Made by a program: the position numbers and the translations under genes
Assembly (NCBI RefSeq): GCF_033097365.1
Contig: NZ_AP028461.1
Coordinates: 7,564,001 to 7,628,000 of the forward strand
Reading direction: 5' to 3'
From: Actinoplanes sichuanensis
GTDB taxonomy: Bacteria > Actinomycetota > Actinomycetes > Mycobacteriales > Micromonosporaceae
Length of the DNA: 64,000 nucleotides
Part shown: positions 1 to 64,000 of the stretch, piece after piece
How positions within the stretch are numbered: position 1 is the stretch's first letter
Layout of the letters: each line of letters opens with the position of its first letter
Notes under the pieces: generated by a model
Told to the model about the DNA's origin: nothing
The model's input: only the letters and a program-made list of their open reading frames with translations
Database searches by the model: none

Positions 1-26
1 CTCGACCTTCACGACAGGAGTTCCGG

Positions 27-1331
27 GTGCAGTTCGACGTCATGCGCTTCCCCTCGTACGCGTTCGATCCGGCGACAGGGGTGGCGACGTTCGACTACCT
101 GCTGGACGGGCCGTCGCCGCTGCGGTTCACCGAGACGATCACCCTTCCGGTGCCCGCCGATCCGGCCGTTCCGGAGGCCCTGACCAGGGTGCTCGACCTG
201 CTGCACGTGGTCGCCGGGGTGAGCTACTTCAAGGTCGGCGCGCCGGCCCGGGTGGTCGCGCCGAAACCGGTGCCGGTCGAGGCGGCCGCCTTCTTCACCG
301 CCGTCTACACCAAGGGCATGGCGGAGTACGCCTACCGCAACCGGCTGCCACACGTGTTGGAACTGACCGTCGAGACACCGGGTGTGCTGCCCGCCACCAC
401 ACCGTCCGACGCCCCCGCCGGCCGGCCGCTCTCCGCGGTCGGCGGCGGCAAGGACTCGATCGTCACGCTGGAGATCCTGCGGGCGGCCGGGCTCGGCCCG
501 GTGCCGTTCTCGGTCAACCCGAACCCGGTGATCGAGAACGTGAACGCCGCCTCCGGCCTGCCCGCGCTGGCCGCCCGGCGCAAACTCGACCCGCGGCTCT
601 TCGAACTGAACAGGGCCGGCGCACTGAACGGGCACATCCCGGTCACCGCAATCAACTCGCTGATCTCGATCGCCACCGCGGTCTGGCACGGGCTCGGGCC
701 GGTGGTGATGTCCAACGAGCGGTCCGCCTCCGATCCCAACCTGATCTGGAACGGTCACGAGGTCAACCACCAGTGGTCCAAGGGGGTCGAGGCGGAGGGG
801 CTGCTGCGGGACGCCGTCGCGGCTTACGCGGGGCTCACCGACCCGTACTTCTCTCTGCTCCGCCCGCTGTCCGAGCTGCACATCGCGCAGCTGTTCGCCG
901 GTCACACCGCGTACGACGACGTCGTCACGAGCTGTAACAAGGCGTTCAAGCTGCACGACCCGACGGCCCGCTGGTGCGGTGACTGTCCGAAGTGCCGGTT
1001 CGTCTTCCTGGCGATGGCACCGCACATGTCACGCGAGCGGCTGGCGCACATCTTCGGGCACGATCTGTTCGCCGACCCGGCCCAGACGCCCGGGTTCCTG
1101 GAGCTGCTCGGGGTCGACGCGCACAAGCCGTTCGAGTGTGTCGGCGAGGCCGAGGAGTGCCTGGTCGCCCTCTCGATGCTGACCGACGACGCGCCGGTGC
1201 TGGTCGCGTTGCGGGCTGCGGTGCCCGACTCGGCGTGGGCCGACGCATCGCACTCCAACGTCTTCACTCCGGGCGGGCCGAACCACATCCCGGCGGCCTA
1301 CCGCAAGCTGCTGGACGCCGCGGCCACCTGA
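27..1331 (+). CDS. murL: MurL-type UDP-MurNAc-L-Ala-L-Glu epimerase
   Basis: Probable cytoplasmic epimerase converting the L-Glu of UDP-MurNAc-L-Ala-L-Glu to D-Glu for peptidoglycan, an ATP-consuming alternative to the MurI route. A PP-loop ATP-binding motif SAVGGGKDS lies at residues 136-144, and a cysteine cluster WCGDCPKC at about 316-323 fits the family. The 434-aa length also fits. The GTG start has an AGGAG ribosome site 7 nt upstream. A partner MurD2 ligase would be expected nearby but could lie left of the window. The 3' end overlaps the convergent MarR gene by 34 bp. Family assignment is from recognition of these motifs; the L-Glu substrate is inferred from the family. Confidence 0.7.
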   Translation: MQFDVMRFPSYAFDPATGVATFDYLLDGPSPLRFTETITLPVPADPAVPEALTRVLDLLHVVAGVSYFKVGAPARVVAPKPVPVEAAAFFTAVYTKGMAEYAYRNRLPHVLELTVETPGVLPATTPSDAPAGRPLSAVGGGKDSIVTLEILRAAGLGPVPFSVNPNPVIENVNAASGLPALAARRKLDPRLFELNRAGALNGHIPVTAINSLISIATAVWHGLGPVVMSNERSASDPNLIWNGHEVNHQWSKGVEAEGLLRDAVAAYAGLTDPYFSLLRPLSELHIAQLFAGHTAYDDVVTSCNKAFKLHDPTARWCGDCPKCRFVFLAMAPHMSRERLAHIFGHDLFADPAQTPGFLELLGVDAHKPFECVGEAEECLVALSMLTDDAPVLVALRAAVPDSAWADASHSNVFTPGGPNHIPAAYRKLLDAAAT

Positions 1332-1750
1332 CCCAGCAGGGCCTTGAAGGACGCGTACGCCGCCACGCCCACCGTGGCGGCGGCGCGTTCCTCGATGGCG
1401 GCCACGATCGCGTCGGAGCGCTCCATCTGGTCCAGGCCGCGGACGGTCGGCACGATCAGTTTGGCGCGGCGGTCGCTGGGGTCGGGGCGGCGTTCCACGT
1501 ACCCCAGGGTCTCCAACTCGTCGATGAGTTTCCCGACGACCTGTTTGTGCTGGCCGGAGTGCCGGGCCAGATCGGTGGCCCGGCTGCCCTCGACGTCCAG
1601 GTGGGCCAGGACCGCGCCGTGCTGCGGCCGGAGGCCCGCGTGGCCCTGCTCGGCCAGCGTGGCGAACAGCTCGCCCTGCACCGAGAAGAGGAGCCGGCCG
1701 GCGAGCACCCCGAGGTCCGGGTCCTGCTGTTTCCGTTCACTGCGCCGCAT
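1298..1750 (-). CDS. MarR-family transcriptional regulator
   Basis: Winged-helix repressor of 150 aa. The wing motif DPSDRRAKL sits at residues 90-98, preceded by the recognition helix (SGQHKQVVGKLIDELE, about 65-80), as in MarR proteins that respond to small phenolic or drug ligands. It is transcribed away from a degraded beta-lactamase-fold gene, and a clear inverted repeat lies 24-44 bp upstream of its start, so autoregulation is likely. Its original target may have been the now broken divergent gene. The ligand is unknown. Confidence 0.9.
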   Translation of the reverse strand: MRRSERKQQDPDLGVLAGRLLFSVQGELFATLAEQGHAGLRPQHGAVLAHLDVEGSRATDLARHSGQHKQVVGKLIDELETLGYVERRPDPSDRRAKLIVPTVRGLDQMERSDAIVAAIEERAAATVGVAAYASFKALLGQVAAASSSLR

Positions 1751-1773
1751 TCGCGAGATGGTAACAGTCGTTC

Positions 1774-1811
1774 ATAGTCACCCATGTTGACTATATATTC
1801 CGGTGACTATA
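1774..1811. promoter_or_regulatory. Probable MarR operator with three half-sites
   Basis: A perfect inverted repeat ATAGTCA (1774-1780) / TGACTAT (1788-1794) has 7-nt spacing. A third copy of the half-site, TGACTATA, follows at 1804-1811. It sits in the intergenic space directly upstream of the MarR gene, the usual place for an autoregulatory MarR site. The AT-rich island stands out from the GC-rich surroundings and probably also holds the -10 element. Confidence 0.7.
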
Positions 1812-1827
1812 GGCCGGTGGCCGGCTC

Positions 1828-2321
1828 GTGGTCGACCGGCTGACCCGCCAACGGCCGTACTGGGCACCCGGCCGCGCCTACGGCTACCACGCGTTCGTGA
1901 TCGGTGCCTCGCCGCCTGGATCAACGTCCCGGCCATGCGTGCTCTCGGCCAGTCCTCGGCCGGTGGTGTCGCCGGTGCCCGCGGCCTGGCCCACATGTAC
2001 GCGGCCGCCCTCTGGGGCACCGGCGGCACCGCGCCACTGCTCGAACCGACCGTCCTCGCCGAGTTCGCCGCCGTCTCCTCTCCCGGCGTCGACCTGGTCA
2101 CCGGTGAACGCGGGCACTTCGGGCTCGGCTTCGAAATCCAGCACACCCGCTATCCGGGCCTCAGCCCGTCCGCCTTCGGCCACTCCGGGACGGCCGGGGC
2201 CAACGCGTTCGCCGACCCGGTCCGCGACATCACGTACGCCTACACCCGCCGCGTTTTCGGCCCCGGCGGAGCGGCCCCGGAGAACGCCCCACTGGTCGCC
2301 GCGGTCCTCCGGGCCCGCTGA
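1828..2321 (+). pseudogene. Remnant of a beta-lactamase-fold serine hydrolase
   Basis: Two pieces of one protein lie in different frames. The first (1828 to about 1907) reads DRLTRQRPYWAPG and GYHAFVIG, typical of the YxN region in class C/EstB-like hydrolases. The second (about 1908-2318) reads a C-terminal half ending in GLGFEI, FGHSGTAGAN and ITYAYTRR, the region around the HSG/KTG-like motif. The N-terminus with the SxxK nucleophile is absent, about 100 residues are missing in the middle, and the two parts are out of frame. There is no credible start. I read this as a gene decapitated at the MarR operator and then internally deleted. Confidence 0.75.
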
Positions 2322-2405
2322 CCTTCCGGCCGGCTCTCAGCGCTGTCTCCCGGGCCTCGGGACAGCCCGGAGAGCCGGCCGAAGGGCTGGCCGGGCGCCG
2401 GGCGG

Positions 2406-2411
2406 TAACCT
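2406..2411 (+). promoter_or_regulatory. -10 element TAACCT, leaderless start
   Basis: TAACCT ends 7 nt before the ATG of the cupin gene. No ribosome-binding site is present, so transcription probably begins at or next to the ATG. Confidence 0.5.
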
Positions 2412-2418
2412 CGCCGGG

Positions 2419-2781
2419 ATGGGTGACGAGATCTATGTGGGGAACGCCGACCCGGACGCATTGGCCGACCGGGGCTGGTTGCTGGGGCACTTCAAGCCGG
2501 AGGGCGACCCGCGGCACAGCACCGACGTCGAGATCAAGTGGGGCCGGCATCCACGGGGCGACAGACGCGCCGAATGGGTCCGCGGCGAGGACCGGACCGC
2601 TCTGCTGGTGCTGATCAGCGGCTGCTTCCACATGGAGTTTCCGGAGCGCACCGTGGTCCTCGACAAGCGGGGCGACTACGTGGTCTGGCAGCGCGGGGTG
2701 GACCACTCCTGGTACGCCGCCGAGGAGTCCGTCGTCCTCACGGTGCGCTGGCCGTCGATCCCCGGCTACGCCGTCCGCTGA
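2419..2781 (+). CDS. Small cupin-like protein
   Basis: A 120-aa single-domain protein with cupin character: LLVLISGCFHMEFP is followed by a beta-rich GDYVVWQRGVDHSW segment, resembling the two conserved cupin motifs, with a His in each (F-H-M and D-H-S-W). No signal peptide or membrane segment is visible. It stands alone between a pseudogene and a convergent oxidoreductase. Function and metal use are not evident. The ATG is supported by a leaderless -10 box and by loss of similarity to any domain upstream. Confidence 0.7.
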   Translation: MGDEIYVGNADPDALADRGWLLGHFKPEGDPRHSTDVEIKWGRHPRGDRRAEWVRGEDRTALLVLISGCFHMEFPERTVVLDKRGDYVVWQRGVDHSWYAAEESVVLTVRWPSIPGYAVR

Positions 2782-2821
2782 ACCCCCACCCTCGAAAACA
2801 GCCCGCACACCCCGACCGGCT

Positions 2822-2844
2822 GGCTGTCAGTGCTGTTGACAGCC
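2822..2844. terminator. Hairpin between convergent genes
   Basis: A perfect 8-bp stem GGCTGTCA / TGACAGCC encloses a 7-nt loop in the 234-bp gap between the cupin gene and the convergent oxidoreductase. It lacks a T-run, so it is at best a bidirectional terminator of the GC-rich actinomycete kind. I see nothing else in this gap. Confidence 0.45.
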
Positions 2845-3015
2845 CACCGGAGCAGCTCCCAGGGCCGGCCGGCTGAAGAGAACAGCGTGGACTGTTCGGT
2901 GAGGGTCGGATTCGGCCCGGCGGGCGCGTTCGGTCGGGAGGCTGTGGTCGCTCGCGTGGCGCGGCGGGACGGGGAGGGATGCGGTCGGGGGCGGTGAACG
3001 GCGTACCGCCGAGGG

Positions 3016-4587
3016 TTATTCGGGTGGATCGTGGTGGATCCGCGTGAGTGGGACGCCGAGCTGTTGGAGCGCGGCGCTGGTCCCGGCGATCATGAGCGGC
3101 GGACCGGCCAGGTAGATCTCGTGGCGGGACCACTCGCCGTAGGCGGCGACCGCGTCGGTGACCAGGCCCGACGGGTACGGCCCGGGGTCGCCCTCGGCGA
3201 CGACCGGGATGACCGTGGCGCGCGGGATCTCGGCCGCGAGCGCGGTGAGCGCGTCGATGTCGTAGAGCTCGGTCAGGTCGCGGACGCCCCAGAACAGGAC
3301 CGCCTGGCGGGTGTCGGCGGTGGCGGCGAGCTCGGCGAGCATCGCCTTCATCGGCGCCACCCCGGTGTCACCGGCGATCATCAGGACGCCGCGGCCAGGC
3401 TCGGCGGGGAGGGCCATCTCACCCTCGGCGCGGGTGACACGGATCCGGTCGCCGGGGCGGGTGTGGTGGACCAGGGTGCCGCTGACGCCGGTCTCGGTCT
3501 TGGCACGGACGTGCAGCTCGATGACGTCGTCCCGGTGTGGGGCCCCGGCCAGCGAATACGGCCGCCAGATCCCGGGGACACCGGGGACCTCGAAGCGGGC
3601 GTACTGGCCGGGCCGGTACGGCATCGGCAGGAACGGGCGCAGCCGGACCACAGCCAGGTCGTCGCGGCGCAGGTCGTGCTCGACGACCTCGGTGTCCCAG
3701 ACGGTCGGCTGGTACGCGGTGAGCGTCCCCCCGTGCACGATCCACTCGTAGGTGTGCTGCCACGTCCAGCGCCACGCCTGGTCGAAGTCCTGCCGCCAGG
3801 CGCCGGGGGCCATCCCGGTGCGCATCGACTCGGCGAGGGCCGCGCCGACCAGGTGCAGCTGGTTCCACTGGATGCCGCACTCGGCGAGCGCGGCACCGAC
3901 CGCGGAACAGCCGGTGACCAGGGCGGGCGGATCGTCCATGGTGTGGATCAGCCAGGTGATCGCCCGGGCCAGTTGGGCGCGCTGGCCGTCGGGCGCGCCG
4001 GGCAGCGAGTCGAGCAGGGCGGGCTGGGCCTGCTGGAGGGCGTGCCACAGGCGGCCGGCCACCTCGTCGGCGCCACCGGCGAAGGTGAGGCTGGTGCTGA
4101 GCAGGCGCTGGGTGTCGCGGAGGGCGGCGTCGTCGGCCGGGTCCATGCCGTCGCGGCCGGGGCCGGAACCGGCGCCGGGCAGGGTGCGGCCGGGGAAGCG
4201 GCGCGGGATCGACGGATAGTTCTGTGCGGACGGGAACTCGGTGCCCGGCGCGCCGATCGGTCTCGCCCCGGCGAGCGGCGGGATGTGCGGCACCGGTGTC
4301 GCGGGGCCGGACGGGTTGACCCCGCCGACCGGTGGAACCGCCTTCATACTGCTCCGGCCCAGGGTGCCGCCGGGGTCGCCGCGCCAGAGCAGGCCGGCGT
4401 CGGGGCGGGGCTTCTCCGGCTCAGTGTCCTCTTTCTCCTTTTTCTTCTTCGCGCTGATCTCAGACAGCGCGGCGGCGGCGTCGGCCGCACCGGCGGCGGC
4501 GGCGTCCGGAGCGTTCTGGCGCAGCCGGATGGCGCGCAGCAGGGACAGCAGATGCGGATCTGACCCCGGACCCGAACCAGACGACAC
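3016..4587 (-). CDS. Flavohemoprotein-like FAD/NAD(P)H oxidoreductase with degenerate globin domain
   Basis: The 523-aa protein has three parts. Residues 1-150 are low-complexity, Ala/Pro-rich with a KKKKEKE stretch. Residues about 150-290 are a globin-like domain. Residues about 295-523 are a ferredoxin-reductase module. The FAD motif RPYS is at 342-345, the pyridine-nucleotide loop reads AGDTGVAPM, and the C-terminus carries YLAGPPLM in place of the usual CGP motif. Aligned by eye to Hmp, the proximal heme His becomes Leu (L234) and the B10 Tyr becomes Trp (W181). It therefore may not bind heme normally and is unlikely to be a classical NO dioxygenase. It is transcribed divergently from the SpoU methyltransferase gene. 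Confidence 0.8.
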   Translation of the reverse strand: MSSGSGPGSDPHLLSLLRAIRLRQNAPDAAAAGAADAAAALSEISAKKKKEKEDTEPEKPRPDAGLLWRGDPGGTLGRSSMKAVPPVGGVNPSGPATPVPHIPPLAGARPIGAPGTEFPSAQNYPSIPRRFPGRTLPGAGSGPGRDGMDPADDAALRDTQRLLSTSLTFAGGADEVAGRLWHALQQAQPALLDSLPGAPDGQRAQLARAITWLIHTMDDPPALVTGCSAVGAALAECGIQWNQLHLVGAALAESMRTGMAPGAWRQDFDQAWRWTWQHTYEWIVHGGTLTAYQPTVWDTEVVEHDLRRDDLAVVRLRPFLPMPYRPGQYARFEVPGVPGIWRPYSLAGAPHRDDVIELHVRAKTETGVSGTLVHHTRPGDRIRVTRAEGEMALPAEPGRGVLMIAGDTGVAPMKAMLAELAATADTRQAVLFWGVRDLTELYDIDALTALAAEIPRATVIPVVAEGDPGPYPSGLVTDAVAAYGEWSRHEIYLAGPPLMIAGTSAALQQLGVPLTRIHHDPPE

Positions 4588-4626
4588 AACCGAACCCTAC
4601 CCGCAGGCCCCACCGGGCACGCCGCG

Positions 4627-4632
4627 AATAAT
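4627..4632 (+). promoter_or_regulatory. -10-like AATAAT, probable leaderless start
   Basis: AATAAT lies 6 nt before the GTG of the SpoU methyltransferase gene, and no ribosome-binding site is visible. Confidence 0.4.
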
Positions 4633-4638
4633 GCCGTT

Positions 4639-5487
4639 GTGCCCGCACTGACCATCACCGACCCGGACGACCCGCGGATCGGCGACTACCGCGCCCTCAC
4701 CGACGTCGAGCTACGGACCCGCTGGGAACCGCCGAACGGGCTGTTCATCGCCGAGGGGGAGCTGGTGATCGGGCGGGCGTTGCGGGCCGGGTACCGGATG
4801 CGGTCCGCGCTCGTCGACGAGAAACGCGTGGACCAGCTGTCCGGGCTGCCGGCGGACGCGCCGCTCTACACCGCGCCGCCGGGCGTGCTGGAGTCGATCA
4901 CCGGGTTCCATGTGCACCGGGGGATCCTGGCGTCGTTCCACCGGTCCGAACTTCCCGACATTTCGGATATCCTGTCCACGGCGCGCAGCATCGCGGTGCT
5001 GGAAGGGTTGAACACGCACACCAACCTGGGCGCGCTGTTCCGGAGTGCGGCCGCTCTCGGCATCGACGCCGTGGTGCTGTCGCCGAACTGCGCGGATCCG
5101 CTGTACCGGCGGGCGGTCCGGGTCAGCATGGGCGAGGTGTTCGCCATCCCGTACGCGAAGTCCGACGACTGGCCGGGCACCCTGGCGGCGATCCGGGCGG
5201 CCGGGTTCACCCTGCTGGCGATGACACCCGCCCCCGACGCGGTGTCGCTGCGCGCGCTCACCCCGGCGCAGCGGGAACGGCCGGCCCTGCTGCTCGGCGC
5301 GGAGGGCCCGGGGCTGACCCGGACCGCGCTGGCGGCCTCCGACGTCCGGGTGGTCATCCCGATGTTCAACGGGGTCGACTCACTCAACGTGGCCACCGCC
5401 GCCGCCGTCGCGTTCTACGAGCTAGGAGCGGGGAACCAGACGGCCACCGGTCCAGGCCAAACCCATTCCGGCGGCCAGCAGCAGTAG
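4639..5487 (+). CDS. SpoU/TrmH-family RNA 2'-O-methyltransferase
   Basis: SPOUT-fold, SAM-dependent methyltransferase acting on rRNA or tRNA ribose. The three family motifs are intact: motif 1 with N125 and R135 (NTHTNLGALFRSA), motif 2 LLLGAEGPGL (218-226), and motif 3 IPMFNGVDSLNV (240-251). The N-terminal 100 residues match the SpoU substrate-binding domain. The C-terminus is extended by about 20 Gln/Gly/Thr-rich residues that overlap the convergent membrane-protein gene by 66 bp. The GTG start is chosen because it begins the conserved part and has a -10 box 6 nt upstream. The exact RNA target cannot be told from sequence. Confidence 0.9.
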   Translation: MPALTITDPDDPRIGDYRALTDVELRTRWEPPNGLFIAEGELVIGRALRAGYRMRSALVDEKRVDQLSGLPADAPLYTAPPGVLESITGFHVHRGILASFHRSELPDISDILSTARSIAVLEGLNTHTNLGALFRSAAALGIDAVVLSPNCADPLYRRAVRVSMGEVFAIPYAKSDDWPGTLAAIRAAGFTLLAMTPAPDAVSLRALTPAQRERPALLLGAEGPGLTRTALAASDVRVVIPMFNGVDSLNVATAAAVAFYELGAGNQTATGPGQTHSGGQQQ

Positions 5488-6090
5488 CGCCCCGACGGTC
5501 GGGACCGGCTGGTCCATCGTGGTGCCGGCGCCCATCGCCAGGGCGGCCAGCATCAGCAGCACCCCGTCGGCCGGGTTCACCAGCTTCGACCGGAAGACCG
5601 CCCAGCCGAGCAGCAGCAGCCCGGCCGCCGAGATGACCACGGCGGCGGCGAGCAGGTCCGGGACGTGCCCGGCGGCCAGCGGAGCGCTCTCCTCGACGGC
5701 CGCCTCACTCAGACCGGCCAGCGGGACCAGCATGGTGCCGCCGGCCAGCGTGACGAGCAGCCCGGCCAGCGCGCACCGCCTGGTCCGGGAGCCGGCGAGC
5801 AGGCCGGCCAGGGCGATCACCGCGATCACGGCCAGCCAGCCGGCGAGCAGCCCGACCACGAGCGGGCCGGGCTGGCTCTGCACGCCGAGGGTGAGCCAGC
5901 CGTAGAGGACCGCCGAGGCCGGCAGCGCCCACAGGGCGAGCCGGGCGTACCGCCGGACCGACCAGATCCAGATCGCGTCCCGGACCGGCATCGGGTGTCC
6001 GTCCAGCTCGACCGGGGTCGGTGCGCCGACCCAGGCCGGGGCGACCCGCAGGGGCCGCCCACTCGCCGTCTGACGATGGCTGATGCTCAT
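5422..6090 (-). CDS. Multi-spanning membrane protein of unknown function
   Basis: 222 aa with a roughly 50-residue cytoplasmic N-terminus and five or six hydrophobic helices (for example LALWALPASAVLYGWLTL, then VVGLLAGWLAVIAVIALAGL and three more) ending in a short Arg-containing tail. I recognise no domain. Its 3' end overlaps the convergent methyltransferase gene. The N-terminus includes a repeated VAPAWVGAPTPVEL segment that may interact with a partner. It could be transcribed with, but 110 bp downstream of, the SPFH gene. Confidence 0.6.
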   Translation of the reverse strand: MSISHRQTASGRPLRVAPAWVGAPTPVELDGHPMPVRDAIWIWSVRRYARLALWALPASAVLYGWLTLGVQSQPGPLVVGLLAGWLAVIAVIALAGLLAGSRTRRCALAGLLVTLAGGTMLVPLAGLSEAAVEESAPLAAGHVPDLLAAAVVISAAGLLLLGWAVFRSKLVNPADGVLLMLAALAMGAGTTMDQPVPTVGALLLLAAGMGLAWTGGRLVPRS

Positions 6091-6200
6091 GGCTCCGCCT
6101 CAGTAGCAGGGGCAACAAGCCGAGCGGCCGGGGGCACCGGTCGGAATCCTGCTGCGAGCATGCCGCACCGCGCGCCTGGATTGCGGCCGATCTCACATAT

Positions 6201-7274
6201 TCAGCGTTTCTCGATGTGCTCCGCCCCGTCGTAGTCGGCGCCGCCCAGAGCGGCGGCCGGCGGAATGCTCTCCGGGGCCGGCAGAGCCTCGTTGTCGAGG
6301 GCCCGCGCCTCGGCGGCCGCATCGGCCGCGGCGGCCTCCGCCTCCCGCTCGATGGCGGCCGGGTCGAGGCCACCGTCGCGCGGCACATCGCCGGCCATGT
6401 TGGCCAGGCCGCCGAGCGCGCCACCGAGACCCTCCAGGGCCTTGGTCAGCTCGGTCGGCAGGATCCACACCTTGTTGGCGGTGCCGTTGGCGATCTGCGG
6501 CAGTGACTGCAGGTACTGGTAGGCCAGCACCTTCTGCGACGGGTTGGCCTGGTGGATGGCGTCGAAGACGGTCCGGATGGCCTTGGCCTGACCCTCGGCC
6601 TGCAGGATCCGGGCCTGCCGGTCACCGTCGGCGCGCAGCACCGCGGCCTGCTTCTCACCCTCGGCGGTGAGGATCTGCGCCTGCTTGTGACCCTCCGCGT
6701 TCAGGATGGTGGCCCGGCGCTCCCGCTCCGCGCGCATCTGCTTCTCCATCGAGTCGCGGATGCTGGGCGGCGGCTCGATCGCCTTGATCTCCACCCGGGT
6801 GACCTTGATGCCCCAGCGGCCGGTGGTCTCGTCGAGCACGCTGGACAGGTGCTTGTTGATCTGGTCGCGGCTGGTCAGGGCACGCTCCAGGTCGAGGGAA
6901 CCGATCACGTTGCGCAGCGTGGTGACGGTGAGCTGCTCGATCGCCTGCAGGAAGTTGGAGATCTCGTAGGTGGCCCGCACCGGGTCGACCACCTTGAAGT
7001 ACAGCACCGTGTCGATCGAGACGACCAGGTTGTCCGAGGTGATCACCGGCTGCGGCGGGAACGAGACGACCTGCTCACGCATGTCGACCTTGGTCCGGAC
7101 CGAGTCGATGAACGGCACCAGCAGATTGAGGCCGGGCGAGAGGGTGCGCTGATATTTACCGAGCCGCTCGACCACGTCCATCCGCTGCTGCGGAATGATC
7201 CGGACCGACTTGGCCAGGGTGATCACCGCGAACATGACGATCGCGATGCCCAGAACCGCCAGAACCACTTCCAT
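6201..7274 (-). CDS. SPFH/band 7 (stomatin-like) membrane protein
   Basis: An N-terminal membrane anchor (about residues 3-23) is followed by a band 7/PHB domain (about 25-185, including RRIIPQQ-type strand, SPGLNLLVPFID and VRTKVDMREQ). A long charged coiled coil follows (ERRATILNAEGHKQAQ and repeats), then a C-terminal Ala/Glu-rich tail. Such proteins form ring oligomers organising membrane microdomains. The gene lies 9 bp downstream of nfeD, the classic SPFH-NfeD pairing. I chose the ATG at 7274 over a GTG one codon earlier because AGGAG, overlapping the nfeD stop codon, is then 6 nt away. Confidence 0.9.
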   Translation of the reverse strand: MEVVLAVLGIAIVMFAVITLAKSVRIIPQQRMDVVERLGKYQRTLSPGLNLLVPFIDSVRTKVDMREQVVSFPPQPVITSDNLVVSIDTVLYFKVVDPVRATYEISNFLQAIEQLTVTTLRNVIGSLDLERALTSRDQINKHLSSVLDETTGRWGIKVTRVEIKAIEPPPSIRDSMEKQMRAERERRATILNAEGHKQAQILTAEGEKQAAVLRADGDRQARILQAEGQAKAIRTVFDAIHQANPSQKVLAYQYLQSLPQIANGTANKVWILPTELTKALEGLGGALGGLANMAGDVPRDGGLDPAAIEREAEAAAADAAAEARALDNEALPAPESIPPAAALGGADYDGAEHIEKR

Positions 7275-7283
7275 CACGCGCTC

Positions 7284-7733
7284 CTAAATATTGGGCAGGT
7301 CGTCGTGCCACACCAGGAGAGTCGCGCCGTGCAGCTTGACGACCCGGACACGGTCGCCCGGCACGAAGGTCTCCTTGTCGTCCACGGAGCGGGCCTGCCA
7401 CAGCTCCCCGTCGATCTTGATCATGCCGCGGTCGCCCGTCACCTCCTCGATCACCGTGCCGAGCGAGCCCGCGATCGCCTCGATGCCGAACGGCCGGTCC
7501 CCCGTCTCCAACGCCGGTTTGGCGTGCCGCAGGATGACCGGGCGCAACGCCGCGACCGAGATGCCGGACACCACGGCGAAGACGATCAGCTGCACCAGCA
7601 GGTCCGCGCCGAGGGCCGCCGCACCGGCCGCGGCGAGAGCACCGGCGGCGAAGAAGATGACCAGGAACGTGGTGGTGAAGGCCTCGGCGATCGCGAGACC
7701 AATGGCGAGGACGACCCATAACACGGCTTCCAC
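7284..7733 (-). CDS. NfeD-family membrane protein
   Basis: 149 aa with two to three N-terminal transmembrane helices (residues about 4-65) and a C-terminal OB-fold (about 85-149, GSLGTVIEEVTG to LVWHDD). This is the short NfeD form that partners the SPFH protein encoded immediately downstream; together they act at membrane microdomains. The fifth codon is TTA, rare in such GC-rich genomes. The start could alternatively be the GTG three codons later, which sits 8 nt from a GGAG sequence. Confidence 0.88.
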   Translation of the reverse strand: MEAVLWVVLAIGLAIAEAFTTTFLVIFFAAGALAAAGAAALGADLLVQLIVFAVVSGISVAALRPVILRHAKPALETGDRPFGIEAIAGSLGTVIEEVTGDRGMIKIDGELWQARSVDDKETFVPGDRVRVVKLHGATLLVWHDDLPNI

Positions 7734-7807
7734 TCCCCGATCGTGGCACGTCCGCGCACGCTCCGAACAGTTAGACCCATGAGTTCGTCAGGAGGAGAGG
7801 ACACAGC

Positions 7808-9112
7808 GTGACGTTGCTTCCGGAGACGTGCCGCCGCATCGATGAGATAGCCACCCGGGCGCAGTCCACCGGCCGGGTGCCGTCACTCGCTCTCGCCGTC
7901 GTCCGCGACCGTGTGGTGTTGCACTTCGCGGGCGCCGGTGAACAACCGCACCCGGACCCGAAGACCCAGTACCGGCTCGGCTCGATCACCAAGACGATCA
8001 CCGCGACGATGGTGATGCAACTGCGCGACGAGGGGTTCTTCGCCCTCGACGATCTGCTCTACCGGCACCTGCCGGGCACCCCGATCGGCGGCGTCACCCT
8101 ACGCCAACTGCTCGGGCACGTGTCGGGGCTGCAGCGCGAACCGGACGGCCCGTGGTGGGAACGCCATCCGGGCGGGGACGTGGACGCGCTGCTGGCCGAG
8201 TTGACCTACGAGAAGCTGGCCGGTGCGCCGTACCGCCGCTATCGCTATTCGAACCTGGCCTACGGCCTGCTCGGCGCCGTGCTGGAACGCGTCACCGGCG
8301 CCACCTGGAGTGAGCTGGCCGGCAAACGGGTCCTCGACCCGCTCGGCATGAAACGCACCAGCTACCACCCGATGGAGCCGTACGCCCGCGGTTATGTCGT
8401 GCACGCCCTCAGCGGCGCCCTGCACGAGGAGCCGCGCCCGGACACCGGCGCGATGGCCCCGGCCGGGCAGCTCTGGTCGACGATCACCGACATGGCCAAG
8501 TGGGCCGGGTTCCTGGCCGACCCGGCGCCCGCGGTCCTGGCCCGGGAGACGGTCGACGAGATGTGCGCGCCGGTGGTGATCAGCGATCTGGAGTCGTGGA
8601 CCGCCGGGCACGGACTCGGGCCGCAACTGTTCCGGGTCGGCGAACGCGTCTACGTCGGACACGGCGGCTCCATGCCCGGCTATCTCGCGCACATCGCGGT
8701 GCATCGTGGCAGCCGGCTCGGCGCGGTCGTCTTCGCCAACGCCTACGGCCTCGACAACACCAGCATCCAGCAGGTCAGCCTGGACGCCCTGACCGCCGCC
8801 GTGGACAGCGAACCGGTCGGAGTCCCGGTCTGGCGCCCACCGGCCGCGCCACAGGGTGAGGCCGCCGAGATCTGCGGTCGCTGGTGGTGGATGGGCCGCG
8901 AACACTCGATCACCCCCGACGGCGACACGCTGCTGATGTCCGGGCCGTTCGCCGAGACGCGCTACGCGCGCGAGGCTCCGGACCGCTGGCGCGGCCTCTC
9001 CGGCCCCAACGAGGGCGAGGTCCTGCGTATCCTCCGCGATCCGGACGGCCAGGCCGAACGCCTGGACATCGCCACCTTCCGCTTCAGCCGCGACCCCATG
9101 CACCTGGCCTGA
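7808..9112 (+). CDS. Beta-lactamase-family serine hydrolase
   Basis: A 434-aa penicillin-binding-protein-fold enzyme without a signal peptide. Catalytic motifs are SITK (S59-K62, nucleophile and base), YSN (Y147-N149) and HGG in GHGGSMPGY, where class C enzymes have KTG. A small beta-barrel lipocalin-like C-terminal part (about 340-434) is typical of esterase or D-aminopeptidase relatives. It is a cytoplasmic esterase or peptidase rather than a secreted beta-lactamase. An AGGAGAGG ribosome site precedes the GTG start. It is transcribed divergently from nfeD. Confidence 0.88.
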   Translation: MTLLPETCRRIDEIATRAQSTGRVPSLALAVVRDRVVLHFAGAGEQPHPDPKTQYRLGSITKTITATMVMQLRDEGFFALDDLLYRHLPGTPIGGVTLRQLLGHVSGLQREPDGPWWERHPGGDVDALLAELTYEKLAGAPYRRYRYSNLAYGLLGAVLERVTGATWSELAGKRVLDPLGMKRTSYHPMEPYARGYVVHALSGALHEEPRPDTGAMAPAGQLWSTITDMAKWAGFLADPAPAVLARETVDEMCAPVVISDLESWTAGHGLGPQLFRVGERVYVGHGGSMPGYLAHIAVHRGSRLGAVVFANAYGLDNTSIQQVSLDALTAAVDSEPVGVPVWRPPAAPQGEAAEICGRWWWMGREHSITPDGDTLLMSGPFAETRYAREAPDRWRGLSGPNEGEVLRILRDPDGQAERLDIATFRFSRDPMHLA

Positions 9113-9230
9113 TCATTCGGTACGCCGTGGGCCGCCCCCGACCGCGACCACCCCTCCCCACCCACACCGCGAGGTGACCGGCCCGGCACGGCCTCCGACG
9201 CGACCGCCGGGCTGATGCCGTCCCTTCCTC

Positions 9231-10142
9231 TCAGGGCCGTCCGGCCGGCTCGGGGGCAGCGCCGACGACCGGCCGGGAACGGGTGGCGGGCCGGGTGGTG
9301 AGGCCCAGGGCCAGGCCGGTGGCCACGATGGTGATGCCGAGCCAGACGGCCGGGGACGGGAGCGGGCCGCCCAGGGCCACCCCGGTCGCGGCGGCGGCGA
9401 TCGGGGTCAGGCCGGTCAGCAGGCCGGCCCGGCCGGGGCCGAGACGGGTCACGCACGTGTACCAGAGCAGGAACGCCACCGCCGTCACCAGCACCGCCAG
9501 GTAGCCACCGGCCAGCAGGTCGTCCCGGTGGATCCGGGTCACCGCGGCCGGTCCCTCGACGGTCAGGGCCAGGACGGTGAACATCGCGGCACCCATCCAC
9601 GTCGCGTGCACCGACACTCCGAGCGGTCCGTGACGACCCAGCACCGGGACGGCCAGCAGGGTGAACGCGGCCTCGCAACCGAACGTGACCGCCGCCCAGA
9701 ACAGGCCTGCCGCGTCGGTCCGGCCGAGCCCCTGGACCAGCATCGCGCCGATCGTCACCACGGTCGCGGCGGCCAGCACCCGGGCGGCCGGGCGGCGTCC
9801 TTCGAGGACCGGGCCGACGGCCGCCAGCAGGATCGGGACGCAGGCCACGGCCACGCCGATCACCGCCGGTTCGGCATGCTCCGAACCCTGCACCAGCGCC
9901 ACGTTGAAGATGACCAGACCGGTGACCGTGACGCCCAGCAGCCACAGCCACTCCCGGCCGCGCGGCCGGAGCACCGGCGACCCGCCGGCCCGGGCCCAGG
10001 CCAGCAGCAGGAGGCAGGCCACGGCGTAGCGGAGGGCCTGGACGGTGTGGACCGGCGCGTCGGTCAGGTGCCCGGAGACGGCGACGCTACCGCCCACGAA
10101 GATCATGCCGGTGGCACCGGCGAGGACCGGGAGAGCTTTCAT
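9231..10142 (-). CDS. EamA/DMT-family exporter
   Basis: 303 aa with ten predicted transmembrane helices in two EamA repeats, the second beginning near AAGLFWAAVTFGCEAAF. These carriers export metabolites such as amino acids or related amphiphiles. It is divergent from a MocR-type regulator only about 65 bp away, a common pairing in which the regulator controls the transporter. The start is placed at ATG 10142 (MKALPVLAG); the longer in-frame extension upstream would run into the regulator's promoter and lacks membrane character. Confidence 0.88.
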   Translation of the reverse strand: MKALPVLAGATGMIFVGGSVAVSGHLTDAPVHTVQALRYAVACLLLLAWARAGGSPVLRPRGREWLWLLGVTVTGLVIFNVALVQGSEHAEPAVIGVAVACVPILLAAVGPVLEGRRPAARVLAAATVVTIGAMLVQGLGRTDAAGLFWAAVTFGCEAAFTLLAVPVLGRHGPLGVSVHATWMGAAMFTVLALTVEGPAAVTRIHRDDLLAGGYLAVLVTAVAFLLWYTCVTRLGPGRAGLLTGLTPIAAAATGVALGGPLPSPAVWLGITIVATGLALGLTTRPATRSRPVVGAAPEPAGRP

Positions 10143-10164
10143 ACGTTGATGCTCGGACGGAGTA

Positions 10165-10210
10165 TGGTCCGGTTCGAGGGCCAATTCGACGTCGATGAGG
10201 TGGACCAATT
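10165..10210. promoter_or_regulatory. Putative MocR operator between divergent genes
   Basis: Two direct repeats, GGGCCAATT (10178-10186) and GGACCAATT (10202-10210), are 24 bp apart and differ at one base. TGGTCC at 10165-10170 is the inverse of GGACCA at 10202-10207. MocR regulators typically bind spaced direct repeats in the gap to the gene they control. The second repeat also overlaps the ribosome site and proposed start of the regulator. Confidence 0.5.
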
Positions 10211-11659
10211 TCCGGATCGGACTTCCTCCAGTTACGGGCCGAGGAGGCGCCGGCCAAAGGGCTGACCGCATGGCTGGCCGAGGGACTAAGGGCGGCGGTC
10301 GCGGCCGGGCGGCTGTCCCCCGGTTCTCGGCTGCCCGCCACCCGGCAGCTCGCCGCCGAGCTCGGCGTGTCCCGGGGCGTGGTGGTGCAGGCCTACCAGC
10401 GAATCGTCGACGAGGGCCTGGCCGAAGCCCGGACCGGATCGGGGACGGTGGTCACCGGGCGCGGAGTGCGGCGGGCGGCCCGCCCGGCCGGCGACCGGCG
10501 GCGAACCCTCGACGAGCTGCGGCTACCGATCTCCACGCCGGAAAGTGTCGACATCGACCTGTCGCCGGGGGTGCCCGACCTGTCGGCGTTCCCACGGGCG
10601 GCCTGGCTGCGGGCCGAACGGGCCGTCCTCGACCGGGTGACCGCCGCCGACCTGCGGTACGGCGACCCCGGCGGCACCCCACAGCTGCGCGCTGCTCTGG
10701 TCGGCTGGCTGGCCCGTACCCGTGGAGTGCGTTGTGAGGCGGACGACATCATCGTCACCGCGGGTGTCGCGCAAGGGCTCGCCCTGCTCGCGCAGGTGTT
10801 GCGGGCCCAGAACCGGGACCTGCTCGCGGTCGAGGACCCGGGCTCGCGGGGCGCCGTCGACCAGATGGTGTTCTGGGGGATGCGGCCGGTCGGGGTGCCG
10901 GTCGACGAACACGGCATGCGGATCGCCGAACTGGCCGCGACCGGCGCGGAGGCGGCACTGCTCACGCCGGCGCACCAGTTCCCGACCGGGGTGGTGCTGT
11001 CACCGGAGCGGCGGCGGGAGCTGCTGGCCTGGCCGGGGTTGGTCGTCGAGGACGACTACGACGCCGAGCACCGGTATGACCGGGCGCCGGTGGCGGCACT
11101 GCAGGGTTCCGCGCCGGAGCGGGTCGCCTACCTGGGCAGCGTGTCGAAGTCGCTGGCCCCGGCGATGCGGACCGGCTGGCTGATCGCGCCCCGCGCCATG
11201 CAGACCGCGTTGCTCGCCGCCAAGCACGCGTCCGATCTGGGCAATCCGGCTCTGCCGCAACTCGTGCTGGCCGAGTTGCTGTCCTCGGGTGACCACGACA
11301 GGCATCTGCGCGCCGTCCGTACCCGGCAGCGGTCCCGCCGGGACGCACTGATCGCCGGTCTGCGCGCGCATCTGCCGGCGGCCCGCGTCGCCGGCGTCGC
11401 GGCCGGGCTGCATGTGCTGGTGCTGCTCCCGGGCGCGGCCGACGACACCGTCCTGGCCGACCGGGTCGCGGCCACCGGCGTACAGGTGCATCCGCTGTCC
11501 TGGCATCGACGCGGTCCCGGGCCGCCGGGCCTGGTGATCGGCTACGCCGCACATCCGCCGGACCGCCTCACCGAGGCCGCCGCCCGGATCGGCCGCGCCC
11601 TCAACTCGGACGGTCGTCCAGCACCGTCACGAAGTCGATCAGGCGCTCCATCGAGTTGA
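10208..11659 (+). CDS. MocR/GntR-type regulator with aminotransferase domain (PdxR-like)
   Basis: An N-terminal GntR winged helix (RLPATRQLAAELGVSRG and the following helix) is fused to a fold-type I aminotransferase-like domain. The PLP lysine is in GSVSKSL (about K314), and the PLP-contacting EDDYDAEHRY motif is present. It probably senses a PLP adduct and controls the divergent EamA exporter. The start is odd: the open frame begins after TGA at 10196 and contains no ATG, GTG or TTG before 10367, which would delete most of the HTH. ATT at 10208 sits 4 nt after GAGGTGG and restores the usual SGSDFLQL N-terminus. A rare ATT start or a sequence error are the options. The 3' end overlaps DUF3097 by 59 bp. 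Confidence 0.85.
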   Translation: MSGSDFLQLRAEEAPAKGLTAWLAEGLRAAVAAGRLSPGSRLPATRQLAAELGVSRGVVVQAYQRIVDEGLAEARTGSGTVVTGRGVRRAARPAGDRRRTLDELRLPISTPESVDIDLSPGVPDLSAFPRAAWLRAERAVLDRVTAADLRYGDPGGTPQLRAALVGWLARTRGVRCEADDIIVTAGVAQGLALLAQVLRAQNRDLLAVEDPGSRGAVDQMVFWGMRPVGVPVDEHGMRIAELAATGAEAALLTPAHQFPTGVVLSPERRRELLAWPGLVVEDDYDAEHRYDRAPVAALQGSAPERVAYLGSVSKSLAPAMRTGWLIAPRAMQTALLAAKHASDLGNPALPQLVLAELLSSGDHDRHLRAVRTRQRSRRDALIAGLRAHLPAARVAGVAAGLHVLVLLPGAADDTVLADRVAATGVQVHPLSWHRRGPGPPGLVIGYAAHPPDRLTEAAARIGRALNSDGRPAPSRSRSGAPSS

Positions 11660-12416
11660 TCAACGGGGTCTCGACGTCCCGGTAGGAGCTGACCGAGGCC
11701 AGGATCCGCCGCCACATGTCGGCCGGCTCCCGGACACCGACCGCCTCGCAGACACCCTCCTTCCACGGGCGGCCCGGCGGGATCACCGGCCAGGCCCGCA
11801 GGCCGACCCGCTCCGGCTTCACCGCCTGCCAGACGTCCACGTAGGGATGACCGGTGACCAGCACGTTCGGGTCGGTCACGGCGGCGACGATCCGGCTCTC
11901 CTTGGACCCGGCGACAAGATGATCCACCAGGACGCCCAGTCTGCGACGGCCACTCGGACCGAATTCCGCGACCGCCGCGGAAAGGTCGTCGATGCCGTCG
12001 AGCGGCTCCACGACGATCCCCTCGATGCGCAGGTCGTCACCCCAGATCCGCTCGACCAGCGCCGCGTCGTGGATGCCCTCCACCCAGATCCGGCTGGCCT
12101 TCGCGACCTGCGCCTTCACGTTGTCGACGGCGATCGATCCGGAAGCGGTCACCCGGCGCTGCCGCTGCTGCTGCCGTGGCGCGGGCCGGACCAGCGTCAC
12201 CGTCTCCCCGTCGAGCAGGAAAGCGGCCGGTGCGAGCGGGAAGTTCCGGCGTTTCCCGAACCGGTCCTCCAGCACCACGGCGCCGAGCTCGAACCCGACG
12301 ACGGCGCCGCAGAACCCGGAGTCGGCGTCCTCGACGACCAGATCCGGTTCGGCCGCCACCTCCGGTATCACCTTCCGGCGGCGCCAATCGCCCGCCATCA
12401 CATCCTCCCCATACAT
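11601..12416 (-). CDS. DUF3097 family protein
   Basis: A conserved actinobacterial protein of about 270 aa. The N-terminal part has YGEDVMAGDW and EPDLVVEDADSGFCGAV with an SH3-like barrel feel. The rest contains RIWVEGIHDAALVERIWGDDLR, a Toprim-like segment, and KESRIVAAVTDPNVLVTGHPYVD. Function is unknown; the Toprim resemblance suggests a nucleic-acid-linked role, by inference only. The ATG at 12416 is preferred because a TACAGT -10 box lies exactly 7 nt upstream; GTG at 12425 is the alternative. It is convergent with the MocR gene and divergent from the next gene. Confidence 0.85.
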   Translation of the reverse strand: MYGEDVMAGDWRRRKVIPEVAAEPDLVVEDADSGFCGAVVGFELGAVVLEDRFGKRRNFPLAPAAFLLDGETVTLVRPAPRQQQRQRRVTASGSIAVDNVKAQVAKASRIWVEGIHDAALVERIWGDDLRIEGIVVEPLDGIDDLSAAVAEFGPSGRRRLGVLVDHLVAGSKESRIVAAVTDPNVLVTGHPYVDVWQAVKPERVGLRAWPVIPPGRPWKEGVCEAVGVREPADMWRRILASVSSYRDVETPLINSMERLIDFVTVLDDRPS

Positions 12417-12423
12417 GCCCCGC

Positions 12424-12429
12424 ACTGTA
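12424..12429 (-). promoter_or_regulatory. -10 element TACAGT, leaderless start of DUF3097 gene
   Basis: On the minus strand TACAGT ends 7 nt before ATG 12416, with no ribosome-binding site between them. Confidence 0.5.
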
Positions 12430-12492
12430 TGCGCGATCACGGACACACCCTCGGTGACGCTCCGAGCCGAGACAACTGTCATGGCCGCCACG

Positions 12493-12498
12493 TACCCT
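12493..12498 (+). promoter_or_regulatory. -10 element TACCCT, leaderless start
   Basis: TACCCT ends 7 nt before ATG 12506. It is the mirror partner of the leaderless promoter driving the divergent DUF3097 gene, about 64 bp away. Confidence 0.5.
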
Positions 12499-12505
12499 TG
12501 CTCGC

Positions 12506-13288
12506 ATGTCTCCCGCAGCCGATGCGGCCACCCGTACCGCACGCCGGTCCACCAGGTTCGTCACCTGGGTGCGCGCCTGGCGCGCCGGCCTCGTGCCGTT
12601 CGACGAGCTGGCCGACGAGATCGCCGCGGACGAGGAACACCTCGTCGCCGACGCCCCCGGCACCTGGACGGATGTTCCGCTCGGTCAGGGGCTGCCGATC
12701 TTCGCGAAGCTGCGGCCCGACGAGATCCGCCTGGTGCTGCCGGCGCCCGGCGACCCCCGCGGTCTGCCCGGCCCCGGTGACCTGACCGGCGCGGCGCTGC
12801 TGGCCGGTGAGGCGGTGATGACACCGGCGTTCGGGGTGGTGCCCGAGGTGCGGCGGCACACCTCCGGTTCCGGTGTGGAGTTCGAGACCGTGCTGTGGCG
12901 GGTGCTGCCGGCGCCCGAGCACCGGCCGGTGTTCCAGATGGGCGCCGCCGAGGCCGAGGCACAGCTGACCGCGGCTCTCGGCGAGGCCACCGCCCGGCTC
13001 ACCAAACTGGACGTCGCCCAGTGGAAACCCGAGCTCGCCGGAGCGTTGCAGGCACTACGCCGCCCGGAGAGCACGGAGACCCTGCCACCGGGCTTCGACC
13101 CGCGTTCGCGTCGGCTGTTCGCCCGCGCCAGCGTCCTCGACCAGGTGCTCGCCCTCGCCGGGACGAACGCGCCGGGCGGCGCCGTCAACGGCTACGAGGC
13201 CCAGCAGCGCGACGAGGCGCTGCGCCCGCTCACCGCCGCGTGCCGTCAGGCGCTGGTCGCGGCCTGCAACTCCCCGCTGCACCCGTGA
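12506..13288 (+). CDS. Conserved actinobacterial protein of unknown function
   Basis: 260 aa, soluble, no signal peptide. The body carries TWTDVPLGQGLPIFAKLRPDEIRLVLPAPGD and GEAVMTPAFGVVPEV, and the C-terminus is helical with ARASVLDQVLALAGTN. I recognise no enzyme motif. It is translationally coupled to the following Nudix gene: its TGA overlaps the Nudix GTG by GTGA. The pair therefore probably functions together, perhaps in nucleotide housekeeping. Confidence 0.75.
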   Translation: MSPAADAATRTARRSTRFVTWVRAWRAGLVPFDELADEIAADEEHLVADAPGTWTDVPLGQGLPIFAKLRPDEIRLVLPAPGDPRGLPGPGDLTGAALLAGEAVMTPAFGVVPEVRRHTSGSGVEFETVLWRVLPAPEHRPVFQMGAAEAEAQLTAALGEATARLTKLDVAQWKPELAGALQALRRPESTETLPPGFDPRSRRLFARASVLDQVLALAGTNAPGGAVNGYEAQQRDEALRPLTAACRQALVAACNSPLHP

Positions 13289-13791
13289 CGACGGCCGTGC
13301 CGGACCGGTATGCGCACTGCACGTTCTGCGGTGCCCGGTTCCCGACCGGTCAGACCTGGCCACGCCGGTGCGGGGCGTGCGGTGAGACCAGTTATCTCAA
13401 CCCGAGCCCGGTCGCCGTCGCGGTGCAGCCGGTCGGTCAGGGCCTGCTCGCGGTGCGGCGCGGCATCGCGCCGGCCCGTGGCCGCCTCGCCCTGCCGGGC
13501 GGCTTCATCGACGTCGGGGAGACGTGGCAGGCGGCCACGGTTCGTGAGCTGTTCGAGGAGACCGGAGTCGAGGCAGACCCCTCGGGGGTACGGCTATACG
13601 ACACGATCAGCGCTCCGGACGGCACGATCCTGGTGTTCGGGTTGCTGCCGGCGTTGCCGAGCACGGGACATCTGCCGCCCCCGCCGGATGACGACGAGAC
13701 ACTGAGCCGCGAGGTCCTGTACGGCCCGACCGAACTCGGCTTCAGCATCCACACGACGATCGCGACCCGCTGGTTCACCGACCGCCGTTAG
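13285..13791 (+). CDS. Nudix hydrolase with N-terminal zinc ribbon
   Basis: 168 aa. A zinc ribbon with C12, C15, C29 and C32 (CxxC...CxxC) precedes a Nudix fold. The Nudix box runs from GGFIDVGET through RELFEETGV and matches GX5EX7REUXEEXGU. Zinc-ribbon Nudix proteins are often NADH pyrophosphatase-like, but the NudC signature downstream (SQPWPFPxS) is not visible, so the substrate is open. The GTG start overlaps the stop of the preceding gene by 4 nt. Confidence 0.9.
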   Translation: MTTAVPDRYAHCTFCGARFPTGQTWPRRCGACGETSYLNPSPVAVAVQPVGQGLLAVRRGIAPARGRLALPGGFIDVGETWQAATVRELFEETGVEADPSGVRLYDTISAPDGTILVFGLLPALPSTGHLPPPPDDDETLSREVLYGPTELGFSIHTTIATRWFTDRR

Positions 13792-13803
13792 AGCCGCTGG
13801 GGG

Positions 13804-14205
13804 TCAGTCGATCTGGTCGGTCGCCTGAAGTCGGTGCAGGACCAGGCGGATGGCGGGGGCGCAGCGCGCGGCGTCGGCCGAGGTGAACCAGGCCAGTTCG
13901 GCGATCTCGGCGGCCGGGGCCGGGGTGCCGGTGGCCTCGCCGGTGAAGCAGATCAACCGGACCCGGGTGCCGGGTGGCCGGTTGTGGGCCGGGGCGTCGA
14001 AGGTCGCAAACGGGCGCAGCGCGGCCGGGTCGACGGTCAGGCCCACCTCTTCGAGGACCTCGCGGGCCGCTGCCTCGGCATCGGACTCGCCCGGCTCCGG
14101 TTTGCCGCCCGGCAGGTAGAAGGCGTCCGAGCCGTTCGCCCGGACGGTCAGGACGCGCCGGTCCCGGACGTGCACCCAGGCCGCCGCGACGACCACGGCC
14201 GTCAT
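13804..14205 (-). CDS. Nudix hydrolase
   Basis: 133-aa single-domain Nudix pyrophosphohydrolase. The Nudix box starts at GGKPEPGES and includes AAAREVLEEVGL. It opens with AAAWVHVRDRRVLTVRA, the first Nudix strands, so ATG 14205 is chosen over an upstream in-frame extension of low-complexity residues. That ATG overlaps the stop codon of a 40-aa micro-gene as ATGA, indicating translational coupling. Substrate not predictable; 8-oxo-dGTP-type sanitation is one possibility. Confidence 0.88.
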   Translation of the reverse strand: MTAVVVAAAWVHVRDRRVLTVRANGSDAFYLPGGKPEPGESDAEAAAREVLEEVGLTVDPAALRPFATFDAPAHNRPPGTRVRLICFTGEATGTPAPAAEIAELAWFTSADAARCAPAIRLVLHRLQATDQID

Positions 14206-14324
14206 GCGAGCACGAACGGTTCGTCGGCCTCGAAACGGGCCAGGTGGTCGAGGGTCACCGGCACCGCCGCCCGGCTCCGGTGATCGCCCGTGACTTCCCT
14301 CGGGTACGGCTCTTCCCACGGCAC
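14202..14324 (-). CDS. Micro-gene (40 aa) coupled to the Nudix gene
   Basis: A small open frame starting at GTG 14324 (VPWEEPYPREVTGDHRS...) and ending LARFEADEPFVLA. Its TGA overlaps the ATG of the Nudix gene (ATGA). The amphipathic, aromatic and acidic composition looks like a real peptide rather than a shadow of another gene, because no other gene lies here. Support is the overlap geometry and occupation of an otherwise empty gap. Function unknown; comparison with other genomes would decide. Confidence 0.5.
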   Translation of the reverse strand: MPWEEPYPREVTGDHRSRAAVPVTLDHLARFEADEPFVLA

Positions 14325-14377
14325 GGCAGGAACGCTATCCCAGCGCGCCGACCGGCCGCGGACGGGGACGGGCTCAG

Positions 14378-14881
14378 GTGGGAGCCGGTCCGGCCGACCG
14401 GATTGTTGTGATCCGGATGATCCTGGTCGCGGCCGGTGTGGTGCTGGTCTGCGGCACCGTTCCGGCCCGGTTCGGATGGTCGTCCTCGGTGGTGATCTCC
14501 GGTTCGATGAGTCCGGTCGTCGAAGCCGGCGACGTCGTCGTCACCTCACCGGTGGCGCGGGACCGGCTGCGGGCGGGCCTGGTGATCAGGTTCCACGACC
14601 CGCGCCGGCCCGGACGGTACGTGCTGCACCGCATCGTCGGGACCACCGCGGACGGACGGCTCGTCACCAGAGGGGACGCGAACCTGGTCGCCGACGCGGC
14701 CCCGGTGCCGACCGGGACGGTCACCGGGGTGTGGCGTCTGCGGGTGCCCCGGCTCGGACTGCCGGTGCTGTGGTGGATCGAGGGCCGGTACCTGTACCTC
14801 GTATTGACGGCGCTGGCTCTGGCCGTACCCCCGTGGTGGTTGTGGTTTAGATCTCGTCGATCAGGTCGGCGACCGAGTTGA
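14378..14881 (+). CDS. Signal peptidase I of the S26B (Ser/His) type
   Basis: A 167-aa membrane protease that would cleave signal peptides outside the membrane. It has an N-terminal helix (about 10-26), the catalytic serine in SGSMSP (S43), and GRYVLHRIVG with H84 at the position where bacterial LepB has the general-base Lys. It also has TRGDAN and a C-terminal transmembrane helix. Ser/His chemistry is the archaeal/ER-type arrangement, seen in some Gram-positive accessory peptidases such as SipW. A specialised substrate is therefore likely. The last 35 bp overlap the convergent HAD gene. The start is uncertain; a GTG 12 codons downstream is possible. Confidence 0.8.
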   Translation: MGAGPADRIVVIRMILVAAGVVLVCGTVPARFGWSSSVVISGSMSPVVEAGDVVVTSPVARDRLRAGLVIRFHDPRRPGRYVLHRIVGTTADGRLVTRGDANLVADAAPVPTGTVTGVWRLRVPRLGLPVLWWIEGRYLYLVLTALALAVPPWWLWFRSRRSGRRPS

Positions 14882-15626
14882 TGATGCGGGACGGCCGGTA
14901 CGGGTACGTCTCGCTCTCCAGCCGGCTGCTGATGCCGGTCAGCACCAGGATCGTCTCCAGCCCCGCTTCGAGACCGCAGAGGACGTCGGTGTCCATCCGG
15001 TCGCCGATCATGGCGGTGGTCTCGCTGTGCGCGCCGATCGCGTTGAGCGCGGAGCGCATCATCATCGGATTGGGCTTGCCGACGAAGTACGGCTTCACGC
15101 CCGTCGCCTGGGAGATCATCGCCGCGACCGAGCCGGCCGCGGGAAGCAGGCCCTCGTTGGACGGTCCGGTGGCGTCCGGGTTGGTGCAGATGAACCGGGA
15201 GCCGGCACTGATCAGCCGGATCGCCTTGGTGATCGCCTCGAAGCTGTAGGTGCGGGTCTCGCCGAGGACCACATAGTCCGGTTCGAACTCGGTGAGGATG
15301 TAGCCGGCCGCGTGCATGGCCGTGGTCAGGCCGGCCTCACCGATCACATAGGCGGTGCCGCCGGGCCGCTGGTCGGCGAGGAACTGCGCGGTGGCCAGCG
15401 CGGCCGTCCAGATCGAGTTCTCGTCGACGTCGAAACCCATCCGGTAGAGGCGGGCCTGCAGGTCGCGGGGGGTGTAGATGGAGTTGTTGGTGAGGATGAG
15501 GAACGGCTTGCCGCTCTCCTTCATCCGGTTGACGAACTCGGGTGCGCCCGGCACCGGCTCACCCTCGTGGACGAGAACACCGTCCATGTCGGTGAGCCAG
15601 CTCTCGATCGCCTTGCGCTCCTTCAT
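14847..15626 (-). CDS. HAD-IIA family phosphatase (NagD-like)
   Basis: About 259 aa. Motif I is DMDGVLV (nucleophile D13, acid/base D15), motif II is ILTNNS, and the motif III Lys lies in VGKPNP. Motif IV is MIGDRMDTDV, which binds Mg. A C2-type cap sits between motifs II and III. It likely dephosphorylates small phosphometabolites such as nucleotides or sugar phosphates. The start overlaps the ferrochelatase stop (ATGA), making it the last gene of the fabG-inhA-ferrochelatase operon. Confidence 0.9.
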   Translation of the reverse strand: MKERKAIESWLTDMDGVLVHEGEPVPGAPEFVNRMKESGKPFLILTNNSIYTPRDLQARLYRMGFDVDENSIWTAALATAQFLADQRPGGTAYVIGEAGLTTAMHAAGYILTEFEPDYVVLGETRTYSFEAITKAIRLISAGSRFICTNPDATGPSNEGLLPAAGSVAAMISQATGVKPYFVGKPNPMMMRSALNAIGAHSETTAMIGDRMDTDVLCGLEAGLETILVLTGISSRLESETYPYRPSRIINSVADLIDEI

Positions 15627-16654
15627 CGGGGGGCTCCTCGTCGCACAGGGGTGGGACAACAATCGGGTTGGCACGTGTCCCAGGTCGGCAGCGTACCGAG
15701 CGCTGACCGGGATTGATCATCGGTCCGCTCCTGGACCAACTCGCGGACCATCGACACGAAATCCGGGTGGACTCCGGGCGTGGCGGCCCGCGCGTAGCCG
15801 AGACCCAGCCGGGCCGCGGTGTCCTTCGCCTCGTTGTCCAGGTCCCAGATGACCTCGAGGTGGTCGGAGACGAAGCCGATCGGGCTGACCACCACGTCGG
15901 TCACCCCCTGCCCGGCGAGGCCTTCCAGGTGGTCGTTGATGTCCGGCTCCAGCCACGGGATCTGCGGCGGGCCGGAACGGCTCTGCCAGACCAGGTCATA
16001 ACCGAGGTCGGCGGCGGCCGCGGCGTGCACCAGCCGGGCCGTCTCCGCCAACTGGGCGTTGTAGCGACCGCCGGTGGGGCCGGCCGTCTCCGCCATGCTG
16101 ACCGGAATCGAATGGGCGGTGAAGACCAGCCGGGTGGAGGCGCGGCGGGCCGGGTCCAGCTTCGCCAGAGCCTGCTTCACGCCCACCACGTGCGGATTGA
16201 CGAAACCGGGATGGTCGTGGAACTGCCGCAGCTTGGCGATCCTCGGTGCGCCCGGACCGACGTGCGCCCGGGCCGCGGCGATGTCCTCCCAGTACTGCTT
16301 GCAGGAGGAATACCCGCCGTACGCACTCGTCGCGAACCCGAGTGCGTGCTCCACCCCGTCGTCGCGCATCTGCGCCACGGTGTCGGCCAGCATCGGATGC
16401 CAGTTGCGGTTGCCCCAATAGGCGGGCAGCTTCACGCCGTGCGTCGAGAACTCGGTCTCGATCGCGGCGAGCAGGTCCCGGCACTGCTGATTGATCGGGG
16501 ACACCCCGCCGAAATGCATGTAGTGCTCATACACCTCGGCGAGGCGCTCATCCGGAACGCCCCGCCCGCGAACCACATTCCGCAGGAAGGGCATCACGTC
16601 ATCGGGTTTCTCGGGGCCGCCGAAGGAGAGCAGGACGAACGCGTCGTAAACCAC
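15623..16654 (-). CDS. cpfC: Coproporphyrin/proto ferrochelatase with 2Fe-2S cysteines
   Basis: Inserts ferrous iron into the porphyrin macrocycle in heme synthesis; in Actinobacteria the substrate is coproporphyrin III. LLSFGGPEKPDD is the family N-terminus, H181 in FTAHSIP is the catalytic His, and the YGGYSSCKQY loop supplies C118. The C-terminus has C328, C332 and C333 (CQPDCC). These four cysteines match the 2Fe-2S ligands known for actinobacterial enzymes. It lies 20 bp downstream of the enoyl reductase gene, as in mycobacterial fabG1-inhA-hemZ. Older symbol hemH. Confidence 0.95.
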   Translation of the reverse strand: MVYDAFVLLSFGGPEKPDDVMPFLRNVVRGRGVPDERLAEVYEHYMHFGGVSPINQQCRDLLAAIETEFSTHGVKLPAYWGNRNWHPMLADTVAQMRDDGVEHALGFATSAYGGYSSCKQYWEDIAAARAHVGPGAPRIAKLRQFHDHPGFVNPHVVGVKQALAKLDPARRASTRLVFTAHSIPVSMAETAGPTGGRYNAQLAETARLVHAAAAADLGYDLVWQSRSGPPQIPWLEPDINDHLEGLAGQGVTDVVVSPIGFVSDHLEVIWDLDNEAKDTAARLGLGYARAATPGVHPDFVSMVRELVQERTDDQSRSALGTLPTWDTCQPDCCPTPVRRGAPR

Positions 16655-16674
16655 CCGACCATCCTGCCACCGGA

Positions 16675-17442
16675 CTATGCCCCGATCGCGTGGTAACCCC
16701 CGTCAACGTGCACAACCTCACCCGTGGTGGCCGGGAACCAGTCGGACAACAGGGCGCAGATCGCCTTGCCGGCGGCACTGGTGTCGTGCAGATCCCAGCC
16801 GAGCGGCGCCCGCTCCGCCCACGCGTCCTCGAACTGCTCGAAGCCGGGAATCGACTTGGCGGCGATGGTGCGCAGCGGGCCGGCCGCCACCAGGTTGCTG
16901 CGGATGCCCTGCTTGCCCAGGTGCAGCGCCAGGTAACGGGAGGCGGACTCGAGGCCGGCCTTGGCCACGCCCATCCAGTCGTAGACCGGCCACGCGCTGG
17001 TCGCGTCGAAGGTCAGGCCGACGATGCTGCCGCCCGACGACATCAGCGGCAGAGCCGCCTTGGCCAGCGACTTGTACGAGTACGTGGAGACGTGGACAGC
17101 GGTGGCCACGTCCTCCCACGGCGCGTCCAGGAAACCGCCGCCGAGGCAGGACGGCGGCGCGAAGCCGATCGAGTGGACCACACCGTCCAGCCCGTCGACG
17201 TGCTCGCGGACCTTGTCGGCCAGCCCGTCGAGGTGTTCGGAGTTCGTCGCGTCCAGTTCGATGACCGGCGCCGGCTCCGGAAGCCGCTTGGCGATCCGCT
17301 CCACCAGGGACAGGCGGCCGTAACCGGTCAGCACGACCGTCGCCCCCTGCTCCTGGGCGATCTTCGCCGCCGAGAAGGCGATCGAGGCGTCGGTGATGAC
17401 CCCCGTGATGAGCAGCCGTTTTCCGGCCAGCAGTCCAGACAC
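16675..17442 (-). CDS. fabI: Enoyl-ACP reductase (FabI/InhA type)
   Basis: NADH-dependent reductase of the last step of the FAS-II elongation cycle, cytoplasmic, 255 aa. It has the InhA-type GKRLLITGVITDASIAF nucleotide-binding start and a catalytic Tyr-x6-Lys (Y154, K161) in YDWMGVAKAG. HSIGFAPPSCLGG covers the substrate-binding loop. GTG 17442 is selected because AGGAGAG lies 8 nt upstream; a longer frame starting further upstream is not needed. It follows fabG with a 34-bp gap. It is homologous to the isoniazid/triclosan target. Confidence 0.95.
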   Translation of the reverse strand: MSGLLAGKRLLITGVITDASIAFSAAKIAQEQGATVVLTGYGRLSLVERIAKRLPEPAPVIELDATNSEHLDGLADKVREHVDGLDGVVHSIGFAPPSCLGGGFLDAPWEDVATAVHVSTYSYKSLAKAALPLMSSGGSIVGLTFDATSAWPVYDWMGVAKAGLESASRYLALHLGKQGIRSNLVAAGPLRTIAAKSIPGFEQFEDAWAERAPLGWDLHDTSAAGKAICALLSDWFPATTGEVVHVDGGYHAIGA

Positions 17443-17476
17443 TTTGATTTCTCTCCTGAAAAAATATCCCGGGACT

Positions 17477-18211
<735 letters not shown>

Positions 18212-18332
18212 TCAGGGTCACTAGAGGCCCCTGAAGAGCGAGACTATCGGCCCGCCGTACCACCGCGGAGGGACGGTCCCGCCGACTTACACCCCGTTCA
18301 GTGCGGAGCCGATTTTCTTAAGTTGCGATTAA

Positions 18333-18495
18333 GGAGTACGCTCCCAACCGGTTCCCAGGCCCGACGAGCTGATGGAGGTGATCGCTGTGCGAGATAGCGA
18401 TCCTCCTAGTCGTGGCCGGGACGCTCGTCAGCGTTTCTGACCGCTGACCAGACGACTCCCCATCCGCACGCCCACCGGCTTTCCGCCGGCTTTTT
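18333..18495 (+). ncRNA. Candidate structured small RNA ending in an intrinsic terminator
   Basis: In the 388-bp gap between fabG and the small peptide gene, the plus strand can fold into a chain of helices. First comes a UACG-loop hairpin GGAG/CTCC (18333-18344). Next is a long composite stem 18360-18420 built from CCCG/CGGG, ACGA/TCGT, GGAG/CTCC and GATCGCT/AGCGATC. It is followed by GTCAGCG/CGCTGAC (18427-18448), then CCGGC/GCCGG with five Ts. The AT-rich stretch 18311-18332 just upstream could hold a promoter. A 17-22 codon frame starting at 18372 or 18387 lies inside the folded part, but its start region is in the stem. I know no Rfam family that it matches. Confidence 0.5.
18475..18495 (+). 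terminator. Intrinsic terminator
   Basis: Stem CCGGC/GCCGG with a 5-nt loop, then C and five Ts (18491-18495). One of the few textbook terminators in the window. It ends a plus-strand transcript for which no ordinary gene exists upstream. Confidence 0.7.
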
Positions 18496-18569
18496 CCGCG
18501 TGCGATGGTTTCCGGCCGCGACCGACCACAGCGCCCTTTGCTCAGTCGCCAGCGGAAGACGGTTCAACC

Positions 18570-18656
18570 ATGCGTAACTTCGTCGCGCCCCTCGGTTTCA
18601 CCCTGCTCTCGGCGTGGGTCGTCGTGCTGTTCGTGCTCGCCCACAACACCCCGTGA
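18570..18656 (+). CDS. Possible 28-aa membrane micropeptide
   Basis: ATG 18570 opens MRNFVAPLGF then TLLSAWVVVLFVLAHNTP, essentially one transmembrane helix with a basic start and short tail. It stops directly against the convergent VWA gene. The only ribosome-like sequence, GGAAG, is 11 nt away, which weakens the case. The hydrophobic pattern is not forced by the opposite strand because no other gene lies here. I call it plausible but unproven. Confidence 0.35.
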   Translation: MRNFVAPLGFTLLSAWVVVLFVLAHNTP

Positions 18657-19607
18657 TCAGGGCAGCCTCGAGGTCCACAACAGGCTCGTCGCGGCACCGG
18701 CCAGCCCCAGCAGCAGGCCGATCGCCGCATACCACTGCGTCACCTCACGTGGCTCGGTGCGGTGCCCGATCGAGCTGCCCATGTCCTCGTAGACCTGCTT
18801 CAGCTCACTGACCGACGCCGCCTCGTAGAAGTAGCCCTTCGTCTGCTCGGCCAGATCCTGCAGCGACAGCCGGTCCACCGGCACCCGCTGCACCGAGCCG
18901 CGGATGTCCACCACACCGGTGTCGGTGCCGAACGCGATCGTCGACACCGGCACGTTGGCCTGCACGGCGGCGGTCGCCGCGTCCTCGATCGACCGGCCCG
19001 ACGTGCGGTACCCGTCGGAGAGCAGCACGATCCGGGCCGGCGGAGCGCCGTCCGCGCCGTCCGACGGCACCATCCGGATCGCATCCAGCGAAGTGAACAC
19101 CGCCTCACCCGTCGCGGTCGCCTCGGCCAACGTCAACCCGTCGATCGCGGAGATCACCGCGGACCGGTCCTTGGTCGGCGCCACCAGCACGTTCGCCGCC
19201 TTCGCAAAAGACACCAGACCCAGGTTGTACGTCGGTGGCAGCTCGCTGACGAACGCCTTCGCCGCCTCCTGTGCCGCCTCGATCCGGCTCGGCTCGACAT
19301 CCTCGGCCTGCATCGACAGCGAAACGTCGATGGCGAGCATCACGGTGGCCCGTTCGAGGGGCTCCTCGGTGTCCACCGACGGGCGGGCCGTCGCCGCCGC
19401 CAGCGCACCCAGCATCAGCAGGAACGCGGCCGCCGACACGTGCCGGCGCCAGCCCAGGCCCTTCGGTGCGAGGGTGCGCAGCAGGTCGACGTTGGTGAAC
19501 CGCATCGCGTACTGCCGCTTACGGAACTGCCGCCAGACATAGGCCCCGGCCATCGCCAGGACCGGCAGCAGGGTCAGCAGCCACCACGGCTCCAGGAAAC
19601 GGATCAT
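18657..19607 (-). CDS. VWA-domain membrane protein (BatA-like)
   Basis: 316 aa. A transmembrane helix (about 7-25) and a second one (about 55-72) are followed by a von Willebrand A domain. Its MIDAS is intact: D94-V-S96-L-S98, a Thr in the ATATGEA loop and the Asp of LLSDGYRTSG. A final helix lies near the C-terminus. This fits the MoxR-DUF58-VWA module, in which the MoxR ATPase acts as a chaperone for a surface-exposed metal-binding domain. The start overlaps the DUF58 stop (ATGA). Confidence 0.92.
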   Translation of the reverse strand: MIRFLEPWWLLTLLPVLAMAGAYVWRQFRKRQYAMRFTNVDLLRTLAPKGLGWRRHVSAAAFLLMLGALAAATARPSVDTEEPLERATVMLAIDVSLSMQAEDVEPSRIEAAQEAAKAFVSELPPTYNLGLVSFAKAANVLVAPTKDRSAVISAIDGLTLAEATATGEAVFTSLDAIRMVPSDGADGAPPARIVLLSDGYRTSGRSIEDAATAAVQANVPVSTIAFGTDTGVVDIRGSVQRVPVDRLSLQDLAEQTKGYFYEAASVSELKQVYEDMGSSIGHRTEPREVTQWYAAIGLLLGLAGAATSLLWTSRLP

Positions 19608-20613
19608 CGTGTGGTCCCTCGGGTACGGGCGTGGCGCGAAGCGGCCACGAAGCGGACCATGTCGAGCAGCCAGTCGGTGTCGGTGCGCAGCCGCAGGTGG
19701 CTCGCGCCGGCCGCACGCAGCGCGCGGGCGATCGCGGCACGCTGCACGCCGGCCGCCTCGGCGTACCGATGGCGCAGTTTCGCATCGGACGTCTGCACCT
19801 CGTGCAGCGCCCCGGACTCCGGGTCGGCCAGGGTCAGCACCCCGACGTCCGGAAGCTCCAGCTCACGCGGGTCGACCACCTCGATGGCCAGCACGTCGTG
19901 GCGGACCCCGAGTTTCTTGATCGGCCGGGCCCAGTTGTCCACCGGCGCCAGGAAGTCGGAGATCACCACGGCCACGCCGCGCCGCCGCGGAGGCCGGTTC
20001 AGCATGTCGATCAGCGCACCCAGATCGGCCCGGCCGGGCTTGATCTTCGTGCCGGCGATCGCCCGCAGCAGGCCCTGCGCCTCCTTACGGCCGGGCCGCG
20101 CCGGCAGGCGCAGAATCGGGGACCAGGGCGTCGGCTCCGGGTTCGCGGCCGGCTTACGGCGCCACCAGCTTCCGCCAGACCCCTTCTCCGGTACGCCGGA
20201 CCCGGTGCCCACCACGGCGCCGATCCGGTTGCCGCCCCGGACGGTCAGATGGGCCATCGCCGTGGCGGCCGCGATCACCAGATCCCGTTTCAGCCATTTG
20301 GCGGTGCCGAAGTCGAGGCTCGCCGACAGGTCCACGGCCAGCCACGTCTCCAGCTCGCGATCGGCCACGGTCCGGCGCACGTGCGGCATCGTGGTGCGGG
20401 CCGTCACCGGCCAGTCCATCCGGCGCACGTCGTCGCCCGGCCGGTACTCCCGGGACTCGCCGGCCTCGGTACCCGGACCGGGCAGCAGGCCCGCGTAGTC
20501 GCCCTGGAGCAGACCGTCGAGTTTGCGGGTGACGAGCAGTTGCAGCCGACCGAGGACGGCCTCGGCGCGGGCCGCCTCCTCCGGGGCGACGGGCATCGCG
20601 GCGCCCGGCCGGG

Positions 20614-20617
<4 letters not shown>
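19604..20617 (-). CDS. DUF58 protein of the MoxR module
   Basis: 337 aa. SREYRPGDDVRRMDWPVTART is the DUF58 signature, followed by a VWA-like half with WLAVDLSASLDFG. It is soluble, and its start and stop overlap the upstream MoxR and downstream VWA genes by ATGA, so three proteins are made in a coupled way. The role is inferred from the module: an adaptor between the MoxR ATPase and the VWA membrane protein, possibly in envelope stress or cell wall processes. Confidence 0.92.
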
Positions 20618-22083
<1,466 letters not shown>

Positions 22084-22356
22084 CGGTCCTCCACAACTGT
22101 CGAGAAACGCCGGCTCTTCGACGCCGACGGTCAAGACTTACACGACAGACAACAGCACACGGCTGAGAGGTTCCTAAGAACCCCACGTCCGTACTGCACG
22201 GCAGCATAGGGAGCCGTGTCGTCATCCGGGCGTCATCATCGCCGGATTCGCATGTCTTCGCAGCCCAGAATGCCATGGGCCGAATGTGTGGATCTTTCTG
22301 CGCGATCCGCCGGATCGGGCACCGTCACCGGGTACTCACGCGACCTTGGGAAGCGT

Positions 22357-22404
22357 GTAGCATTTGCTACGTCGCCGGGCGGCTTCCCCCGTGGCCGCCC
22401 GGCG
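22357..22404. promoter_or_regulatory. Palindrome and strong hairpin upstream of the small Cys-rich gene
   Basis: The 356-bp gap between moxR and the next plus-strand gene holds GTAGCA-TT-TGCTAC (22357-22370) and, right after it, an 11-bp GC-only stem (22373-22383 with 22394-22404, 10-nt loop). The palindrome may be an operator. The stem has no T-run and may be a bidirectional insulator or leader fold. I see nothing else in the gap except the -10 box at 22427. Confidence 0.4.
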
Positions 22405-22426
22405 CTCAAACTTCTTCTCCCGGCCG

Positions 22427-22432
22427 TAATGT
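22427..22432 (+). promoter_or_regulatory. -10 element TAATGT, leaderless start
   Basis: TAATGT ends 7 nt before ATG 22440, and no ribosome-binding site is present. Confidence 0.5.
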
Positions 22433-22439
22433 CTGCGGC

Positions 22440-22661
22440 ATGGTCGAGGACTTTCCACCCCAGTGCTCTTCCAAGGGCTGTCGTGCGGCCGCCGAGTGGC
22501 AGCTCCTCTGGAACAATCCGAAGATCCACACGCCGGAACGGCGAAAGACGTGGCTGGCCTGCGGCGAGCACCGGGCCACCCTGAGTTCGTTCCTCGACGC
22601 GCGGGGATTCCTGCGTGAGGTCACTCCCTTCGCCTCGTCGGACGGTGCGGTCGTCTCCTAG
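22440..22661 (+). CDS. Small Cys/His-rich protein, putative zinc-binding
   Basis: 73 aa. CSSKGC near the N-terminus and CGEH after KTWLA give a C-x4-C...C-x2-H set that could bind zinc. The intervening AEWQLLWNNPKIHTPERRKTW is characteristic of a widespread small actinobacterial family that I recognise but cannot assign a function. It lies upstream of two PH-domain membrane-protein genes, with only 9 bp to the next start. That next gene has its own leaderless -10 box overlapping this stop. Confidence 0.75.
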   Translation: MVEDFPPQCSSKGCRAAAEWQLLWNNPKIHTPERRKTWLACGEHRATLSSFLDARGFLREVTPFASSDGAVVS

Positions 22662-22664
22662 GCT
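22659..22664 (+). promoter_or_regulatory. -10 element TAGGCT, leaderless start
   Basis: TAGGCT overlaps the stop codon of the previous gene and ends 6 nt before GTG 22671. Confidence 0.5.
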
Positions 22665-22670
22665 CTAGTT

Positions 22671-23186
22671 GTGAGCGAGCCGTCCACGCCTACCGCCGTC
22701 GATGCCCTCGAGCCCTGGCCCGGCACCGTCGCCTGGCGCCCGGTCTCCAGCCGGCTGATCATCGTCCATCTCATCGGGATCGCGATCTGGTCCGCGGTGC
22801 TGCTCGGTGGGCTGCTCGCCGGATACCTGATCGTCGAGGGCACGCCCTGGCTGTTCGGGATGGGCGCGGTGCTCGCCCTGGGCGCGTGGCGGGCCGTCAT
22901 CGCCGCCCGGGCCGTCCGCGCCTGGGGTTACGCCGAGCGCGACAAGGACCTGCTCGTCCGGCACGGGTTGCTGGTCCGGCACCTGTCCATCGTGCCGTAT
23001 GCGCGGATGCAGTACGTGGACGTCACCGCCGGTCCGCTGGAGCGCGCGTTCGGGCTGGCCACCGTCCAGTTGCACACCGCCGCGGCGGCCAGCAACGCCC
23101 GCGTGCCGGGCCTGCCACCGGACGAGGCGTCCCGCCTGCGCGACCGGCTGACCGCCCTCGGCGAAGACCGGGCCGAGGGCCTGTGA
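22671..23186 (+). CDS. bPH2 (YdbS-like) membrane protein
   Basis: 171 aa. Two transmembrane helices (about 28-50 and 58-78) are followed by a bacterial PH domain (DUF304) with WGYAERDKDLLVRHGLLVRH and VPYARMQYVDVTAGPLERAFGL. This is the first half of the YdbS-YdbT membrane-protein pair known from Bacillus, where it is linked to resistance to membrane-active agents. Its TGA overlaps the GTG of the next gene. Confidence 0.88.
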   Translation: MSEPSTPTAVDALEPWPGTVAWRPVSSRLIIVHLIGIAIWSAVLLGGLLAGYLIVEGTPWLFGMGAVLALGAWRAVIAARAVRAWGYAERDKDLLVRHGLLVRHLSIVPYARMQYVDVTAGPLERAFGLATVQLHTAAAASNARVPGLPPDEASRLRDRLTALGEDRAEGL

Positions 23187-25129
23187 CCAGCGCCGGACTC
23201 CCCCATCCCGCGCAGGCCACCCCCGGCGGCGACCCGGTCCGGGGCGCCCCCGCAAGCGACACCCCCGCCCTGCCCGGCACGTCCTCTCCGGCCGGTGTCC
23301 CCGCCCACTCCGATCCGGGCACCGCCGGTAACGGCGCCCACCCTCGACCGGACACCGACCCATCTCCGGCCGCCCCAGCCGACGGCGCCCACTCTCGACC
23401 GGACGACCCGGCCGGGGGCGGCGGCTCTTTCCCAGGGGCCCAGGGCGACGATTTCCGCCCTCTTGCGGGTGCGGTCGGCAACGGTGGGCAGGTGCCGGCG
23501 GGTGGGGCTGGATACGGGGGCTTCTCGTCTTCGGGCCTGCCCGGGAGCGGGAGTCCGCCTCTCTCGGACGGCGAGGGCTCGCCGTCCGTACCATATGGGG
23601 GTTTTGCTGGGGAAACGCCTGCCGGGACGGGCCTGCCGGAGGGTGCGGCTCGGCAGCGGTTGCATCCCCTCAGCCCGCTGCTGAAAGGCGCCAAGAGCAT
23701 CGCGGTGATCATCGCGGCGCTGTCCTGGAACACGCTCGGGCAGGTGGGGGCGACCGATTTCGCGCTGATCGTGCTCGGGCTGGCCGTCGCCGTGGTGATC
23801 TTCTCGGCGATCGGCTGGTGGAACACCGGATATCACGTGGTCGGGCGGGAGCTGCGGATCGCCGAAGGGCTGATCTGGCGGCGCAACCGGGCCATCCCGC
23901 TCGACCGGCTCCAGGCCGTCGAGGTGCGGCGCCCGCTGCTCGCGCAGCTCACCGGACTCGCCGAACTGCGCCTCGAAGTGGTCGGCGGCGGCAAGACCGA
24001 GGCGCCGCTGGCCTATCTCACCGTGCGTGACGCCGGCGTGCTGCGGGAACGGCTGCTGGCGCTGTCCGGGCGGGCGCCCGCCGTCGCCGTGCCCGCGCCC
24101 GGTGATCCGGCCGCCGAAGTGCCGCTCTACCAGGTCCGCAACCGGGACCTGCTGGTCAGTCAGCTGCTCACGCCGCAGGCGTTCTTCCTGCCGTTCGGTG
24201 TCGCCTGGGTGATCACGCAGTTCGTGATGGAGGGGACCTGGACGTTCATCGGCATCGCCAGCACCGTCACCGCGATGGCCGGTGTGCTGCTGCAGCCCAT
24301 CCGGCGGGTGCTCCGCGACTGGGACTTCCGGCTGTTCCGCGGGGAACGGCTGGTCCTGCACTACGGGCTCACCGAGACCCGCAGCCAGATCGTGCCGCCG
24401 CACCGCGTGCAGACCGTCCGGGTCACCTGGCCGCTGCTGTGGCGGGCCAAACAGTGGCTGAACCTGACGCTCGACATCGCCGGTGTCTCCGGTCCTGAAC
24501 CCGGCGAGGACCGCGGTTCCGACCGTCTCATGCCGGTCGGTGACCTGGCCGCCGCACGGGCGCTCGTCGCGGCCGCCCTGCCCGGCGTCGACCTGGCCGG
24601 GCTCGCCACCTCGCCGCCGCCCGCCCGCGCGAAGTGGCTGCACCCGTTCGGGCTGCGGTTCTACGGGGCCGGGCTCGCCGACCAGGTGTTCGTCAGCCGG
24701 GCCGGGCGGCTCACCCGGGAGATGACGCTCGTTCCCTATGCGCGGCTGCAGAGCGTGCGGGTCGTCCAGGGTCCGCTGCAGCGGCGGCTCGGGCTCGCCA
24801 CCGTCTACGCCGACACCGCCGGTGGGCGGGCCGGTGAAGCCCGCGACCGGGATCTGGCCGAGGCCTACGCGATCGCCGACCAGCTGGCCGCCCGATCCCG
24901 GCGGGCGCGCGCCGCCGTCCCGCATCCGGACACCGCATCCGTGCCGCCCGGTCTCGCGCCGGGGCTGGTCCCGCCGGTCGCCGAGCCCGGCTTCGCGCCA
25001 CCGACGCCCGGCTTCGCGGGGTTCACGCCGCCGGCGCCCGGTTTCGGGGCGGTACCTCCGGGCGCGGCCGATCGACCGGTCAGCGAACCGGACGACGAGA
25101 CGTACTGGCAGCGGCCCGAACAGTCTTAA
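23183..25129 (+). CDS. YdbT-like protein with multiple bPH2 domains
   Basis: 648 aa. Residues 1-160 are a Pro/Gly/Ala-rich low-complexity region. Then come three PH-domain repeats alternating with transmembrane pairs: VIVGREL-type strands around WRRNRAIPLDRLQAVEVRRPL, RGERLVLHYGLTETRSQIVPPHRVQTV, and REMTLVPYARLQSVRVVQGPLQRRLGL. The C-terminus is another Pro-rich tail of about 60 residues. It is coupled by GTGA to the YdbS-like gene, so the two form a complex. The disordered N-terminus is longer than in Bacillus relatives. Confidence 0.88.
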   Translation: MTSAGLPHPAQATPGGDPVRGAPASDTPALPGTSSPAGVPAHSDPGTAGNGAHPRPDTDPSPAAPADGAHSRPDDPAGGGGSFPGAQGDDFRPLAGAVGNGGQVPAGGAGYGGFSSSGLPGSGSPPLSDGEGSPSVPYGGFAGETPAGTGLPEGAARQRLHPLSPLLKGAKSIAVIIAALSWNTLGQVGATDFALIVLGLAVAVVIFSAIGWWNTGYHVVGRELRIAEGLIWRRNRAIPLDRLQAVEVRRPLLAQLTGLAELRLEVVGGGKTEAPLAYLTVRDAGVLRERLLALSGRAPAVAVPAPGDPAAEVPLYQVRNRDLLVSQLLTPQAFFLPFGVAWVITQFVMEGTWTFIGIASTVTAMAGVLLQPIRRVLRDWDFRLFRGERLVLHYGLTETRSQIVPPHRVQTVRVTWPLLWRAKQWLNLTLDIAGVSGPEPGEDRGSDRLMPVGDLAAARALVAAALPGVDLAGLATSPPPARAKWLHPFGLRFYGAGLADQVFVSRAGRLTREMTLVPYARLQSVRVVQGPLQRRLGLATVYADTAGGRAGEARDRDLAEAYAIADQLAARSRRARAAVPHPDTASVPPGLAPGLVPPVAEPGFAPPTPGFAGFTPPAPGFGAVPPGAADRPVSEPDDETYWQRPEQS

Positions 25130-25132
25130 GCT
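25127..25132 (+). promoter_or_regulatory. -10 element TAAGCT, leaderless start
   Basis: The TAA stop of the previous gene forms the first half of TAAGCT, which ends 6 nt before ATG 25139. This favours that ATG over in-frame GTG/TTG codons just upstream. Confidence 0.5.
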
Positions 25133-25138
25133 TTGGTG

Positions 25139-25531
25139 ATGGAGCTTCCGGAGTTCGCGCCCGGTCTCAGCGCCCGGGTCGAGTTGACGGTCACCGACGC
25201 CGACACCGCCCAGTCGATGGGCTCCGGTGACGTGCCGGTTCTCGGCACGCCCCGGCTGCTCGCCCTCGCCGAGGCGGCCACCGTCGCCGCCACCGCCCGG
25301 CAGATCCCCGGTGGTGTCACCACGGTCAGCAGCCGCGCCGAGGTCGAGCACCGGGTGCCCACGCCGGTCGGCCGCCGGGTCGCCGCCCAGGCCACGCTGA
25401 CCAAGGTGGACGGGCCGAAACTGCTGTTCGAGGTGACCGTCCACGACGGGGACACGCAGGTCGCGGAGGTCCGGGTCGAGCGGGTGCTGCTGGATCGGCA
25501 GCGGTTCATCGCGCGGGCTCTCGGCGATTGA
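25139..25531 (+). CDS. Hotdog thioesterase of the FlK (fluoroacetyl-CoA thioesterase) type
   Basis: 130-aa hotdog-fold protein. The FlK catalytic set Thr-Glu-His is present with the same spacing as T42/E50/H76 of Streptomyces cattleya FlK: T37, E45 and H71 (8 and 26 residues apart). Context: VLGTPRLLALAEAA is the central helix and VEHRVPTPVG the His strand. Members hydrolyse small acyl-CoA esters; whether fluoroacetyl-CoA is a substrate cannot be told. The gene is monocistronic and divergent/convergent neighbours give no hint. Confidence 0.82.
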   Translation: MELPEFAPGLSARVELTVTDADTAQSMGSGDVPVLGTPRLLALAEAATVAATARQIPGGVTTVSSRAEVEHRVPTPVGRRVAAQATLTKVDGPKLLFEVTVHDGDTQVAEVRVERVLLDRQRFIARALGD

Positions 25532-25625
25532 ACGGTGACCGGAGGCCACGCCCGTGAGACGCCTTGCGGTCCGGAACCGGGGCCGCGTCGCGGTGTGGGT
25601 GGGTGCTCCTCGTGGCCGTACCGAA

Positions 25626-26567
25626 TCAGAGATCTCCCCAGCGGGCCCGCAGGTCGGACGGGGTCGGCATCGCGGTGGCGCCGCCCTGTCGTTCGCAGAC
25701 GAGACCGGCCACCGAGAGTGCGAAACGGACGTGGCCGGACCAGGCGGCGAGGTCGGTCGGGCGGCCGTCGGTGAGCAGGCGGCTGATCAGGGCGGCCATC
25801 ACCGAATCGCCGGCGCCGGTGGCGTCGATCGCGCTGACCAGTGGCGCCGGGATGTCGGTGGCGCCGTCGGCGGCCGCTACGTGGGCGCCTCGGGAGCCGC
25901 AGGTGACGACGACCGCGCCCGCGCCGAGGGCGAGGATGCGGGCCGCGGCGGCGGCCGGATCGTGTTCGTCGTAGAGGACGATCGCGTCGGCTGAGCTGAG
26001 TTTGACCAGGTCAGCGGTGGCGAAGAACTCTTCGGTGAGGTCGCGGAGGGCGGCCACGGCAGCGGCGTCCGGCAGCAGGGTGGGCCGCACGTTCGGATCG
26101 AAGACCCGCAGCGGCCCGGGGACGGCCGCGGACCAGGCGGCTCGGGCGGCGCTCAGGAACGGCTCGCGGAGCAGGCTGATCGAGCCCGTGTAGAGAACCG
26201 CCGCCCCCGCCACCGCGGGCAGGTCCAGGTCGGCCGGGGCGAGCAGCGCGTAGGACGGCGGCTCGCCGTAGAACGTGAACGTGGGCTCAGCCCCGTCGAA
26301 CGTGGTGACGGCGAGGGTGGTGGGTGCGGCGACGCGGCGGACCCCCTGGCCGTCGACGCCGGCGGCGCGCAGGAAGGCGGCCATCCGGTCACCGAGGATG
26401 TCGATGCTGAGACTTCCGGCATATCGGGCGTCGCCGCCGAGGCGCGCCACGCCGACGGCGACGTTGAGGGGTGCGCCGCCGATCGCCTGCCGGTAGACCT
26501 GTTCGCCGTCGACGTCCGCTTCGAGCAGGTCGATCAGCGCCTCGCCCATCACCATCGCGTAGCCCAC
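25626..26567 (-). CDS. PfkB-family carbohydrate kinase, probably fructokinase
   Basis: 313 aa. The two PfkB signatures are GGAPLNVAVGVARLGG near residue 30 and DATGAGDSVMAAL near 250, whose Asp is the catalytic base. FGEPP- and RVFDPNVRP-type segments fit fructokinase/ribokinase-like sugar kinases that phosphorylate a free sugar with ATP. Fructose is the likely substrate from overall similarity. The start may be the internal ATG at 26555. No sugar transporter is adjacent. Confidence 0.88.
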   Translation of the reverse strand: MGYAMVMGEALIDLLEADVDGEQVYRQAIGGAPLNVAVGVARLGGDARYAGSLSIDILGDRMAAFLRAAGVDGQGVRRVAAPTTLAVTTFDGAEPTFTFYGEPPSYALLAPADLDLPAVAGAAVLYTGSISLLREPFLSAARAAWSAAVPGPLRVFDPNVRPTLLPDAAAVAALRDLTEEFFATADLVKLSSADAIVLYDEHDPAAAAARILALGAGAVVVTCGSRGAHVAAADGATDIPAPLVSAIDATGAGDSVMAALISRLLTDGRPTDLAAWSGHVRFALSVAGLVCERQGGATAMPTPSDLRARWGDL

Positions 26568-26633
26568 GAGGCCAGCCTCTCATCCCGGCGCGGGTGGTCC
26601 CAAGCGGGCCAGGCCCCACCGATCAACAGGTCG

Positions 26634-26655
26634 ATTTCCGGAAATTTGCGACAAT
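26634..26655 (+). promoter_or_regulatory. Promoter region of sodC with palindrome
   Basis: A perfect 12-bp palindrome ATTTCCGGAAAT (26634-26645) is followed by a -10-like GACAAT (26650-26655) that ends 6 nt before ATG 26662. The palindrome sits where an operator between -35 and -10 would be. No regulator is known to me for this site. Confidence 0.45.
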
Positions 26656-26661
26656 CGGGAG

Positions 26662-27204
26662 ATGAATACGTTAGTGCTGGCGATGATGGCCCCGCTGATG
26701 CTGGCGCCCCCGCCCGTCACCGAGGGGACCTTCAAGACCTGGCGCGACGAGGCGCGCGCCGTCACCTACGACACGGCGGTGGTCCCGGCAGGCGCGCGGG
26801 CCACGGTCACGATCATCCAAAACCATGCCGGGGTACGGGTGAGCCTGCTCGCCACCGGACTGACACCCGGCCGACCGTACGGCGCCCACCTGCACACCAA
26901 CCCGTGTGGGAAGGATCCGGCCGCGGCCGGCCCGCACTATCAGAACCGTCTCGACCCCGCCGCCGGACCGGGCAAGCCGTCGACCGACCCGGCCTACGCC
27001 AACTCCCGCAACGAGGTGTGGCTGGACCTCATCGCCGACCGCAACGGGGTCGGCCGGGCGGTGACCGCGCAGGACTGGACGTTCGACGACCGGCAGGCCC
27101 GATCACTGGTGCTGCACGCCGAGCACACGCACACCGCGCCGGGTGAGGCGGGCACGGCCGGCGCCCGGCTGGCGTGCCTGACTCTGCCGATCGCGTTGTC
27201 CTGA
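26662..27204 (+). CDS. sodC: Secreted Cu/Zn superoxide dismutase-like protein
   Basis: 180 aa with a short hydrophobic signal sequence (MNTLVLAMMAPLMLA). The SOD_Cu fold is recognisable by GAHLHTNPCG (two metal His), GPHYQ (bridging His), and HAEHTHTAPGEAG (further His). The AGARLACL end supplies the active-site Arg and the Cys that pairs with NPC. It would remove superoxide outside the cytoplasmic membrane. The fourth codon is TTA. The leaderless -10 box supports this ATG; GTG 26674 is an alternative. Confidence 0.85.
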   Translation: MNTLVLAMMAPLMLAPPPVTEGTFKTWRDEARAVTYDTAVVPAGARATVTIIQNHAGVRVSLLATGLTPGRPYGAHLHTNPCGKDPAAAGPHYQNRLDPAAGPGKPSTDPAYANSRNEVWLDLIADRNGVGRAVTAQDWTFDDRQARSLVLHAEHTHTAPGEAGTAGARLACLTLPIALS

Positions 27205-27283
27205 TCATGGTGGCCGGGCCCGGGCCTGCCGGGCCCGGTGCTTCGGCGGTAACGTCGGGGGCACCGAGAACGGAGGCACCCAC

Positions 27284-28753
27284 ATGGCCGAGAACAGCGG
27301 CGCCCAGCCCGCAGCGAAGACGGAGTCACACGACCCCGACTTCCCCGAGGCGTTCCTGAGCTTCATGCGTCAGGGTTGGCGGGAGGATCCGCTGGCCGTG
27401 GCGCCCCTGCCCGAGGTGCCGAACTACGCGAAGCGCCGCAACGCCCTCTCCGAGGCGTTCCCCGGCGAGACCCTGATCATCCCGAGCGGCAACGAGAAGG
27501 TGCGTGCCAACGACACCGACTACCACTTCCGCCCGGGCAGCGACTTCTTCTACCTGACCGGCGACCGCGACCCGGACAGTGTGCTGATCCTGCACCCGAG
27601 CGGGTCGGGGCACGACGCGGTGCTTTATACGCGGCAGCGCAACTCGAAGGACACCGACCGGTTCTTCCGGGACCGCAACGGTGAGCTGTGGGTGGGCCGG
27701 ACCCACACGCTGTCGGAGAAGTCGACCGAGCTGGGGCTGACCGCGGCACCGCTGGGCGACCTGGGCGCGGCGCTGGCCGGTTCGGCGCCGGGCCGGACCC
27801 GGGTGCTGCGCGGCCTCGACCCGAATGTGGACCGCGCGGTGCTGGCCTACGAGCCGGACCGGGCCAAGCCGCGCGACCGCGCGCTGGCCGCCGTGATCTC
27901 CGAGCTCAAGCTGGTCAAGGACGAGTGGGAGATCGCGCAGCTGCAGGCCGCGATCGACGCCACGGTGCGCGGCTTCGAGGATGTGGCCCGGATCCTGCCG
28001 GCCGACCGGAGCGTCAAGGAGCGGCTGCTGGAGGGAGTGTTCGGGCTGCGCGCCCGGCACGACGGCAACGACGTCGGCTACACGTCGATCGTGGGCGCCG
28101 GCCCGCACGCGACGATCCTGCACTGGGTGCGCAACACGGGTGTGACCACGCCCGGTGAGCTGCTGCTGATGGACATGGGGGTGGAGGGCGACAACCTCTA
28201 CACCGCCGACGTGACCCGGACGGTTCCGGTCAACGGCACGTTCACGCCGCTGCAGCGGCAGGTCTACGACATCGTGTACGCGTCACAGCAGGCCGGCATG
28301 GACGCGATCAAGCCGGGTGTGGTCTTCCGGGACGTGCACAAGGTCTGCATGCGGGTGCTCGCCGAGGGCCTGCACGACCTGGGCCTGCTGCCGGTGAGCG
28401 TGGACGAGGCGATGGCCGACGACAGCACGGTCTACCGGCGGTGGACACTGCACGGCTTCGGGCACATGCTCGGCATCGACGTGCACGACTGTTCGGCGGC
28501 GCGCAACGAGACGTACCGGGAGGGCCGGCTCCAGGAGGGCTACGTGCTCACCGTCGAGCCGGGTCTCTACTTCCAGCCGGAGGACGAGCTGGTCCCGGAG
28601 GAGCTACGCGGTCTCGGCGTCCGGATCGAGGACGACGTGCTGGTGACCGCGGACGGCTGCCGCAACCTGTCGGCCGGTCTGCCGCGCGCCTCGAGCGAGG
28701 TCGAGCAGTGGCTCGCGTCGCAGCGGGAGGCCGGTCCTCGCCTGCCCGGCTGA
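27284..28753 (+). CDS. pepP: Xaa-Pro aminopeptidase
   Basis: 489-aa creatinase-fold metallopeptidase that removes N-terminal residues before proline. The N-terminal domain contains FRPGSDFFYLTG; the catalytic domain has the five metal ligands: Asp in LLLMDMGVE, Asp in YTADVTRT, His in HGFGHMLG, Glu in TVEPGLYF and Glu in RIEDDVL. GGAGG 8-9 nt upstream supports the ATG. The next gene begins 20 bp downstream, but it is a regulator and may have its own promoter. Confidence 0.93.
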   Translation: MAENSGAQPAAKTESHDPDFPEAFLSFMRQGWREDPLAVAPLPEVPNYAKRRNALSEAFPGETLIIPSGNEKVRANDTDYHFRPGSDFFYLTGDRDPDSVLILHPSGSGHDAVLYTRQRNSKDTDRFFRDRNGELWVGRTHTLSEKSTELGLTAAPLGDLGAALAGSAPGRTRVLRGLDPNVDRAVLAYEPDRAKPRDRALAAVISELKLVKDEWEIAQLQAAIDATVRGFEDVARILPADRSVKERLLEGVFGLRARHDGNDVGYTSIVGAGPHATILHWVRNTGVTTPGELLLMDMGVEGDNLYTADVTRTVPVNGTFTPLQRQVYDIVYASQQAGMDAIKPGVVFRDVHKVCMRVLAEGLHDLGLLPVSVDEAMADDSTVYRRWTLHGFGHMLGIDVHDCSAARNETYREGRLQEGYVLTVEPGLYFQPEDELVPEELRGLGVRIEDDVLVTADGCRNLSAGLPRASSEVEQWLASQREAGPRLPG

Positions 28754-28773
28754 CCATCCGGCAGGATCAGGGC

Positions 28774-31497
28774 ATGAGCACCACCGAGCCCGCCGTGCGA
28801 CTGCGTTCCTACGGCGGGCTCCGCATGTGGCGGTCCGGCGTCGAGGTCGACATCGGGGCGCCGCGGCTGCGGATTCTGCTGGCGGCGCTGCTCGCGGCCC
28901 GCGGTGGCACGGTCGGGGTGGACACCCTGATCGAGTTGATCTGGGGCGCCGAGCCGTCGCCGAGCGCGGTGAACCAGCTGCACCGGCTGGTCGGGCAGGC
29001 CCGCCGACTGTTCGAGCCGGAGTTGGCCAGCCGGGCCACCGGGAGCTGGGTGTTCCCGGCCGGACAGGGCTACCGTCTGGTCGCCGACGCGCAGAGCTGT
29101 GACCTGATGGCGGTCCGTGCGCTACGGGACGCCCCGGGGTCGATCCGTCAGGCGCTGGAGCTGGTCCAGGAGCCGGTGTTCGCCGGGCTGGACGCCGAGG
29201 TGCTCACCCATCCGGCCTTCGTCGCCCTCGAGCAGGAGCGGATCCAGATCGCGGTGGACGCCGCCGATCAGGCCGAGCCGCGCCTGCTCCCCCTGCTCCA
29301 GCGGATCGCCGCGTCGGCGCCGCTGCACGAGCCGCTCCAGGCCCGGGTGATCCGGCTGCTGACCGTGGCCGGCCGCCGCGCCGAGGCGCTGGTGCTCTTC
29401 GACACGACCCGGCGGTTGCTCGCCGACGAGTTGGGCACCGATCCGGGCGCGGAGTTGCGGGCCGCGCATCTGGCCGCGCTCACCGACGACGAGCCGGAGC
29501 CGCCGTCGGCCCACCGGCCGGCTCAGCTGCCCCGTCGGGTGGCGGGTTTCGTGGACCGCGGTGACCTGCCCGATCACAGCGCCGGCATGGTGGTGCTCAG
29601 CGGTATGGGCGGCATCGGCAAGACCGCCCTCGCCGTGGACTGGGCGCACCGGCTGGCACCGCGCTATCCGGACGGGCAGCTCTACCTCAATCTGCGTGGT
29701 TTCGACCCGAGCGGCCGGGTGGTGATCCCGTCCGACGCGCTGGCCACGCTTCTCGAATCGGTCGGTGTGGGCCTCGCCGAGCTACCTGACGACGTCGACG
29801 CCCGTTCGGCCCGGTTCCGGTCGGCGGTCGCCGACCGGCGCATGATCATCCTGTTGGACAACGCACGAGACTCCGAGCAGGTACGCCCACTGCTGCCCGG
29901 CGCGCCCGGCTGCCTGGTGCTGGTGACCAGCCGCAACCGGCTCGCCGGGCTGGTGGCACACGAGGGGGCGCGGGCCGTGCCGGTCGGCCGGCTCAGTGAC
30001 ACGGCCGCCCGGGAACTGCTCGCGAAACGGATCGGCGCGCCCCGGCTGGCCGCCGAACCGGTCGCGACCACCGACCTCGTCCGGTTCTGCGCCGGCCTGC
30101 CGCTGGCGCTGTCGATCACCGCGGCACACGCCGCGGTCCGGCCCGGACTCAAACTCGCCGACCTGGCCGACGAGCTGTCCTCACAGGCCCGGCTGGACGC
30201 GCTCTCCACCGGTGAGGCGCACGACGACGTCCGGTCCGCGCTGTCCTGGTCGTACCTGGCGCTGAGCCCGGCCGCCGCACGGCTGTTCCGGCTGATGTCG
30301 GTCCACTCCGGGCCGGAGATCCCGGTCGAGGCGGCGGCCAGCATCGCCGGCGCCGGCCCGACCGTCCGCGCCTCGCTCGCCGAGTTGAGCGCGGCCCACA
30401 TGATCACCGAGGCCGGGCGGCAGCGGTACACGTTGCACGACCTCCTCCGGGCGTACGCCGGTGAGCTGCTCGGCGACGAGCGTGCCGAGGCTGTCGGCCG
30501 GCTGGTGCAGCACTCGCTCCGCGACGCCCGCGCGGCGTACCTGGCCTTCGGGCGTCCCGAGATCGCCCCGCTCGGGCCCGTCCCCCCGGACATGACGCCG
30601 ACGCCGATGGCGGATCTCGCCGACGCGCTGCGCTGGTACACCCGGGAACAGGCAGCGCTCGCCTGCATCATCGACCTCGCCCTGCTCCACGGCCATCACC
30701 GGGAAGCCGTGCTGATGGTGCTCTATCTACGTGCGGTCCGGTCGGCTCGGGCCGAGCCGTACGCGGACTCCCGCGAGCAGACCATGCGGGTCCTGGCCGT
30801 AGCCGGTGGCCTCGGCGAACCGGTGCTGGAGGCGGCGCTGCTGCGCGAGGCCGCCCTCGTCGAGACCCCCACCGATCCGGCGGTCGCCCGGCTGCTGCTG
30901 CTCCGGGCCCTGGACATCGCGGAACGGGCCGGCGACGTGATCGGGCAGGCACACGTGCTGCGTAACCTGGGGCTGACGCTCCGCGTGGAGGAACGTGACA
31001 AGGCCATTCCCCTGTTGCGGCGATCGGTGGCGGCGGCCCGGCGGACCGGCGAGCCGACCGTCCTGGTGTACTGCATCGACGCGCTGGCCCGAACCCTGCA
31101 GGAGGACGGGCAGCTGGACGAGTGCGTGGCGCTGGCCCGGGAGGCGTTCGACATCGCCCTCGCCACCGGTCTCGACGACCTGCGCAACAGCGCGGCGGCT
31201 CGACTGGCCGAGACCTCCCTGGTGCTGGGCGACCATCGGCAGGCCGCCGCGATGGCCCGGTGGGCGGCCGAGCACGTCCCACCCGGCGAGATCCATATCC
31301 GGCTCCCGATCTACGCCTTCCTCGCCGAGGCCAGCGACCATCTCGGCGACCACCACGGGGCACGGGCCGCGTGTGACGTCTTCCGGAATCTGCTGGGCCG
31401 GCACGAACCGGCCTACCGGCAGGCGATCGGCGATGCGGAGGTGGATCGGTACGTCGCCATCGTGGACCGGATCACGAGTGCATCGGAAATGCACTGA
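28774..31497 (+). CDS. AfsR/SARP-type regulator with NB-ARC and TPR domains
   Basis: 907 aa. An OmpR-type winged helix (about 10-100) precedes a bacterial transcriptional activation domain (about 105-235). Next is an NB-ARC ATPase with Walker A GMGGIGKTAL near 270 and the LLLDNAR Walker B, then TPR repeats to the C-terminus. This is the STAND architecture of AfsR, an antibiotic and secondary-metabolism activator. No Ser/Thr kinase or pathway genes are next to it. The start is placed at ATG 28774; the frame remains open upstream within pepP, which is a shadow. The downstream alpha/beta hydrolase is a candidate target. Confidence 0.9.
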   Translation: MSTTEPAVRLRSYGGLRMWRSGVEVDIGAPRLRILLAALLAARGGTVGVDTLIELIWGAEPSPSAVNQLHRLVGQARRLFEPELASRATGSWVFPAGQGYRLVADAQSCDLMAVRALRDAPGSIRQALELVQEPVFAGLDAEVLTHPAFVALEQERIQIAVDAADQAEPRLLPLLQRIAASAPLHEPLQARVIRLLTVAGRRAEALVLFDTTRRLLADELGTDPGAELRAAHLAALTDDEPEPPSAHRPAQLPRRVAGFVDRGDLPDHSAGMVVLSGMGGIGKTALAVDWAHRLAPRYPDGQLYLNLRGFDPSGRVVIPSDALATLLESVGVGLAELPDDVDARSARFRSAVADRRMIILLDNARDSEQVRPLLPGAPGCLVLVTSRNRLAGLVAHEGARAVPVGRLSDTAARELLAKRIGAPRLAAEPVATTDLVRFCAGLPLALSITAAHAAVRPGLKLADLADELSSQARLDALSTGEAHDDVRSALSWSYLALSPAAARLFRLMSVHSGPEIPVEAAASIAGAGPTVRASLAELSAAHMITEAGRQRYTLHDLLRAYAGELLGDERAEAVGRLVQHSLRDARAAYLAFGRPEIAPLGPVPPDMTPTPMADLADALRWYTREQAALACIIDLALLHGHHREAVLMVLYLRAVRSARAEPYADSREQTMRVLAVAGGLGEPVLEAALLREAALVETPTDPAVARLLLLRALDIAERAGDVIGQAHVLRNLGLTLRVEERDKAIPLLRRSVAAARRTGEPTVLVYCIDALARTLQEDGQLDECVALAREAFDIALATGLDDLRNSAAARLAETSLVLGDHRQAAAMARWAAEHVPPGEIHIRLPIYAFLAEASDHLGDHHGARAACDVFRNLLGRHEPAYRQAIGDAEVDRYVAIVDRITSASEMH
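31477..31495. promoter_or_regulatory. Inverted repeat at the end of the AfsR-like gene
   Basis: AGTGCAT/ATGCACT, 7-bp arms with a 5-nt loop, spans the last codons and stop of the regulator, 55 bp before the hydrolase start. It could be an operator for the hydrolase or a weak terminator. Confidence 0.3.
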
Positions 31498-31550
31498 TCA
31501 CGCACTGAGTTCGGGTTGGCTGATCCTCGACCGATCTCAAGGAGGATCCG

Positions 31551-32510
31551 ATGAGCTACCCGAAGCCCGTGCTCGAACCGGCCGCGCAGGCCTTCGTCGA
31601 GGCGACCGCGAACCCGCCGTACCTGTTCGACCTCGGTCCGGAGGAGGGCCGCAAGGCCGTCGAGTCGGTCCAGGACGGCACCGGGGTCGAGACGCCGGCC
31701 GCCGACGTCGAGGATCTGACGTTCACCGGCGGCCCGACCGGTGAGGTGAAGGTGCGTGTCCTGCGTCCGGCCGGGGCGACCGGCCCGCTGCCGGTGCTGA
31801 TCTACACACACGGCGCGGGCTGGGTCTTCGGCGACGCGAACACCCACGACCGGCTGGTCCGGGAGCTGACCGTACGGGCGAACGCGGCCACCGTCTTCGT
31901 CGAGTACGACCGTTCCCCCGAGGCCCGTTACCCGGTCGCCGTCGAGCAGGTCTATGCCACGCTGGAGTGGGTGGCCGCGCACGGCAGCCGGCACGACCTG
32001 GACGCCACCCGCATCGCGGTCGCCGGTGACTCGGTCGGCGGCAACATGACGGCCGCCCTGACCATCCTGGCCAAGCAGCGATCCGGCCCGGCGATCAGCG
32101 CGCAGCTGCTGTTCTACCCGGTGACCGACGCGAGCTTCGACACCGATTCGTACCACCAGTTCGCCGAGGGCTACTTCCTGCGCCGCGACGGCATGCAGTG
32201 GTTCTGGGACCAGTACACGACCGACGAGGCGGAGCGGGCGCAGATCACCGCGTCGCCGCTGCGGGCTTCCGCCGAGGAACTGGCCGGGCTGCCGAAGGCG
32301 CTGGTCATCGTGGCCGAGGCGGACGTGCTGCGGGACGAGGGCGAGGCGTACGCGGCCAAGTTGCGTGCCGCCGGGGTGGACGTGACAGCGGTCCGCTACC
32401 AGGGCATCATCCACGACTTCGTGCTGCTCAACGCGCTCAAGGACACGCACGCCGCGAAGGCCGCCACCCGTCAGGGCGGCGACTTCCTGCGGGACGCGCT
32501 GCACCCCTGA
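31551..32510 (+). CDS. HSL-family alpha/beta hydrolase (esterase)
   Basis: 319 aa. The oxyanion motif is THGAGW (family HGGG/HGAGW), the nucleophile elbow GDSVGG (normally GDSAGG) carries the catalytic Ser, the Asp is in AEADVLRDEGE and the His in GIIHDF. No signal peptide. It is a cytoplasmic carboxylesterase or acetyl hydrolase of hormone-sensitive lipase type. AAGGAGG 6 nt upstream confirms the ATG. It may be controlled by the preceding AfsR-like regulator. Confidence 0.9.
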   Translation: MSYPKPVLEPAAQAFVEATANPPYLFDLGPEEGRKAVESVQDGTGVETPAADVEDLTFTGGPTGEVKVRVLRPAGATGPLPVLIYTHGAGWVFGDANTHDRLVRELTVRANAATVFVEYDRSPEARYPVAVEQVYATLEWVAAHGSRHDLDATRIAVAGDSVGGNMTAALTILAKQRSGPAISAQLLFYPVTDASFDTDSYHQFAEGYFLRRDGMQWFWDQYTTDEAERAQITASPLRASAEELAGLPKALVIVAEADVLRDEGEAYAAKLRAAGVDVTAVRYQGIIHDFVLLNALKDTHAAKAATRQGGDFLRDALHP

Positions 32511-32554
32511 TCGAGGATCGGGCTCTCGGGGACGCGGCGCGTCCCCGAGAACGG

Positions 32555-33061
32555 TCAGGACGCCGGTTTGTACTCCGTCACGTTCCAGCACTCGGCGGCG
32601 GCCGGATCGTCCTCGACGTTGATCTTCACCTGGACCGGGTGACCGTCGGCGGTGTCGAACTTCGTCTCCACGGTGGCGCCGTCCTCACCGGCGGTCGCCG
32701 CCATGGTCAGCAACTCGCCGAGGGTCGGCACGTCGATCTCCTCGCCCTGCTGGCCCTCGGTGACCGGGCCGAGCTCCACCTCGGCCGACGAGGACGGCAC
32801 CACGGAGACCGCACCGACCCGCTCGGCGGCGCTGAGCACACCGTCCTTGACGGTCGCCCGGTACTCACCGATCGGCGCGGACTCGCACCCGCGGGTCAGT
32901 GTGAAGCTGTAGGCGGCCGGTTCGGTCCAGGCCGGTGCCGACGCGGCGGCGGCCGGCGAACTCGGGTCCTGGACGACGGGTTTCCGGTCGTCTCCGGACG
33001 AGGTGCAGCCCCCGACCAGCCCGGCCAACACCAACGCGCACAGGGCACGCTCTACCCGCAC
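32555..33061 (-). CDS. DUF6174-like lipoprotein
   Basis: 168 aa. A short basic and hydrophobic lead ends in a lipobox LVGGC, so it is lipidated and anchored outside. The mature part includes TLTRGCESAPIGEYRATVKDG and PTLGELLTMAATAG, resembling DUF6174. A Cys pair (RGCES and ECWNV) may form a disulfide. GTG 33061 is chosen for GGAGGT 4 nt upstream; the longer start adds only Arg/Val residues. Function unknown. Confidence 0.78.
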   Translation of the reverse strand: MRVERALCALVLAGLVGGCTSSGDDRKPVVQDPSSPAAAASAPAWTEPAAYSFTLTRGCESAPIGEYRATVKDGVLSAAERVGAVSVVPSSSAEVELGPVTEGQQGEEIDVPTLGELLTMAATAGEDGATVETKFDTADGHPVQVKINVEDDPAAAECWNVTEYKPAS

Positions 33062-33122
33062 CACGACCTCCACTCGACGCCTCACGCGGCGCAATGTAGC
33101 GCAGCCGCGCCCGCCCCGCCGG

Positions 33123-36100
33123 TCAGGGGATGTCGGCGACGAACACCGCGGTCGATCGGGCCGGCACGCCGGACGGGGTGGCCGCCCGCAGCACCGGATC
33201 GGCCGAGCCGGTCAGGTCCGGGTGCAGCCGCAGCCCGCCGGGGTCGGGGATCGCCGGATGGACCGTGCCGTCGGTGGCGTTGAACACCACGACCACGCGG
33301 GCCCAGTGCGGATCGAGACCGGTGCCGTCCAGGCACATCACGATCACCCCGGCCTGCTCCGACCCGCCGCCCGGAGCGAACGACAACCGCCGTTGCACCT
33401 CCTCGGCGGTGGGCAGCCCGAAGACCGGCGACGACCGGCGGATCCGCAGCAGCTCCCGATAGCGCTCGGCGGCCAGCTCGATCACATCGGGCGCCGGGAC
33501 CAGCGACGGGTCACCGAGCAGCGGCCGCGCCCAGTCCCACTTGTCGCCGTTGTCGGCCTCCGGTGGCAGGCCCACGCCGAACCCGTTGCCGAGCGCCGGA
33601 TCCCAGCGGATCTGGTTGAACCAGTCACCCGAGTTGAACGAGTTACGGTCCAGCGACTTGGACCGCAGCCGCTCGGTGCCGAGTGCCACGAAACCCGCGC
33701 CCTGACTCAGCACCACCAGCGACAGCGCCAGGACCTGCATGCGGGCCCGGTCGATCTGGGCGATGCCGGCCGGCAGCTTGAACGCCATCGCGTCGTACAG
33801 GATCTCGTTGTCGTGGGCGTCCACATAGTTGACCGCCTCGCCCGGATCGTGGGCGTAGCCGGCCGGTGCGCCGTTGTAGCCGATCTGCCCACCGCTGCGC
33901 TCGACCCCGTCGTGCGCCAGGAACCGATAGGTGGCCAGCGCACCGGACAGCCCCACCTTGACCTGATCGTGCAGCCACAGCGGAACCGCCGAGCCGAGCC
34001 CGGTCGCGAAGCCGCGCACCGCCGGGTCGTCGCCGAACGCCCCGCCACCGCGGATCGCGTCGCGCAACCGGTCGTTGAACGTGCCGACCCCGGTGCCGGC
34101 CATGTTGACCTGGGTGGCCTGGGCGAACCGGGCGTCATAGGCCACCTCGCCGAAATTCCACCCCTCGCCGTAGAGCGCGATATCCGGCCGGACCCGCTGC
34201 AGGGCCTCCCGCGCGGCCAGGATGCCGGCCCGCGGGTGGTGACCCATCAGGTCGAACCGGAAGCCGTCGATCCGATACTCCCGGGCCCAGGTGACCAGCG
34301 AGTCGACCACGAGCCGACCCATCATGGTGTGCTCGGTCGCGGTGTTCGGGCAGCAGCTGGACTCGGCGACGCTGCCGTCGGCGAGCAGCCGGTGGTAGTA
34401 GCCGGGGACGATCCGGTCGAGCACGCTGAACCGGTCGAGCCCGTCGCCCATGGTGTGGTTGTAGACGACGTCGAGGACCACCCGCAGCCCGGCCGCGTGC
34501 AGCGCCGCCACCGCCGCGCGCATCTGCGCGATCCGGGCCGGACCGGCCGGGTCGGTGGCGTAGCTGCCCTCCGGGGTCGTCCAGTGCCAGGGGTCGTAAC
34601 CCCAGTTGAAGCCGTCCGAGTCGGCCACCGCCATGACGGCCCGCTGCTGCTCCGGCGAGTCGGGTGGGAACGACGCCAGGTCGCAGAGCGGCACCGACTG
34701 GTCGGCGCGCCGGTCGGGCACGGTGGCGAAGTCGTTGACCGGCAGCAGGTGCACGTGGGTGAGCCCGGCCTCGGCCAGCGAGCGCAGGTGACGCATCCCG
34801 TCCGACCCGTGGCGGGTGAAGGCCAGGTAGGTGCCGCGCTCGTCGGGCGGGACGGTGGCGTCGGCGATGGAGAAGTCGCGGACCGAGACCTCGGTGATCT
34901 GCATCCGGGCCGGTGGCACCGGGTCGGGCGGGGTGGACTCGGCCCAGCCGGGCGGGACGAGCGCCGGGTCGGACAGGTCGACGAGCTGGCTGTGTGTGGA
35001 GTCGGTGGCCAGCGACACCGAGTACGGGTCGGTGACGCTGGTGGTGACGATCCGCTGGACGGCCGGCTGCCACACCTGGACGCGGAACCGATACCACCGA
35101 TTGATCCACTTGCGCTTGCCGACGACCGACCAGACGCCTGTCGTGTCGTCGCGCTCCATCGGGAAGACCCGCGGCTCCTCGCCGGGCTCACGGAAGAGCT
35201 CCAACTCCACGGTGCGGGCGGTGGGCGCCCAGACCGACAGGCGCGGCCGCTCCGGGTCGTCGAGGACCGGGCCCAACTCGGCCTCGACCGCGGCACCATA
35301 GAGATCGTCGAGGACACCCTGCAGTTGCACGGCGGTGACCGCGACCACGTCGCCCGCGCCGTCGCGGCCGGTGACCAGCAGCTGATCGCGCAGCAGCTCA
35401 CCGAGCGTCGTGTCGTCGAGCTCACGCACCGCGAACGCACGATACGCCCGGAGGTGCGGGAAGCGGCGGCTCTGCGCCTGGAACAGACCGCCGGGCCGTG
35501 GCACCAGCGGCAACGAGCCGAGGGTGAGACTCGTGGCCCGGGCGGCGAACCACTCGGGCAGCGCGACGGTGCCCCGATCGATGAAGACGGCGTGCGCCCG
35601 GGCCGGGTCGAGCTCGGGGCCGTGCGTGCCGACATCGGGCCGGACCGGCTGCACGGAACCGGCGACCAGCCAGGCCTCCCGGGCCACGGTGAGGTCGAGG
35701 CGCTGGTCGTCGGGCAGATCCTTCTCCTCGCCGCGATGCAGCACGTAACGCAGGCCGACGGCGTCGGGCCGGACCCGCACCTCGAAGACGGCACCGAACG
35801 CGTCGAAGCGGGCCGGCATGTGCGGGCGGCCCCACCTGGTCTTCTCGGTGACCGGGACGCCCTCCCAGGCGTGCAGGCCCCACCCCGCATAGTCGCCGGC
35901 GGGGCGGCGGTAGTGGATCACCACGGTCTCGGCGGGCGGCTCCGGCAGGACCGGCGGCGTGTGGGAGACACGCCTGTCGCCGGCCGTGAGCCAGATCTCA
36001 CTGCCCTCACTCAGCGTGACCCAGCGGTCGATCTCGACGTCTTTGCCGCCCTGTCGACTGAGCACCAGGAAGCCGATCTCCTGAGCATTCTCCGCGATGC

Positions 36101-36314
36101 GCACCCAGGCGAACCGGCCCCACGCGTCCTCCCCGGCGAACGGGACGCCGTCGGGATAGAGCGTGTCGGTGCCGGGCGCGAGATCACCCCAGGCGTGCAG
36201 GACCCAGTCGGCGTAGTCACCGTCGGGCCGCTGGTAGTGCACGATCAGCCATTGCGGCCTGGTCCTGGAGGAAGCCGGAGCGCCCGCAATGATCTCCATC
36301 GTCGTCACCGGCAC
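33123..36314 (-). CDS. Pullulanase-type alpha-1,6-glucosidase (GH13)
   Basis: 1063 aa. Two tandem CBM41 starch-binding domains (WLIVHYQRPDGDYADWVLHAW and a second copy near residue 130) are followed by an N-terminal pullulanase domain, a CBM48 segment (LSVWAPTARTVELEL) and the GH13 barrel. The pullulanase motif FNWGYDP is present, with regions VVLDVVYNHT, GFRFDLMGH (nucleophile Asp), YGEGWN (acid/base Glu) and VDAHDN. It debranches alpha-1,6 links in glycogen or pullulan. No signal peptide is visible, unlike most CBM41 enzymes. Divergent from aconitase. Confidence 0.92.
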   Translation of the reverse strand: MPVTTMEIIAGAPASSRTRPQWLIVHYQRPDGDYADWVLHAWGDLAPGTDTLYPDGVPFAGEDAWGRFAWVRIAENAQEIGFLVLSRQGGKDVEIDRWVTLSEGSEIWLTAGDRRVSHTPPVLPEPPAETVVIHYRRPAGDYAGWGLHAWEGVPVTEKTRWGRPHMPARFDAFGAVFEVRVRPDAVGLRYVLHRGEEKDLPDDQRLDLTVAREAWLVAGSVQPVRPDVGTHGPELDPARAHAVFIDRGTVALPEWFAARATSLTLGSLPLVPRPGGLFQAQSRRFPHLRAYRAFAVRELDDTTLGELLRDQLLVTGRDGAGDVVAVTAVQLQGVLDDLYGAAVEAELGPVLDDPERPRLSVWAPTARTVELELFREPGEEPRVFPMERDDTTGVWSVVGKRKWINRWYRFRVQVWQPAVQRIVTTSVTDPYSVSLATDSTHSQLVDLSDPALVPPGWAESTPPDPVPPARMQITEVSVRDFSIADATVPPDERGTYLAFTRHGSDGMRHLRSLAEAGLTHVHLLPVNDFATVPDRRADQSVPLCDLASFPPDSPEQQRAVMAVADSDGFNWGYDPWHWTTPEGSYATDPAGPARIAQMRAAVAALHAAGLRVVLDVVYNHTMGDGLDRFSVLDRIVPGYYHRLLADGSVAESSCCPNTATEHTMMGRLVVDSLVTWAREYRIDGFRFDLMGHHPRAGILAAREALQRVRPDIALYGEGWNFGEVAYDARFAQATQVNMAGTGVGTFNDRLRDAIRGGGAFGDDPAVRGFATGLGSAVPLWLHDQVKVGLSGALATYRFLAHDGVERSGGQIGYNGAPAGYAHDPGEAVNYVDAHDNEILYDAMAFKLPAGIAQIDRARMQVLALSLVVLSQGAGFVALGTERLRSKSLDRNSFNSGDWFNQIRWDPALGNGFGVGLPPEADNGDKWDWARPLLGDPSLVPAPDVIELAAERYRELLRIRRSSPVFGLPTAEEVQRRLSFAPGGGSEQAGVIVMCLDGTGLDPHWARVVVVFNATDGTVHPAIPDPGGLRLHPDLTGSADPVLRAATPSGVPARSTAVFVADIP

Positions 36315-36388
36315 ATCATCCCAGCGGGATACGACATTTTCCGGGTGTCTCGACTACAGGCTGCGAGGATCGTCGCGTGGGACCCGCC

Positions 36389-36418
36389 TTGCAGCGGCTA
36401 GCAAGACGGACGTACGGT
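36389..36418 (+). promoter_or_regulatory. Candidate aconitase promoter
   Basis: -35-like TTGCAG (36389-36394) and -10-like TACGGT (36413-36418) with 18-bp spacing. The -10 lies inside the proposed AcnR operator, so bound repressor would exclude RNA polymerase. Confidence 0.5.
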
Positions 36419-36422
36419 TTAC
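36401..36422. promoter_or_regulatory. Proposed AcnR operator at the aconitase promoter
   Basis: A 22-bp site with core ACGTACGG flanked by GCAA on the left and TTAC on the right. It matches a site in the acnR promoter (42180-42201, reverse strand) at 18 of 22 positions. Two such sites in front of a gene and its known type of regulator are strong support. Confidence 0.7.
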
Positions 36423-36441
36423 CGAAGACGCACAACCGAGA

Positions 36442-36457
36442 GTTAGGCATACCTAAC
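36442..36457. promoter_or_regulatory. Iron-box-like palindrome upstream of aconitase
   Basis: GTTAGG-CATA-CCTAAC, a 16-bp inverted repeat. TTAGGN4CCTAA is the right half of the DmdR/IdeR iron box of actinomycetes (consensus TTAGGTTAGGCTCACCTAA; 13 of 19 bases match). It lies about 24-39 bp downstream of the -10, placing it in the leader. Confidence 0.5.
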
Positions 36458-36521
36458 CAAGAGGTCGCCCTTTCGGTGCGAAAGACTTGACTTCCAGTCG
36501 CTGGGTGTGAAGGAGATGACG

Positions 36522-39293
<2,772 letters not shown>

Positions 39294-39322
39294 CGCTGCA
39301 CAGCTGACATCGCCTGGTCAAG

Positions 39323-39355
39323 GCCCGCTTCCCGGTTCCGGGAGGCGGGCTTTTT
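39323..39355 (+). terminator. Intrinsic terminator after aconitase
   Basis: Stem GCCCGC-T-TCCCGG / CCGGGA-G-GCGGGC with a 2-nt loop and a G/T mismatch, then five Ts. It ends the monocistronic acnA transcript. Confidence 0.85.
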
Positions 39356-39414
39356 CCCGTTGGTACGGCTACCCGCCCCGCCTTCACGAAAGAGGCGCTC
39401 ACCCCGTACCGAAA

Positions 39415-40005
39415 TCAGGGCTTGAAACCGGTTTTGTCCTTTTCGGTAATCTCGCGCAGCACCCGCGCCGGGACGCCTGCCGCGATCACCCCGGCCGGGA
39501 TCGGTTTCGTGACGACGCTGCCCGAGGCGACGATCGCGCCGTCACCGATGGTGACGCCCTGGTTGATGGTGACCCCGCCGCCGATCCACACGTTGTCACC
39601 GATCGTCACCGGCTTGGCGTAGCAGGCACCGGCCGCCCGCTCGGCCGCGTCGATGGCGTGGTTGGACGTGTAGATACCGACCCGTGGCCCGAACAGCACA
39701 TGGTCACCGATGGTGATCCCGCCGCCGTCCAGCATCACGCAGTCGAAGTTGGCGTAGAACGCGTCCCCAATGCTGATGTTGAACCCGAACTCGCACCGGA
39801 ACGTCGGCTCGAAGTGACAGCCGTCACCGACCGACTTGAGTAGCCGCCGCAGGATGCCCTCGCGTTCCGCCTGCGGCCGCCCGAAGCTGGAGTTGTACTC
39901 GTCGGTCAGCAGCACGGTTCGCTCCCGAGCCTCGACGAGTTCACTGGTCAGGTCGTTGTACATGGCCCCGGAGAGGATGCGCTCCCGCTGCTCGTCAAGC
40001 GTCAC
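39415..40005 (-). CDS. Maltose/galactoside O-acetyltransferase family
   Basis: 196-aa left-handed beta-helix (LbH) acetyltransferase using acetyl-CoA. It opens with the Maa-type MTLDEQRERILSGAMYNDL helix. Hexapeptide repeats such as ISIGDAFYANFDCVML, ITIGDHVLFGPRVGIYTSNH (catalytic His) and VTIGDNVWIGGGVTINQGVTIGDGAIV follow. It acetylates sugars such as maltose, or a hydroxyl on a cell-wall or detox substrate. Stands alone, on the strand opposite aconitase. Confidence 0.9.
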   Translation of the reverse strand: MTLDEQRERILSGAMYNDLTSELVEARERTVLLTDEYNSSFGRPQAEREGILRRLLKSVGDGCHFEPTFRCEFGFNISIGDAFYANFDCVMLDGGGITIGDHVLFGPRVGIYTSNHAIDAAERAAGACYAKPVTIGDNVWIGGGVTINQGVTIGDGAIVASGSVVTKPIPAGVIAAGVPARVLREITEKDKTGFKP

Positions 40006-40052
40006 CCGGCGATCTTCCCACGGGGCGGCGTGACCGCCCCGTCGGTGGTGAA

Positions 40053-40058
40053 TAGGCT
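40053..40058 (+). promoter_or_regulatory. -10 element TAGGCT, leaderless start
   Basis: TAGGCT ends 6 nt before ATG 40065, with no ribosome-binding site. Confidence 0.5.
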
Positions 40059-40064
40059 TCGGGA

Positions 40065-40310
40065 ATGGATGACAAGACCGTTCTGGGACGGATCAGCGAG
40101 CTGGTGGACGAGGAGCATTCGCTTCGCCGCCAGCTGAGCGAGGGCAAGATCTCGTCCGACGAGGAGCACACCCGCCTCAAGGACCTGGAGGAGTCCCTCG
40201 ACCAGTGTTGGGACCTGCTGCGCCGCCGCCGGGCGGCCCGTGACGCCGGCCACGATCCGGACGCCGAGCAGGCCCACAGCACCGGCGAGGTCGAGGGCTA
40301 CATTCAGTGA
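40065..40310 (+). CDS. DUF2630 family protein
   Basis: 81-aa helical, highly charged protein (RISELVDEEHSLRRQL, EHTRLKDLEESLDQCWDLLRRRRA, then DAGHDPD and a VEGYIQ end). DUF2630 is a small actinobacterial family of unknown function, probably a helical hairpin. It sits between two minus-strand genes with its own promoter. The start is supported by the leaderless -10 box. Confidence 0.85.
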   Translation: MDDKTVLGRISELVDEEHSLRRQLSEGKISSDEEHTRLKDLEESLDQCWDLLRRRRAARDAGHDPDAEQAHSTGEVEGYIQ

Positions 40311-40349
40311 GGTGAGCCGGGGCCGTGTGGCCCCGGCCCCAGCTGCCCG

Positions 40350-41267
40350 TCAGCGCAGACCCGCCTCGAAGTGCAGGCGTTCGATCAGCTCGTCCTCATC
40401 GATGGTCAGGCCCCTCGACCGGAACCAGCTCGCCACGTTGCGCACGTCCCGGGCGATGAACTCGCCGCCGCGCGGGTTGGCGATGACGTCGACGATCTGC
40501 GGCAGGTCGATCATGACGAGCCGCCCGTCGTGCACCATCGTGTTGTACGGCGACAGGTCACCATGCGCCACCTGCGCCCGGGCCAGCACCGACAGCGCGT
40601 CGGTCATCTGCCGCCACAGGTCGGCCAGCTGATCCGGATCGACCCGGACCTGGGCCAGTCGGGGCGCGGCCTCGCCGGTCTCCCAGTCGCCGATGAACTC
40701 CATCATCAGCTCGGTGCCGATCAGCTGCACCGGGTAGGGCACACAGACCAGGCCGCTCTCCTGCCCGATCTCCCACAGCCGGCCGAGCGCGCCGAACTCG
40801 GCCGCCGACCACTGCCCGGAGATCATCTCCTTGCCGAAGGCGGTCCGGTTGGTCATCGCCCGCATCTCCCGGGACCGGCGGACCCGGCGCCCTTCGAGAT
40901 AACCGGCGTCGCGGTGGAACATCCGGTGGTCGCCGTCGCGGTAGCGCTTGGCGGCCAGCATGCTGATCTTGTCGGTGCCCGGGATGGCCCGGCGCACCAG
41001 GAACACGTCGGCTTCCTTGCCGGTCTTGAGCATGCCCAGCTCGGTGTCGACCGCGCCGTACTCGGTGCGGACCCAGTCGGGGCGAGGCTCGGGGCCGTGC
41101 AGGGCACCGTCCCACGTGGACCAGCGGTCGCCCTCTTCGGGCAGATCCGGGTCCTCCTGCAGGGCCGGCTCGATCCGGCCGCGCTTTACGAAAGTGGGGT
41201 CGTCGTCGTCGAACTTGCGGCGCTTGCCGCGCATGGTGGTGGAGCCGTAAGAGTCGTGCTCGCGCAC
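40350..41267 (-). CDS. RIO-type atypical serine protein kinase
   Basis: 305 aa. The N-terminal 60 residues are charged and disordered. The RIO1-like kinase core has MLKTGKEADVFLV (ATP site), LAAKRYRD (Lys), AHGDLSPYNTMV (catalytic Asp and Asn) and LVMIDLPQIVD (metal-binding Asp). RIO kinases are usually ribosome-biogenesis factors in archaea and eukaryotes. Bacterial copies are widespread in actinomycetes but of unclear substrate. GTG 41267 has GAGGAG 8 nt upstream. Confidence 0.88.
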   Translation of the reverse strand: MREHDSYGSTTMRGKRRKFDDDDPTFVKRGRIEPALQEDPDLPEEGDRWSTWDGALHGPEPRPDWVRTEYGAVDTELGMLKTGKEADVFLVRRAIPGTDKISMLAAKRYRDGDHRMFHRDAGYLEGRRVRRSREMRAMTNRTAFGKEMISGQWSAAEFGALGRLWEIGQESGLVCVPYPVQLIGTELMMEFIGDWETGEAAPRLAQVRVDPDQLADLWRQMTDALSVLARAQVAHGDLSPYNTMVHDGRLVMIDLPQIVDVIANPRGGEFIARDVRNVASWFRSRGLTIDEDELIERLHFEAGLR

Positions 41268-41422
41268 TGGAGGTTCTCCTCGGAGAAAGAAGTTTTCGGG
41301 GAAGCGGGGACAGCAGGCATCACAACGACAGCCATCTGGTCCACCCCCTTCTTTCTCGTCGGGACGTTCTCTACAGCGCGCCCACTCTTTCCGATCAACG
41401 CCGGAGCGCGCAACTCATTTAT

Positions 41423-42070
41423 TCAGCGATTCGCCATGATCGCGGACAGGCCCTGAATCACGTTACCGACCGCGTGGGTCGGCGCGAACCTGTTGTCCAC
41501 CCACTCCCGCCCGCGGTGCAGCCACACGCTGGGCAGACCGAGCGCGGCGGCCCCGCCGATGTCGGCCTCCGGGCTGTCCCCGACCACCCACGCCCCGGCC
41601 AGCCGCATCCGCACCCGCTGGGCGGCGACCGCGAAGATCCGCGGGTTGGGTTTACTCACGCCGCACTCCTCGGAGATCACCCAGTCGGCGACATACCGGT
41701 CCAGACCGGTCCGCCGGATCCGGGCGTCCTGCTGCTCGGCCGGCCCGTTGGTGACCACCACCGGCACCAGCCCGGCGTCACCGGCGATCTCCAGCGCGCA
41801 ACCGACCATCGGGTCGAGGCGTTCGAAGGTCTGTGGCCCACCGTTCAGCTCGTCGACCAGATCGATCGAGGAGACCCGCAGCCGGTAGCGCTCGCGGATC
41901 AGGTCGGCGAGGTCCCACCGGGAGGTCAGACCGTCCGCGTCGACCGCGACGAGCCACTCCAGATCGTCCTGCGCGGCCCCGATCTCATCCAGGAACCCCT
42001 TCGCCCACAGCCGGAACGCACCACTGCGGTCGAGCAGGGTGTCGTCCAGAGCGAGGAAGACTAGAGGCAC
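41423..42070 (-). CDS. HAD-superfamily protein lacking the nucleophile Asp
   Basis: 215 aa. Motif II VVVTNG, the motif III Lys in CGVSKPNPRIF and motif IV VVGDSPEADIGGA are intact, and the C1 cap fits phosphatases. Motif I reads LALDDTLLD where the family has DLDDTLLD: the first Asp, the phosphorylated nucleophile, is A7. Without it normal phosphatase activity is not expected. It may be a catalytically dead paralog, a regulatory protein, or a one-base change (GAT to GCT). A leaderless -10 box TAAAGT supports the GTG start. Divergent from acnR. Confidence 0.8.
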   Translation of the reverse strand: MPLVFLALDDTLLDRSGAFRLWAKGFLDEIGAAQDDLEWLVAVDADGLTSRWDLADLIRERYRLRVSSIDLVDELNGGPQTFERLDPMVGCALEIAGDAGLVPVVVTNGPAEQQDARIRRTGLDRYVADWVISEECGVSKPNPRIFAVAAQRVRMRLAGAWVVGDSPEADIGGAAALGLPSVWLHRGREWVDNRFAPTHAVGNVIQGLSAIMANR

Positions 42071-42076
42071 GCGGGC

Positions 42077-42082
42077 ACTTTA
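42077..42082 (-). promoter_or_regulatory. -10 element TAAAGT, leaderless start
   Basis: TAAAGT on the minus strand ends 6 nt before GTG 42070 of the HAD gene. Confidence 0.5.
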
Positions 42083-42179
42083 CGTGAGCGCACACGGAAC
42101 CAACCAGCCCAGGACTGTTAACAAAACGCTGAGAGGATGACGAAATTCGCATCATCCGATCGTGGGACACCCGGTTCTA

Positions 42180-42201
42180 GTAAGCCGTACGTACGGATTG
42201 C
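42180..42201. promoter_or_regulatory. Proposed AcnR operator at the acnR promoter
   Basis: Perfect 12-bp palindrome CCGTACGTACGG with GTAA and TTGC flanks, 34-55 bp before the acnR GTG. Its reverse complement matches the aconitase site at 18 of 22 positions. Indicates autoregulation. Confidence 0.7.
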
Positions 42202-42234
42202 AAGAAAGTCCTGGCCCATGACACGATCAACGGT

Positions 42235-42813
42235 GTGCCCAGGGTGAGTCAGGACCAGCTCGATGCTCGACGCCACGAGATCCTCAGCGCGTCCCGCACG
42301 TGCTTCGCGCGGTTCGGATACAACGGCGCGACGGTCCACCGGCTCGAAGAGGCCACCGGCATGTCCCGCGGCGCGATTTTCCACCATTTCCGGGACAAGG
42401 AACATCTCTTCCTCGCGGTCGCCGAGGACGACGCCGCCACGATGGCCGAGACCGTCGCCCGTAACGGCCTCGTCCAGGTGATGCGCGACCTGCTCGAGCG
42501 GGCCGGTAACAGCGAGGGCGACACGGCCGGGTGGCTCGGCACCCAGCTCGAGGTGGCGCATCGACGGCGTACCGATCCGGCTTTCGCCAAACGGTGGGCG
42601 CAGCGGTCCGCCGCCATCGCCGACGCCACCCGCGAGCGGCTCCAGCGCCAGCGGGAGGCCGGTGTGCTCCGCGAGGACGTGCCGGTCGAGGTGCTCACCC
42701 AGTTCCTCGAGCTGGCCTATGACGGACTCGTCCTCCACCTGGCCACCGGCCGCCCGGCAGGCGAGCTGGCCGCCGTCCTCGGCGTGGTCGAGGAAGCCGT
42801 CCGCCGCCACTGA
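42235..42813 (+). CDS. acnR: TetR-family repressor AcnR
   Basis: 192 aa. The TetR HTH contains GYNGATVHRLEEATGMSRGAIFHHFRDKEHLF, nearly the same as AcnR of Corynebacterium glutamicum (from memory). The following AEDDAATMAETVARNGLVQVMRDLLE also fits it. AcnR represses aconitase in response to citrate and metal ions there. In other actinomycetes it is next to acn; here four genes (acetyltransferase, DUF2630, RIO kinase, HAD) separate them. A palindrome in its own promoter matches the aconitase promoter. The GTG start has no clear ribosome site. Confidence 0.9.
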   Translation: MPRVSQDQLDARRHEILSASRTCFARFGYNGATVHRLEEATGMSRGAIFHHFRDKEHLFLAVAEDDAATMAETVARNGLVQVMRDLLERAGNSEGDTAGWLGTQLEVAHRRRTDPAFAKRWAQRSAAIADATRERLQRQREAGVLREDVPVEVLTQFLELAYDGLVLHLATGRPAGELAAVLGVVEEAVRRH

Positions 42814-42980
42814 CGCTGTCGCGGATCTCCTCCCCGCGATGCGAGACGTCCTCGGCCCGACCACCGGGCCGGAGGGGCACCCCGGCCGAGGTCGCCGACG
42901 TGACGAGCGTCGACCGGGCCCGCGACGGGTAACGCCGTCGATTACCCGCGAGGTAATGGCCGCCGTCCCGCGCACCCGCC

Positions 42981-42986
42981 TACGCT
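42981..42986 (+). promoter_or_regulatory. -10 element TACGCT, leaderless start
   Basis: TACGCT ends 6 nt before ATG 42993. Confidence 0.5.
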
Positions 42987-42992
42987 GCCGGA

Positions 42993-43772
42993 ATGAGCGA
43001 CGTGGGCAGGTTGCTGCGCGGCTGGCGGGACACCCGGCGGATGAGCCAACTCGATCTCTCCGGGCGGTCCGGGGTGTCGACCCGGCACCTGTCGTTCGTG
43101 GAGACCGGCCGGTCCCGGCCCACCCGGCAGATGCTGCTGCGCTTGGCCGAGGAACTGGACGTGCCCTTGCGGGCCCGCAACGAGCTGCTGTTGGCCGGCG
43201 GGTACGCGCCCGCCTACCCGGAGTCCGAACTGGACGGGCCGCCGCTCAACGACGTGCTGACCGCGCTCCGCAACGTGCTCGTCGGGCACTCACCGCACCC
43301 GGCCGTGCTGATCGACAGGCACTGGACGATGGTCGACGGCAACGACGGTGTGGCCCGGTTCACCGCCGGCTGCGCGCCGGAACTGCTGGCCCCGCCGGTC
43401 AACGTCCTGCGCCTGGCACTGCACCCGTCCGGCATGGCCCCGAAGATCAAAAACCTGCCCGAGTGGCGTACGCACATCCTGCACCGCCTCGACCGGCAGG
43501 CCGCGACGACGGGCGACCCGGTGCTTCGCGAGCTCCGCGCCGAGCTGGCCGCCTACCCCGGCGGCGGGACCACCGCCCATCCGGACGGTCTCGTCGTTCC
43601 GCTGCACTATGCGGACCTGCGGTTCTTCAGCATCACGACGGTGCTCGGCACCCCGCGTGACGTGACCCTGTCCGAGCTCGCCATCGAGGCGTTCCTACCC
43701 GCCGACGCGGCCACCGCGACAGCGCTGCGCCGGGAGATGGCAGGATCGGGACATGGACCTTGGGCTCGCTGA
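42993..43772 (+). CDS. XRE-family regulator with MmyB-like ligand domain
   Basis: 259 aa. The N-terminal HTH_3 (about 5-65) contains MSQLDLSGRSGVSTRHLSFVETGRSRP. The remainder is a PAS-like MmyB/MltR ligand-binding domain (HWTMVDGNDGVARFTAG, VLRLALHPSGMAPKIKN, RFFSITTVLGTPRDVTLSEL). Such regulators often control a neighbouring SDR; here the SDR gene overlaps by 20 nt. The operon continues with a DNA glycosylase. Confidence 0.9.
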   Translation: MSDVGRLLRGWRDTRRMSQLDLSGRSGVSTRHLSFVETGRSRPTRQMLLRLAEELDVPLRARNELLLAGGYAPAYPESELDGPPLNDVLTALRNVLVGHSPHPAVLIDRHWTMVDGNDGVARFTAGCAPELLAPPVNVLRLALHPSGMAPKIKNLPEWRTHILHRLDRQAATTGDPVLRELRAELAAYPGGGTTAHPDGLVVPLHYADLRFFSITTVLGTPRDVTLSELAIEAFLPADAATATALRREMAGSGHGPWAR

Positions 43773-44514
43773 TCGTGTCTACATCCTCACCGGGGCATCG
43801 CGGGGCCTCGGGTTCGCCACCGCGCAGGCGCTCGTCGGCGACGGGGCGAAGGTGGTCGTCTCATCGCGTGACGGTGCCCGGGTCACCGAGGCGGTCGCCG
43901 CGCTCGGCGGTCCGGAGCACGCGCTCGGCGTGACCGCCGACCTGTCCGACCCGAGCACCCCGCGGGAGCTGGTGCATGCCGCGCAGGAGCGGTTCGGGCG
44001 GCTCGACGGCGCGCTGATCTCGGTCGGCGGTCCGGCGCCGGGCAGCGCGGCCGGCATGAGCGACGACCAGTGGACGAGCGCGTTCGAGACGGTGTTCCTG
44101 GGTTCGGTGCGGGCGGCCCGGACGTTCGCGTCGGCACTGCCGGAGGGTGGCGCGATCGGCCTGGTGCTGTCCACGTCGGTGAAGACGCCGCTGGCCGGGC
44201 TCGGCCTCTCCAACGGTCTGCGCCCCGGGCTGGCGATGGTGGCGAAGGACATGGCCGACGAGTTCGGGCCGCGCGGCATCCGGGTGCTCAGCGTCCTGCC
44301 CGGCCGTTTCATGACCGACCGCAGCCGGGAACTCTTCGAATCGGCCGCCGACCCGGTCGCCGCCGCCGAGACGGTCGCGTCGGGAATCCCGCTGCGCCGC
44401 ATCGGCGAGCCCACCGAGTTCGGCCGGGCGGCCGCTTTCCTGCTGTCCCCGGCGGCCAGTTACGTGACGGGTGTGGCGGTCGCGGTCGACGGTGGCGCCC
44501 TCCGAACCCTGTGA
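43753..44514 (+). CDS. SDR-fold protein lacking the YxxxK catalytic pair
   Basis: 253 aa. The Rossmann loop TGASRGLGFATA and the SDR ending VTGVAVAVDGGALRTL are clear. The catalytic region reads LSTSVKTPLAGLGLSNGLRPGL: Ser remains, but Tyr and Lys are replaced by Ser and Arg (SNGLR). Relatives of this form exist among annotated 3-oxoacyl reductases, yet normal SDR hydride chemistry is doubtful. It overlaps the upstream regulator by 20 nt and the Mug gene by 4 nt (GTGA), so it belongs to a three-gene operon. Confidence 0.85.
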   Translation: MDLGLADRVYILTGASRGLGFATAQALVGDGAKVVVSSRDGARVTEAVAALGGPEHALGVTADLSDPSTPRELVHAAQERFGRLDGALISVGGPAPGSAAGMSDDQWTSAFETVFLGSVRAARTFASALPEGGAIGLVLSTSVKTPLAGLGLSNGLRPGLAMVAKDMADEFGPRGIRVLSVLPGRFMTDRSRELFESAADPVAAAETVASGIPLRRIGEPTEFGRAAAFLLSPAASYVTGVAVAVDGGALRTL

Positions 44515-45140
44515 CCGATCCCGCCCCGCCCGCCCGATCCACCACCGATACCGACCCGGACCGGCGGCGGCCCAGCGCCGCCGAGGTGGCGGCGGCCGCT
44601 GACCGCACCATTCCCGATGTGGCGGGGCCGGATCTACTGGTGCTGTTCTCCGGCATCAATCCGAGCCTCTACTCCGCCGCGACCGGCCACCATTTCGCCC
44701 GTCCGGGGAACCGGTTCTGGCCGGCGCTGCACGGTGCCGGTTTCACCGACCGGCTGCTGCACCCGTCCGAACAGCATCTCCTGCCCGCACTCGGGCTCGG
44801 CATCACCAACGTGGTCTCGCGAGCGACAGCACGGGCCGACGAGCTCTCCCTCGACGAGTTCGTCGAGGGCGGCGCCCGACTCGCCGCGCGGGTGGCCCGG
44901 CTGCGCCCGCGATATCTGGCGGTGCTGGGCGTGACCGCCTACCGAGCCGCGTTCCGGCGCCCGAAGGCCCGACTCGGCCCCCAGGACGACACGATCTCCG
45001 GCGTGCCGGTCTGGGTACTACCGAATCCGAGCGGCTTGAACGCCCACTTCCAGCTACCGGCGCTGATCACCGAGTTCGCCGCCCTCCGAACAGCGGCCCA
45101 CCCCGCCCCTCCATCCCTGGAGCTTCCACTCAGTCCGTAG
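44511..45140 (+). CDS. mug: G/U(T) mismatch-specific DNA glycosylase
   Basis: 209 aa. The family motif GINPSLYSA with Asn for water activation, followed by HHFARPGNRFWPALHGAGFT, and the second motif LPNPSGLNAHF identify a Mug/TDG-type uracil-DNA glycosylase that starts base excision repair. The N-terminal 45 residues are Pro/Asp/Arg-rich and disordered. The GTG overlaps the SDR stop (GTGA). It is the last gene of the operon. Confidence 0.9.
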   Translation: MTDPAPPARSTTDTDPDRRRPSAAEVAAAADRTIPDVAGPDLLVLFSGINPSLYSAATGHHFARPGNRFWPALHGAGFTDRLLHPSEQHLLPALGLGITNVVSRATARADELSLDEFVEGGARLAARVARLRPRYLAVLGVTAYRAAFRRPKARLGPQDDTISGVPVWVLPNPSGLNAHFQLPALITEFAALRTAAHPAPPSLELPLSP

Positions 45141-45235
45141 CCCCACCACCCAAGGTCAACATGAGCCGCCCGCCGCCGGCCCTCATCCGGCCGGGGTGAT
45201 CCGTGGGGTGACGGGGTCACGGTCGAATCGGGGGC

Positions 45236-46471
45236 ATGAATGGAGCGACGGTGGCAATGGCGCTGCTCGCCGTCTTCGCCTGGGGGTTGTGGTCGGCGCG
45301 GCTGGGTCGCGCCGACCTCACCGCTCCGATCCTGTTCGTCACCGCCGGGCTGCTGCTGTCCACCGGTCCGGTGCCCGATCCCGAGGCCACCCGGGAAGCG
45401 GTTCGGATGCTGGCCGAGATCACCCTGGTCTGGGTGCTGTTCGCCGACGCGGCCCGGGTGGGGCTGCCGGAGTTCCGGGCCGACGCGGGGCTCTACGCAC
45501 GACTGCTCGCGGTCGGACTACCGCTGACGATCGGGGCCGGCACCCTGGCCGCCGCACTGCTCTTCGGCGACCTCGGCTTCTGGATCGCCCTGTTGATCGG
45601 CGCGGCACTGGCCCCGACGGACGCGGCACTCGGGGCGGCGGTGATGACGGACCCGGCGGTGCCGGAGCGGATCCGCCGCGTGCTCAACGTGGAGAGCGGG
45701 CTCAACGACGGCATCGCCACCCCGGTGGTGACGCTCGCCATAGCCGGCGCCGCAGCCACCGTGACCGGACCGGGCACGGCGATCACCGGCCTGGCGATCG
45801 GGGTGGCGGCCGGAGTGTTCGCCGGGTTGGCCGGCGGCTGGGCGATGCGGACGGCCCGGACCCGCGGCTGGGCGTCGGAGGATTTCGCCGGCCCGGGCGT
45901 TCTGGCCCTGGCCCTGGCGGTCTACACGGGCGTGCACTGGCTCGGCGGGAACGGATTCGTGGCCGCGTTCGTAGCCGGGATCGCCTTCGGCGCGGCGGCC
46001 GGCCGCGGCGGGTCCCGTGAGGTCTTCTATGTGGAGCAGACGGCCGGTCTGGTGTCGCTGCTGACCTGGTTGGTCTTCGGCGCGGCCGCGGTACCGATAG
46101 TCCTCACCCACATCGGCTGGCAGGTGGTCGTCTACGCGATCCTGAGCCTGACCGTGATCCGGATGCTGCCGGTGGCGCTGGCTCTCCTCCGCAGCGGAAT
46201 GAACTCCCGAACCGTCGCCTTCATCGGCTGGTTCGGCCCGCGGGGTCTGGCGTCGATCGTCTTCGCCGTGCTCGCCGCCGAGGACCTGGGCCCGGCCGCC
46301 GACCAGGCGGTGGCGGTGATCGGCCTGACCGTGCTGTTCAGCGTCTTCGCACACGGACTGACCGCGAAACCCCTGGCGGCCAGGTACGGCGCCACCGCGA
46401 ACGAGGCTCCGGCCGCACCTCACCTCCCGGCCCGCGGCCTGCTGCACCGGCACCCCGCCCGCGATCCCTGA
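45236..46471 (+). CDS. Na+/H+ antiporter of the CPA1 (NhaP) family
   Basis: 411 aa with about 12-13 transmembrane helices. It has ALAPTDAALGAAVMTD (PTD motif), ESGLNDGIATP (ND motif with the ion-binding Asp) and WFGPRGLASIVF (Arg-Gly helix). It exchanges monovalent cations for protons for pH and salt homeostasis. No long C-terminal regulatory tail. The gene is monocistronic, ending just before a 45-bp tandem repeat. Confidence 0.92.
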   Translation: MNGATVAMALLAVFAWGLWSARLGRADLTAPILFVTAGLLLSTGPVPDPEATREAVRMLAEITLVWVLFADAARVGLPEFRADAGLYARLLAVGLPLTIGAGTLAAALLFGDLGFWIALLIGAALAPTDAALGAAVMTDPAVPERIRRVLNVESGLNDGIATPVVTLAIAGAAATVTGPGTAITGLAIGVAAGVFAGLAGGWAMRTARTRGWASEDFAGPGVLALALAVYTGVHWLGGNGFVAAFVAGIAFGAAAGRGGSREVFYVEQTAGLVSLLTWLVFGAAAVPIVLTHIGWQVVVYAILSLTVIRMLPVALALLRSGMNSRTVAFIGWFGPRGLASIVFAVLAAEDLGPAADQAVAVIGLTVLFSVFAHGLTAKPLAARYGATANEAPAAPHLPARGLLHRHPARDP

Positions 46472-46490
46472 CCACGCCCCGGACCGACCC

Positions 46491-46670
46491 ACCACTCGCA
46501 ACGGGCAGGGCGGGCACGGCCGGGCTGAGCGGCACACCACTCGCAACGGGCAGGGCGGGCACGGCCGGGCTGAGCGGCACACCACTCGCAACGGGCAGGG
46601 CGGGCACGGCCGGGCTGAGCGGCACACCACTCGCAACGGGCAGGGCGGGCACGGCCGGGCTGAGCGGCAC
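46491..46670. repeat. Four identical 45-bp tandem repeats
   Basis: Four head-to-tail copies, starting at 46491, 46536, 46581 and 46626, each 45 bp with no differences that I can see. The unit begins ACCACTCGCAACGGGCAGGG. It is a multiple of three and is open on both strands, but the peptide reading (PCPPCPLRVV... on the minus strand) has no start, so I treat it as a non-coding VNTR between two convergent genes. The rest of the 275-bp gap contains nothing else that I recognise. Confidence 0.9.
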
Positions 46671-46746
46671 ACCCGGAGAGCGGACCGGGCAAGAGCGGCG
46701 GCAGCGGGACGACTGGTGCGGGCGGGGTGGGACGGACGGGGCCTTC

Positions 46747-46968
46747 TCAGTCGCGGTCGCGGTCGCGGTCGTCGGATGGTCGGGGTGGCAGGACACGCTG
46801 CTCGTGGATCGCGGTCTCCCGCCGGAACCGGTCAGCCGACGGATGCCAGGCCTCGTCGATCGGTCCCATCACCCCGCCGCCGATCCCCTTTCGGCGGGCC
46901 CACCCGGCGAACCGCATCAGCAGCAGGCAGATCAGCGCGAGCGCCGCGAAGGTCGCCAGGTAGGCCAT
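46747..46968 (-). CDS. Small single-pass membrane protein (possibly DUF6191)
   Basis: 73 aa. One helix (MAYLATFAALALICLLLMRF) is followed by AGWARRKGIGGG, then a soluble MGPIDEAWHPSADRFRRE segment and a D/R-repeat tail. The DEAWHPSADR part resembles DUF6191. Its ATG shares an A with the TGA of the ABC exporter gene (TGATG), so it is translated as part of that operon and may assist the transporter. Confidence 0.75.
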   Translation of the reverse strand: MAYLATFAALALICLLLMRFAGWARRKGIGGGVMGPIDEAWHPSADRFRRETAIHEQRVLPPRPSDDRDRDRD

Positions 46969-48836
46969 CAGATCACCGCTTCGGTGAACTGGGTCCGGTA
47001 CAGCGAGGCGTAGAGACCGCCTGCCGCGACCAGATCCTCGTGCCGGCCGCGCTCGACGATCCGGCCCTTCTCCAGGACCAGGATCTGGTCGGCCTCCCGG
47101 ATGGTGGAGAGCCGATGTGCGATCACCAGCGCGGTCCGCCCGCGCAGCGCCTCGGCCAGGGCTCGCTGCACGGCCGCCTCGGACTCGCTGTCGAGGTGGG
47201 CGGTGGCCTCGTCGAGGATCACGATCGACGGCTGCTTGAGCAGGAGCCGGGCGATGGCCAGGCGCTGTTTCTCGCCGCCGGAGAATCGGTAGCCGCGCTC
47301 CCCCACCACCGTGTCGAGCCCGTCGGGTAGCGCCCGGACCAGGGCGGCGATCCGGGCCCCGGTCAGCGCCTCCCACATCTGCTCCTCGGTCGCGCCCGGC
47401 CGTGCATACCGGAGGTTCTCGGCAATGGTCTCGTGGAACAGATGGGAATCCTGGGTGACCACGCCGACCGTGTCGCGCAGCGACTCCAGGGTGGCGTCGC
47501 GGACGTCGACCCCGCCGACCAGCACCGACCCGCCGGTCACGTCGTAGACCCGGGACACCAGCATCGACGTGGTCGACTTCCCGGCACCGGACGGGCCGAC
47601 CAGCGCGACCATCTGCCCCGGCTCGACGGTGAAGTCGAGACCGGTGAGCACCTCCTCCTGCTCGGTCCGGTCGAGGGCGCTGACATCCTCCAACGACGCC
47701 AGCGACACCTGGTCGGCGCTCGGATAGCGGAAGCGGACGTCGCGGAACTCGATCCGCCCCGACCCGGGTGGGACCGGGACCGCGTCGGGTTTCTCCGCTA
47801 TGCCCGGCTCCAGGTCGAGCACCTCGAAGACCCGGTCGAAGGAGACCAGCGCGCTCATCACGTCGACCCGCACGTTGCTGAGTGCGGTGAGCGGGCCGTA
47901 GAGCCTGGTCAGCAGCAGGGCCAGGGTGACGACGGTGCCGGCCGAGACGTTGCCGTGCACCGCGAGCCAGCCGCCCAGCCCATATGTCAAGGCCTGCGCG
48001 AGTGAGGCGACCAGCAGCATCGCGACGAAGAAGGTCCGGGAATACATGGCCTGCTGGACGCCGATGTCGCGGACCCGGGAGGCCCGCTCACCGAACCGGG
48101 ACGCCTCGGTGTCCGGCCGCCCGAAGAGCTTGACCAGCAACGCGCCGGAGACGTTGAACCGCTCGGTCATCGTCGCGTTCATCTTGGCGTCCAGGTCGTA
48201 CGACTCGCGGGTGATCTCGGCGAGCCGTTTCCCGACCCGGCGGGCGGGCACGATGAACACCGGCAGCAGGAGCAGCGACAGGGCGGTGATCTGCCAGGAC
48301 AGGGTGAACATCACACCGGCGGTGAGCGCCAGCTGGATGACGTTGCTGACCACCCCGGAGAGGGTCGACGTGAACGCCCGCTGAGCGCCGACCACGTCGT
48401 TGTTGAGCCGGCTGACCAGGGCGCCGGTCTGGGTGCGCGCGAAGAACTGCAGCGGCATCCGCTGGACGTGGTCATACACCCGGGTCCGCAGGTCGAGGAT
48501 GATCCCCTCGCCGATCCGCGCCGAATACCACCTCTGGGCGAGCGACAGCAGCGCGTCGGCGACGGCCAGCGCGGCGATCACCAGAGCGAGCCGGATCACC
48601 GCTCCGGCGGCGCCGGCACCACCGGCGGTGATCGCGTTGATCACCTGCCCGGCCAGCAGCGGTGTGGCGACCCCGATACCGGCGGCCAGCATGACGGTCA
48701 GCAGGAAGACCGAGATGTCTCGCCGGTACGGCACGGCGAACCGCACGATCCGCCGAGCGGTGCCCTTGCGCACCTGATGCCGGTTGACGCGGTCCGCGCT
48801 CTGAATCGAGCGCAGCACACTCCAGCTCGTGGACAT
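46968..48836 (-). CDS. ABC exporter, fused membrane and ATPase domains
   Basis: 622 aa, type IV ABC half-transporter. The N-terminal six-helix membrane domain is followed by an ATPase with Walker A GPSGAGKST, Q-loop VTQDS, signature FSGGEKQRLAIARLLL, Walker B VILDEATAHLD and H-loop AHRLST. It would act as a homodimer exporting a lipid, peptide or drug. GGAGGTGA 6 nt before the ATG is an excellent ribosome site. In the mRNA this site is paired with the sequence just after the upstream echA stop codon. It is followed by a coupled small membrane protein. Confidence 0.94.
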   Translation of the reverse strand: MSTSWSVLRSIQSADRVNRHQVRKGTARRIVRFAVPYRRDISVFLLTVMLAAGIGVATPLLAGQVINAITAGGAGAAGAVIRLALVIAALAVADALLSLAQRWYSARIGEGIILDLRTRVYDHVQRMPLQFFARTQTGALVSRLNNDVVGAQRAFTSTLSGVVSNVIQLALTAGVMFTLSWQITALSLLLLPVFIVPARRVGKRLAEITRESYDLDAKMNATMTERFNVSGALLVKLFGRPDTEASRFGERASRVRDIGVQQAMYSRTFFVAMLLVASLAQALTYGLGGWLAVHGNVSAGTVVTLALLLTRLYGPLTALSNVRVDVMSALVSFDRVFEVLDLEPGIAEKPDAVPVPPGSGRIEFRDVRFRYPSADQVSLASLEDVSALDRTEQEEVLTGLDFTVEPGQMVALVGPSGAGKSTTSMLVSRVYDVTGGSVLVGGVDVRDATLESLRDTVGVVTQDSHLFHETIAENLRYARPGATEEQMWEALTGARIAALVRALPDGLDTVVGERGYRFSGGEKQRLAIARLLLKQPSIVILDEATAHLDSESEAAVQRALAEALRGRTALVIAHRLSTIREADQILVLEKGRIVERGRHEDLVAAGGLYASLYRTQFTEAVI

Positions 48837-48839
48837 GTC

Positions 48840-48909
48840 TCACCTCCCGGGCGTCGTTCGACGGGCAGAACACATCCTGCCCCGTGGGTACGACAATCCC
48901 GGGAGGTGA
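48840..48909 (-). promoter_or_regulatory. RBS-sequestering stem before the ABC exporter
   Basis: A perfect 12-bp inverted repeat, TCACCTCCCGGG (48840-48851) and CCCGGGAGGTGA (48898-48909), is separated by 46 nt. On the minus-strand transcript the first arm begins 1 nt after the echA stop codon and is complementary to the arm holding the exporter ribosome site GGAGGTGA. The loop has its own stems (48861-48868 with 48877-48885). Translation of echA up to its stop could melt the stem. Confidence 0.6.
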
Positions 48910-48910
48910 T

Positions 48911-49702
48911 CTACTCCCCGGAGCCCAGCAGCTCGCTGAGACGCCGTGTCTGGGCCTCACGTTCGGCCCGGTCCTGCTCCGCGTACGACCGCAGGGGCGC
49001 ACCCGCCAGCAGGGCCTTGATCTCCGCGACCGCTCCCCGGTCCGCCGCCAGCACCGCAGCGGCCAGGTCGGACACGGTCGCGTCCAGGTCGGCACGGGCG
49101 ACGACGGTGGTCGCCAGACCGATCCGGTCGGCCTCGTCGGCGGAGATCCGCCGGCCGGTGACGCAGATCTCCAGCGCCCGGGACGGTCCGACCAGCTCGG
49201 TGAGCCGTTTCGTACCGCCGAGGTCGGGCACCAGTCCGAGGGTGACCTCGGCCATCGAGAGGCGTGCGTCATCCGCGAGGACTCGCATGTCGCAGTTGAG
49301 CGCCAACTGGAAGCCGGCACCGATCGCGTGTCCTTGCACTGCAGCAATCGTCACAATGGACGGACTGCGCAGCCAGGTGAACGCGGTCTGGAACCCGGCA
49401 ATGCGATCGGCGCACTCGGTGGCTGACAACTGCGCCAGCCGGGACAGTGAAGAATCGCCGTCACCGCGGGCCACCGACAGATCCAGGCCCGCGGAAAACG
49501 CGCGTCCCTCGGCTCGGACAATGACGACCCGGACGTCCCCCGGCAATTTCCGGGAAATGTTGCCGAGCTCCGTCCACATCGCCGGAGTCTGAGCATTGAG
49601 AACGTCGGGCCGGCACAACGTCACCGTCGCGACCGGCCCGTCCTGTTCGTAGCGAACGCCTACCTCGTCGGTGGTGGTGGGCCCGGCGTTCCCGGCCGTC
49701 AC
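48911..49702 (-). CDS. echA: Enoyl-CoA hydratase/isomerase family
   Basis: 263-aa crotonase-fold enzyme hydrating enoyl-CoA in beta-oxidation or related paths. EGRAFSAGLDLS gives the oxyanion Gly region, GHAIGAGFQLALNCDMRV the second half of the site, and MAEVTLGLVPDLGGTKRL the E-x-LGLVPDxGG signature with catalytic Glu. Its GTG overlaps the stop of the small HTH gene (GTGA). It ends 1 nt before the repeat that folds over the downstream exporter ribosome site. Confidence 0.92.
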   Translation of the reverse strand: MTAGNAGPTTTDEVGVRYEQDGPVATVTLCRPDVLNAQTPAMWTELGNISRKLPGDVRVVIVRAEGRAFSAGLDLSVARGDGDSSLSRLAQLSATECADRIAGFQTAFTWLRSPSIVTIAAVQGHAIGAGFQLALNCDMRVLADDARLSMAEVTLGLVPDLGGTKRLTELVGPSRALEICVTGRRISADEADRIGLATTVVARADLDATVSDLAAAVLAADRGAVAEIKALLAGAPLRSYAEQDRAEREAQTRRLSELLGSGE

Positions 49703-49926
49703 GCCTTCTTGCGGCGGCGAGCGCCACCACGCTGGCGCAACTGCACGCCAGACTCGGTGAGCACGCGGTGTACGAATCCGTAGGAACGGCCGGTGGACGC
49801 GGCCAGCGCGCGGATGCTCTCGCCGCCGGTGTAACGCTTCACCAGGTCCTTGGCGAGCGACTGCCGCTCGCTACCGACGATTCGACGACCCTTCTCAGTA
49901 CTGGTAGCTGTGCCAGTGGCTGCCAT
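49699..49926 (-). CDS. Small HTH protein conserved in actinomycetes
   Basis: 75 aa. A single helix-turn-helix (RQSLAKDLVKRYTGGESIRALAASTGRSYGFVHRVLTESG) is followed by a basic tail RQRGGARRRKKA that could bind nucleic acid non-specifically. Homologs adjoin an ABC-F gene in mycobacteria (Rv1473A-like). Its stop overlaps the echA start, linking translation. Likely a DNA-binding protein; no targets are visible. Confidence 0.85.
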   Translation of the reverse strand: MAATGTATSTEKGRRIVGSERQSLAKDLVKRYTGGESIRALAASTGRSYGFVHRVLTESGVQLRQRGGARRRKKA

Positions 49927-50331
49927 CTTGAATCCTCACGTCGCAGACAGTGCGGTCAGATACGGTCCCACCTATTACACCGTCTCGGACGATCATGCGC
50001 CAGGCATCTAGCCCCCGTGAACGTGCCCATTTATTACTGTCAGGAACTTGACGGTTACCACAGGCATCAATGTCAGACAGTTTGCGGTCGGCCTCTCGGG
50101 ACCCATTTCCGCCCTCCGGGGCGGTCCCCCAAGACCATCGATCACCTGCGAAAACACTGGATCGAGGGGAGCCCCTCGATCGCTCCGGAGAGTGCTGTGA
50201 TCGCTCCATGGCGTGACACTCGACCTTGGTGCGGACCACCCGGCGCCTGCCCGACCTGTCGGCATACGCCCGAACATCGCACTGTCTGTGTGGGCACCAG
50301 TTGACAACTGAGGATCGACGACGATCGGACC
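49927..50331. other. 405-bp gap with two hairpins, no gene seen
   Basis: The gap lies between the ABC-F stop and the small HTH start, both on the minus strand. It contains a hairpin at 50098-50128 (GGGACC/GGTCCC around GCCC/GGGC) and the terminator at 50160-50181. The HTH promoter should lie in the AT-richer stretch 49940-50080. Open frames here have no codon bias or start signal. Confidence 0.6.
50160..50181 (-). terminator. Terminator after the ABC-F gene
   Basis: GATCGAGGGG-AG-CCCCTCGATC, a 10-bp perfect stem with a 2-nt loop. On the minus strand it is followed within 5 nt by GTTTTC. It lies about 150 nt after the ABC-F stop codon. Confidence 0.6.
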
Positions 50332-51936
<1,605 letters not shown>

Positions 51937-51971
51937 GAGGTTTCTCGCTCTCGGTGAGACGGCTGACTCAG

Positions 51972-52011
51972 GGCGCAGAAAAGCGCCGGCCATCGGATCG
52001 ACGGTCGGCGC
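51972..52011 (-). promoter_or_regulatory. Attenuator-like competing hairpins in the ABC-F leader
   Basis: On the minus-strand leader, GCGCCG (52006-52011) pairs with CGGCGC (51983-51988) and is followed by TTTT (51979-51982), a terminator shape. The competing hairpin GGCGC/GCGCC (51972-51987) reuses the same CGGCGC. It lies directly after the six-codon leader ORF. Only one helix can form at a time. Confidence 0.5.
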
Positions 52012-52020
52012 CGGGGCAGG

Positions 52021-52041
52021 TCAGCCTTCGCAGAGCAGCAC
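52021..52041 (-). CDS. Six-codon leader ORF (M-L-L-C-E-G) of the ABC-F gene
   Basis: GTG CTG CTC TGC GAA GGC TGA. A -10 box TAAGAT ends 6 nt before this GTG, so the transcript would start at the codon itself. Ribosome stalling on this short ORF could choose between the downstream hairpins. Evidence is geometry only; it needs conservation analysis. Confidence 0.45.
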   Translation of the reverse strand: MLLCEG

Positions 52042-52047
52042 CCGGCC

Positions 52048-52053
52048 ATCTTA
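52048..52053 (-). promoter_or_regulatory. -10 element TAAGAT of the ABC-F leader
   Basis: TAAGAT on the minus strand ends 6 nt before the leader ORF GTG. No good -35 is visible. Confidence 0.45.
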
Positions 52054-52113
52054 CCGGGCGCCCACGAGCACCTCCCACCCGATTAATTCACAAGATCATC
52101 GGGTACTCGCCCG

Positions 52114-52160
52114 GCAACCGTGCTGAAGGCTGGTCTTCGCCCGGGCAACCGTGCTGAAGG
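52114..52160. repeat. 16-bp direct repeat before the zinc peptidase gene
   Basis: GCAACCGTGCTGAAGG occurs at 52114-52129 and 52145-52160, 31 bp apart, with CCCGG in front of each. The second copy supplies AAGGTGGG, the ribosome site. Looks like a recent tandem duplication. Confidence 0.6.
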
Positions 52161-52169
52161 TGGGACGAC

Positions 52170-53075
52170 ATGGAACTCAACGAACGCGCCGACATCGACC
52201 CCGGATCGATCGAGGACGTCCGCGGATCGGGCGGCGGAGGCGGGATAGGCGGCCTGCCGATCGGTGGCGGCGGGCTCGCCGGGATCGTGGTGACCCTGGC
52301 CATCGCCCTGATCGGCGGCTACTTCGGGATCAACACCCTGGGCGGCGGCGAGGACACCGCACCCAGCGGGAACTCGACCACACAGTGCGCCGACGAGCAG
52401 GAACGCACCAAACTGCTGGAGTGCCGGAACGGGCTCTACGTCACATCGATCCAGCGCTACTGGCAGCAGGCGTTGCCGGAGTCGTTCGGCGAGCAGTACA
52501 AGGCGGCCCCCACCCGCATCTTCTCCAACCGGGTCAGCACCGGCTGCGGCGCTGCCGACTCCGGCGTCGGACCGTTCTACTGCCCCGCCGACGACAAGGT
52601 CTACATCGATCTCACCTTCTACCAGGTGCTCTCCAAGGAGCTCGGCGCGCCCGGCGAGTTCGCCCAGCCGTATGTGCTGGCCCACGAGTACGGCCACCAC
52701 GTGCAGGACGTCCTCGGCACCGAGGCGGAGATGCGCCGCCGCCAGGAACGTGATCCGGGCAACGCCAATCAGGAGTCGGTGAAGCTGGAACTGCAGGCCG
52801 ACTGCTACGCCGGCGCCTGGGCGCACTCGGCCGCGAACACCGTCGACAAGGACGGCGACAAGATCTTCACGAGCCTCACCGACGCCGACATCCAGGAGGG
52901 CATCCAGACCGCCGGCCAGATCGGCGACGACACCCTGCAGAAGCGCGGCGGCGGCGAGATCAACCCGGACGGCTTCACCCACGGCACGTCCGAGCAGCGT
53001 CAGCGCTGGTTCCGGGTGGGCTGGGAGTCCGGCGACCCGAAGAAGTGCGACACGTTCAGCGCCACCAGCCTCTAA
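52170..53075 (+). CDS. Neutral zinc metallopeptidase (YpfJ family)
   Basis: 301 aa. A Gly-rich cytoplasmic N-terminus and one transmembrane helix (about 35-55) precede an extracytoplasmic peptidase domain with HEYGHHVQ (zinc and catalytic Glu). ELQADCYAGAWAH supplies the third ligand region. Several Cys (QCADEQE, ECRNGL, GCGAADS, YCPADD) suggest disulfides outside the cell. Substrates unknown. The stop overlaps the convergent acVLRF1 gene by 4 bp. Confidence 0.9.
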   Translation: MELNERADIDPGSIEDVRGSGGGGGIGGLPIGGGGLAGIVVTLAIALIGGYFGINTLGGGEDTAPSGNSTTQCADEQERTKLLECRNGLYVTSIQRYWQQALPESFGEQYKAAPTRIFSNRVSTGCGAADSGVGPFYCPADDKVYIDLTFYQVLSKELGAPGEFAQPYVLAHEYGHHVQDVLGTEAEMRRRQERDPGNANQESVKLELQADCYAGAWAHSAANTVDKDGDKIFTSLTDADIQEGIQTAGQIGDDTLQKRGGGEINPDGFTHGTSEQRQRWFRVGWESGDPKKCDTFSATSL

Positions 53076-53704
53076 GGCTCACGGATCAGGATCGGCACGG
53101 CACGGGCCGCGGCCACTGCGGACACCAGGACCGCATGCCGCGGCTCCGGCACGTCGAGCATCCTCCCGGTACGCAACGCGGCCACCGCGGACAGCTGAGG
53201 CACCGCCAGGATCGCGTCCACAGCGGACCGGTCCCCGCCTGCCACCAGCGCGGCCAGTGACCGTACCTCCGGAAGGAGAATGCGCCCGACGATGCCCGCC
53301 GCGTCCGCCGACGCCGCTTTCGCCTGGTTGTCGCGGCGGCGCGCGAAGCGCTGCTGCGACCAGCCACCGGCCGCGGTCCGGCCCTGCACGTAGTGGGTGT
53401 CCACCTTGGACGCCACCAGTTCGACGCCGTCGGCGATCCCGACGGCGACCGCGCCCTTGCGGGCCAGCAGCAGGCCCAGCCTCCGCGGCGCCCGCGCCGC
53501 GTCGATCAACTCGGCCACGGCCTCGACCGGCTCGACTCCCGGTGGCTCATGCAGCGTCGCCGACGCACCGTCCGAGCCGATCACCGTCAGACCCTCTTCG
53601 GTGTACGACCCATGGCGCGCGCCGAAGTTCGCCAGCCATCGAGGCAGTCGCTCCGGAGCGACGTCGACCCACTTCCCACCGCCGGCGGCCGCGCGTTCCC
53701 CCAC
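53072..53704 (-). CDS. acVLRF1-type peptidyl-tRNA hydrolase
   Basis: 210 aa. The VLRF1 domain ends in TAAGGWSQQRFARRRDNQAKA, where GGWSQ (113-117) supplies the Gln that in Vms1/eRF1-like proteins hydrolyses peptidyl-tRNA. It is thought to rescue stalled ribosomes. Actinobacteria have this short version. A TAGGGT -10 box 6 nt upstream supports the GTG start. Nearby is the ABC-F ribosome factor, a possible functional link. Confidence 0.85.
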   Translation of the reverse strand: MGERAAAGGGKWVDVAPERLPRWLANFGARHGSYTEEGLTVIGSDGASATLHEPPGVEPVEAVAELIDAARAPRRLGLLLARKGAVAVGIADGVELVASKVDTHYVQGRTAAGGWSQQRFARRRDNQAKAASADAAGIVGRILLPEVRSLAALVAGGDRSAVDAILAVPQLSAVAALRTGRMLDVPEPRHAVLVSAVAAARAVPILIREP

Positions 53705-53710
53705 CTCACC

Positions 53711-53716
53711 ACCCTA
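53711..53716 (-). promoter_or_regulatory. -10 element TAGGGT, leaderless start
   Basis: TAGGGT on the minus strand ends 6 nt before GTG 53704 of the acVLRF1 gene. Confidence 0.5.
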
Positions 53717-53795
53717 CGGCGAAGGATCGTCCGCCATCGCCGGGGCCTCCTCGCGGGCGCCGGAATTCGTCGGACCCCGGTGGGAGGATGCGGAC

Positions 53796-54476
53796 ATGGG
53801 TGACGTCGGCGTGGTTCTCGTCGGTCGGCTGGCTGAGGAGTTCGAGGCGGCTCGCGATCCGGAGCGGGCCGCCGGGATGGCCGCCTACATGCGCGATCAG
53901 TTCCCGTTCCTCGGGTTGACCAGCGCGGTCCGCCGCAGCCGGGCCAAGATCGCCGTGGCCGGCCTGCCGAAACCGGGCGAGGCCGACCTGCGCGAGGTGG
54001 CTCTGGGCTGCTGGGCTCGCGACGAGCGGGAGTTCCAGCAGTTCGCCTGCGACTATCTGACCGCACACGTCAAGGTCGCCGGTCCGGGGTTCCTCGACAC
54101 GGCGGCCGAGCTGATCACCACGAAGTCCTGGTGGGACACTGTGGACCCGCTCGCCACCCGAGTGGTCGCCGGCCTGGTCCGTCACCATCCGGTGCTGGTC
54201 GCCCGGATGGACGACTGGTCCGAGACGGCGAACATGTGGCTGGTCCGCACCGCGATCCTGCACCAGTTGCACTATCGCGAGGCGACCGACACCGATCGGC
54301 TGTTCGGCTACTGCGCTCGCCAAGCCGGTCACCGCGACTTCTTCGTCCGCAAGGCGATCGGCTGGGCGCTCCGCCGGCATGCCCGGACCGATCCCCACGC
54401 GGTCCGGGTCTTCCTCACCGCGCACGCCGACGCCCTGTCCCCGCTCTCGATCCGGGAGGCCGCGAAGCATCTGTGA
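53796..54476 (+). CDS. AlkD-like DNA alkylation repair glycosylase
   Basis: 226-aa HEAT-repeat protein. KSWWDTVD (W113 and D117 equivalent to W109 and D113 of Bacillus cereus AlkD) and FVRKAIGWALR (second active-site Trp) are present. It excises positively charged alkylated bases such as 7-methylguanine without base flipping. ATG 53796 is preceded by GGGAGG. The frame upstream is antisense to acVLRF1 and rejected. Neighbours give no operon. Confidence 0.9.
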   Translation: MGDVGVVLVGRLAEEFEAARDPERAAGMAAYMRDQFPFLGLTSAVRRSRAKIAVAGLPKPGEADLREVALGCWARDEREFQQFACDYLTAHVKVAGPGFLDTAAELITTKSWWDTVDPLATRVVAGLVRHHPVLVARMDDWSETANMWLVRTAILHQLHYREATDTDRLFGYCARQAGHRDFFVRKAIGWALRRHARTDPHAVRVFLTAHADALSPLSIREAAKHL

Positions 54477-54519
54477 CCTCACGCCCACCAGCAACACCGT
54501 CGGGCCGACCCGGCGGTCG

Positions 54520-55119
54520 TCAGATGGTCAGCAGGCGTAGGGCCAGGATCGCGATCACCAGACTGGAGACGAGAGCGGTGATCAAGCGGCCCCGGTCGCC
54601 GGTGAGCGCGCGCCCGATCAGGGAACCGCCTCCGGCGATCAACAGTTGCCAGCTCGCCGAGGCCAGGAAGGCCCCGATCACGAACCAGATTCCGCCGCCG
54701 GCACCGCCACTGGCGAGCACCAGGGCCGCGAAGTAGATCACGGTGGCCGGGTTGAGCAACGTCAGGGCCAGGACTCCGACGAAGGCGCGGAGTGCCGTCG
54801 CCGGGCGCTCGTCCCGTTCCGTGACACCGGGCCGGCGGACGGCTCCCCAAGCGGTCCAGCCGGCCAGGACCAGCAGAACCGCGGCTCCCAGAACGCGCAA
54901 CGGCGTCTCGACGGGTGCGATGAACCCGGCCACCGCGGCTCCCCCGACTACCGCGATCAGCGCATAGACGCCGTCCGCGGTGGCCGCGCCCAGTCCGGCG
55001 GCCGCACCGATCCGCAGTGATGTTCGTGCGCTGAGCCCGGCGATCAGGACACCGATGGCGCCGACGGGCACGGCGATGCCGTAGCCGGCGACCACGCCGG
55101 CCAGGAACGCCCCGCTCAT
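54520..55119 (-). CDS. LysE/RhtB-family exporter
   Basis: 199 aa with six predicted helices. The start MSGAFLAGVVAGYGIAVPVGAIGVLIA and the repeated GLGAATADGVYALIAVVGG, and LLNPATVIYFAALVL, are typical of amino-acid exporters. Likely exports a basic amino acid or threonine-like compound. A longer frame upstream is not used, because the LysE-like fold begins at this ATG. No regulator (LysG) is adjacent. Confidence 0.88.
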   Translation of the reverse strand: MSGAFLAGVVAGYGIAVPVGAIGVLIAGLSARTSLRIGAAAGLGAATADGVYALIAVVGGAAVAGFIAPVETPLRVLGAAVLLVLAGWTAWGAVRRPGVTERDERPATALRAFVGVLALTLLNPATVIYFAALVLASGGAGGGIWFVIGAFLASASWQLLIAGGGSLIGRALTGDRGRLITALVSSLVIAILALRLLTI

Positions 55120-55378
55120 GACCGCTGCCGTGGAACCGCCGTCCGGTCGGCGGCCGTCTGCTGTCGCGCGGCCCGATCGGCCACGGCGACAGGGACGGCA
55201 GGGCGGGGCTTCAACTCGGTCACGCCCACATCCTGTTCCCCGCCACCCCGCCCGGCCACCGATTTTCCGGGGTCCCGACGCCTCGAGACGGCGGCATGGC
55301 GGGCGACGGATGGCCGGTTGTTCATCACGGGAGGTTTGGAGGTGGTTTCTGAGCGTGACCGGAAGGCGGTCCGCTCGG

Positions 55379-55384
55379 TAGGGT
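55379..55384 (+). promoter_or_regulatory. -10 element TAGGGT, leaderless start
   Basis: TAGGGT ends 6 nt before ATG 55391. The 271-bp gap to the left contains nothing else that I recognise. Confidence 0.5.
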
Positions 55385-55390
55385 CGGATC

Positions 55391-56074
55391 ATGGTCGCTG
55401 AGCTGATTCTGGTCCGGCACGGGCAGAGCCTCGCCAATGTCGCCTTCCCCGCCGCCGACGCGGAAGGGCTGATGGAAGCGGTCGTCAGCGGCCGCGATGC
55501 CGAGGTCCCACTGACCGGAACGGGCGAGGAGCAGGCCGCCGCGGTCGGCCGCCGGCTGGCGGCCCTGCCGGCGGACCGCCGCCCACAGGTGGTGATCACG
55601 TCGCCGTACCTGCGGGCCCGGGAGACCTGGCGGATCGCCGCCCAGGACCTGGATCTGCCGGAACCGACCACCGACGACCGTCTCGTCGACCGCCTGATGG
55701 GCGAGTTGGAGCTGCTGACCAGAGCGGCGGTGGCGGCGCGGTTCCCGGGCGAGGCGGAACGCCGGGCGCAGGCGGGCGATTTCGAGTACGTGCCGCCGGG
55801 CGGGGAGTCGTTCGCGGACATCGCGGTCCGACTCAAGTCCTTTCTGGACGATCTGCACGCCGACCATCCGGGTGAGCGGGTGATCGTCGTCGCGCACGAC
55901 GCGGTGGTGCTGATGATGCGGGCCGTCATCGAACAGCTGGACTGGGATGGGGTGATCGCCGTGGAGAAGAGTTCGGGAAGTGTGCGCAACGCCTCGATAA
56001 CTCGCTTCGACGGTTCTTCGGGTGTGCTCAAGCTGGACCGATACAACGTGATCGACCATCTGCCGCCGGCGTGA
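55391..56074 (+). CDS. Histidine phosphatase (phosphoglycerate mutase family)
   Basis: 227 aa. The catalytic LVRHGQS near the N-terminus, the second Arg in SPYLRARETW and the C-terminal His in VVAHDAVVL form the family active site. Acts on phosphomonoesters, with a phosphohistidine intermediate. The specific substrate is not clear; absence of the GEW pattern argues against a glycolytic mutase. Monocistronic. Confidence 0.9.
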   Translation: MVAELILVRHGQSLANVAFPAADAEGLMEAVVSGRDAEVPLTGTGEEQAAAVGRRLAALPADRRPQVVITSPYLRARETWRIAAQDLDLPEPTTDDRLVDRLMGELELLTRAAVAARFPGEAERRAQAGDFEYVPPGGESFADIAVRLKSFLDDLHADHPGERVIVVAHDAVVLMMRAVIEQLDWDGVIAVEKSSGSVRNASITRFDGSSGVLKLDRYNVIDHLPPA

Positions 56075-56123
56075 CACCGGCCCAGACATCGATGACTGTC
56101 TTGCTTTGGATCGCCGGGAAAAT

Positions 56124-56129
56124 TAGGTT
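56124..56129 (+). promoter_or_regulatory. -10 element TAGGTT, leaderless start
   Basis: TAGGTT ends 6 nt before GTG 56136. Confidence 0.5.
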
Positions 56130-56135
56130 CGGTCA

Positions 56136-57431
56136 GTGCCCGTCGCCATTGCCTCCCGCGGGCCGACCCGCCCGCCCGTCACGGTGAACCGTCAGCTGGG
56201 CGCTCTTCTCACCGCCGAGGCGCTCTCCATGCTCGGCAGTCGGATCACCTTCGTGGCCGTACCGTGGCTGGTCCTGACCACCCAGGACTCGGCGTTGCTG
56301 GCCGGCCTCGCCGGTCTCGCCGAAATGCTGCCGTATGTGCTGGCCGGCCTGATCGGTGGCCCGATCGTGGATCGGGTCGGGCCCCGCCCGACCGCGGTGG
56401 CCGCGGACACCGCGAGTGTTCTGGCGGTCGCCGGCATTCCGCTCGTCGCCTACTGGGAGGGCGTCTCGCTGAGCGCCCTGCTGCTGCTGATCGCCGTGGC
56501 CGGTGCGCTGCGCGGGTTCGGCGACGCGGCGAAACGGGCGCTGCTGCCACGGACGATCGCGGCGGCCGATCTCTCCACCGAGCGAGGCACCGCGATGTAC
56601 GACGGCGTCTGCCGCGCGTCGACGCTGGTCGGGCTGCCGCTGGCCGGGGTGCTGATCGCCGCGTTCGGCCCGGCGGCGGTGCTGCTCTTCGACGCGTTGT
56701 CGTTCGCGGTGAGCGCGATCATCATCGGGTTGCTGGTGCGGGTCGGCTGCGCCGACGCCGCGGCTCGGGCCGAAAGCGAGCGGCAGGGGTACGCGGACGC
56801 CCTGCGCGACGGCTTCCGCTGGGTACGTTCGGACCGGCTGATACTGGGAATCATGTCGATGCTGTTCGCCACGAACATGTTCGACCAGGCGTTCGCGACC
56901 GTGTTCGTGCCGGTGTGGGTGCGTGCGGGCCCGCACGGCCCGGCCGCTCTGGGGGTGATCGGCACCGCCTTCGGTCTAGGCGCGGTGGCCGGCAACATCC
57001 TGTACACGGTGGTCGCTCCCCGACTGCCACGACGGATGACGTTCGGCCTGTGTTTCTTCCTGGGCGGACCGGCACAGCTGCTGGCGCTGGCACTGACCGA
57101 TCGGGTGTGGACGGTGCTGGTGACGGCGGCGATCGCGGGCGCACTGATGTCGACGGTCAACCCGATCCTGATGGCCGAGGTGTACCGCCGGATCCCGATC
57201 CACCTTCAGGGCCGGGTGATCAGTGTGCTGATCGCGGTCTCCTGGGCGGGCATCCCGTTCGGCGGGGTGGTCGGCGGCTGGGCGACCGACCGGTTCGGGC
57301 TGCAGACGGCGGCCCTGATCGCCGCGGTCGGCTATCTGGCGGTCACCGTCTCCCCGTTCCTCTTCCCGGCCTGGCGCGAACTCGACGCCCGTCCCCGCTC
57401 GGAGGCGAAGCCGGCGATGGTGGCGGCGTAA
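56136..57431 (+). CDS. MFS transporter (DHA3/EntS-like)
   Basis: 431 aa, twelve predicted helices. AGLIGGPIVDRVGPRPTAVAADTA resembles the MFS loop 2-3 signature, and FGLCFFLGGPAQL begins the second half. EntS/MefA-type members export siderophores or macrolides. The start GTG is fixed by a -10 box 6 nt away. The alpha/beta hydrolase follows 40 bp downstream with its own -10, so the two are probably separate transcripts. Confidence 0.9.
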   Translation: MPVAIASRGPTRPPVTVNRQLGALLTAEALSMLGSRITFVAVPWLVLTTQDSALLAGLAGLAEMLPYVLAGLIGGPIVDRVGPRPTAVAADTASVLAVAGIPLVAYWEGVSLSALLLLIAVAGALRGFGDAAKRALLPRTIAAADLSTERGTAMYDGVCRASTLVGLPLAGVLIAAFGPAAVLLFDALSFAVSAIIIGLLVRVGCADAAARAESERQGYADALRDGFRWVRSDRLILGIMSMLFATNMFDQAFATVFVPVWVRAGPHGPAALGVIGTAFGLGAVAGNILYTVVAPRLPRRMTFGLCFFLGGPAQLLALALTDRVWTVLVTAAIAGALMSTVNPILMAEVYRRIPIHLQGRVISVLIAVSWAGIPFGGVVGGWATDRFGLQTAALIAAVGYLAVTVSPFLFPAWRELDARPRSEAKPAMVAA

Positions 57432-57458
57432 AGATCGGCGGAGAAGCTACGCACCGGC

Positions 57459-57464
57459 TACGGT
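57459..57464 (+). promoter_or_regulatory. -10 element TACGGT, leaderless start
   Basis: TACGGT ends 7 nt before ATG 57472. Confidence 0.5.
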
Positions 57465-57471
57465 CACGTCG

Positions 57472-58221
57472 ATGACTCTCGACTTCGACGTGACCGGCGA
57501 CGGCCCGGCCGTACTTCTGCTGCATTCGACCGTCTGCGACCGCCGCATGTGGGATCCCCAGGTGGCTGCGCTCGCCGCCGCCGGCCATCGGGTGGTGCGC
57601 CTGGATCTGGTCGGCCACGGCGGCACCCCGGTGCCGACCGGGCGTTTCGACGAGGCGGCCACCGTGGCCGAACTCCTCGACGGGCTCGGCATCAACGAAC
57701 TGGCCCTGGTCGGCGCATCCGGCGGCGGCCGCCTGGCCCTGGAGTTCGCCGCCCGTCAGCCGGACCGGGTGACCGCGCTGGCTCTGCTCTGCACCGCGTT
57801 GCGCGGCCACCCGGGCAGCCCCGAGCTGGAGGCCTTCGACGAGCGTGAGGAGGCGCTCCTGGAGGCGGGTGACGTGGCCGGCGCCGTGGACCTGAACGTG
57901 GATCTGTGGCTCGGCCCGGAGGCCGACGACGCGACCCGGGAACTGGTCCGGACGATGCAGCGGCATGCGTTCGACGTGCAGCTGGCCGCCGAGGACGTGG
58001 CGTACGAGCCGGTCCGCACCGACCCCGACCTGTCCCGGATCGCCGCACCCACACTGCTGGTGACCGGCGCCCACGATCTGCCCGACTTCCGGGAGATCGC
58101 CCTGCACCTGGCCGGTGTGCTGCCACGGGCCCGGCATGTGGAGCTGGAGTGGGCCGGTCACCTGCCGAGCCTGGAGCGCCCCGAGGCGGTCAACGAGCTG
58201 CTGCGGGACTTCCTCGCCTGA
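57472..58221 (+). CDS. Alpha/beta hydrolase
   Basis: 249 aa. The Ser nucleophile is in LVGASGGGRLA, the oxyanion hole in LLLHSTVCDRRMWD, the Asp in TGAHDLPDF and the His in WAGHLPSLE. Fold and size match small-molecule hydrolases such as 3-oxoadipate enol-lactonase or haloperoxidase-like esterases. Substrate open. It overlaps the convergent LLM oxidoreductase by 32 bp. Confidence 0.9.
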   Translation: MTLDFDVTGDGPAVLLLHSTVCDRRMWDPQVAALAAAGHRVVRLDLVGHGGTPVPTGRFDEAATVAELLDGLGINELALVGASGGGRLALEFAARQPDRVTALALLCTALRGHPGSPELEAFDEREEALLEAGDVAGAVDLNVDLWLGPEADDATRELVRTMQRHAFDVQLAAEDVAYEPVRTDPDLSRIAAPTLLVTGAHDLPDFREIALHLAGVLPRARHVELEWAGHLPSLERPEAVNELLRDFLA

Positions 58222-59050
58222 CCGCGGCGACCTCGGCGGCGAACCGCACGAACCCCTCCGGGTCGGGATCGTCCGGGGCCGGTTGCAGGACCACCGTGTC
58301 CGCGCCGGCCCCGGCCCACCGCTCGACCTGCTCGGCGACCGCGTCGACGCCGCCGGTGACGGCCCGGTCCGCGATGGTGTCGTAGCCCCAGCGGACCCGC
58401 TCCCCCTCCAGCCGGTCGGCCGATCCGGGGCCGGTCGCGGTGTGCAGGTAGACGACGAGTGGGGTGTCGCCGATGACGGCGCGCGCCGCCCGTACGTCAT
58501 CGGGGGTGTTGCCCGCGCTGATGATGACGCCGTCGCCGATCTCGCCGGCCAGCCGTAGGGTCTTCGGGCCGGAGGCGCCGACCAGGACGGGCGCGGCCGC
58601 TGTCGGCGGCCAGTCCAGGGCGACGCCGTCGAGATGCACGTAGCGCCCGTCGACTGTCACCCGCTCGCCCGCGAGCAGCCGCCGCAACGCGGTGACGTGC
58701 TCGCGGAGCAGGGTCATCGGCGAGGCGGCACGGGCACCGACCTGACCCATCCAGTCCTGCACGCCGTGACCGACGCCGATGTGCGCCCGGCCCGGGAAGA
58801 GCCGGTGCAGGGTGGCCAGCTCCATCGCGGCGATCGCCACGTTGCGCAGCGGCACCGGGAGCAGGCCGACTCCGACCTTGAGCCGGTCGCTCCAGGCGAG
58901 CGCCGCCGCCATGGTGGCGACGCCGCTGGTCAGGAAGCAGTCCTCCCAGAGCCACAGCTCGTCGAGCCCGGACTCGTCGGCGGCCTCGACGACTCCGCGC
59001 AGGCGGTCCGGCGGCAACTGCGGCAGGGCGATGGCTCCTAGAACGGTCAC
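58190..59050 (-). CDS. LLM-class, probably F420-dependent oxidoreductase
   Basis: 286-aa luciferase-like TIM barrel. LDELWLWEDCFLTSG, VGVGLLPVPLRNVAIAAMELATLHRLFPGRAHIGVGHG and PVLVGASGPKTLRLAGEIGDGVIISAG are the family markers. Actinobacteria commonly use coenzyme F420 in this class. Role in redox of an unknown metabolite. GTG 59050 has AGGAGAGGG upstream; the longer frame would extend into a region without similarity. The 200 bp upstream to the next gene hold nothing else. Confidence 0.88.
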   Translation of the reverse strand: MTVLGAIALPQLPPDRLRGVVEAADESGLDELWLWEDCFLTSGVATMAAALAWSDRLKVGVGLLPVPLRNVAIAAMELATLHRLFPGRAHIGVGHGVQDWMGQVGARAASPMTLLREHVTALRRLLAGERVTVDGRYVHLDGVALDWPPTAAAPVLVGASGPKTLRLAGEIGDGVIISAGNTPDDVRAARAVIGDTPLVVYLHTATGPGSADRLEGERVRWGYDTIADRAVTGGVDAVAEQVERWAGAGADTVVLQPAPDDPDPEGFVRFAAEVAAVRRGSPAAAR

Positions 59051-59250
59051 GCTGGCACCCTCTCCTCGTGGGACGTGATCCACCGGCACAGCTGGTGCGG
59101 GTCCAGCCTCGCGAACCAGGAGGTGACCGGACGGCGTTCGTACCGTTCCATGCCTACCAGGAATGCCGGCGGACAGTGTCACCGGACAGCCCGGTGGCGG
59201 GACACGTGGTCCGTTGGGCCGGTGACCGGACTGGAGACGATGCTCGCCGG

Positions 59251-60006
59251 CTAACCCGCCTTGCTCCACTCGGTGAGCTCTCCGGCGACCGACCGGTCAC
59301 CGTCGACCCGGACGTCGACCAGGGGGATGCGTCGGTAGAGCGCCAGGACCAGGTCACTCGCGGTGGCCTGGATCCGGGTGACCGGCTCGCCACTGGCCGG
59401 CGGGTCGGCCTTGGCCCCGGATGGGGAGAGATCAAGCGTCCAGGACGGGCCCTCGATCGCCTGGAACGCCACCCGGGCGGGCCGGTGTGGCCACGCGCCG
59501 AGCGAACCCAGGCCGACCTGGAGAAACTCGCTGACCCCGTCGACCGCGACGGCGGCCGGCAGCGGCTCGGCCCGGCCGATCGACTCCTGTGCGTCGTAGG
59601 CGTGCACGGCCGCCTCCTGCACCTGATGGCGGGCGACCGCGGTGGAGGTCAGCGGGGCGTCGGAGGCGCCCCACCACGTCCAGCAGGGTGCGCCGGGGCC
59701 CGCGTCACGCAGGGCCGCCAGCAGCAGCGCGGTCGAGGCGGCCGACCACTCCAACAGGTCACCGTGGGGCTCCCGGTCACCGAGCTGGTCGGCCGACGGC
59801 GGCCCGGACTCGTCACCGGCGGCGACCGCGGCGGCCCAGAAGCGGTGCACGGCGCCCAGGTGGGCGACCAGATCGGTGATCGACCAATCGGGGCAGCCGG
59901 GGACGGTGACGGACAGATCCGGGGCGGCGGCCACGGCCTCTCGGAACGCCGCCGACCGTCCCTCGATCAGAGCGAGCAGCTCGGGAAAAGGCGGTGTCGA
60001 AGTCAT
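59251..60006 (-). CDS. Maleylpyruvate isomerase-like (MDMPI/DinB-fold) protein
   Basis: 251 aa. The N-terminal DinB-like helical bundle has LVAHLGAVHRFWAAAVA and ARHQVQEAAVHAYDAQ, giving a His triad for a metal. The C-terminal MDMPI_C beta domain (about 160-251) covers ASDLVLALYRR. In actinomycetes such proteins may be mycothiol-dependent enzymes, as maleylpyruvate isomerase is; the substrate is unknown. The ATG is conventional. Confidence 0.88.
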   Translation of the reverse strand: MTSTPPFPELLALIEGRSAAFREAVAAAPDLSVTVPGCPDWSITDLVAHLGAVHRFWAAAVAAGDESGPPSADQLGDREPHGDLLEWSAASTALLLAALRDAGPGAPCWTWWGASDAPLTSTAVARHQVQEAAVHAYDAQESIGRAEPLPAAVAVDGVSEFLQVGLGSLGAWPHRPARVAFQAIEGPSWTLDLSPSGAKADPPASGEPVTRIQATASDLVLALYRRIPLVDVRVDGDRSVAGELTEWSKAG

Positions 60007-60075
60007 ACCCGGTTTCTATCACCGGGGTACGACAAAGGGCGGCCGCATGATCGCGGACCGCCCTCACGTCGTACT

Positions 60076-60654
60076 TCAGACGTTGAAACCGAGAGCCCGA
60101 AGCTGGTCCCGGCCGTCGTCGGTGATCTTGTCGGGGCCCCACGGCGGCAGCCACACCCAGTTGATCCGGAAGTCCTGCACCAGGCCACCACCGGGGCCGG
60201 TCGTCAGCGCCTGACGGGTCTGGTCCTCGATGACGTCGGTCAGCGGGCAGGCCGCCGAGGTCAGCGTCATGTCGATGGTGACCACGTTGTCGTCGTCCAC
60301 GTGGGTGCCGTAGACCAGGCCCAGGTCGACGACGTTGATGCCGAGCTCGGGGTCGACGACATCCTTCATCGCCTCCTCGACGTCCGCGATCGACGCCTTC
60401 TTCACGTCGGTCTTCGGCGCCTCTTCGACGTCGGCGGGCGTCCCGGCCTCCGCCTCGGCGGTCTCGACCGGGGCGGCCTCACCGGACGGCGCAGCGGCGA
60501 CGCTCACCGCCGGCGTCTCCACCGGCTCGCCGGCCTCGGCCGCGGCGGCCCGCTCCTCGGCCAGCCAGTTCGGCACCTCTTCGCCGTCGCCGGGGGCGGC
60601 GCCGGAAGCCGGAGCCGAGGCGACGGTCCGGGCAGTATCCAAAGCTTCAGTCAT
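60076..60654 (-). CDS. sufT: SufT/MIP18-type Fe-S assembly factor with long N-terminal extension
   Basis: 192 aa. Residues about 87-192 are a DUF59/MIP18 domain: EEAMKDVVDPELGINVVDLGLVYG and MTLTSAACPLTD with C136. It helps deliver Fe-S clusters. Residues 1-86 are an Ala/Glu/Pro-rich acidic, probably disordered extension, longer than usual. AAGGAGG 7 nt upstream supports the ATG. It is the last gene of the suf operon, 64 bp after sufU. Confidence 0.88.
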   Translation of the reverse strand: MTEALDTARTVASAPASGAAPGDGEEVPNWLAEERAAAAEAGEPVETPAVSVAAAPSGEAAPVETAEAEAGTPADVEEAPKTDVKKASIADVEEAMKDVVDPELGINVVDLGLVYGTHVDDDNVVTIDMTLTSAACPLTDVIEDQTRQALTTGPGGGLVQDFRINWVWLPPWGPDKITDDGRDQLRALGFNV

Positions 60655-60718
60655 GCTGTGCCTCCTTCGGGCGTGCCCATCTGGCCCTCGTATACGCGGT
60701 TGTCGGTCGGTTCGGCGG

Positions 60719-61174
60719 TCATGCCTTCACCTCGGGGCTCACGCCGACGTCCACACCGGCGCGCGCCGCGGCGTCCTTGAACGCCATCCACGGCAGCAGC
60801 GCGCACTTCACCCGGGCCGGGAACTTGGCCACCCCGGCGAAGGCGATCCCGTCGCCGAGGACCTCCTCGTCCGGTTCGACCTGGCCGCGGCTCTGCATCA
60901 GCTCCACGAACGCGTGGTGGATCGCCGAGGCCGACGCCGCGTCCTTACCCTCCAGCAGCTCGTGCAACACCGAGGCCGAGGCCTGGCTGATCGAGCAGCC
61001 GAGACCGTCGTACGAGATGTCGCCCAGATCGGCCGACACCCGCACGGTGATCTCGTCACCGCAGGTGGGGTTGACGTGGTGCGCCTCCCCGTCGAACGGG
61101 TCCCGCAGACCGCGCCCGTGCGGGTTCTTGTAGTGGTCGAGGATGATCTCCTGGTACAGACCGTCGAGCAGCAT
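60719..61174 (-). CDS. sufU: SufU, Fe-S assembly sulfurtransfer protein
   Basis: 151 aa. Zinc/sulfur ligands C38 (NPTCGDE, with D40), C60 (GLGCSIS) and C124 (RVKCALLPW) are intact. In Gram-positive Suf systems SufU accepts sulfur from SufS. The ATG shares one base with the SufS stop (TGATG), so translation is coupled. Operon order sufD-Rieske-sufC-sufS-sufU-sufT on the minus strand is typical of actinomycetes. Confidence 0.95.
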   Translation of the reverse strand: MLLDGLYQEIILDHYKNPHGRGLRDPFDGEAHHVNPTCGDEITVRVSADLGDISYDGLGCSISQASASVLHELLEGKDAASASAIHHAFVELMQSRGQVEPDEEVLGDGIAFAGVAKFPARVKCALLPWMAFKDAAARAGVDVGVSPEVKA

Positions 61175-62403
61175 CAGCCGAACACCTTCCGGACCTGGTC
61201 GAGCCCACGCGCGAGCGCGTCGATCTCCGCCGTGGTCGTGTAGAGGTAGAACGAGGCCCGGGTCATCGCGGGCACGCTGAATCGCGAGCACACCGGCCGC
61301 GCGCAGTGGTGCCCGACCCGCACCTCCACGCCGAGCGCGTCCAGGATCTGTCCCACGTCGTGCGGGTGTACCCCGTCGACGCCGAACGACACCGTACCGC
61401 CGCGGCCCTCGATCGTCGCGGGACCGAAGATCCGAACTCCCGGCACCGACGAGAGCGCGTCCAGCGCGTACCGCGTGATGGTCTGCTCGTGCTCGTGGAT
61501 CGCCGCCATGCCGAGCCCGGTCAGGTAGTCGACCGCCGCGCCGAGGCCGATGGCCTCGGTGATCGGCGGGGTGCCGGCCTCGAACCGCGCGGGCGGCGCG
61601 GCGAAGGTGGTGCCGCCCATGGTGACCGTCTCGATCATCGACCCGCCGGCCAGGAACGGCGGCATCTGCGCGAGCAGATCGAAGCGCCCCCACAGGACAC
61701 CGATGCCGGTCGGGCCGAGCATCTTGTGACCGGTGAACGCGATCAGGTCGGCGCCGAGCGTCGACACGTCGATGGGGAGATGCGGAACGGACTGCGAGCA
61801 GTCCAGCATCAGCAGAGCGCCGACCGCGTGCGCCCGGGAGGCGAGCCCGGCGACGTCGTTGACCGTGCCCAGCACGTTCGACATGTGCACGACCGAAACG
61901 ATCTTCGTTCGTTCGGTGATCAGCTCGTCGAGGTTCGACTCGTCGAGCCGACCCTCGTCGGTGATGCCGAACCAGCGCAGAGTCGCGCCGGTCCGCTCGC
62001 AGAGCAACTGCCACGGCACCAGGTTGGAGTGGTGTTCCATCTCGGAGATCACCACCTCGTCGCCGGGGCCCAGGCGCAGCATCTGACCCAGCGAGTACGC
62101 CGCCAGGTTGATCGCCTCGGTGGAGTTCTTGGTGAACACCACCTCGTCCGGGCTCGCCGCGCCGATGAAGGTCGCGATGCGGGCCCGGGCACCCTCGTAG
62201 GCCTCGGTCGACTCGGTGCCGAGCGTGTGCACGGAGCGGGACACGTTGCCGTTGTACCGCTCCTGGTGCGCGCGCATGACGTCGAGCACCTGAACCGGCT
62301 TCTGCGAGGTGTTGGCGCTGTCCAGGTAGACCAGCGGGTGGCCGTTGACCTCCCGCTCGAAGATCGGGAAGTCCTTACGGACCCGCTCGACGTCGAAGCT
62401 CAT
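61174..62403 (-). CDS. sufS: Cysteine desulfurase SufS
   Basis: 409 aa, class II PLP enzyme that takes sulfur from cysteine and passes it to SufU. The PLP Lys is K227 (FTGHKMLGP), and the active-site Cys is C367 (RVGHHCARP). The start at ATG 62403 is the conserved MSFDVERVRKDFPIF; an upstream extension antisense-like to sufC is rejected. It follows sufC by 10 bp. Confidence 0.95.
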   Translation of the reverse strand: MSFDVERVRKDFPIFEREVNGHPLVYLDSANTSQKPVQVLDVMRAHQERYNGNVSRSVHTLGTESTEAYEGARARIATFIGAASPDEVVFTKNSTEAINLAAYSLGQMLRLGPGDEVVISEMEHHSNLVPWQLLCERTGATLRWFGITDEGRLDESNLDELITERTKIVSVVHMSNVLGTVNDVAGLASRAHAVGALLMLDCSQSVPHLPIDVSTLGADLIAFTGHKMLGPTGIGVLWGRFDLLAQMPPFLAGGSMIETVTMGGTTFAAPPARFEAGTPPITEAIGLGAAVDYLTGLGMAAIHEHEQTITRYALDALSSVPGVRIFGPATIEGRGGTVSFGVDGVHPHDVGQILDALGVEVRVGHHCARPVCSRFSVPAMTRASFYLYTTTAEIDALARGLDQVRKVFG

Positions 62404-62413
62404 CAGTGACCTC

Positions 62414-63172
62414 TCAGGCCTTGACCAGGTACTTCTTGTAGCCCTCGGCCTCGAGCTGCTCACCGAGCTCGGGACCGCCCTCCTCGACGATCCGGCCGCC
62501 GACGAACACGTGCACGAAGTCCGGCTTGATGTAGCGCAGGATCCGGGTGTAGTGGGTGATCAGCAGGAAGCCGGTCGCCCCGGTCGCGCGGACCCGGTTG
62601 ACGCCCTCGCTGACGATCTGCAGCGCGTCGATGTCGAGGCCGGAGTCGGTCTCGTCGAGGATCGCGATCTTCGGCTTGAGCAGCTCGAGCTGCATGATCT
62701 CGTGCCGCTTCTTCTCACCACCGGAGAAGCCCTCGTTCACGTTGCGCTGCGCGAACGCGGGGTCCATCTGCAGCTTCTCCATGGCGCCGCGCAGCTCGCC
62801 GGCCCAGGTGCGCAGCTTCGGCGCCTCGCCGTCGATCGCGGTCTTCGCGGTACGCAGGAAGTTCGCCACCGAGACGCCGGGGACCTCGACCGGGTACTGC
62901 ATGGCCAGGAAGAGGCCGGCCCGGGCGCGCTCGTCGACGCTGAGCTCCAGGATGTCCTGGCCGTCCAGGGTCACCGAGCCACCGGTGATCTCGTACTTCG
63001 GGTGGCCCGCGATGGAGTAGGCGAGCGTCGACTTGCCGGAGCCGTTCGGGCCCATGATGGCGTGCGTCTCGCCCGACTTGATGGTGAGGTCGACCCCGGC
63101 GAGGATCGGCTTCAGCTCGCCATCCGGCAGCTTCACCGAAACCTGCAGGTCGCGGATCTCCAGGGTGCTCAC
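62414..63172 (-). CDS. sufC: SufC, ATPase of the SufBCD scaffold
   Basis: 252 aa. Walker A GPNGSGKST, Q-loop region, signature FSGGEKKRHEIMQLELL and Walker B IAILDETDSGLD. The GTG overlaps the Rieske stop (GTGA). SufC powers rearrangement of the SufB-SufD heterodimer that assembles clusters. Cytoplasmic. Confidence 0.96.
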   Translation of the reverse strand: MSTLEIRDLQVSVKLPDGELKPILAGVDLTIKSGETHAIMGPNGSGKSTLAYSIAGHPKYEITGGSVTLDGQDILELSVDERARAGLFLAMQYPVEVPGVSVANFLRTAKTAIDGEAPKLRTWAGELRGAMEKLQMDPAFAQRNVNEGFSGGEKKRHEIMQLELLKPKIAILDETDSGLDIDALQIVSEGVNRVRATGATGFLLITHYTRILRYIKPDFVHVFVGGRIVEEGGPELGEQLEAEGYKKYLVKA

Positions 63173-63501
63173 GGCTCTACTCCATTGCTAGGTGTCGTCG
63201 AAACGTAGATTTCGCCGTCGCGGATCTCGACGGGGTAGACCGCCACCGGGCTGAAGGCCGGCGGTCCGGAGGGTTGGCCGGTGCGCAGGTCGAAACGGGA
63301 ACCGTGCAACCAGCACTCCAGCGTGCACCCGTCCACCTCCCCCTCGGAGAGCGCCACGGAGGCGTGGCTGCACTCGTCGCGGACGGCGTAGAAGTTGTCG
63401 TCGTCGGCGTGCACGACAGCGATCTCGACACCGTCGATCTCCACCTGGAGAGCGGTGCCTTTCGCGATGTCGGTCACCGGGCCGACATTCTCAAAAGCCA
63501 C
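63169..63501 (-). CDS. Rieske-type ferredoxin of the suf operon
   Basis: 110 aa. Cluster ligands are CSH (C44, H46) and CWLH (C63, H66). The protein is soluble and resembles non-heme oxygenase ferredoxins. In actinobacteria this gene is regularly placed between sufD and sufC; it could supply electrons for cluster assembly, by inference. GTG 63501 lies within the end of sufD (11-nt overlap). Confidence 0.92.
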   Translation of the reverse strand: MAFENVGPVTDIAKGTALQVEIDGVEIAVVHADDDNFYAVRDECSHASVALSEGEVDGCTLECWLHGSRFDLRTGQPSGPPAFSPVAVYPVEIRDGEIYVSTTPSNGVEP

Positions 63502-64000
63502 TGTCGACCAGCCGGGCCTCGATGGCGTCACCGAGCCGCTCGCGCAGCGCCTCGGCGGGGATCTTGTTGATCAGCTCGGCGAAGAAGCCACGGACGACCA
63601 GCTTGCGGGCCTCGGACTCGGGGATGCCGCGGGCCATCAGGTAGAAGAGCTGCTCGTCGTCGAAACGCCCGGTCGCGCTGGCGTGCCCGGCGCCGGCGAT
63701 CTCGCCGGTCTCGATCTCCAGATTGGGTACGGAGTCCGCCCGCGCCCCATCGGTGAGGAGCAGGTTCCGGTTGATCTCATACGTGTCGGTGCCGGTGGCG
63801 GCGGCCCGGATCAGCACGTCGCCGACCCAGACGGTGTGCGCCGACGAGCCCTGCAGCGCGCCGCGGTAACCCACGTAGCTGCGGCAGTCCGGAACGGCGT
63901 GGTCGACCAGCTGGCGGTGCTCGTGGTGCTGACCGGAGTCGGCGAAGTAGAGACCCCACAGCTCGGCGTCGCCGCCGCGTCCCGCGTACTCCACCGAGGT
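63491..64000 (-). CDS. sufD: SufD, Fe-S scaffold subunit (5' part cut by window edge)
   Basis: Only the C-terminal ~170 residues are inside the window; the frame continues past 64000. The visible part shows the SufB/D beta-helix repeats (HHEHRQLVDHAVPDCRSYVGYRGALQG) and the C-terminal helices with ARGIPESEARKLVVRGFFAELI. SufD pairs with SufB and SufC. sufB, and possibly sufR, should lie further right. The downstream Rieske start lies inside its last codons. Confidence 0.93.
   Translation of the reverse strand, partial: TSVEYAGRGGDAELWGLYFADSGQHHEHRQLVDHAVPDCRSYVGYRGALQGSSAHTVWVGDVLIRAAATGTDTYEINRNLLLTDGARADSVPNLEIETGEIAGAGHASATGRFDDEQLFYLMARGIPESEARKLVVRGFFAELINKIPAEALRERLGDAIEARLVDSGF

Follow-up and report, generated by a model that had tools for sequence, protein, structure and literature searches.

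At this locus, the plus strand of the interval between a VWA gene and fabG contains a strongly folded sequence, and the question is what it encodes. The window, i.e., the whole stretch of 64,000 nucleotides that was analysed, belongs to the genome of Actinoplanes sichuanensis (12.1 Mb, one contig). A first-pass annotation had interpreted positions 18333 to 18495 as a free-standing small RNA that ends at a terminator of its own, or else as a riboswitch or attenuator lacking its gene. The neighbouring genes form a run on the minus strand: MoxR (20614-22134), DUF58 (19604-20617) and VWA (18657-19607), beyond which lie fabG, fabI and a gene that is presumably hemH. The C-terminal part of MoxR (window positions 20680-20990, minus strand) is collagen-like (Pfam Collagen, E 0.006, under its cut-off).

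Comparison with related genomes indicates that the plus strand very probably carries a compact unit, composed, in this order, of a promoter, a Shine-Dalgarno sequence (SD1) enclosed in a hairpin (P1), a 17-codon upstream open reading frame (uORF), an element E and a 28-aa open reading frame (ORF2). It would be transcribed as a short mRNA from approximately 18349 to 18656.

The strength of the folding, as first reported, is confirmed. For positions 18320-18510 of the plus strand, the predicted energy is -82.5 kcal/mol, compared with a mean of -66.8 kcal/mol for 200 dinucleotide shuffles, all of which it beats (z = -3.79). For the fuller leader (18349-18586), z is -2.87, and a single shuffle out of 200 folds as well. 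The remark that this RNA was not recognisable as a known family also holds: no Rfam match reaches the gathering threshold in the window, and the two matches within 18260-18680 are at chance level. No earlier description of the unit was found in the literature, searched through titles and the openings of abstracts, with few subscription journals and no supplements.

The unit is widespread in the Micromonosporaceae, the family that includes Micromonospora, Salinispora and Actinoplanes. A 251-base query finds the folded element conserved in all 35 other genomes of the genus that were searched and has no match among 24 genomes from other families. The core, searched with a 96-base query, occurs in 210 of 250 Micromonosporaceae genomes and in 34 of 44 genera; among its faintest matches are genomes G105 and G208, whose sites proved empty on inspection. 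Across the class, a strong DNA match was found in 345 genomes only in the own genome and in two of the same family. The unit is absent from the 17 inspected sites among the 20 weak matches, the other three being known from the match alone. A profile of the 28-aa protein, run on 340 genomes of the class, gave three strong matches, all in Micromonosporaceae, and 24 weak ones, judged on score and frame length alone. A pattern scan of named genomes returned at least 120 stretches; the 80 loci listed from it bear Micromonosporaceae names, except L165, a metagenome-assembled genome labelled Actinobacteria only. Their genus names were checked against the taxonomy save Verrucosispora, which we take to belong to the same family. 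Further counts refer to a set of 177 loci, among which genomes overlap.

The leader and ORF2 occur together. The 28-aa profile is found in 19 of 21 genomes with the core, the two core-only genomes having marginal core matches and empty sites, and in one of 20 genomes without it (20 rechecked out of 40 core-less family genomes); in this sole ORF-only genome the locus is a contig end. VWA is present in 21 of 22 genomes (the 20 core-less ones plus G105 and G208), and, the contig end aside, both the core and ORF2 are missing from all 20 such VWA loci. At those loci, the start of fabG lies ~52-233 nt from VWA in 18 cases, ~1.3 kb away in one and outside the locus in another. The short VWA-fabG interval of these unit-less family genomes (L280-L298) gives the unit the look of a discrete cassette. 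A midpoint-rooted VWA tree of 56 rows, out of 67 loci, requires two changes of unit presence, in the simplest case one gain and one loss. A possible second copy of the unit, L150, is without GGAGGTGATC; eight further candidates are 24-nt matches known from the match alone. Of 78 loci with the unit, 71 have VWA downstream, on the other strand, and 24 have a divergent fabG upstream, in a flank of 1.5 kb. The neighbour that is kept is VWA rather than fabG; hence, the fab genes need not be the target of the unit.

ORF2 (MRNFVAPLGFTLLSAWVVVLFVLAHNTP, 18570..18656, plus strand) had been set aside as a doubtful peptide, with no gene recognised downstream of the folded sequence. This reading must be reversed: ORF2 is recovered in 176 of the 177 loci, the exception being L209 (L231 is also weak), both near the ends of their loci. 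It sits 119-319 nt from SD1 across the loci and, in the window, 75 nt past the T-tract. Among 130 distinct sequences, the ratio of synonymous to non-synonymous differences, counted on codons with a single change and over pairs that are not independent, is 43667:25876 in frame, compared with 15715:54616 and 6930:60383 in the other two frames. These counts indicate that ORF2 is under purifying selection. Its product is hydrophobic (GRAVY 1.22), with a single predicted membrane span, and is probably a conserved membrane-spanning protein; neither Pfam nor NCBIfam contains a matching family for it or for the uORF peptide. MgtS, MgtR and TisB are membrane proteins of ~30 aa with one hydrophobic span, and ORF2 resembles them in length and in this single span, a likeness at the level of general description only. 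The idea of an attenuator was thus of the right kind; only its gene had been missed, and this gene is ORF2.

The uORF (VRDSDPPSRGRDARQRF, 18387..18440, plus strand) has a GTG start, 17 codons and a TGA stop. A frame of 12-20 codons is present in 177/177 loci, with exactly 17 codons in 142, and starts with GTG in 171 and with ATG in six. Shifted by two bases, the frame meets a stop after two codons in 175/177 loci; shifted by one base, it runs for 14 to 100 codons or more. One clear in-frame insertion of three bases is seen, in L135. At the sequence level, the conservation of the frame and the exchange of GTG for ATG suggest that this short frame is translated. Its Shine-Dalgarno sequence, SD1 (GGAGGTGATC, 18374-18383), is enclosed together with the start codon in hairpin P1 (18374..18406, plus strand) and complements the tail GATCACCTCC, of which there are four copies in the genome, presumably the 16S ends. 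In 60 aligned rows, 99.6% of the P1 cells are paired, with 8 of 13 pairs invariant and none changed on both sides; covariation is therefore silent on P1, and its pairing is plausible only. The near-invariance of one part of the leader suggests that it serves an important common function. A further local hairpin is predicted around the uORF stop codon (18427..18448, plus strand) and appears, by eye, broken or shifted in several relatives.

The best supported helix is P2, which escaped the first reading. Its 5' strand consists of uORF codons 8-12 (18408..18420) and its 3' strand is element E (18511..18523), both on the plus strand, so that P2 bridges ~90 nt, across the supposed terminator. E was located with a weight matrix; its consensus was not picked blind, since its complementarity to the core had already been noticed, and compensatory changes were not used for its placement. 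The 52 pairs tested (out of 55 distinct ones, three scoring E below 5 bits) form on average 11.69 of 13 pairs with their own partners and 11.30 with swapped ones; none of 20000 permutations, uncorrected for kinship, reached the value for own partners. For the 19 rows with variant cores, the difference is larger (11.74 vs. 10.91). In an alignment of 60 distinct rows, each scoring more than 9 bits for E, 8 of the 13 pairs are changed on both sides, in 24 cells compared with 5.5 in shuffled alignments (0/500), and slid registers give at most five such cells. E is weak in a few relatives, 9 of 97 rows being below 9 bits. In the window's own leader, P2 is part of the minimum-energy fold, with a mean pair probability of 0.99, and the fuller fold includes both P1 and P2. 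Covariation among relatives is thus present, in a place other than expected, and supports a pairing of the uORF strand with the downstream element.

E also has a second, coevolving pairing partner. Its 3' part and tail are complementary to the Shine-Dalgarno region of ORF2 (SD2, 18543..18558, plus strand, with GGAAG at 18554-18558), forming helix P3. When the segment from E to the ORF2 start is folded alone, 71 of 75 distinct leaders join E to this region by five or more pairs, the 9/97 rows with a weak E being left out. For 33 mainly genus-level representatives, P3 has an energy of -14.4 kcal/mol with own partners and -12.0 with swapped ones (0/20000 permutations, uncorrected for kinship). 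For 120 of 138 distinct leaders, the values are -15.5 and -13.2 kcal/mol (0/10000), and -12.1 with shuffled partners (0/200). A control pairing of the core with SD2 gave no signal (17970/20000). These comparisons support an alternative pairing of E over the downstream ribosome-binding site. The two helices share the ACGAC part of E; as this overlap is only partial, they could coexist.

Of the multi-part stem of ~60 nt described at first, the outer part, formed by the upstream flank with the core, is not confirmed: covariation gives it mixed support, and it yields to P2 in the fuller fold. Own partners give -16.7 kcal/mol and swapped ones -15.9 (103 of 20000 permutations as low), ranking in the best 10% in 13/33 cases and above the median in 13/33. 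This mixed outcome suggests that the outer stem may hold in a subset of relatives.

Sequence comparison supports the promoter motif, the translated uORF, the membrane ORF, P2, P3 and the overlap of the two helices; transcription itself, the direction of the switch, its signal and what the membrane protein does are inferences. The leader is likely a translational attenuator controlled by the uORF and acting on ORF2, whatever its sign. While the uORF is free of ribosomes, P1 and P2 would form, and codons 8-12 would hold E; P3 could then not close over SD2, and ORF2 would be translated. A ribosome on the uORF would cover the 5' strand of P2 and free E, upon which P3 would form and ORF2 would be shut. 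The signal would be the ease with which ribosomes start on the uORF or move along it.

In the portions of the literature available, the closest mechanism is that of the mgtQ-mgtB leader of Salmonella, where occupancy of the uORF frees the next ribosome-binding site and, together with acidic codons, raises mgtB, which encodes a Mg2+ transporter (PMC8092293). In both leaders, a short ORF overlaps stems that form alternatively, the next ribosome-binding site being hidden in one of them, and both would act at the level of translation; here, however, the predicted sign is the opposite, and neither the uORF nor the stems nor the 28-aa target is related to its counterpart in mgtQ-mgtB, as far as that account goes (PMC8092293). 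The closest actinobacterial precedent, on the same footing, is the ilvB-II motif of Corynebacterium, a "structured RNA" later shown to contain a conserved uORF and to involve attenuation (PMC10272879). The likeness lies in an actinobacterial structured RNA with a conserved uORF; in contrast, ilvB-II is described as attenuating transcription with branched-chain amino-acid codons (PMC10272879), whereas here there is neither a conserved terminator nor such codons in the uORF.

Given this architecture, the direction with P2 as the on state and P3 as the off state is somewhat favoured. SD2 is unpaired at 0.27 on average with P2 forced and at 0.17 with the uORF masked, rising in 58 and falling in 9 of 113 leaders. 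Opening the ORF2 start costs 8.71 kcal/mol with P2 and 9.33 with the uORF masked, and, of 70 leaders (69 random ones plus the window's own), 32 open more cheaply with P2 and 18 at greater cost. The large contrast expected between the two states is absent from both sets. The window's own leader buries SD2 to the same degree whichever state is imposed (0.05), and its ORF2 start costs more to open with P2 (7.9 vs. 7.0 kcal/mol). The folding thus favours this direction weakly, and not in the window itself; hence, the architecture can be stated with confidence and the sign with reserve. The strongest alternative is the opposite sign, in which ribosomes on the uORF promote ORF2 through coupling, through re-initiation or because they open up a fold of P1, P2 and P3 together in which both ORFs are otherwise shut. 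The partial overlap of P2 and P3, the small folding contrast, absent in the window, and the mgtQ-mgtB precedent, where a ribosome-occupied uORF increases expression of the gene that follows (PMC8092293), all agree with it, but the greater mean openness of SD2 with P2 forced in the 113 leaders does not, and this sign is considered the less probable one.

Still less expected is a nascent uORF peptide that serves as the sensor, the acidic and proline-containing DSDPP destabilising or stalling the ribosome; low Mg2+ or a shortage of EF-P would then throw the switch. MgtL and MgtQ provide the precedent of a destabilising acidic/proline uORF. Residues S4-D5-P6 are kept in nearly all listed uORF peptides, the exception being L135 (DGDPP), and codons 6-8 include the rare CCT (2 of 165 proline codons) and AGT (9 of 130 serine codons), with seven neighbouring genes as the reference. 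However, residue 3 varies (D, N, S or R), and residue 7 is changed to S or L in several loci. The constancy of the other residues can be explained by the P1 pairing, since codons 1-7 lie in P1, by which the bases of codons 6-8 are also partly fixed. Under the favoured attenuator, the rare codons could make the ribosome linger while it covers the P2 strand. The leader offers a testable case in which the conservation of uORF codons seems to owe no less to RNA pairing than to the peptide.

As for the signal, a speculative and rather unlikely possibility is that the leader gauges ribosome availability: scarce 30S subunits would leave P2 in place and the membrane protein would be made, and plentiful free ones would translate the uORF, break P2 and turn the protein off. 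The basis for this idea is that the 10-nt SD1 is exactly complementary to the 16S tail and is sequestered in a hairpin by an arm that itself looks like the tail; abundant 30S subunits would outcompete this arm. If true, the leader would link translation status to a response at the membrane.

An independent small RNA of ~150 nt ending at its own terminator at 18494 is very unlikely. The GC hairpin followed by CTTTTT, which had been called a terminator, was found by the scan (18475..18494, plus strand; hairpin at 18475-18489, one found vs. 0.3 expected) and, together with the strong fold, agrees with such an RNA. Among 176 leaders, however, the run of five Ts occurs in one, namely the window's own; TTTT occurs in eight. 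Looser T-rich stretches (at least five Ts in eight bases, with no preceding hairpin required) are seen in 34 and speak for such an RNA. A conserved hairpin with a U-tract, as expected of a transcription attenuator or the terminator of a small RNA, was not found across these leaders. The hairpin may still act as a terminator in this genome alone. As the U-tract is not conserved, an independent small RNA is the less likely; in addition, E, the strand that covaries with the uORF, is situated past the terminator, and the leader and ORF2 co-occur. Equally improbable is a type I toxin-like ORF2 silenced by its buried Shine-Dalgarno sequence, for its 28 aa (a size similar to that of TisB), its GRAVY of 1.22 and its paired SD2 region would fit, but the unit keeps one stable site, adjoins VWA in 71/78 loci and shows only two presence changes in the VWA tree.

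The unit is a new leader RNA with a new small membrane protein, under the familiar logic of an attenuator. To much of the Micromonosporaceae it adds an RNA element absent from Rfam and a 28-aa membrane protein for which neither Pfam nor NCBIfam has a family.

The promoter is recognisable by the motif GTANNNT, which occurs within 75 nt upstream of SD1 in 157/177 loci, compared with 21.8 expected in shuffles. In the window, its -10-like hexamer TACGCT lies at 18337..18342 (plus strand), with a predicted start near 18349; a sigma-70 scan did not find a full promoter with two hexamers. The UACG-loop hairpin previously placed at the head of the RNA (18334-18345) contains GTACGCT, i.e., the -10-like element of this conserved motif, and, with transcription starting near 18349, would lie outside the RNA. 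The case illustrates how a promoter and a species-specific T-tract may pass for components of a small RNA. A direct repeat TTAAG..TTAAG, 11 bases apart (window positions 18317-18334), immediately precedes the -10 element; it is common to many loci of the genus and is possibly a regulator site. Two loci of the genus, L027 and L029, have ~65 extra nt between the promoter and the core. In genome G007 (contig 42, 6904-51449; L300:1782-2642), ~44 kb separates the matches to window positions 18270-18333 and 18320-18520, which overlap by 14 bases. A tyrosine recombinase gene (PF00589, 7.9e-16) is located near one end of this DNA, which looks like an element integrated in the promoter of the unit.
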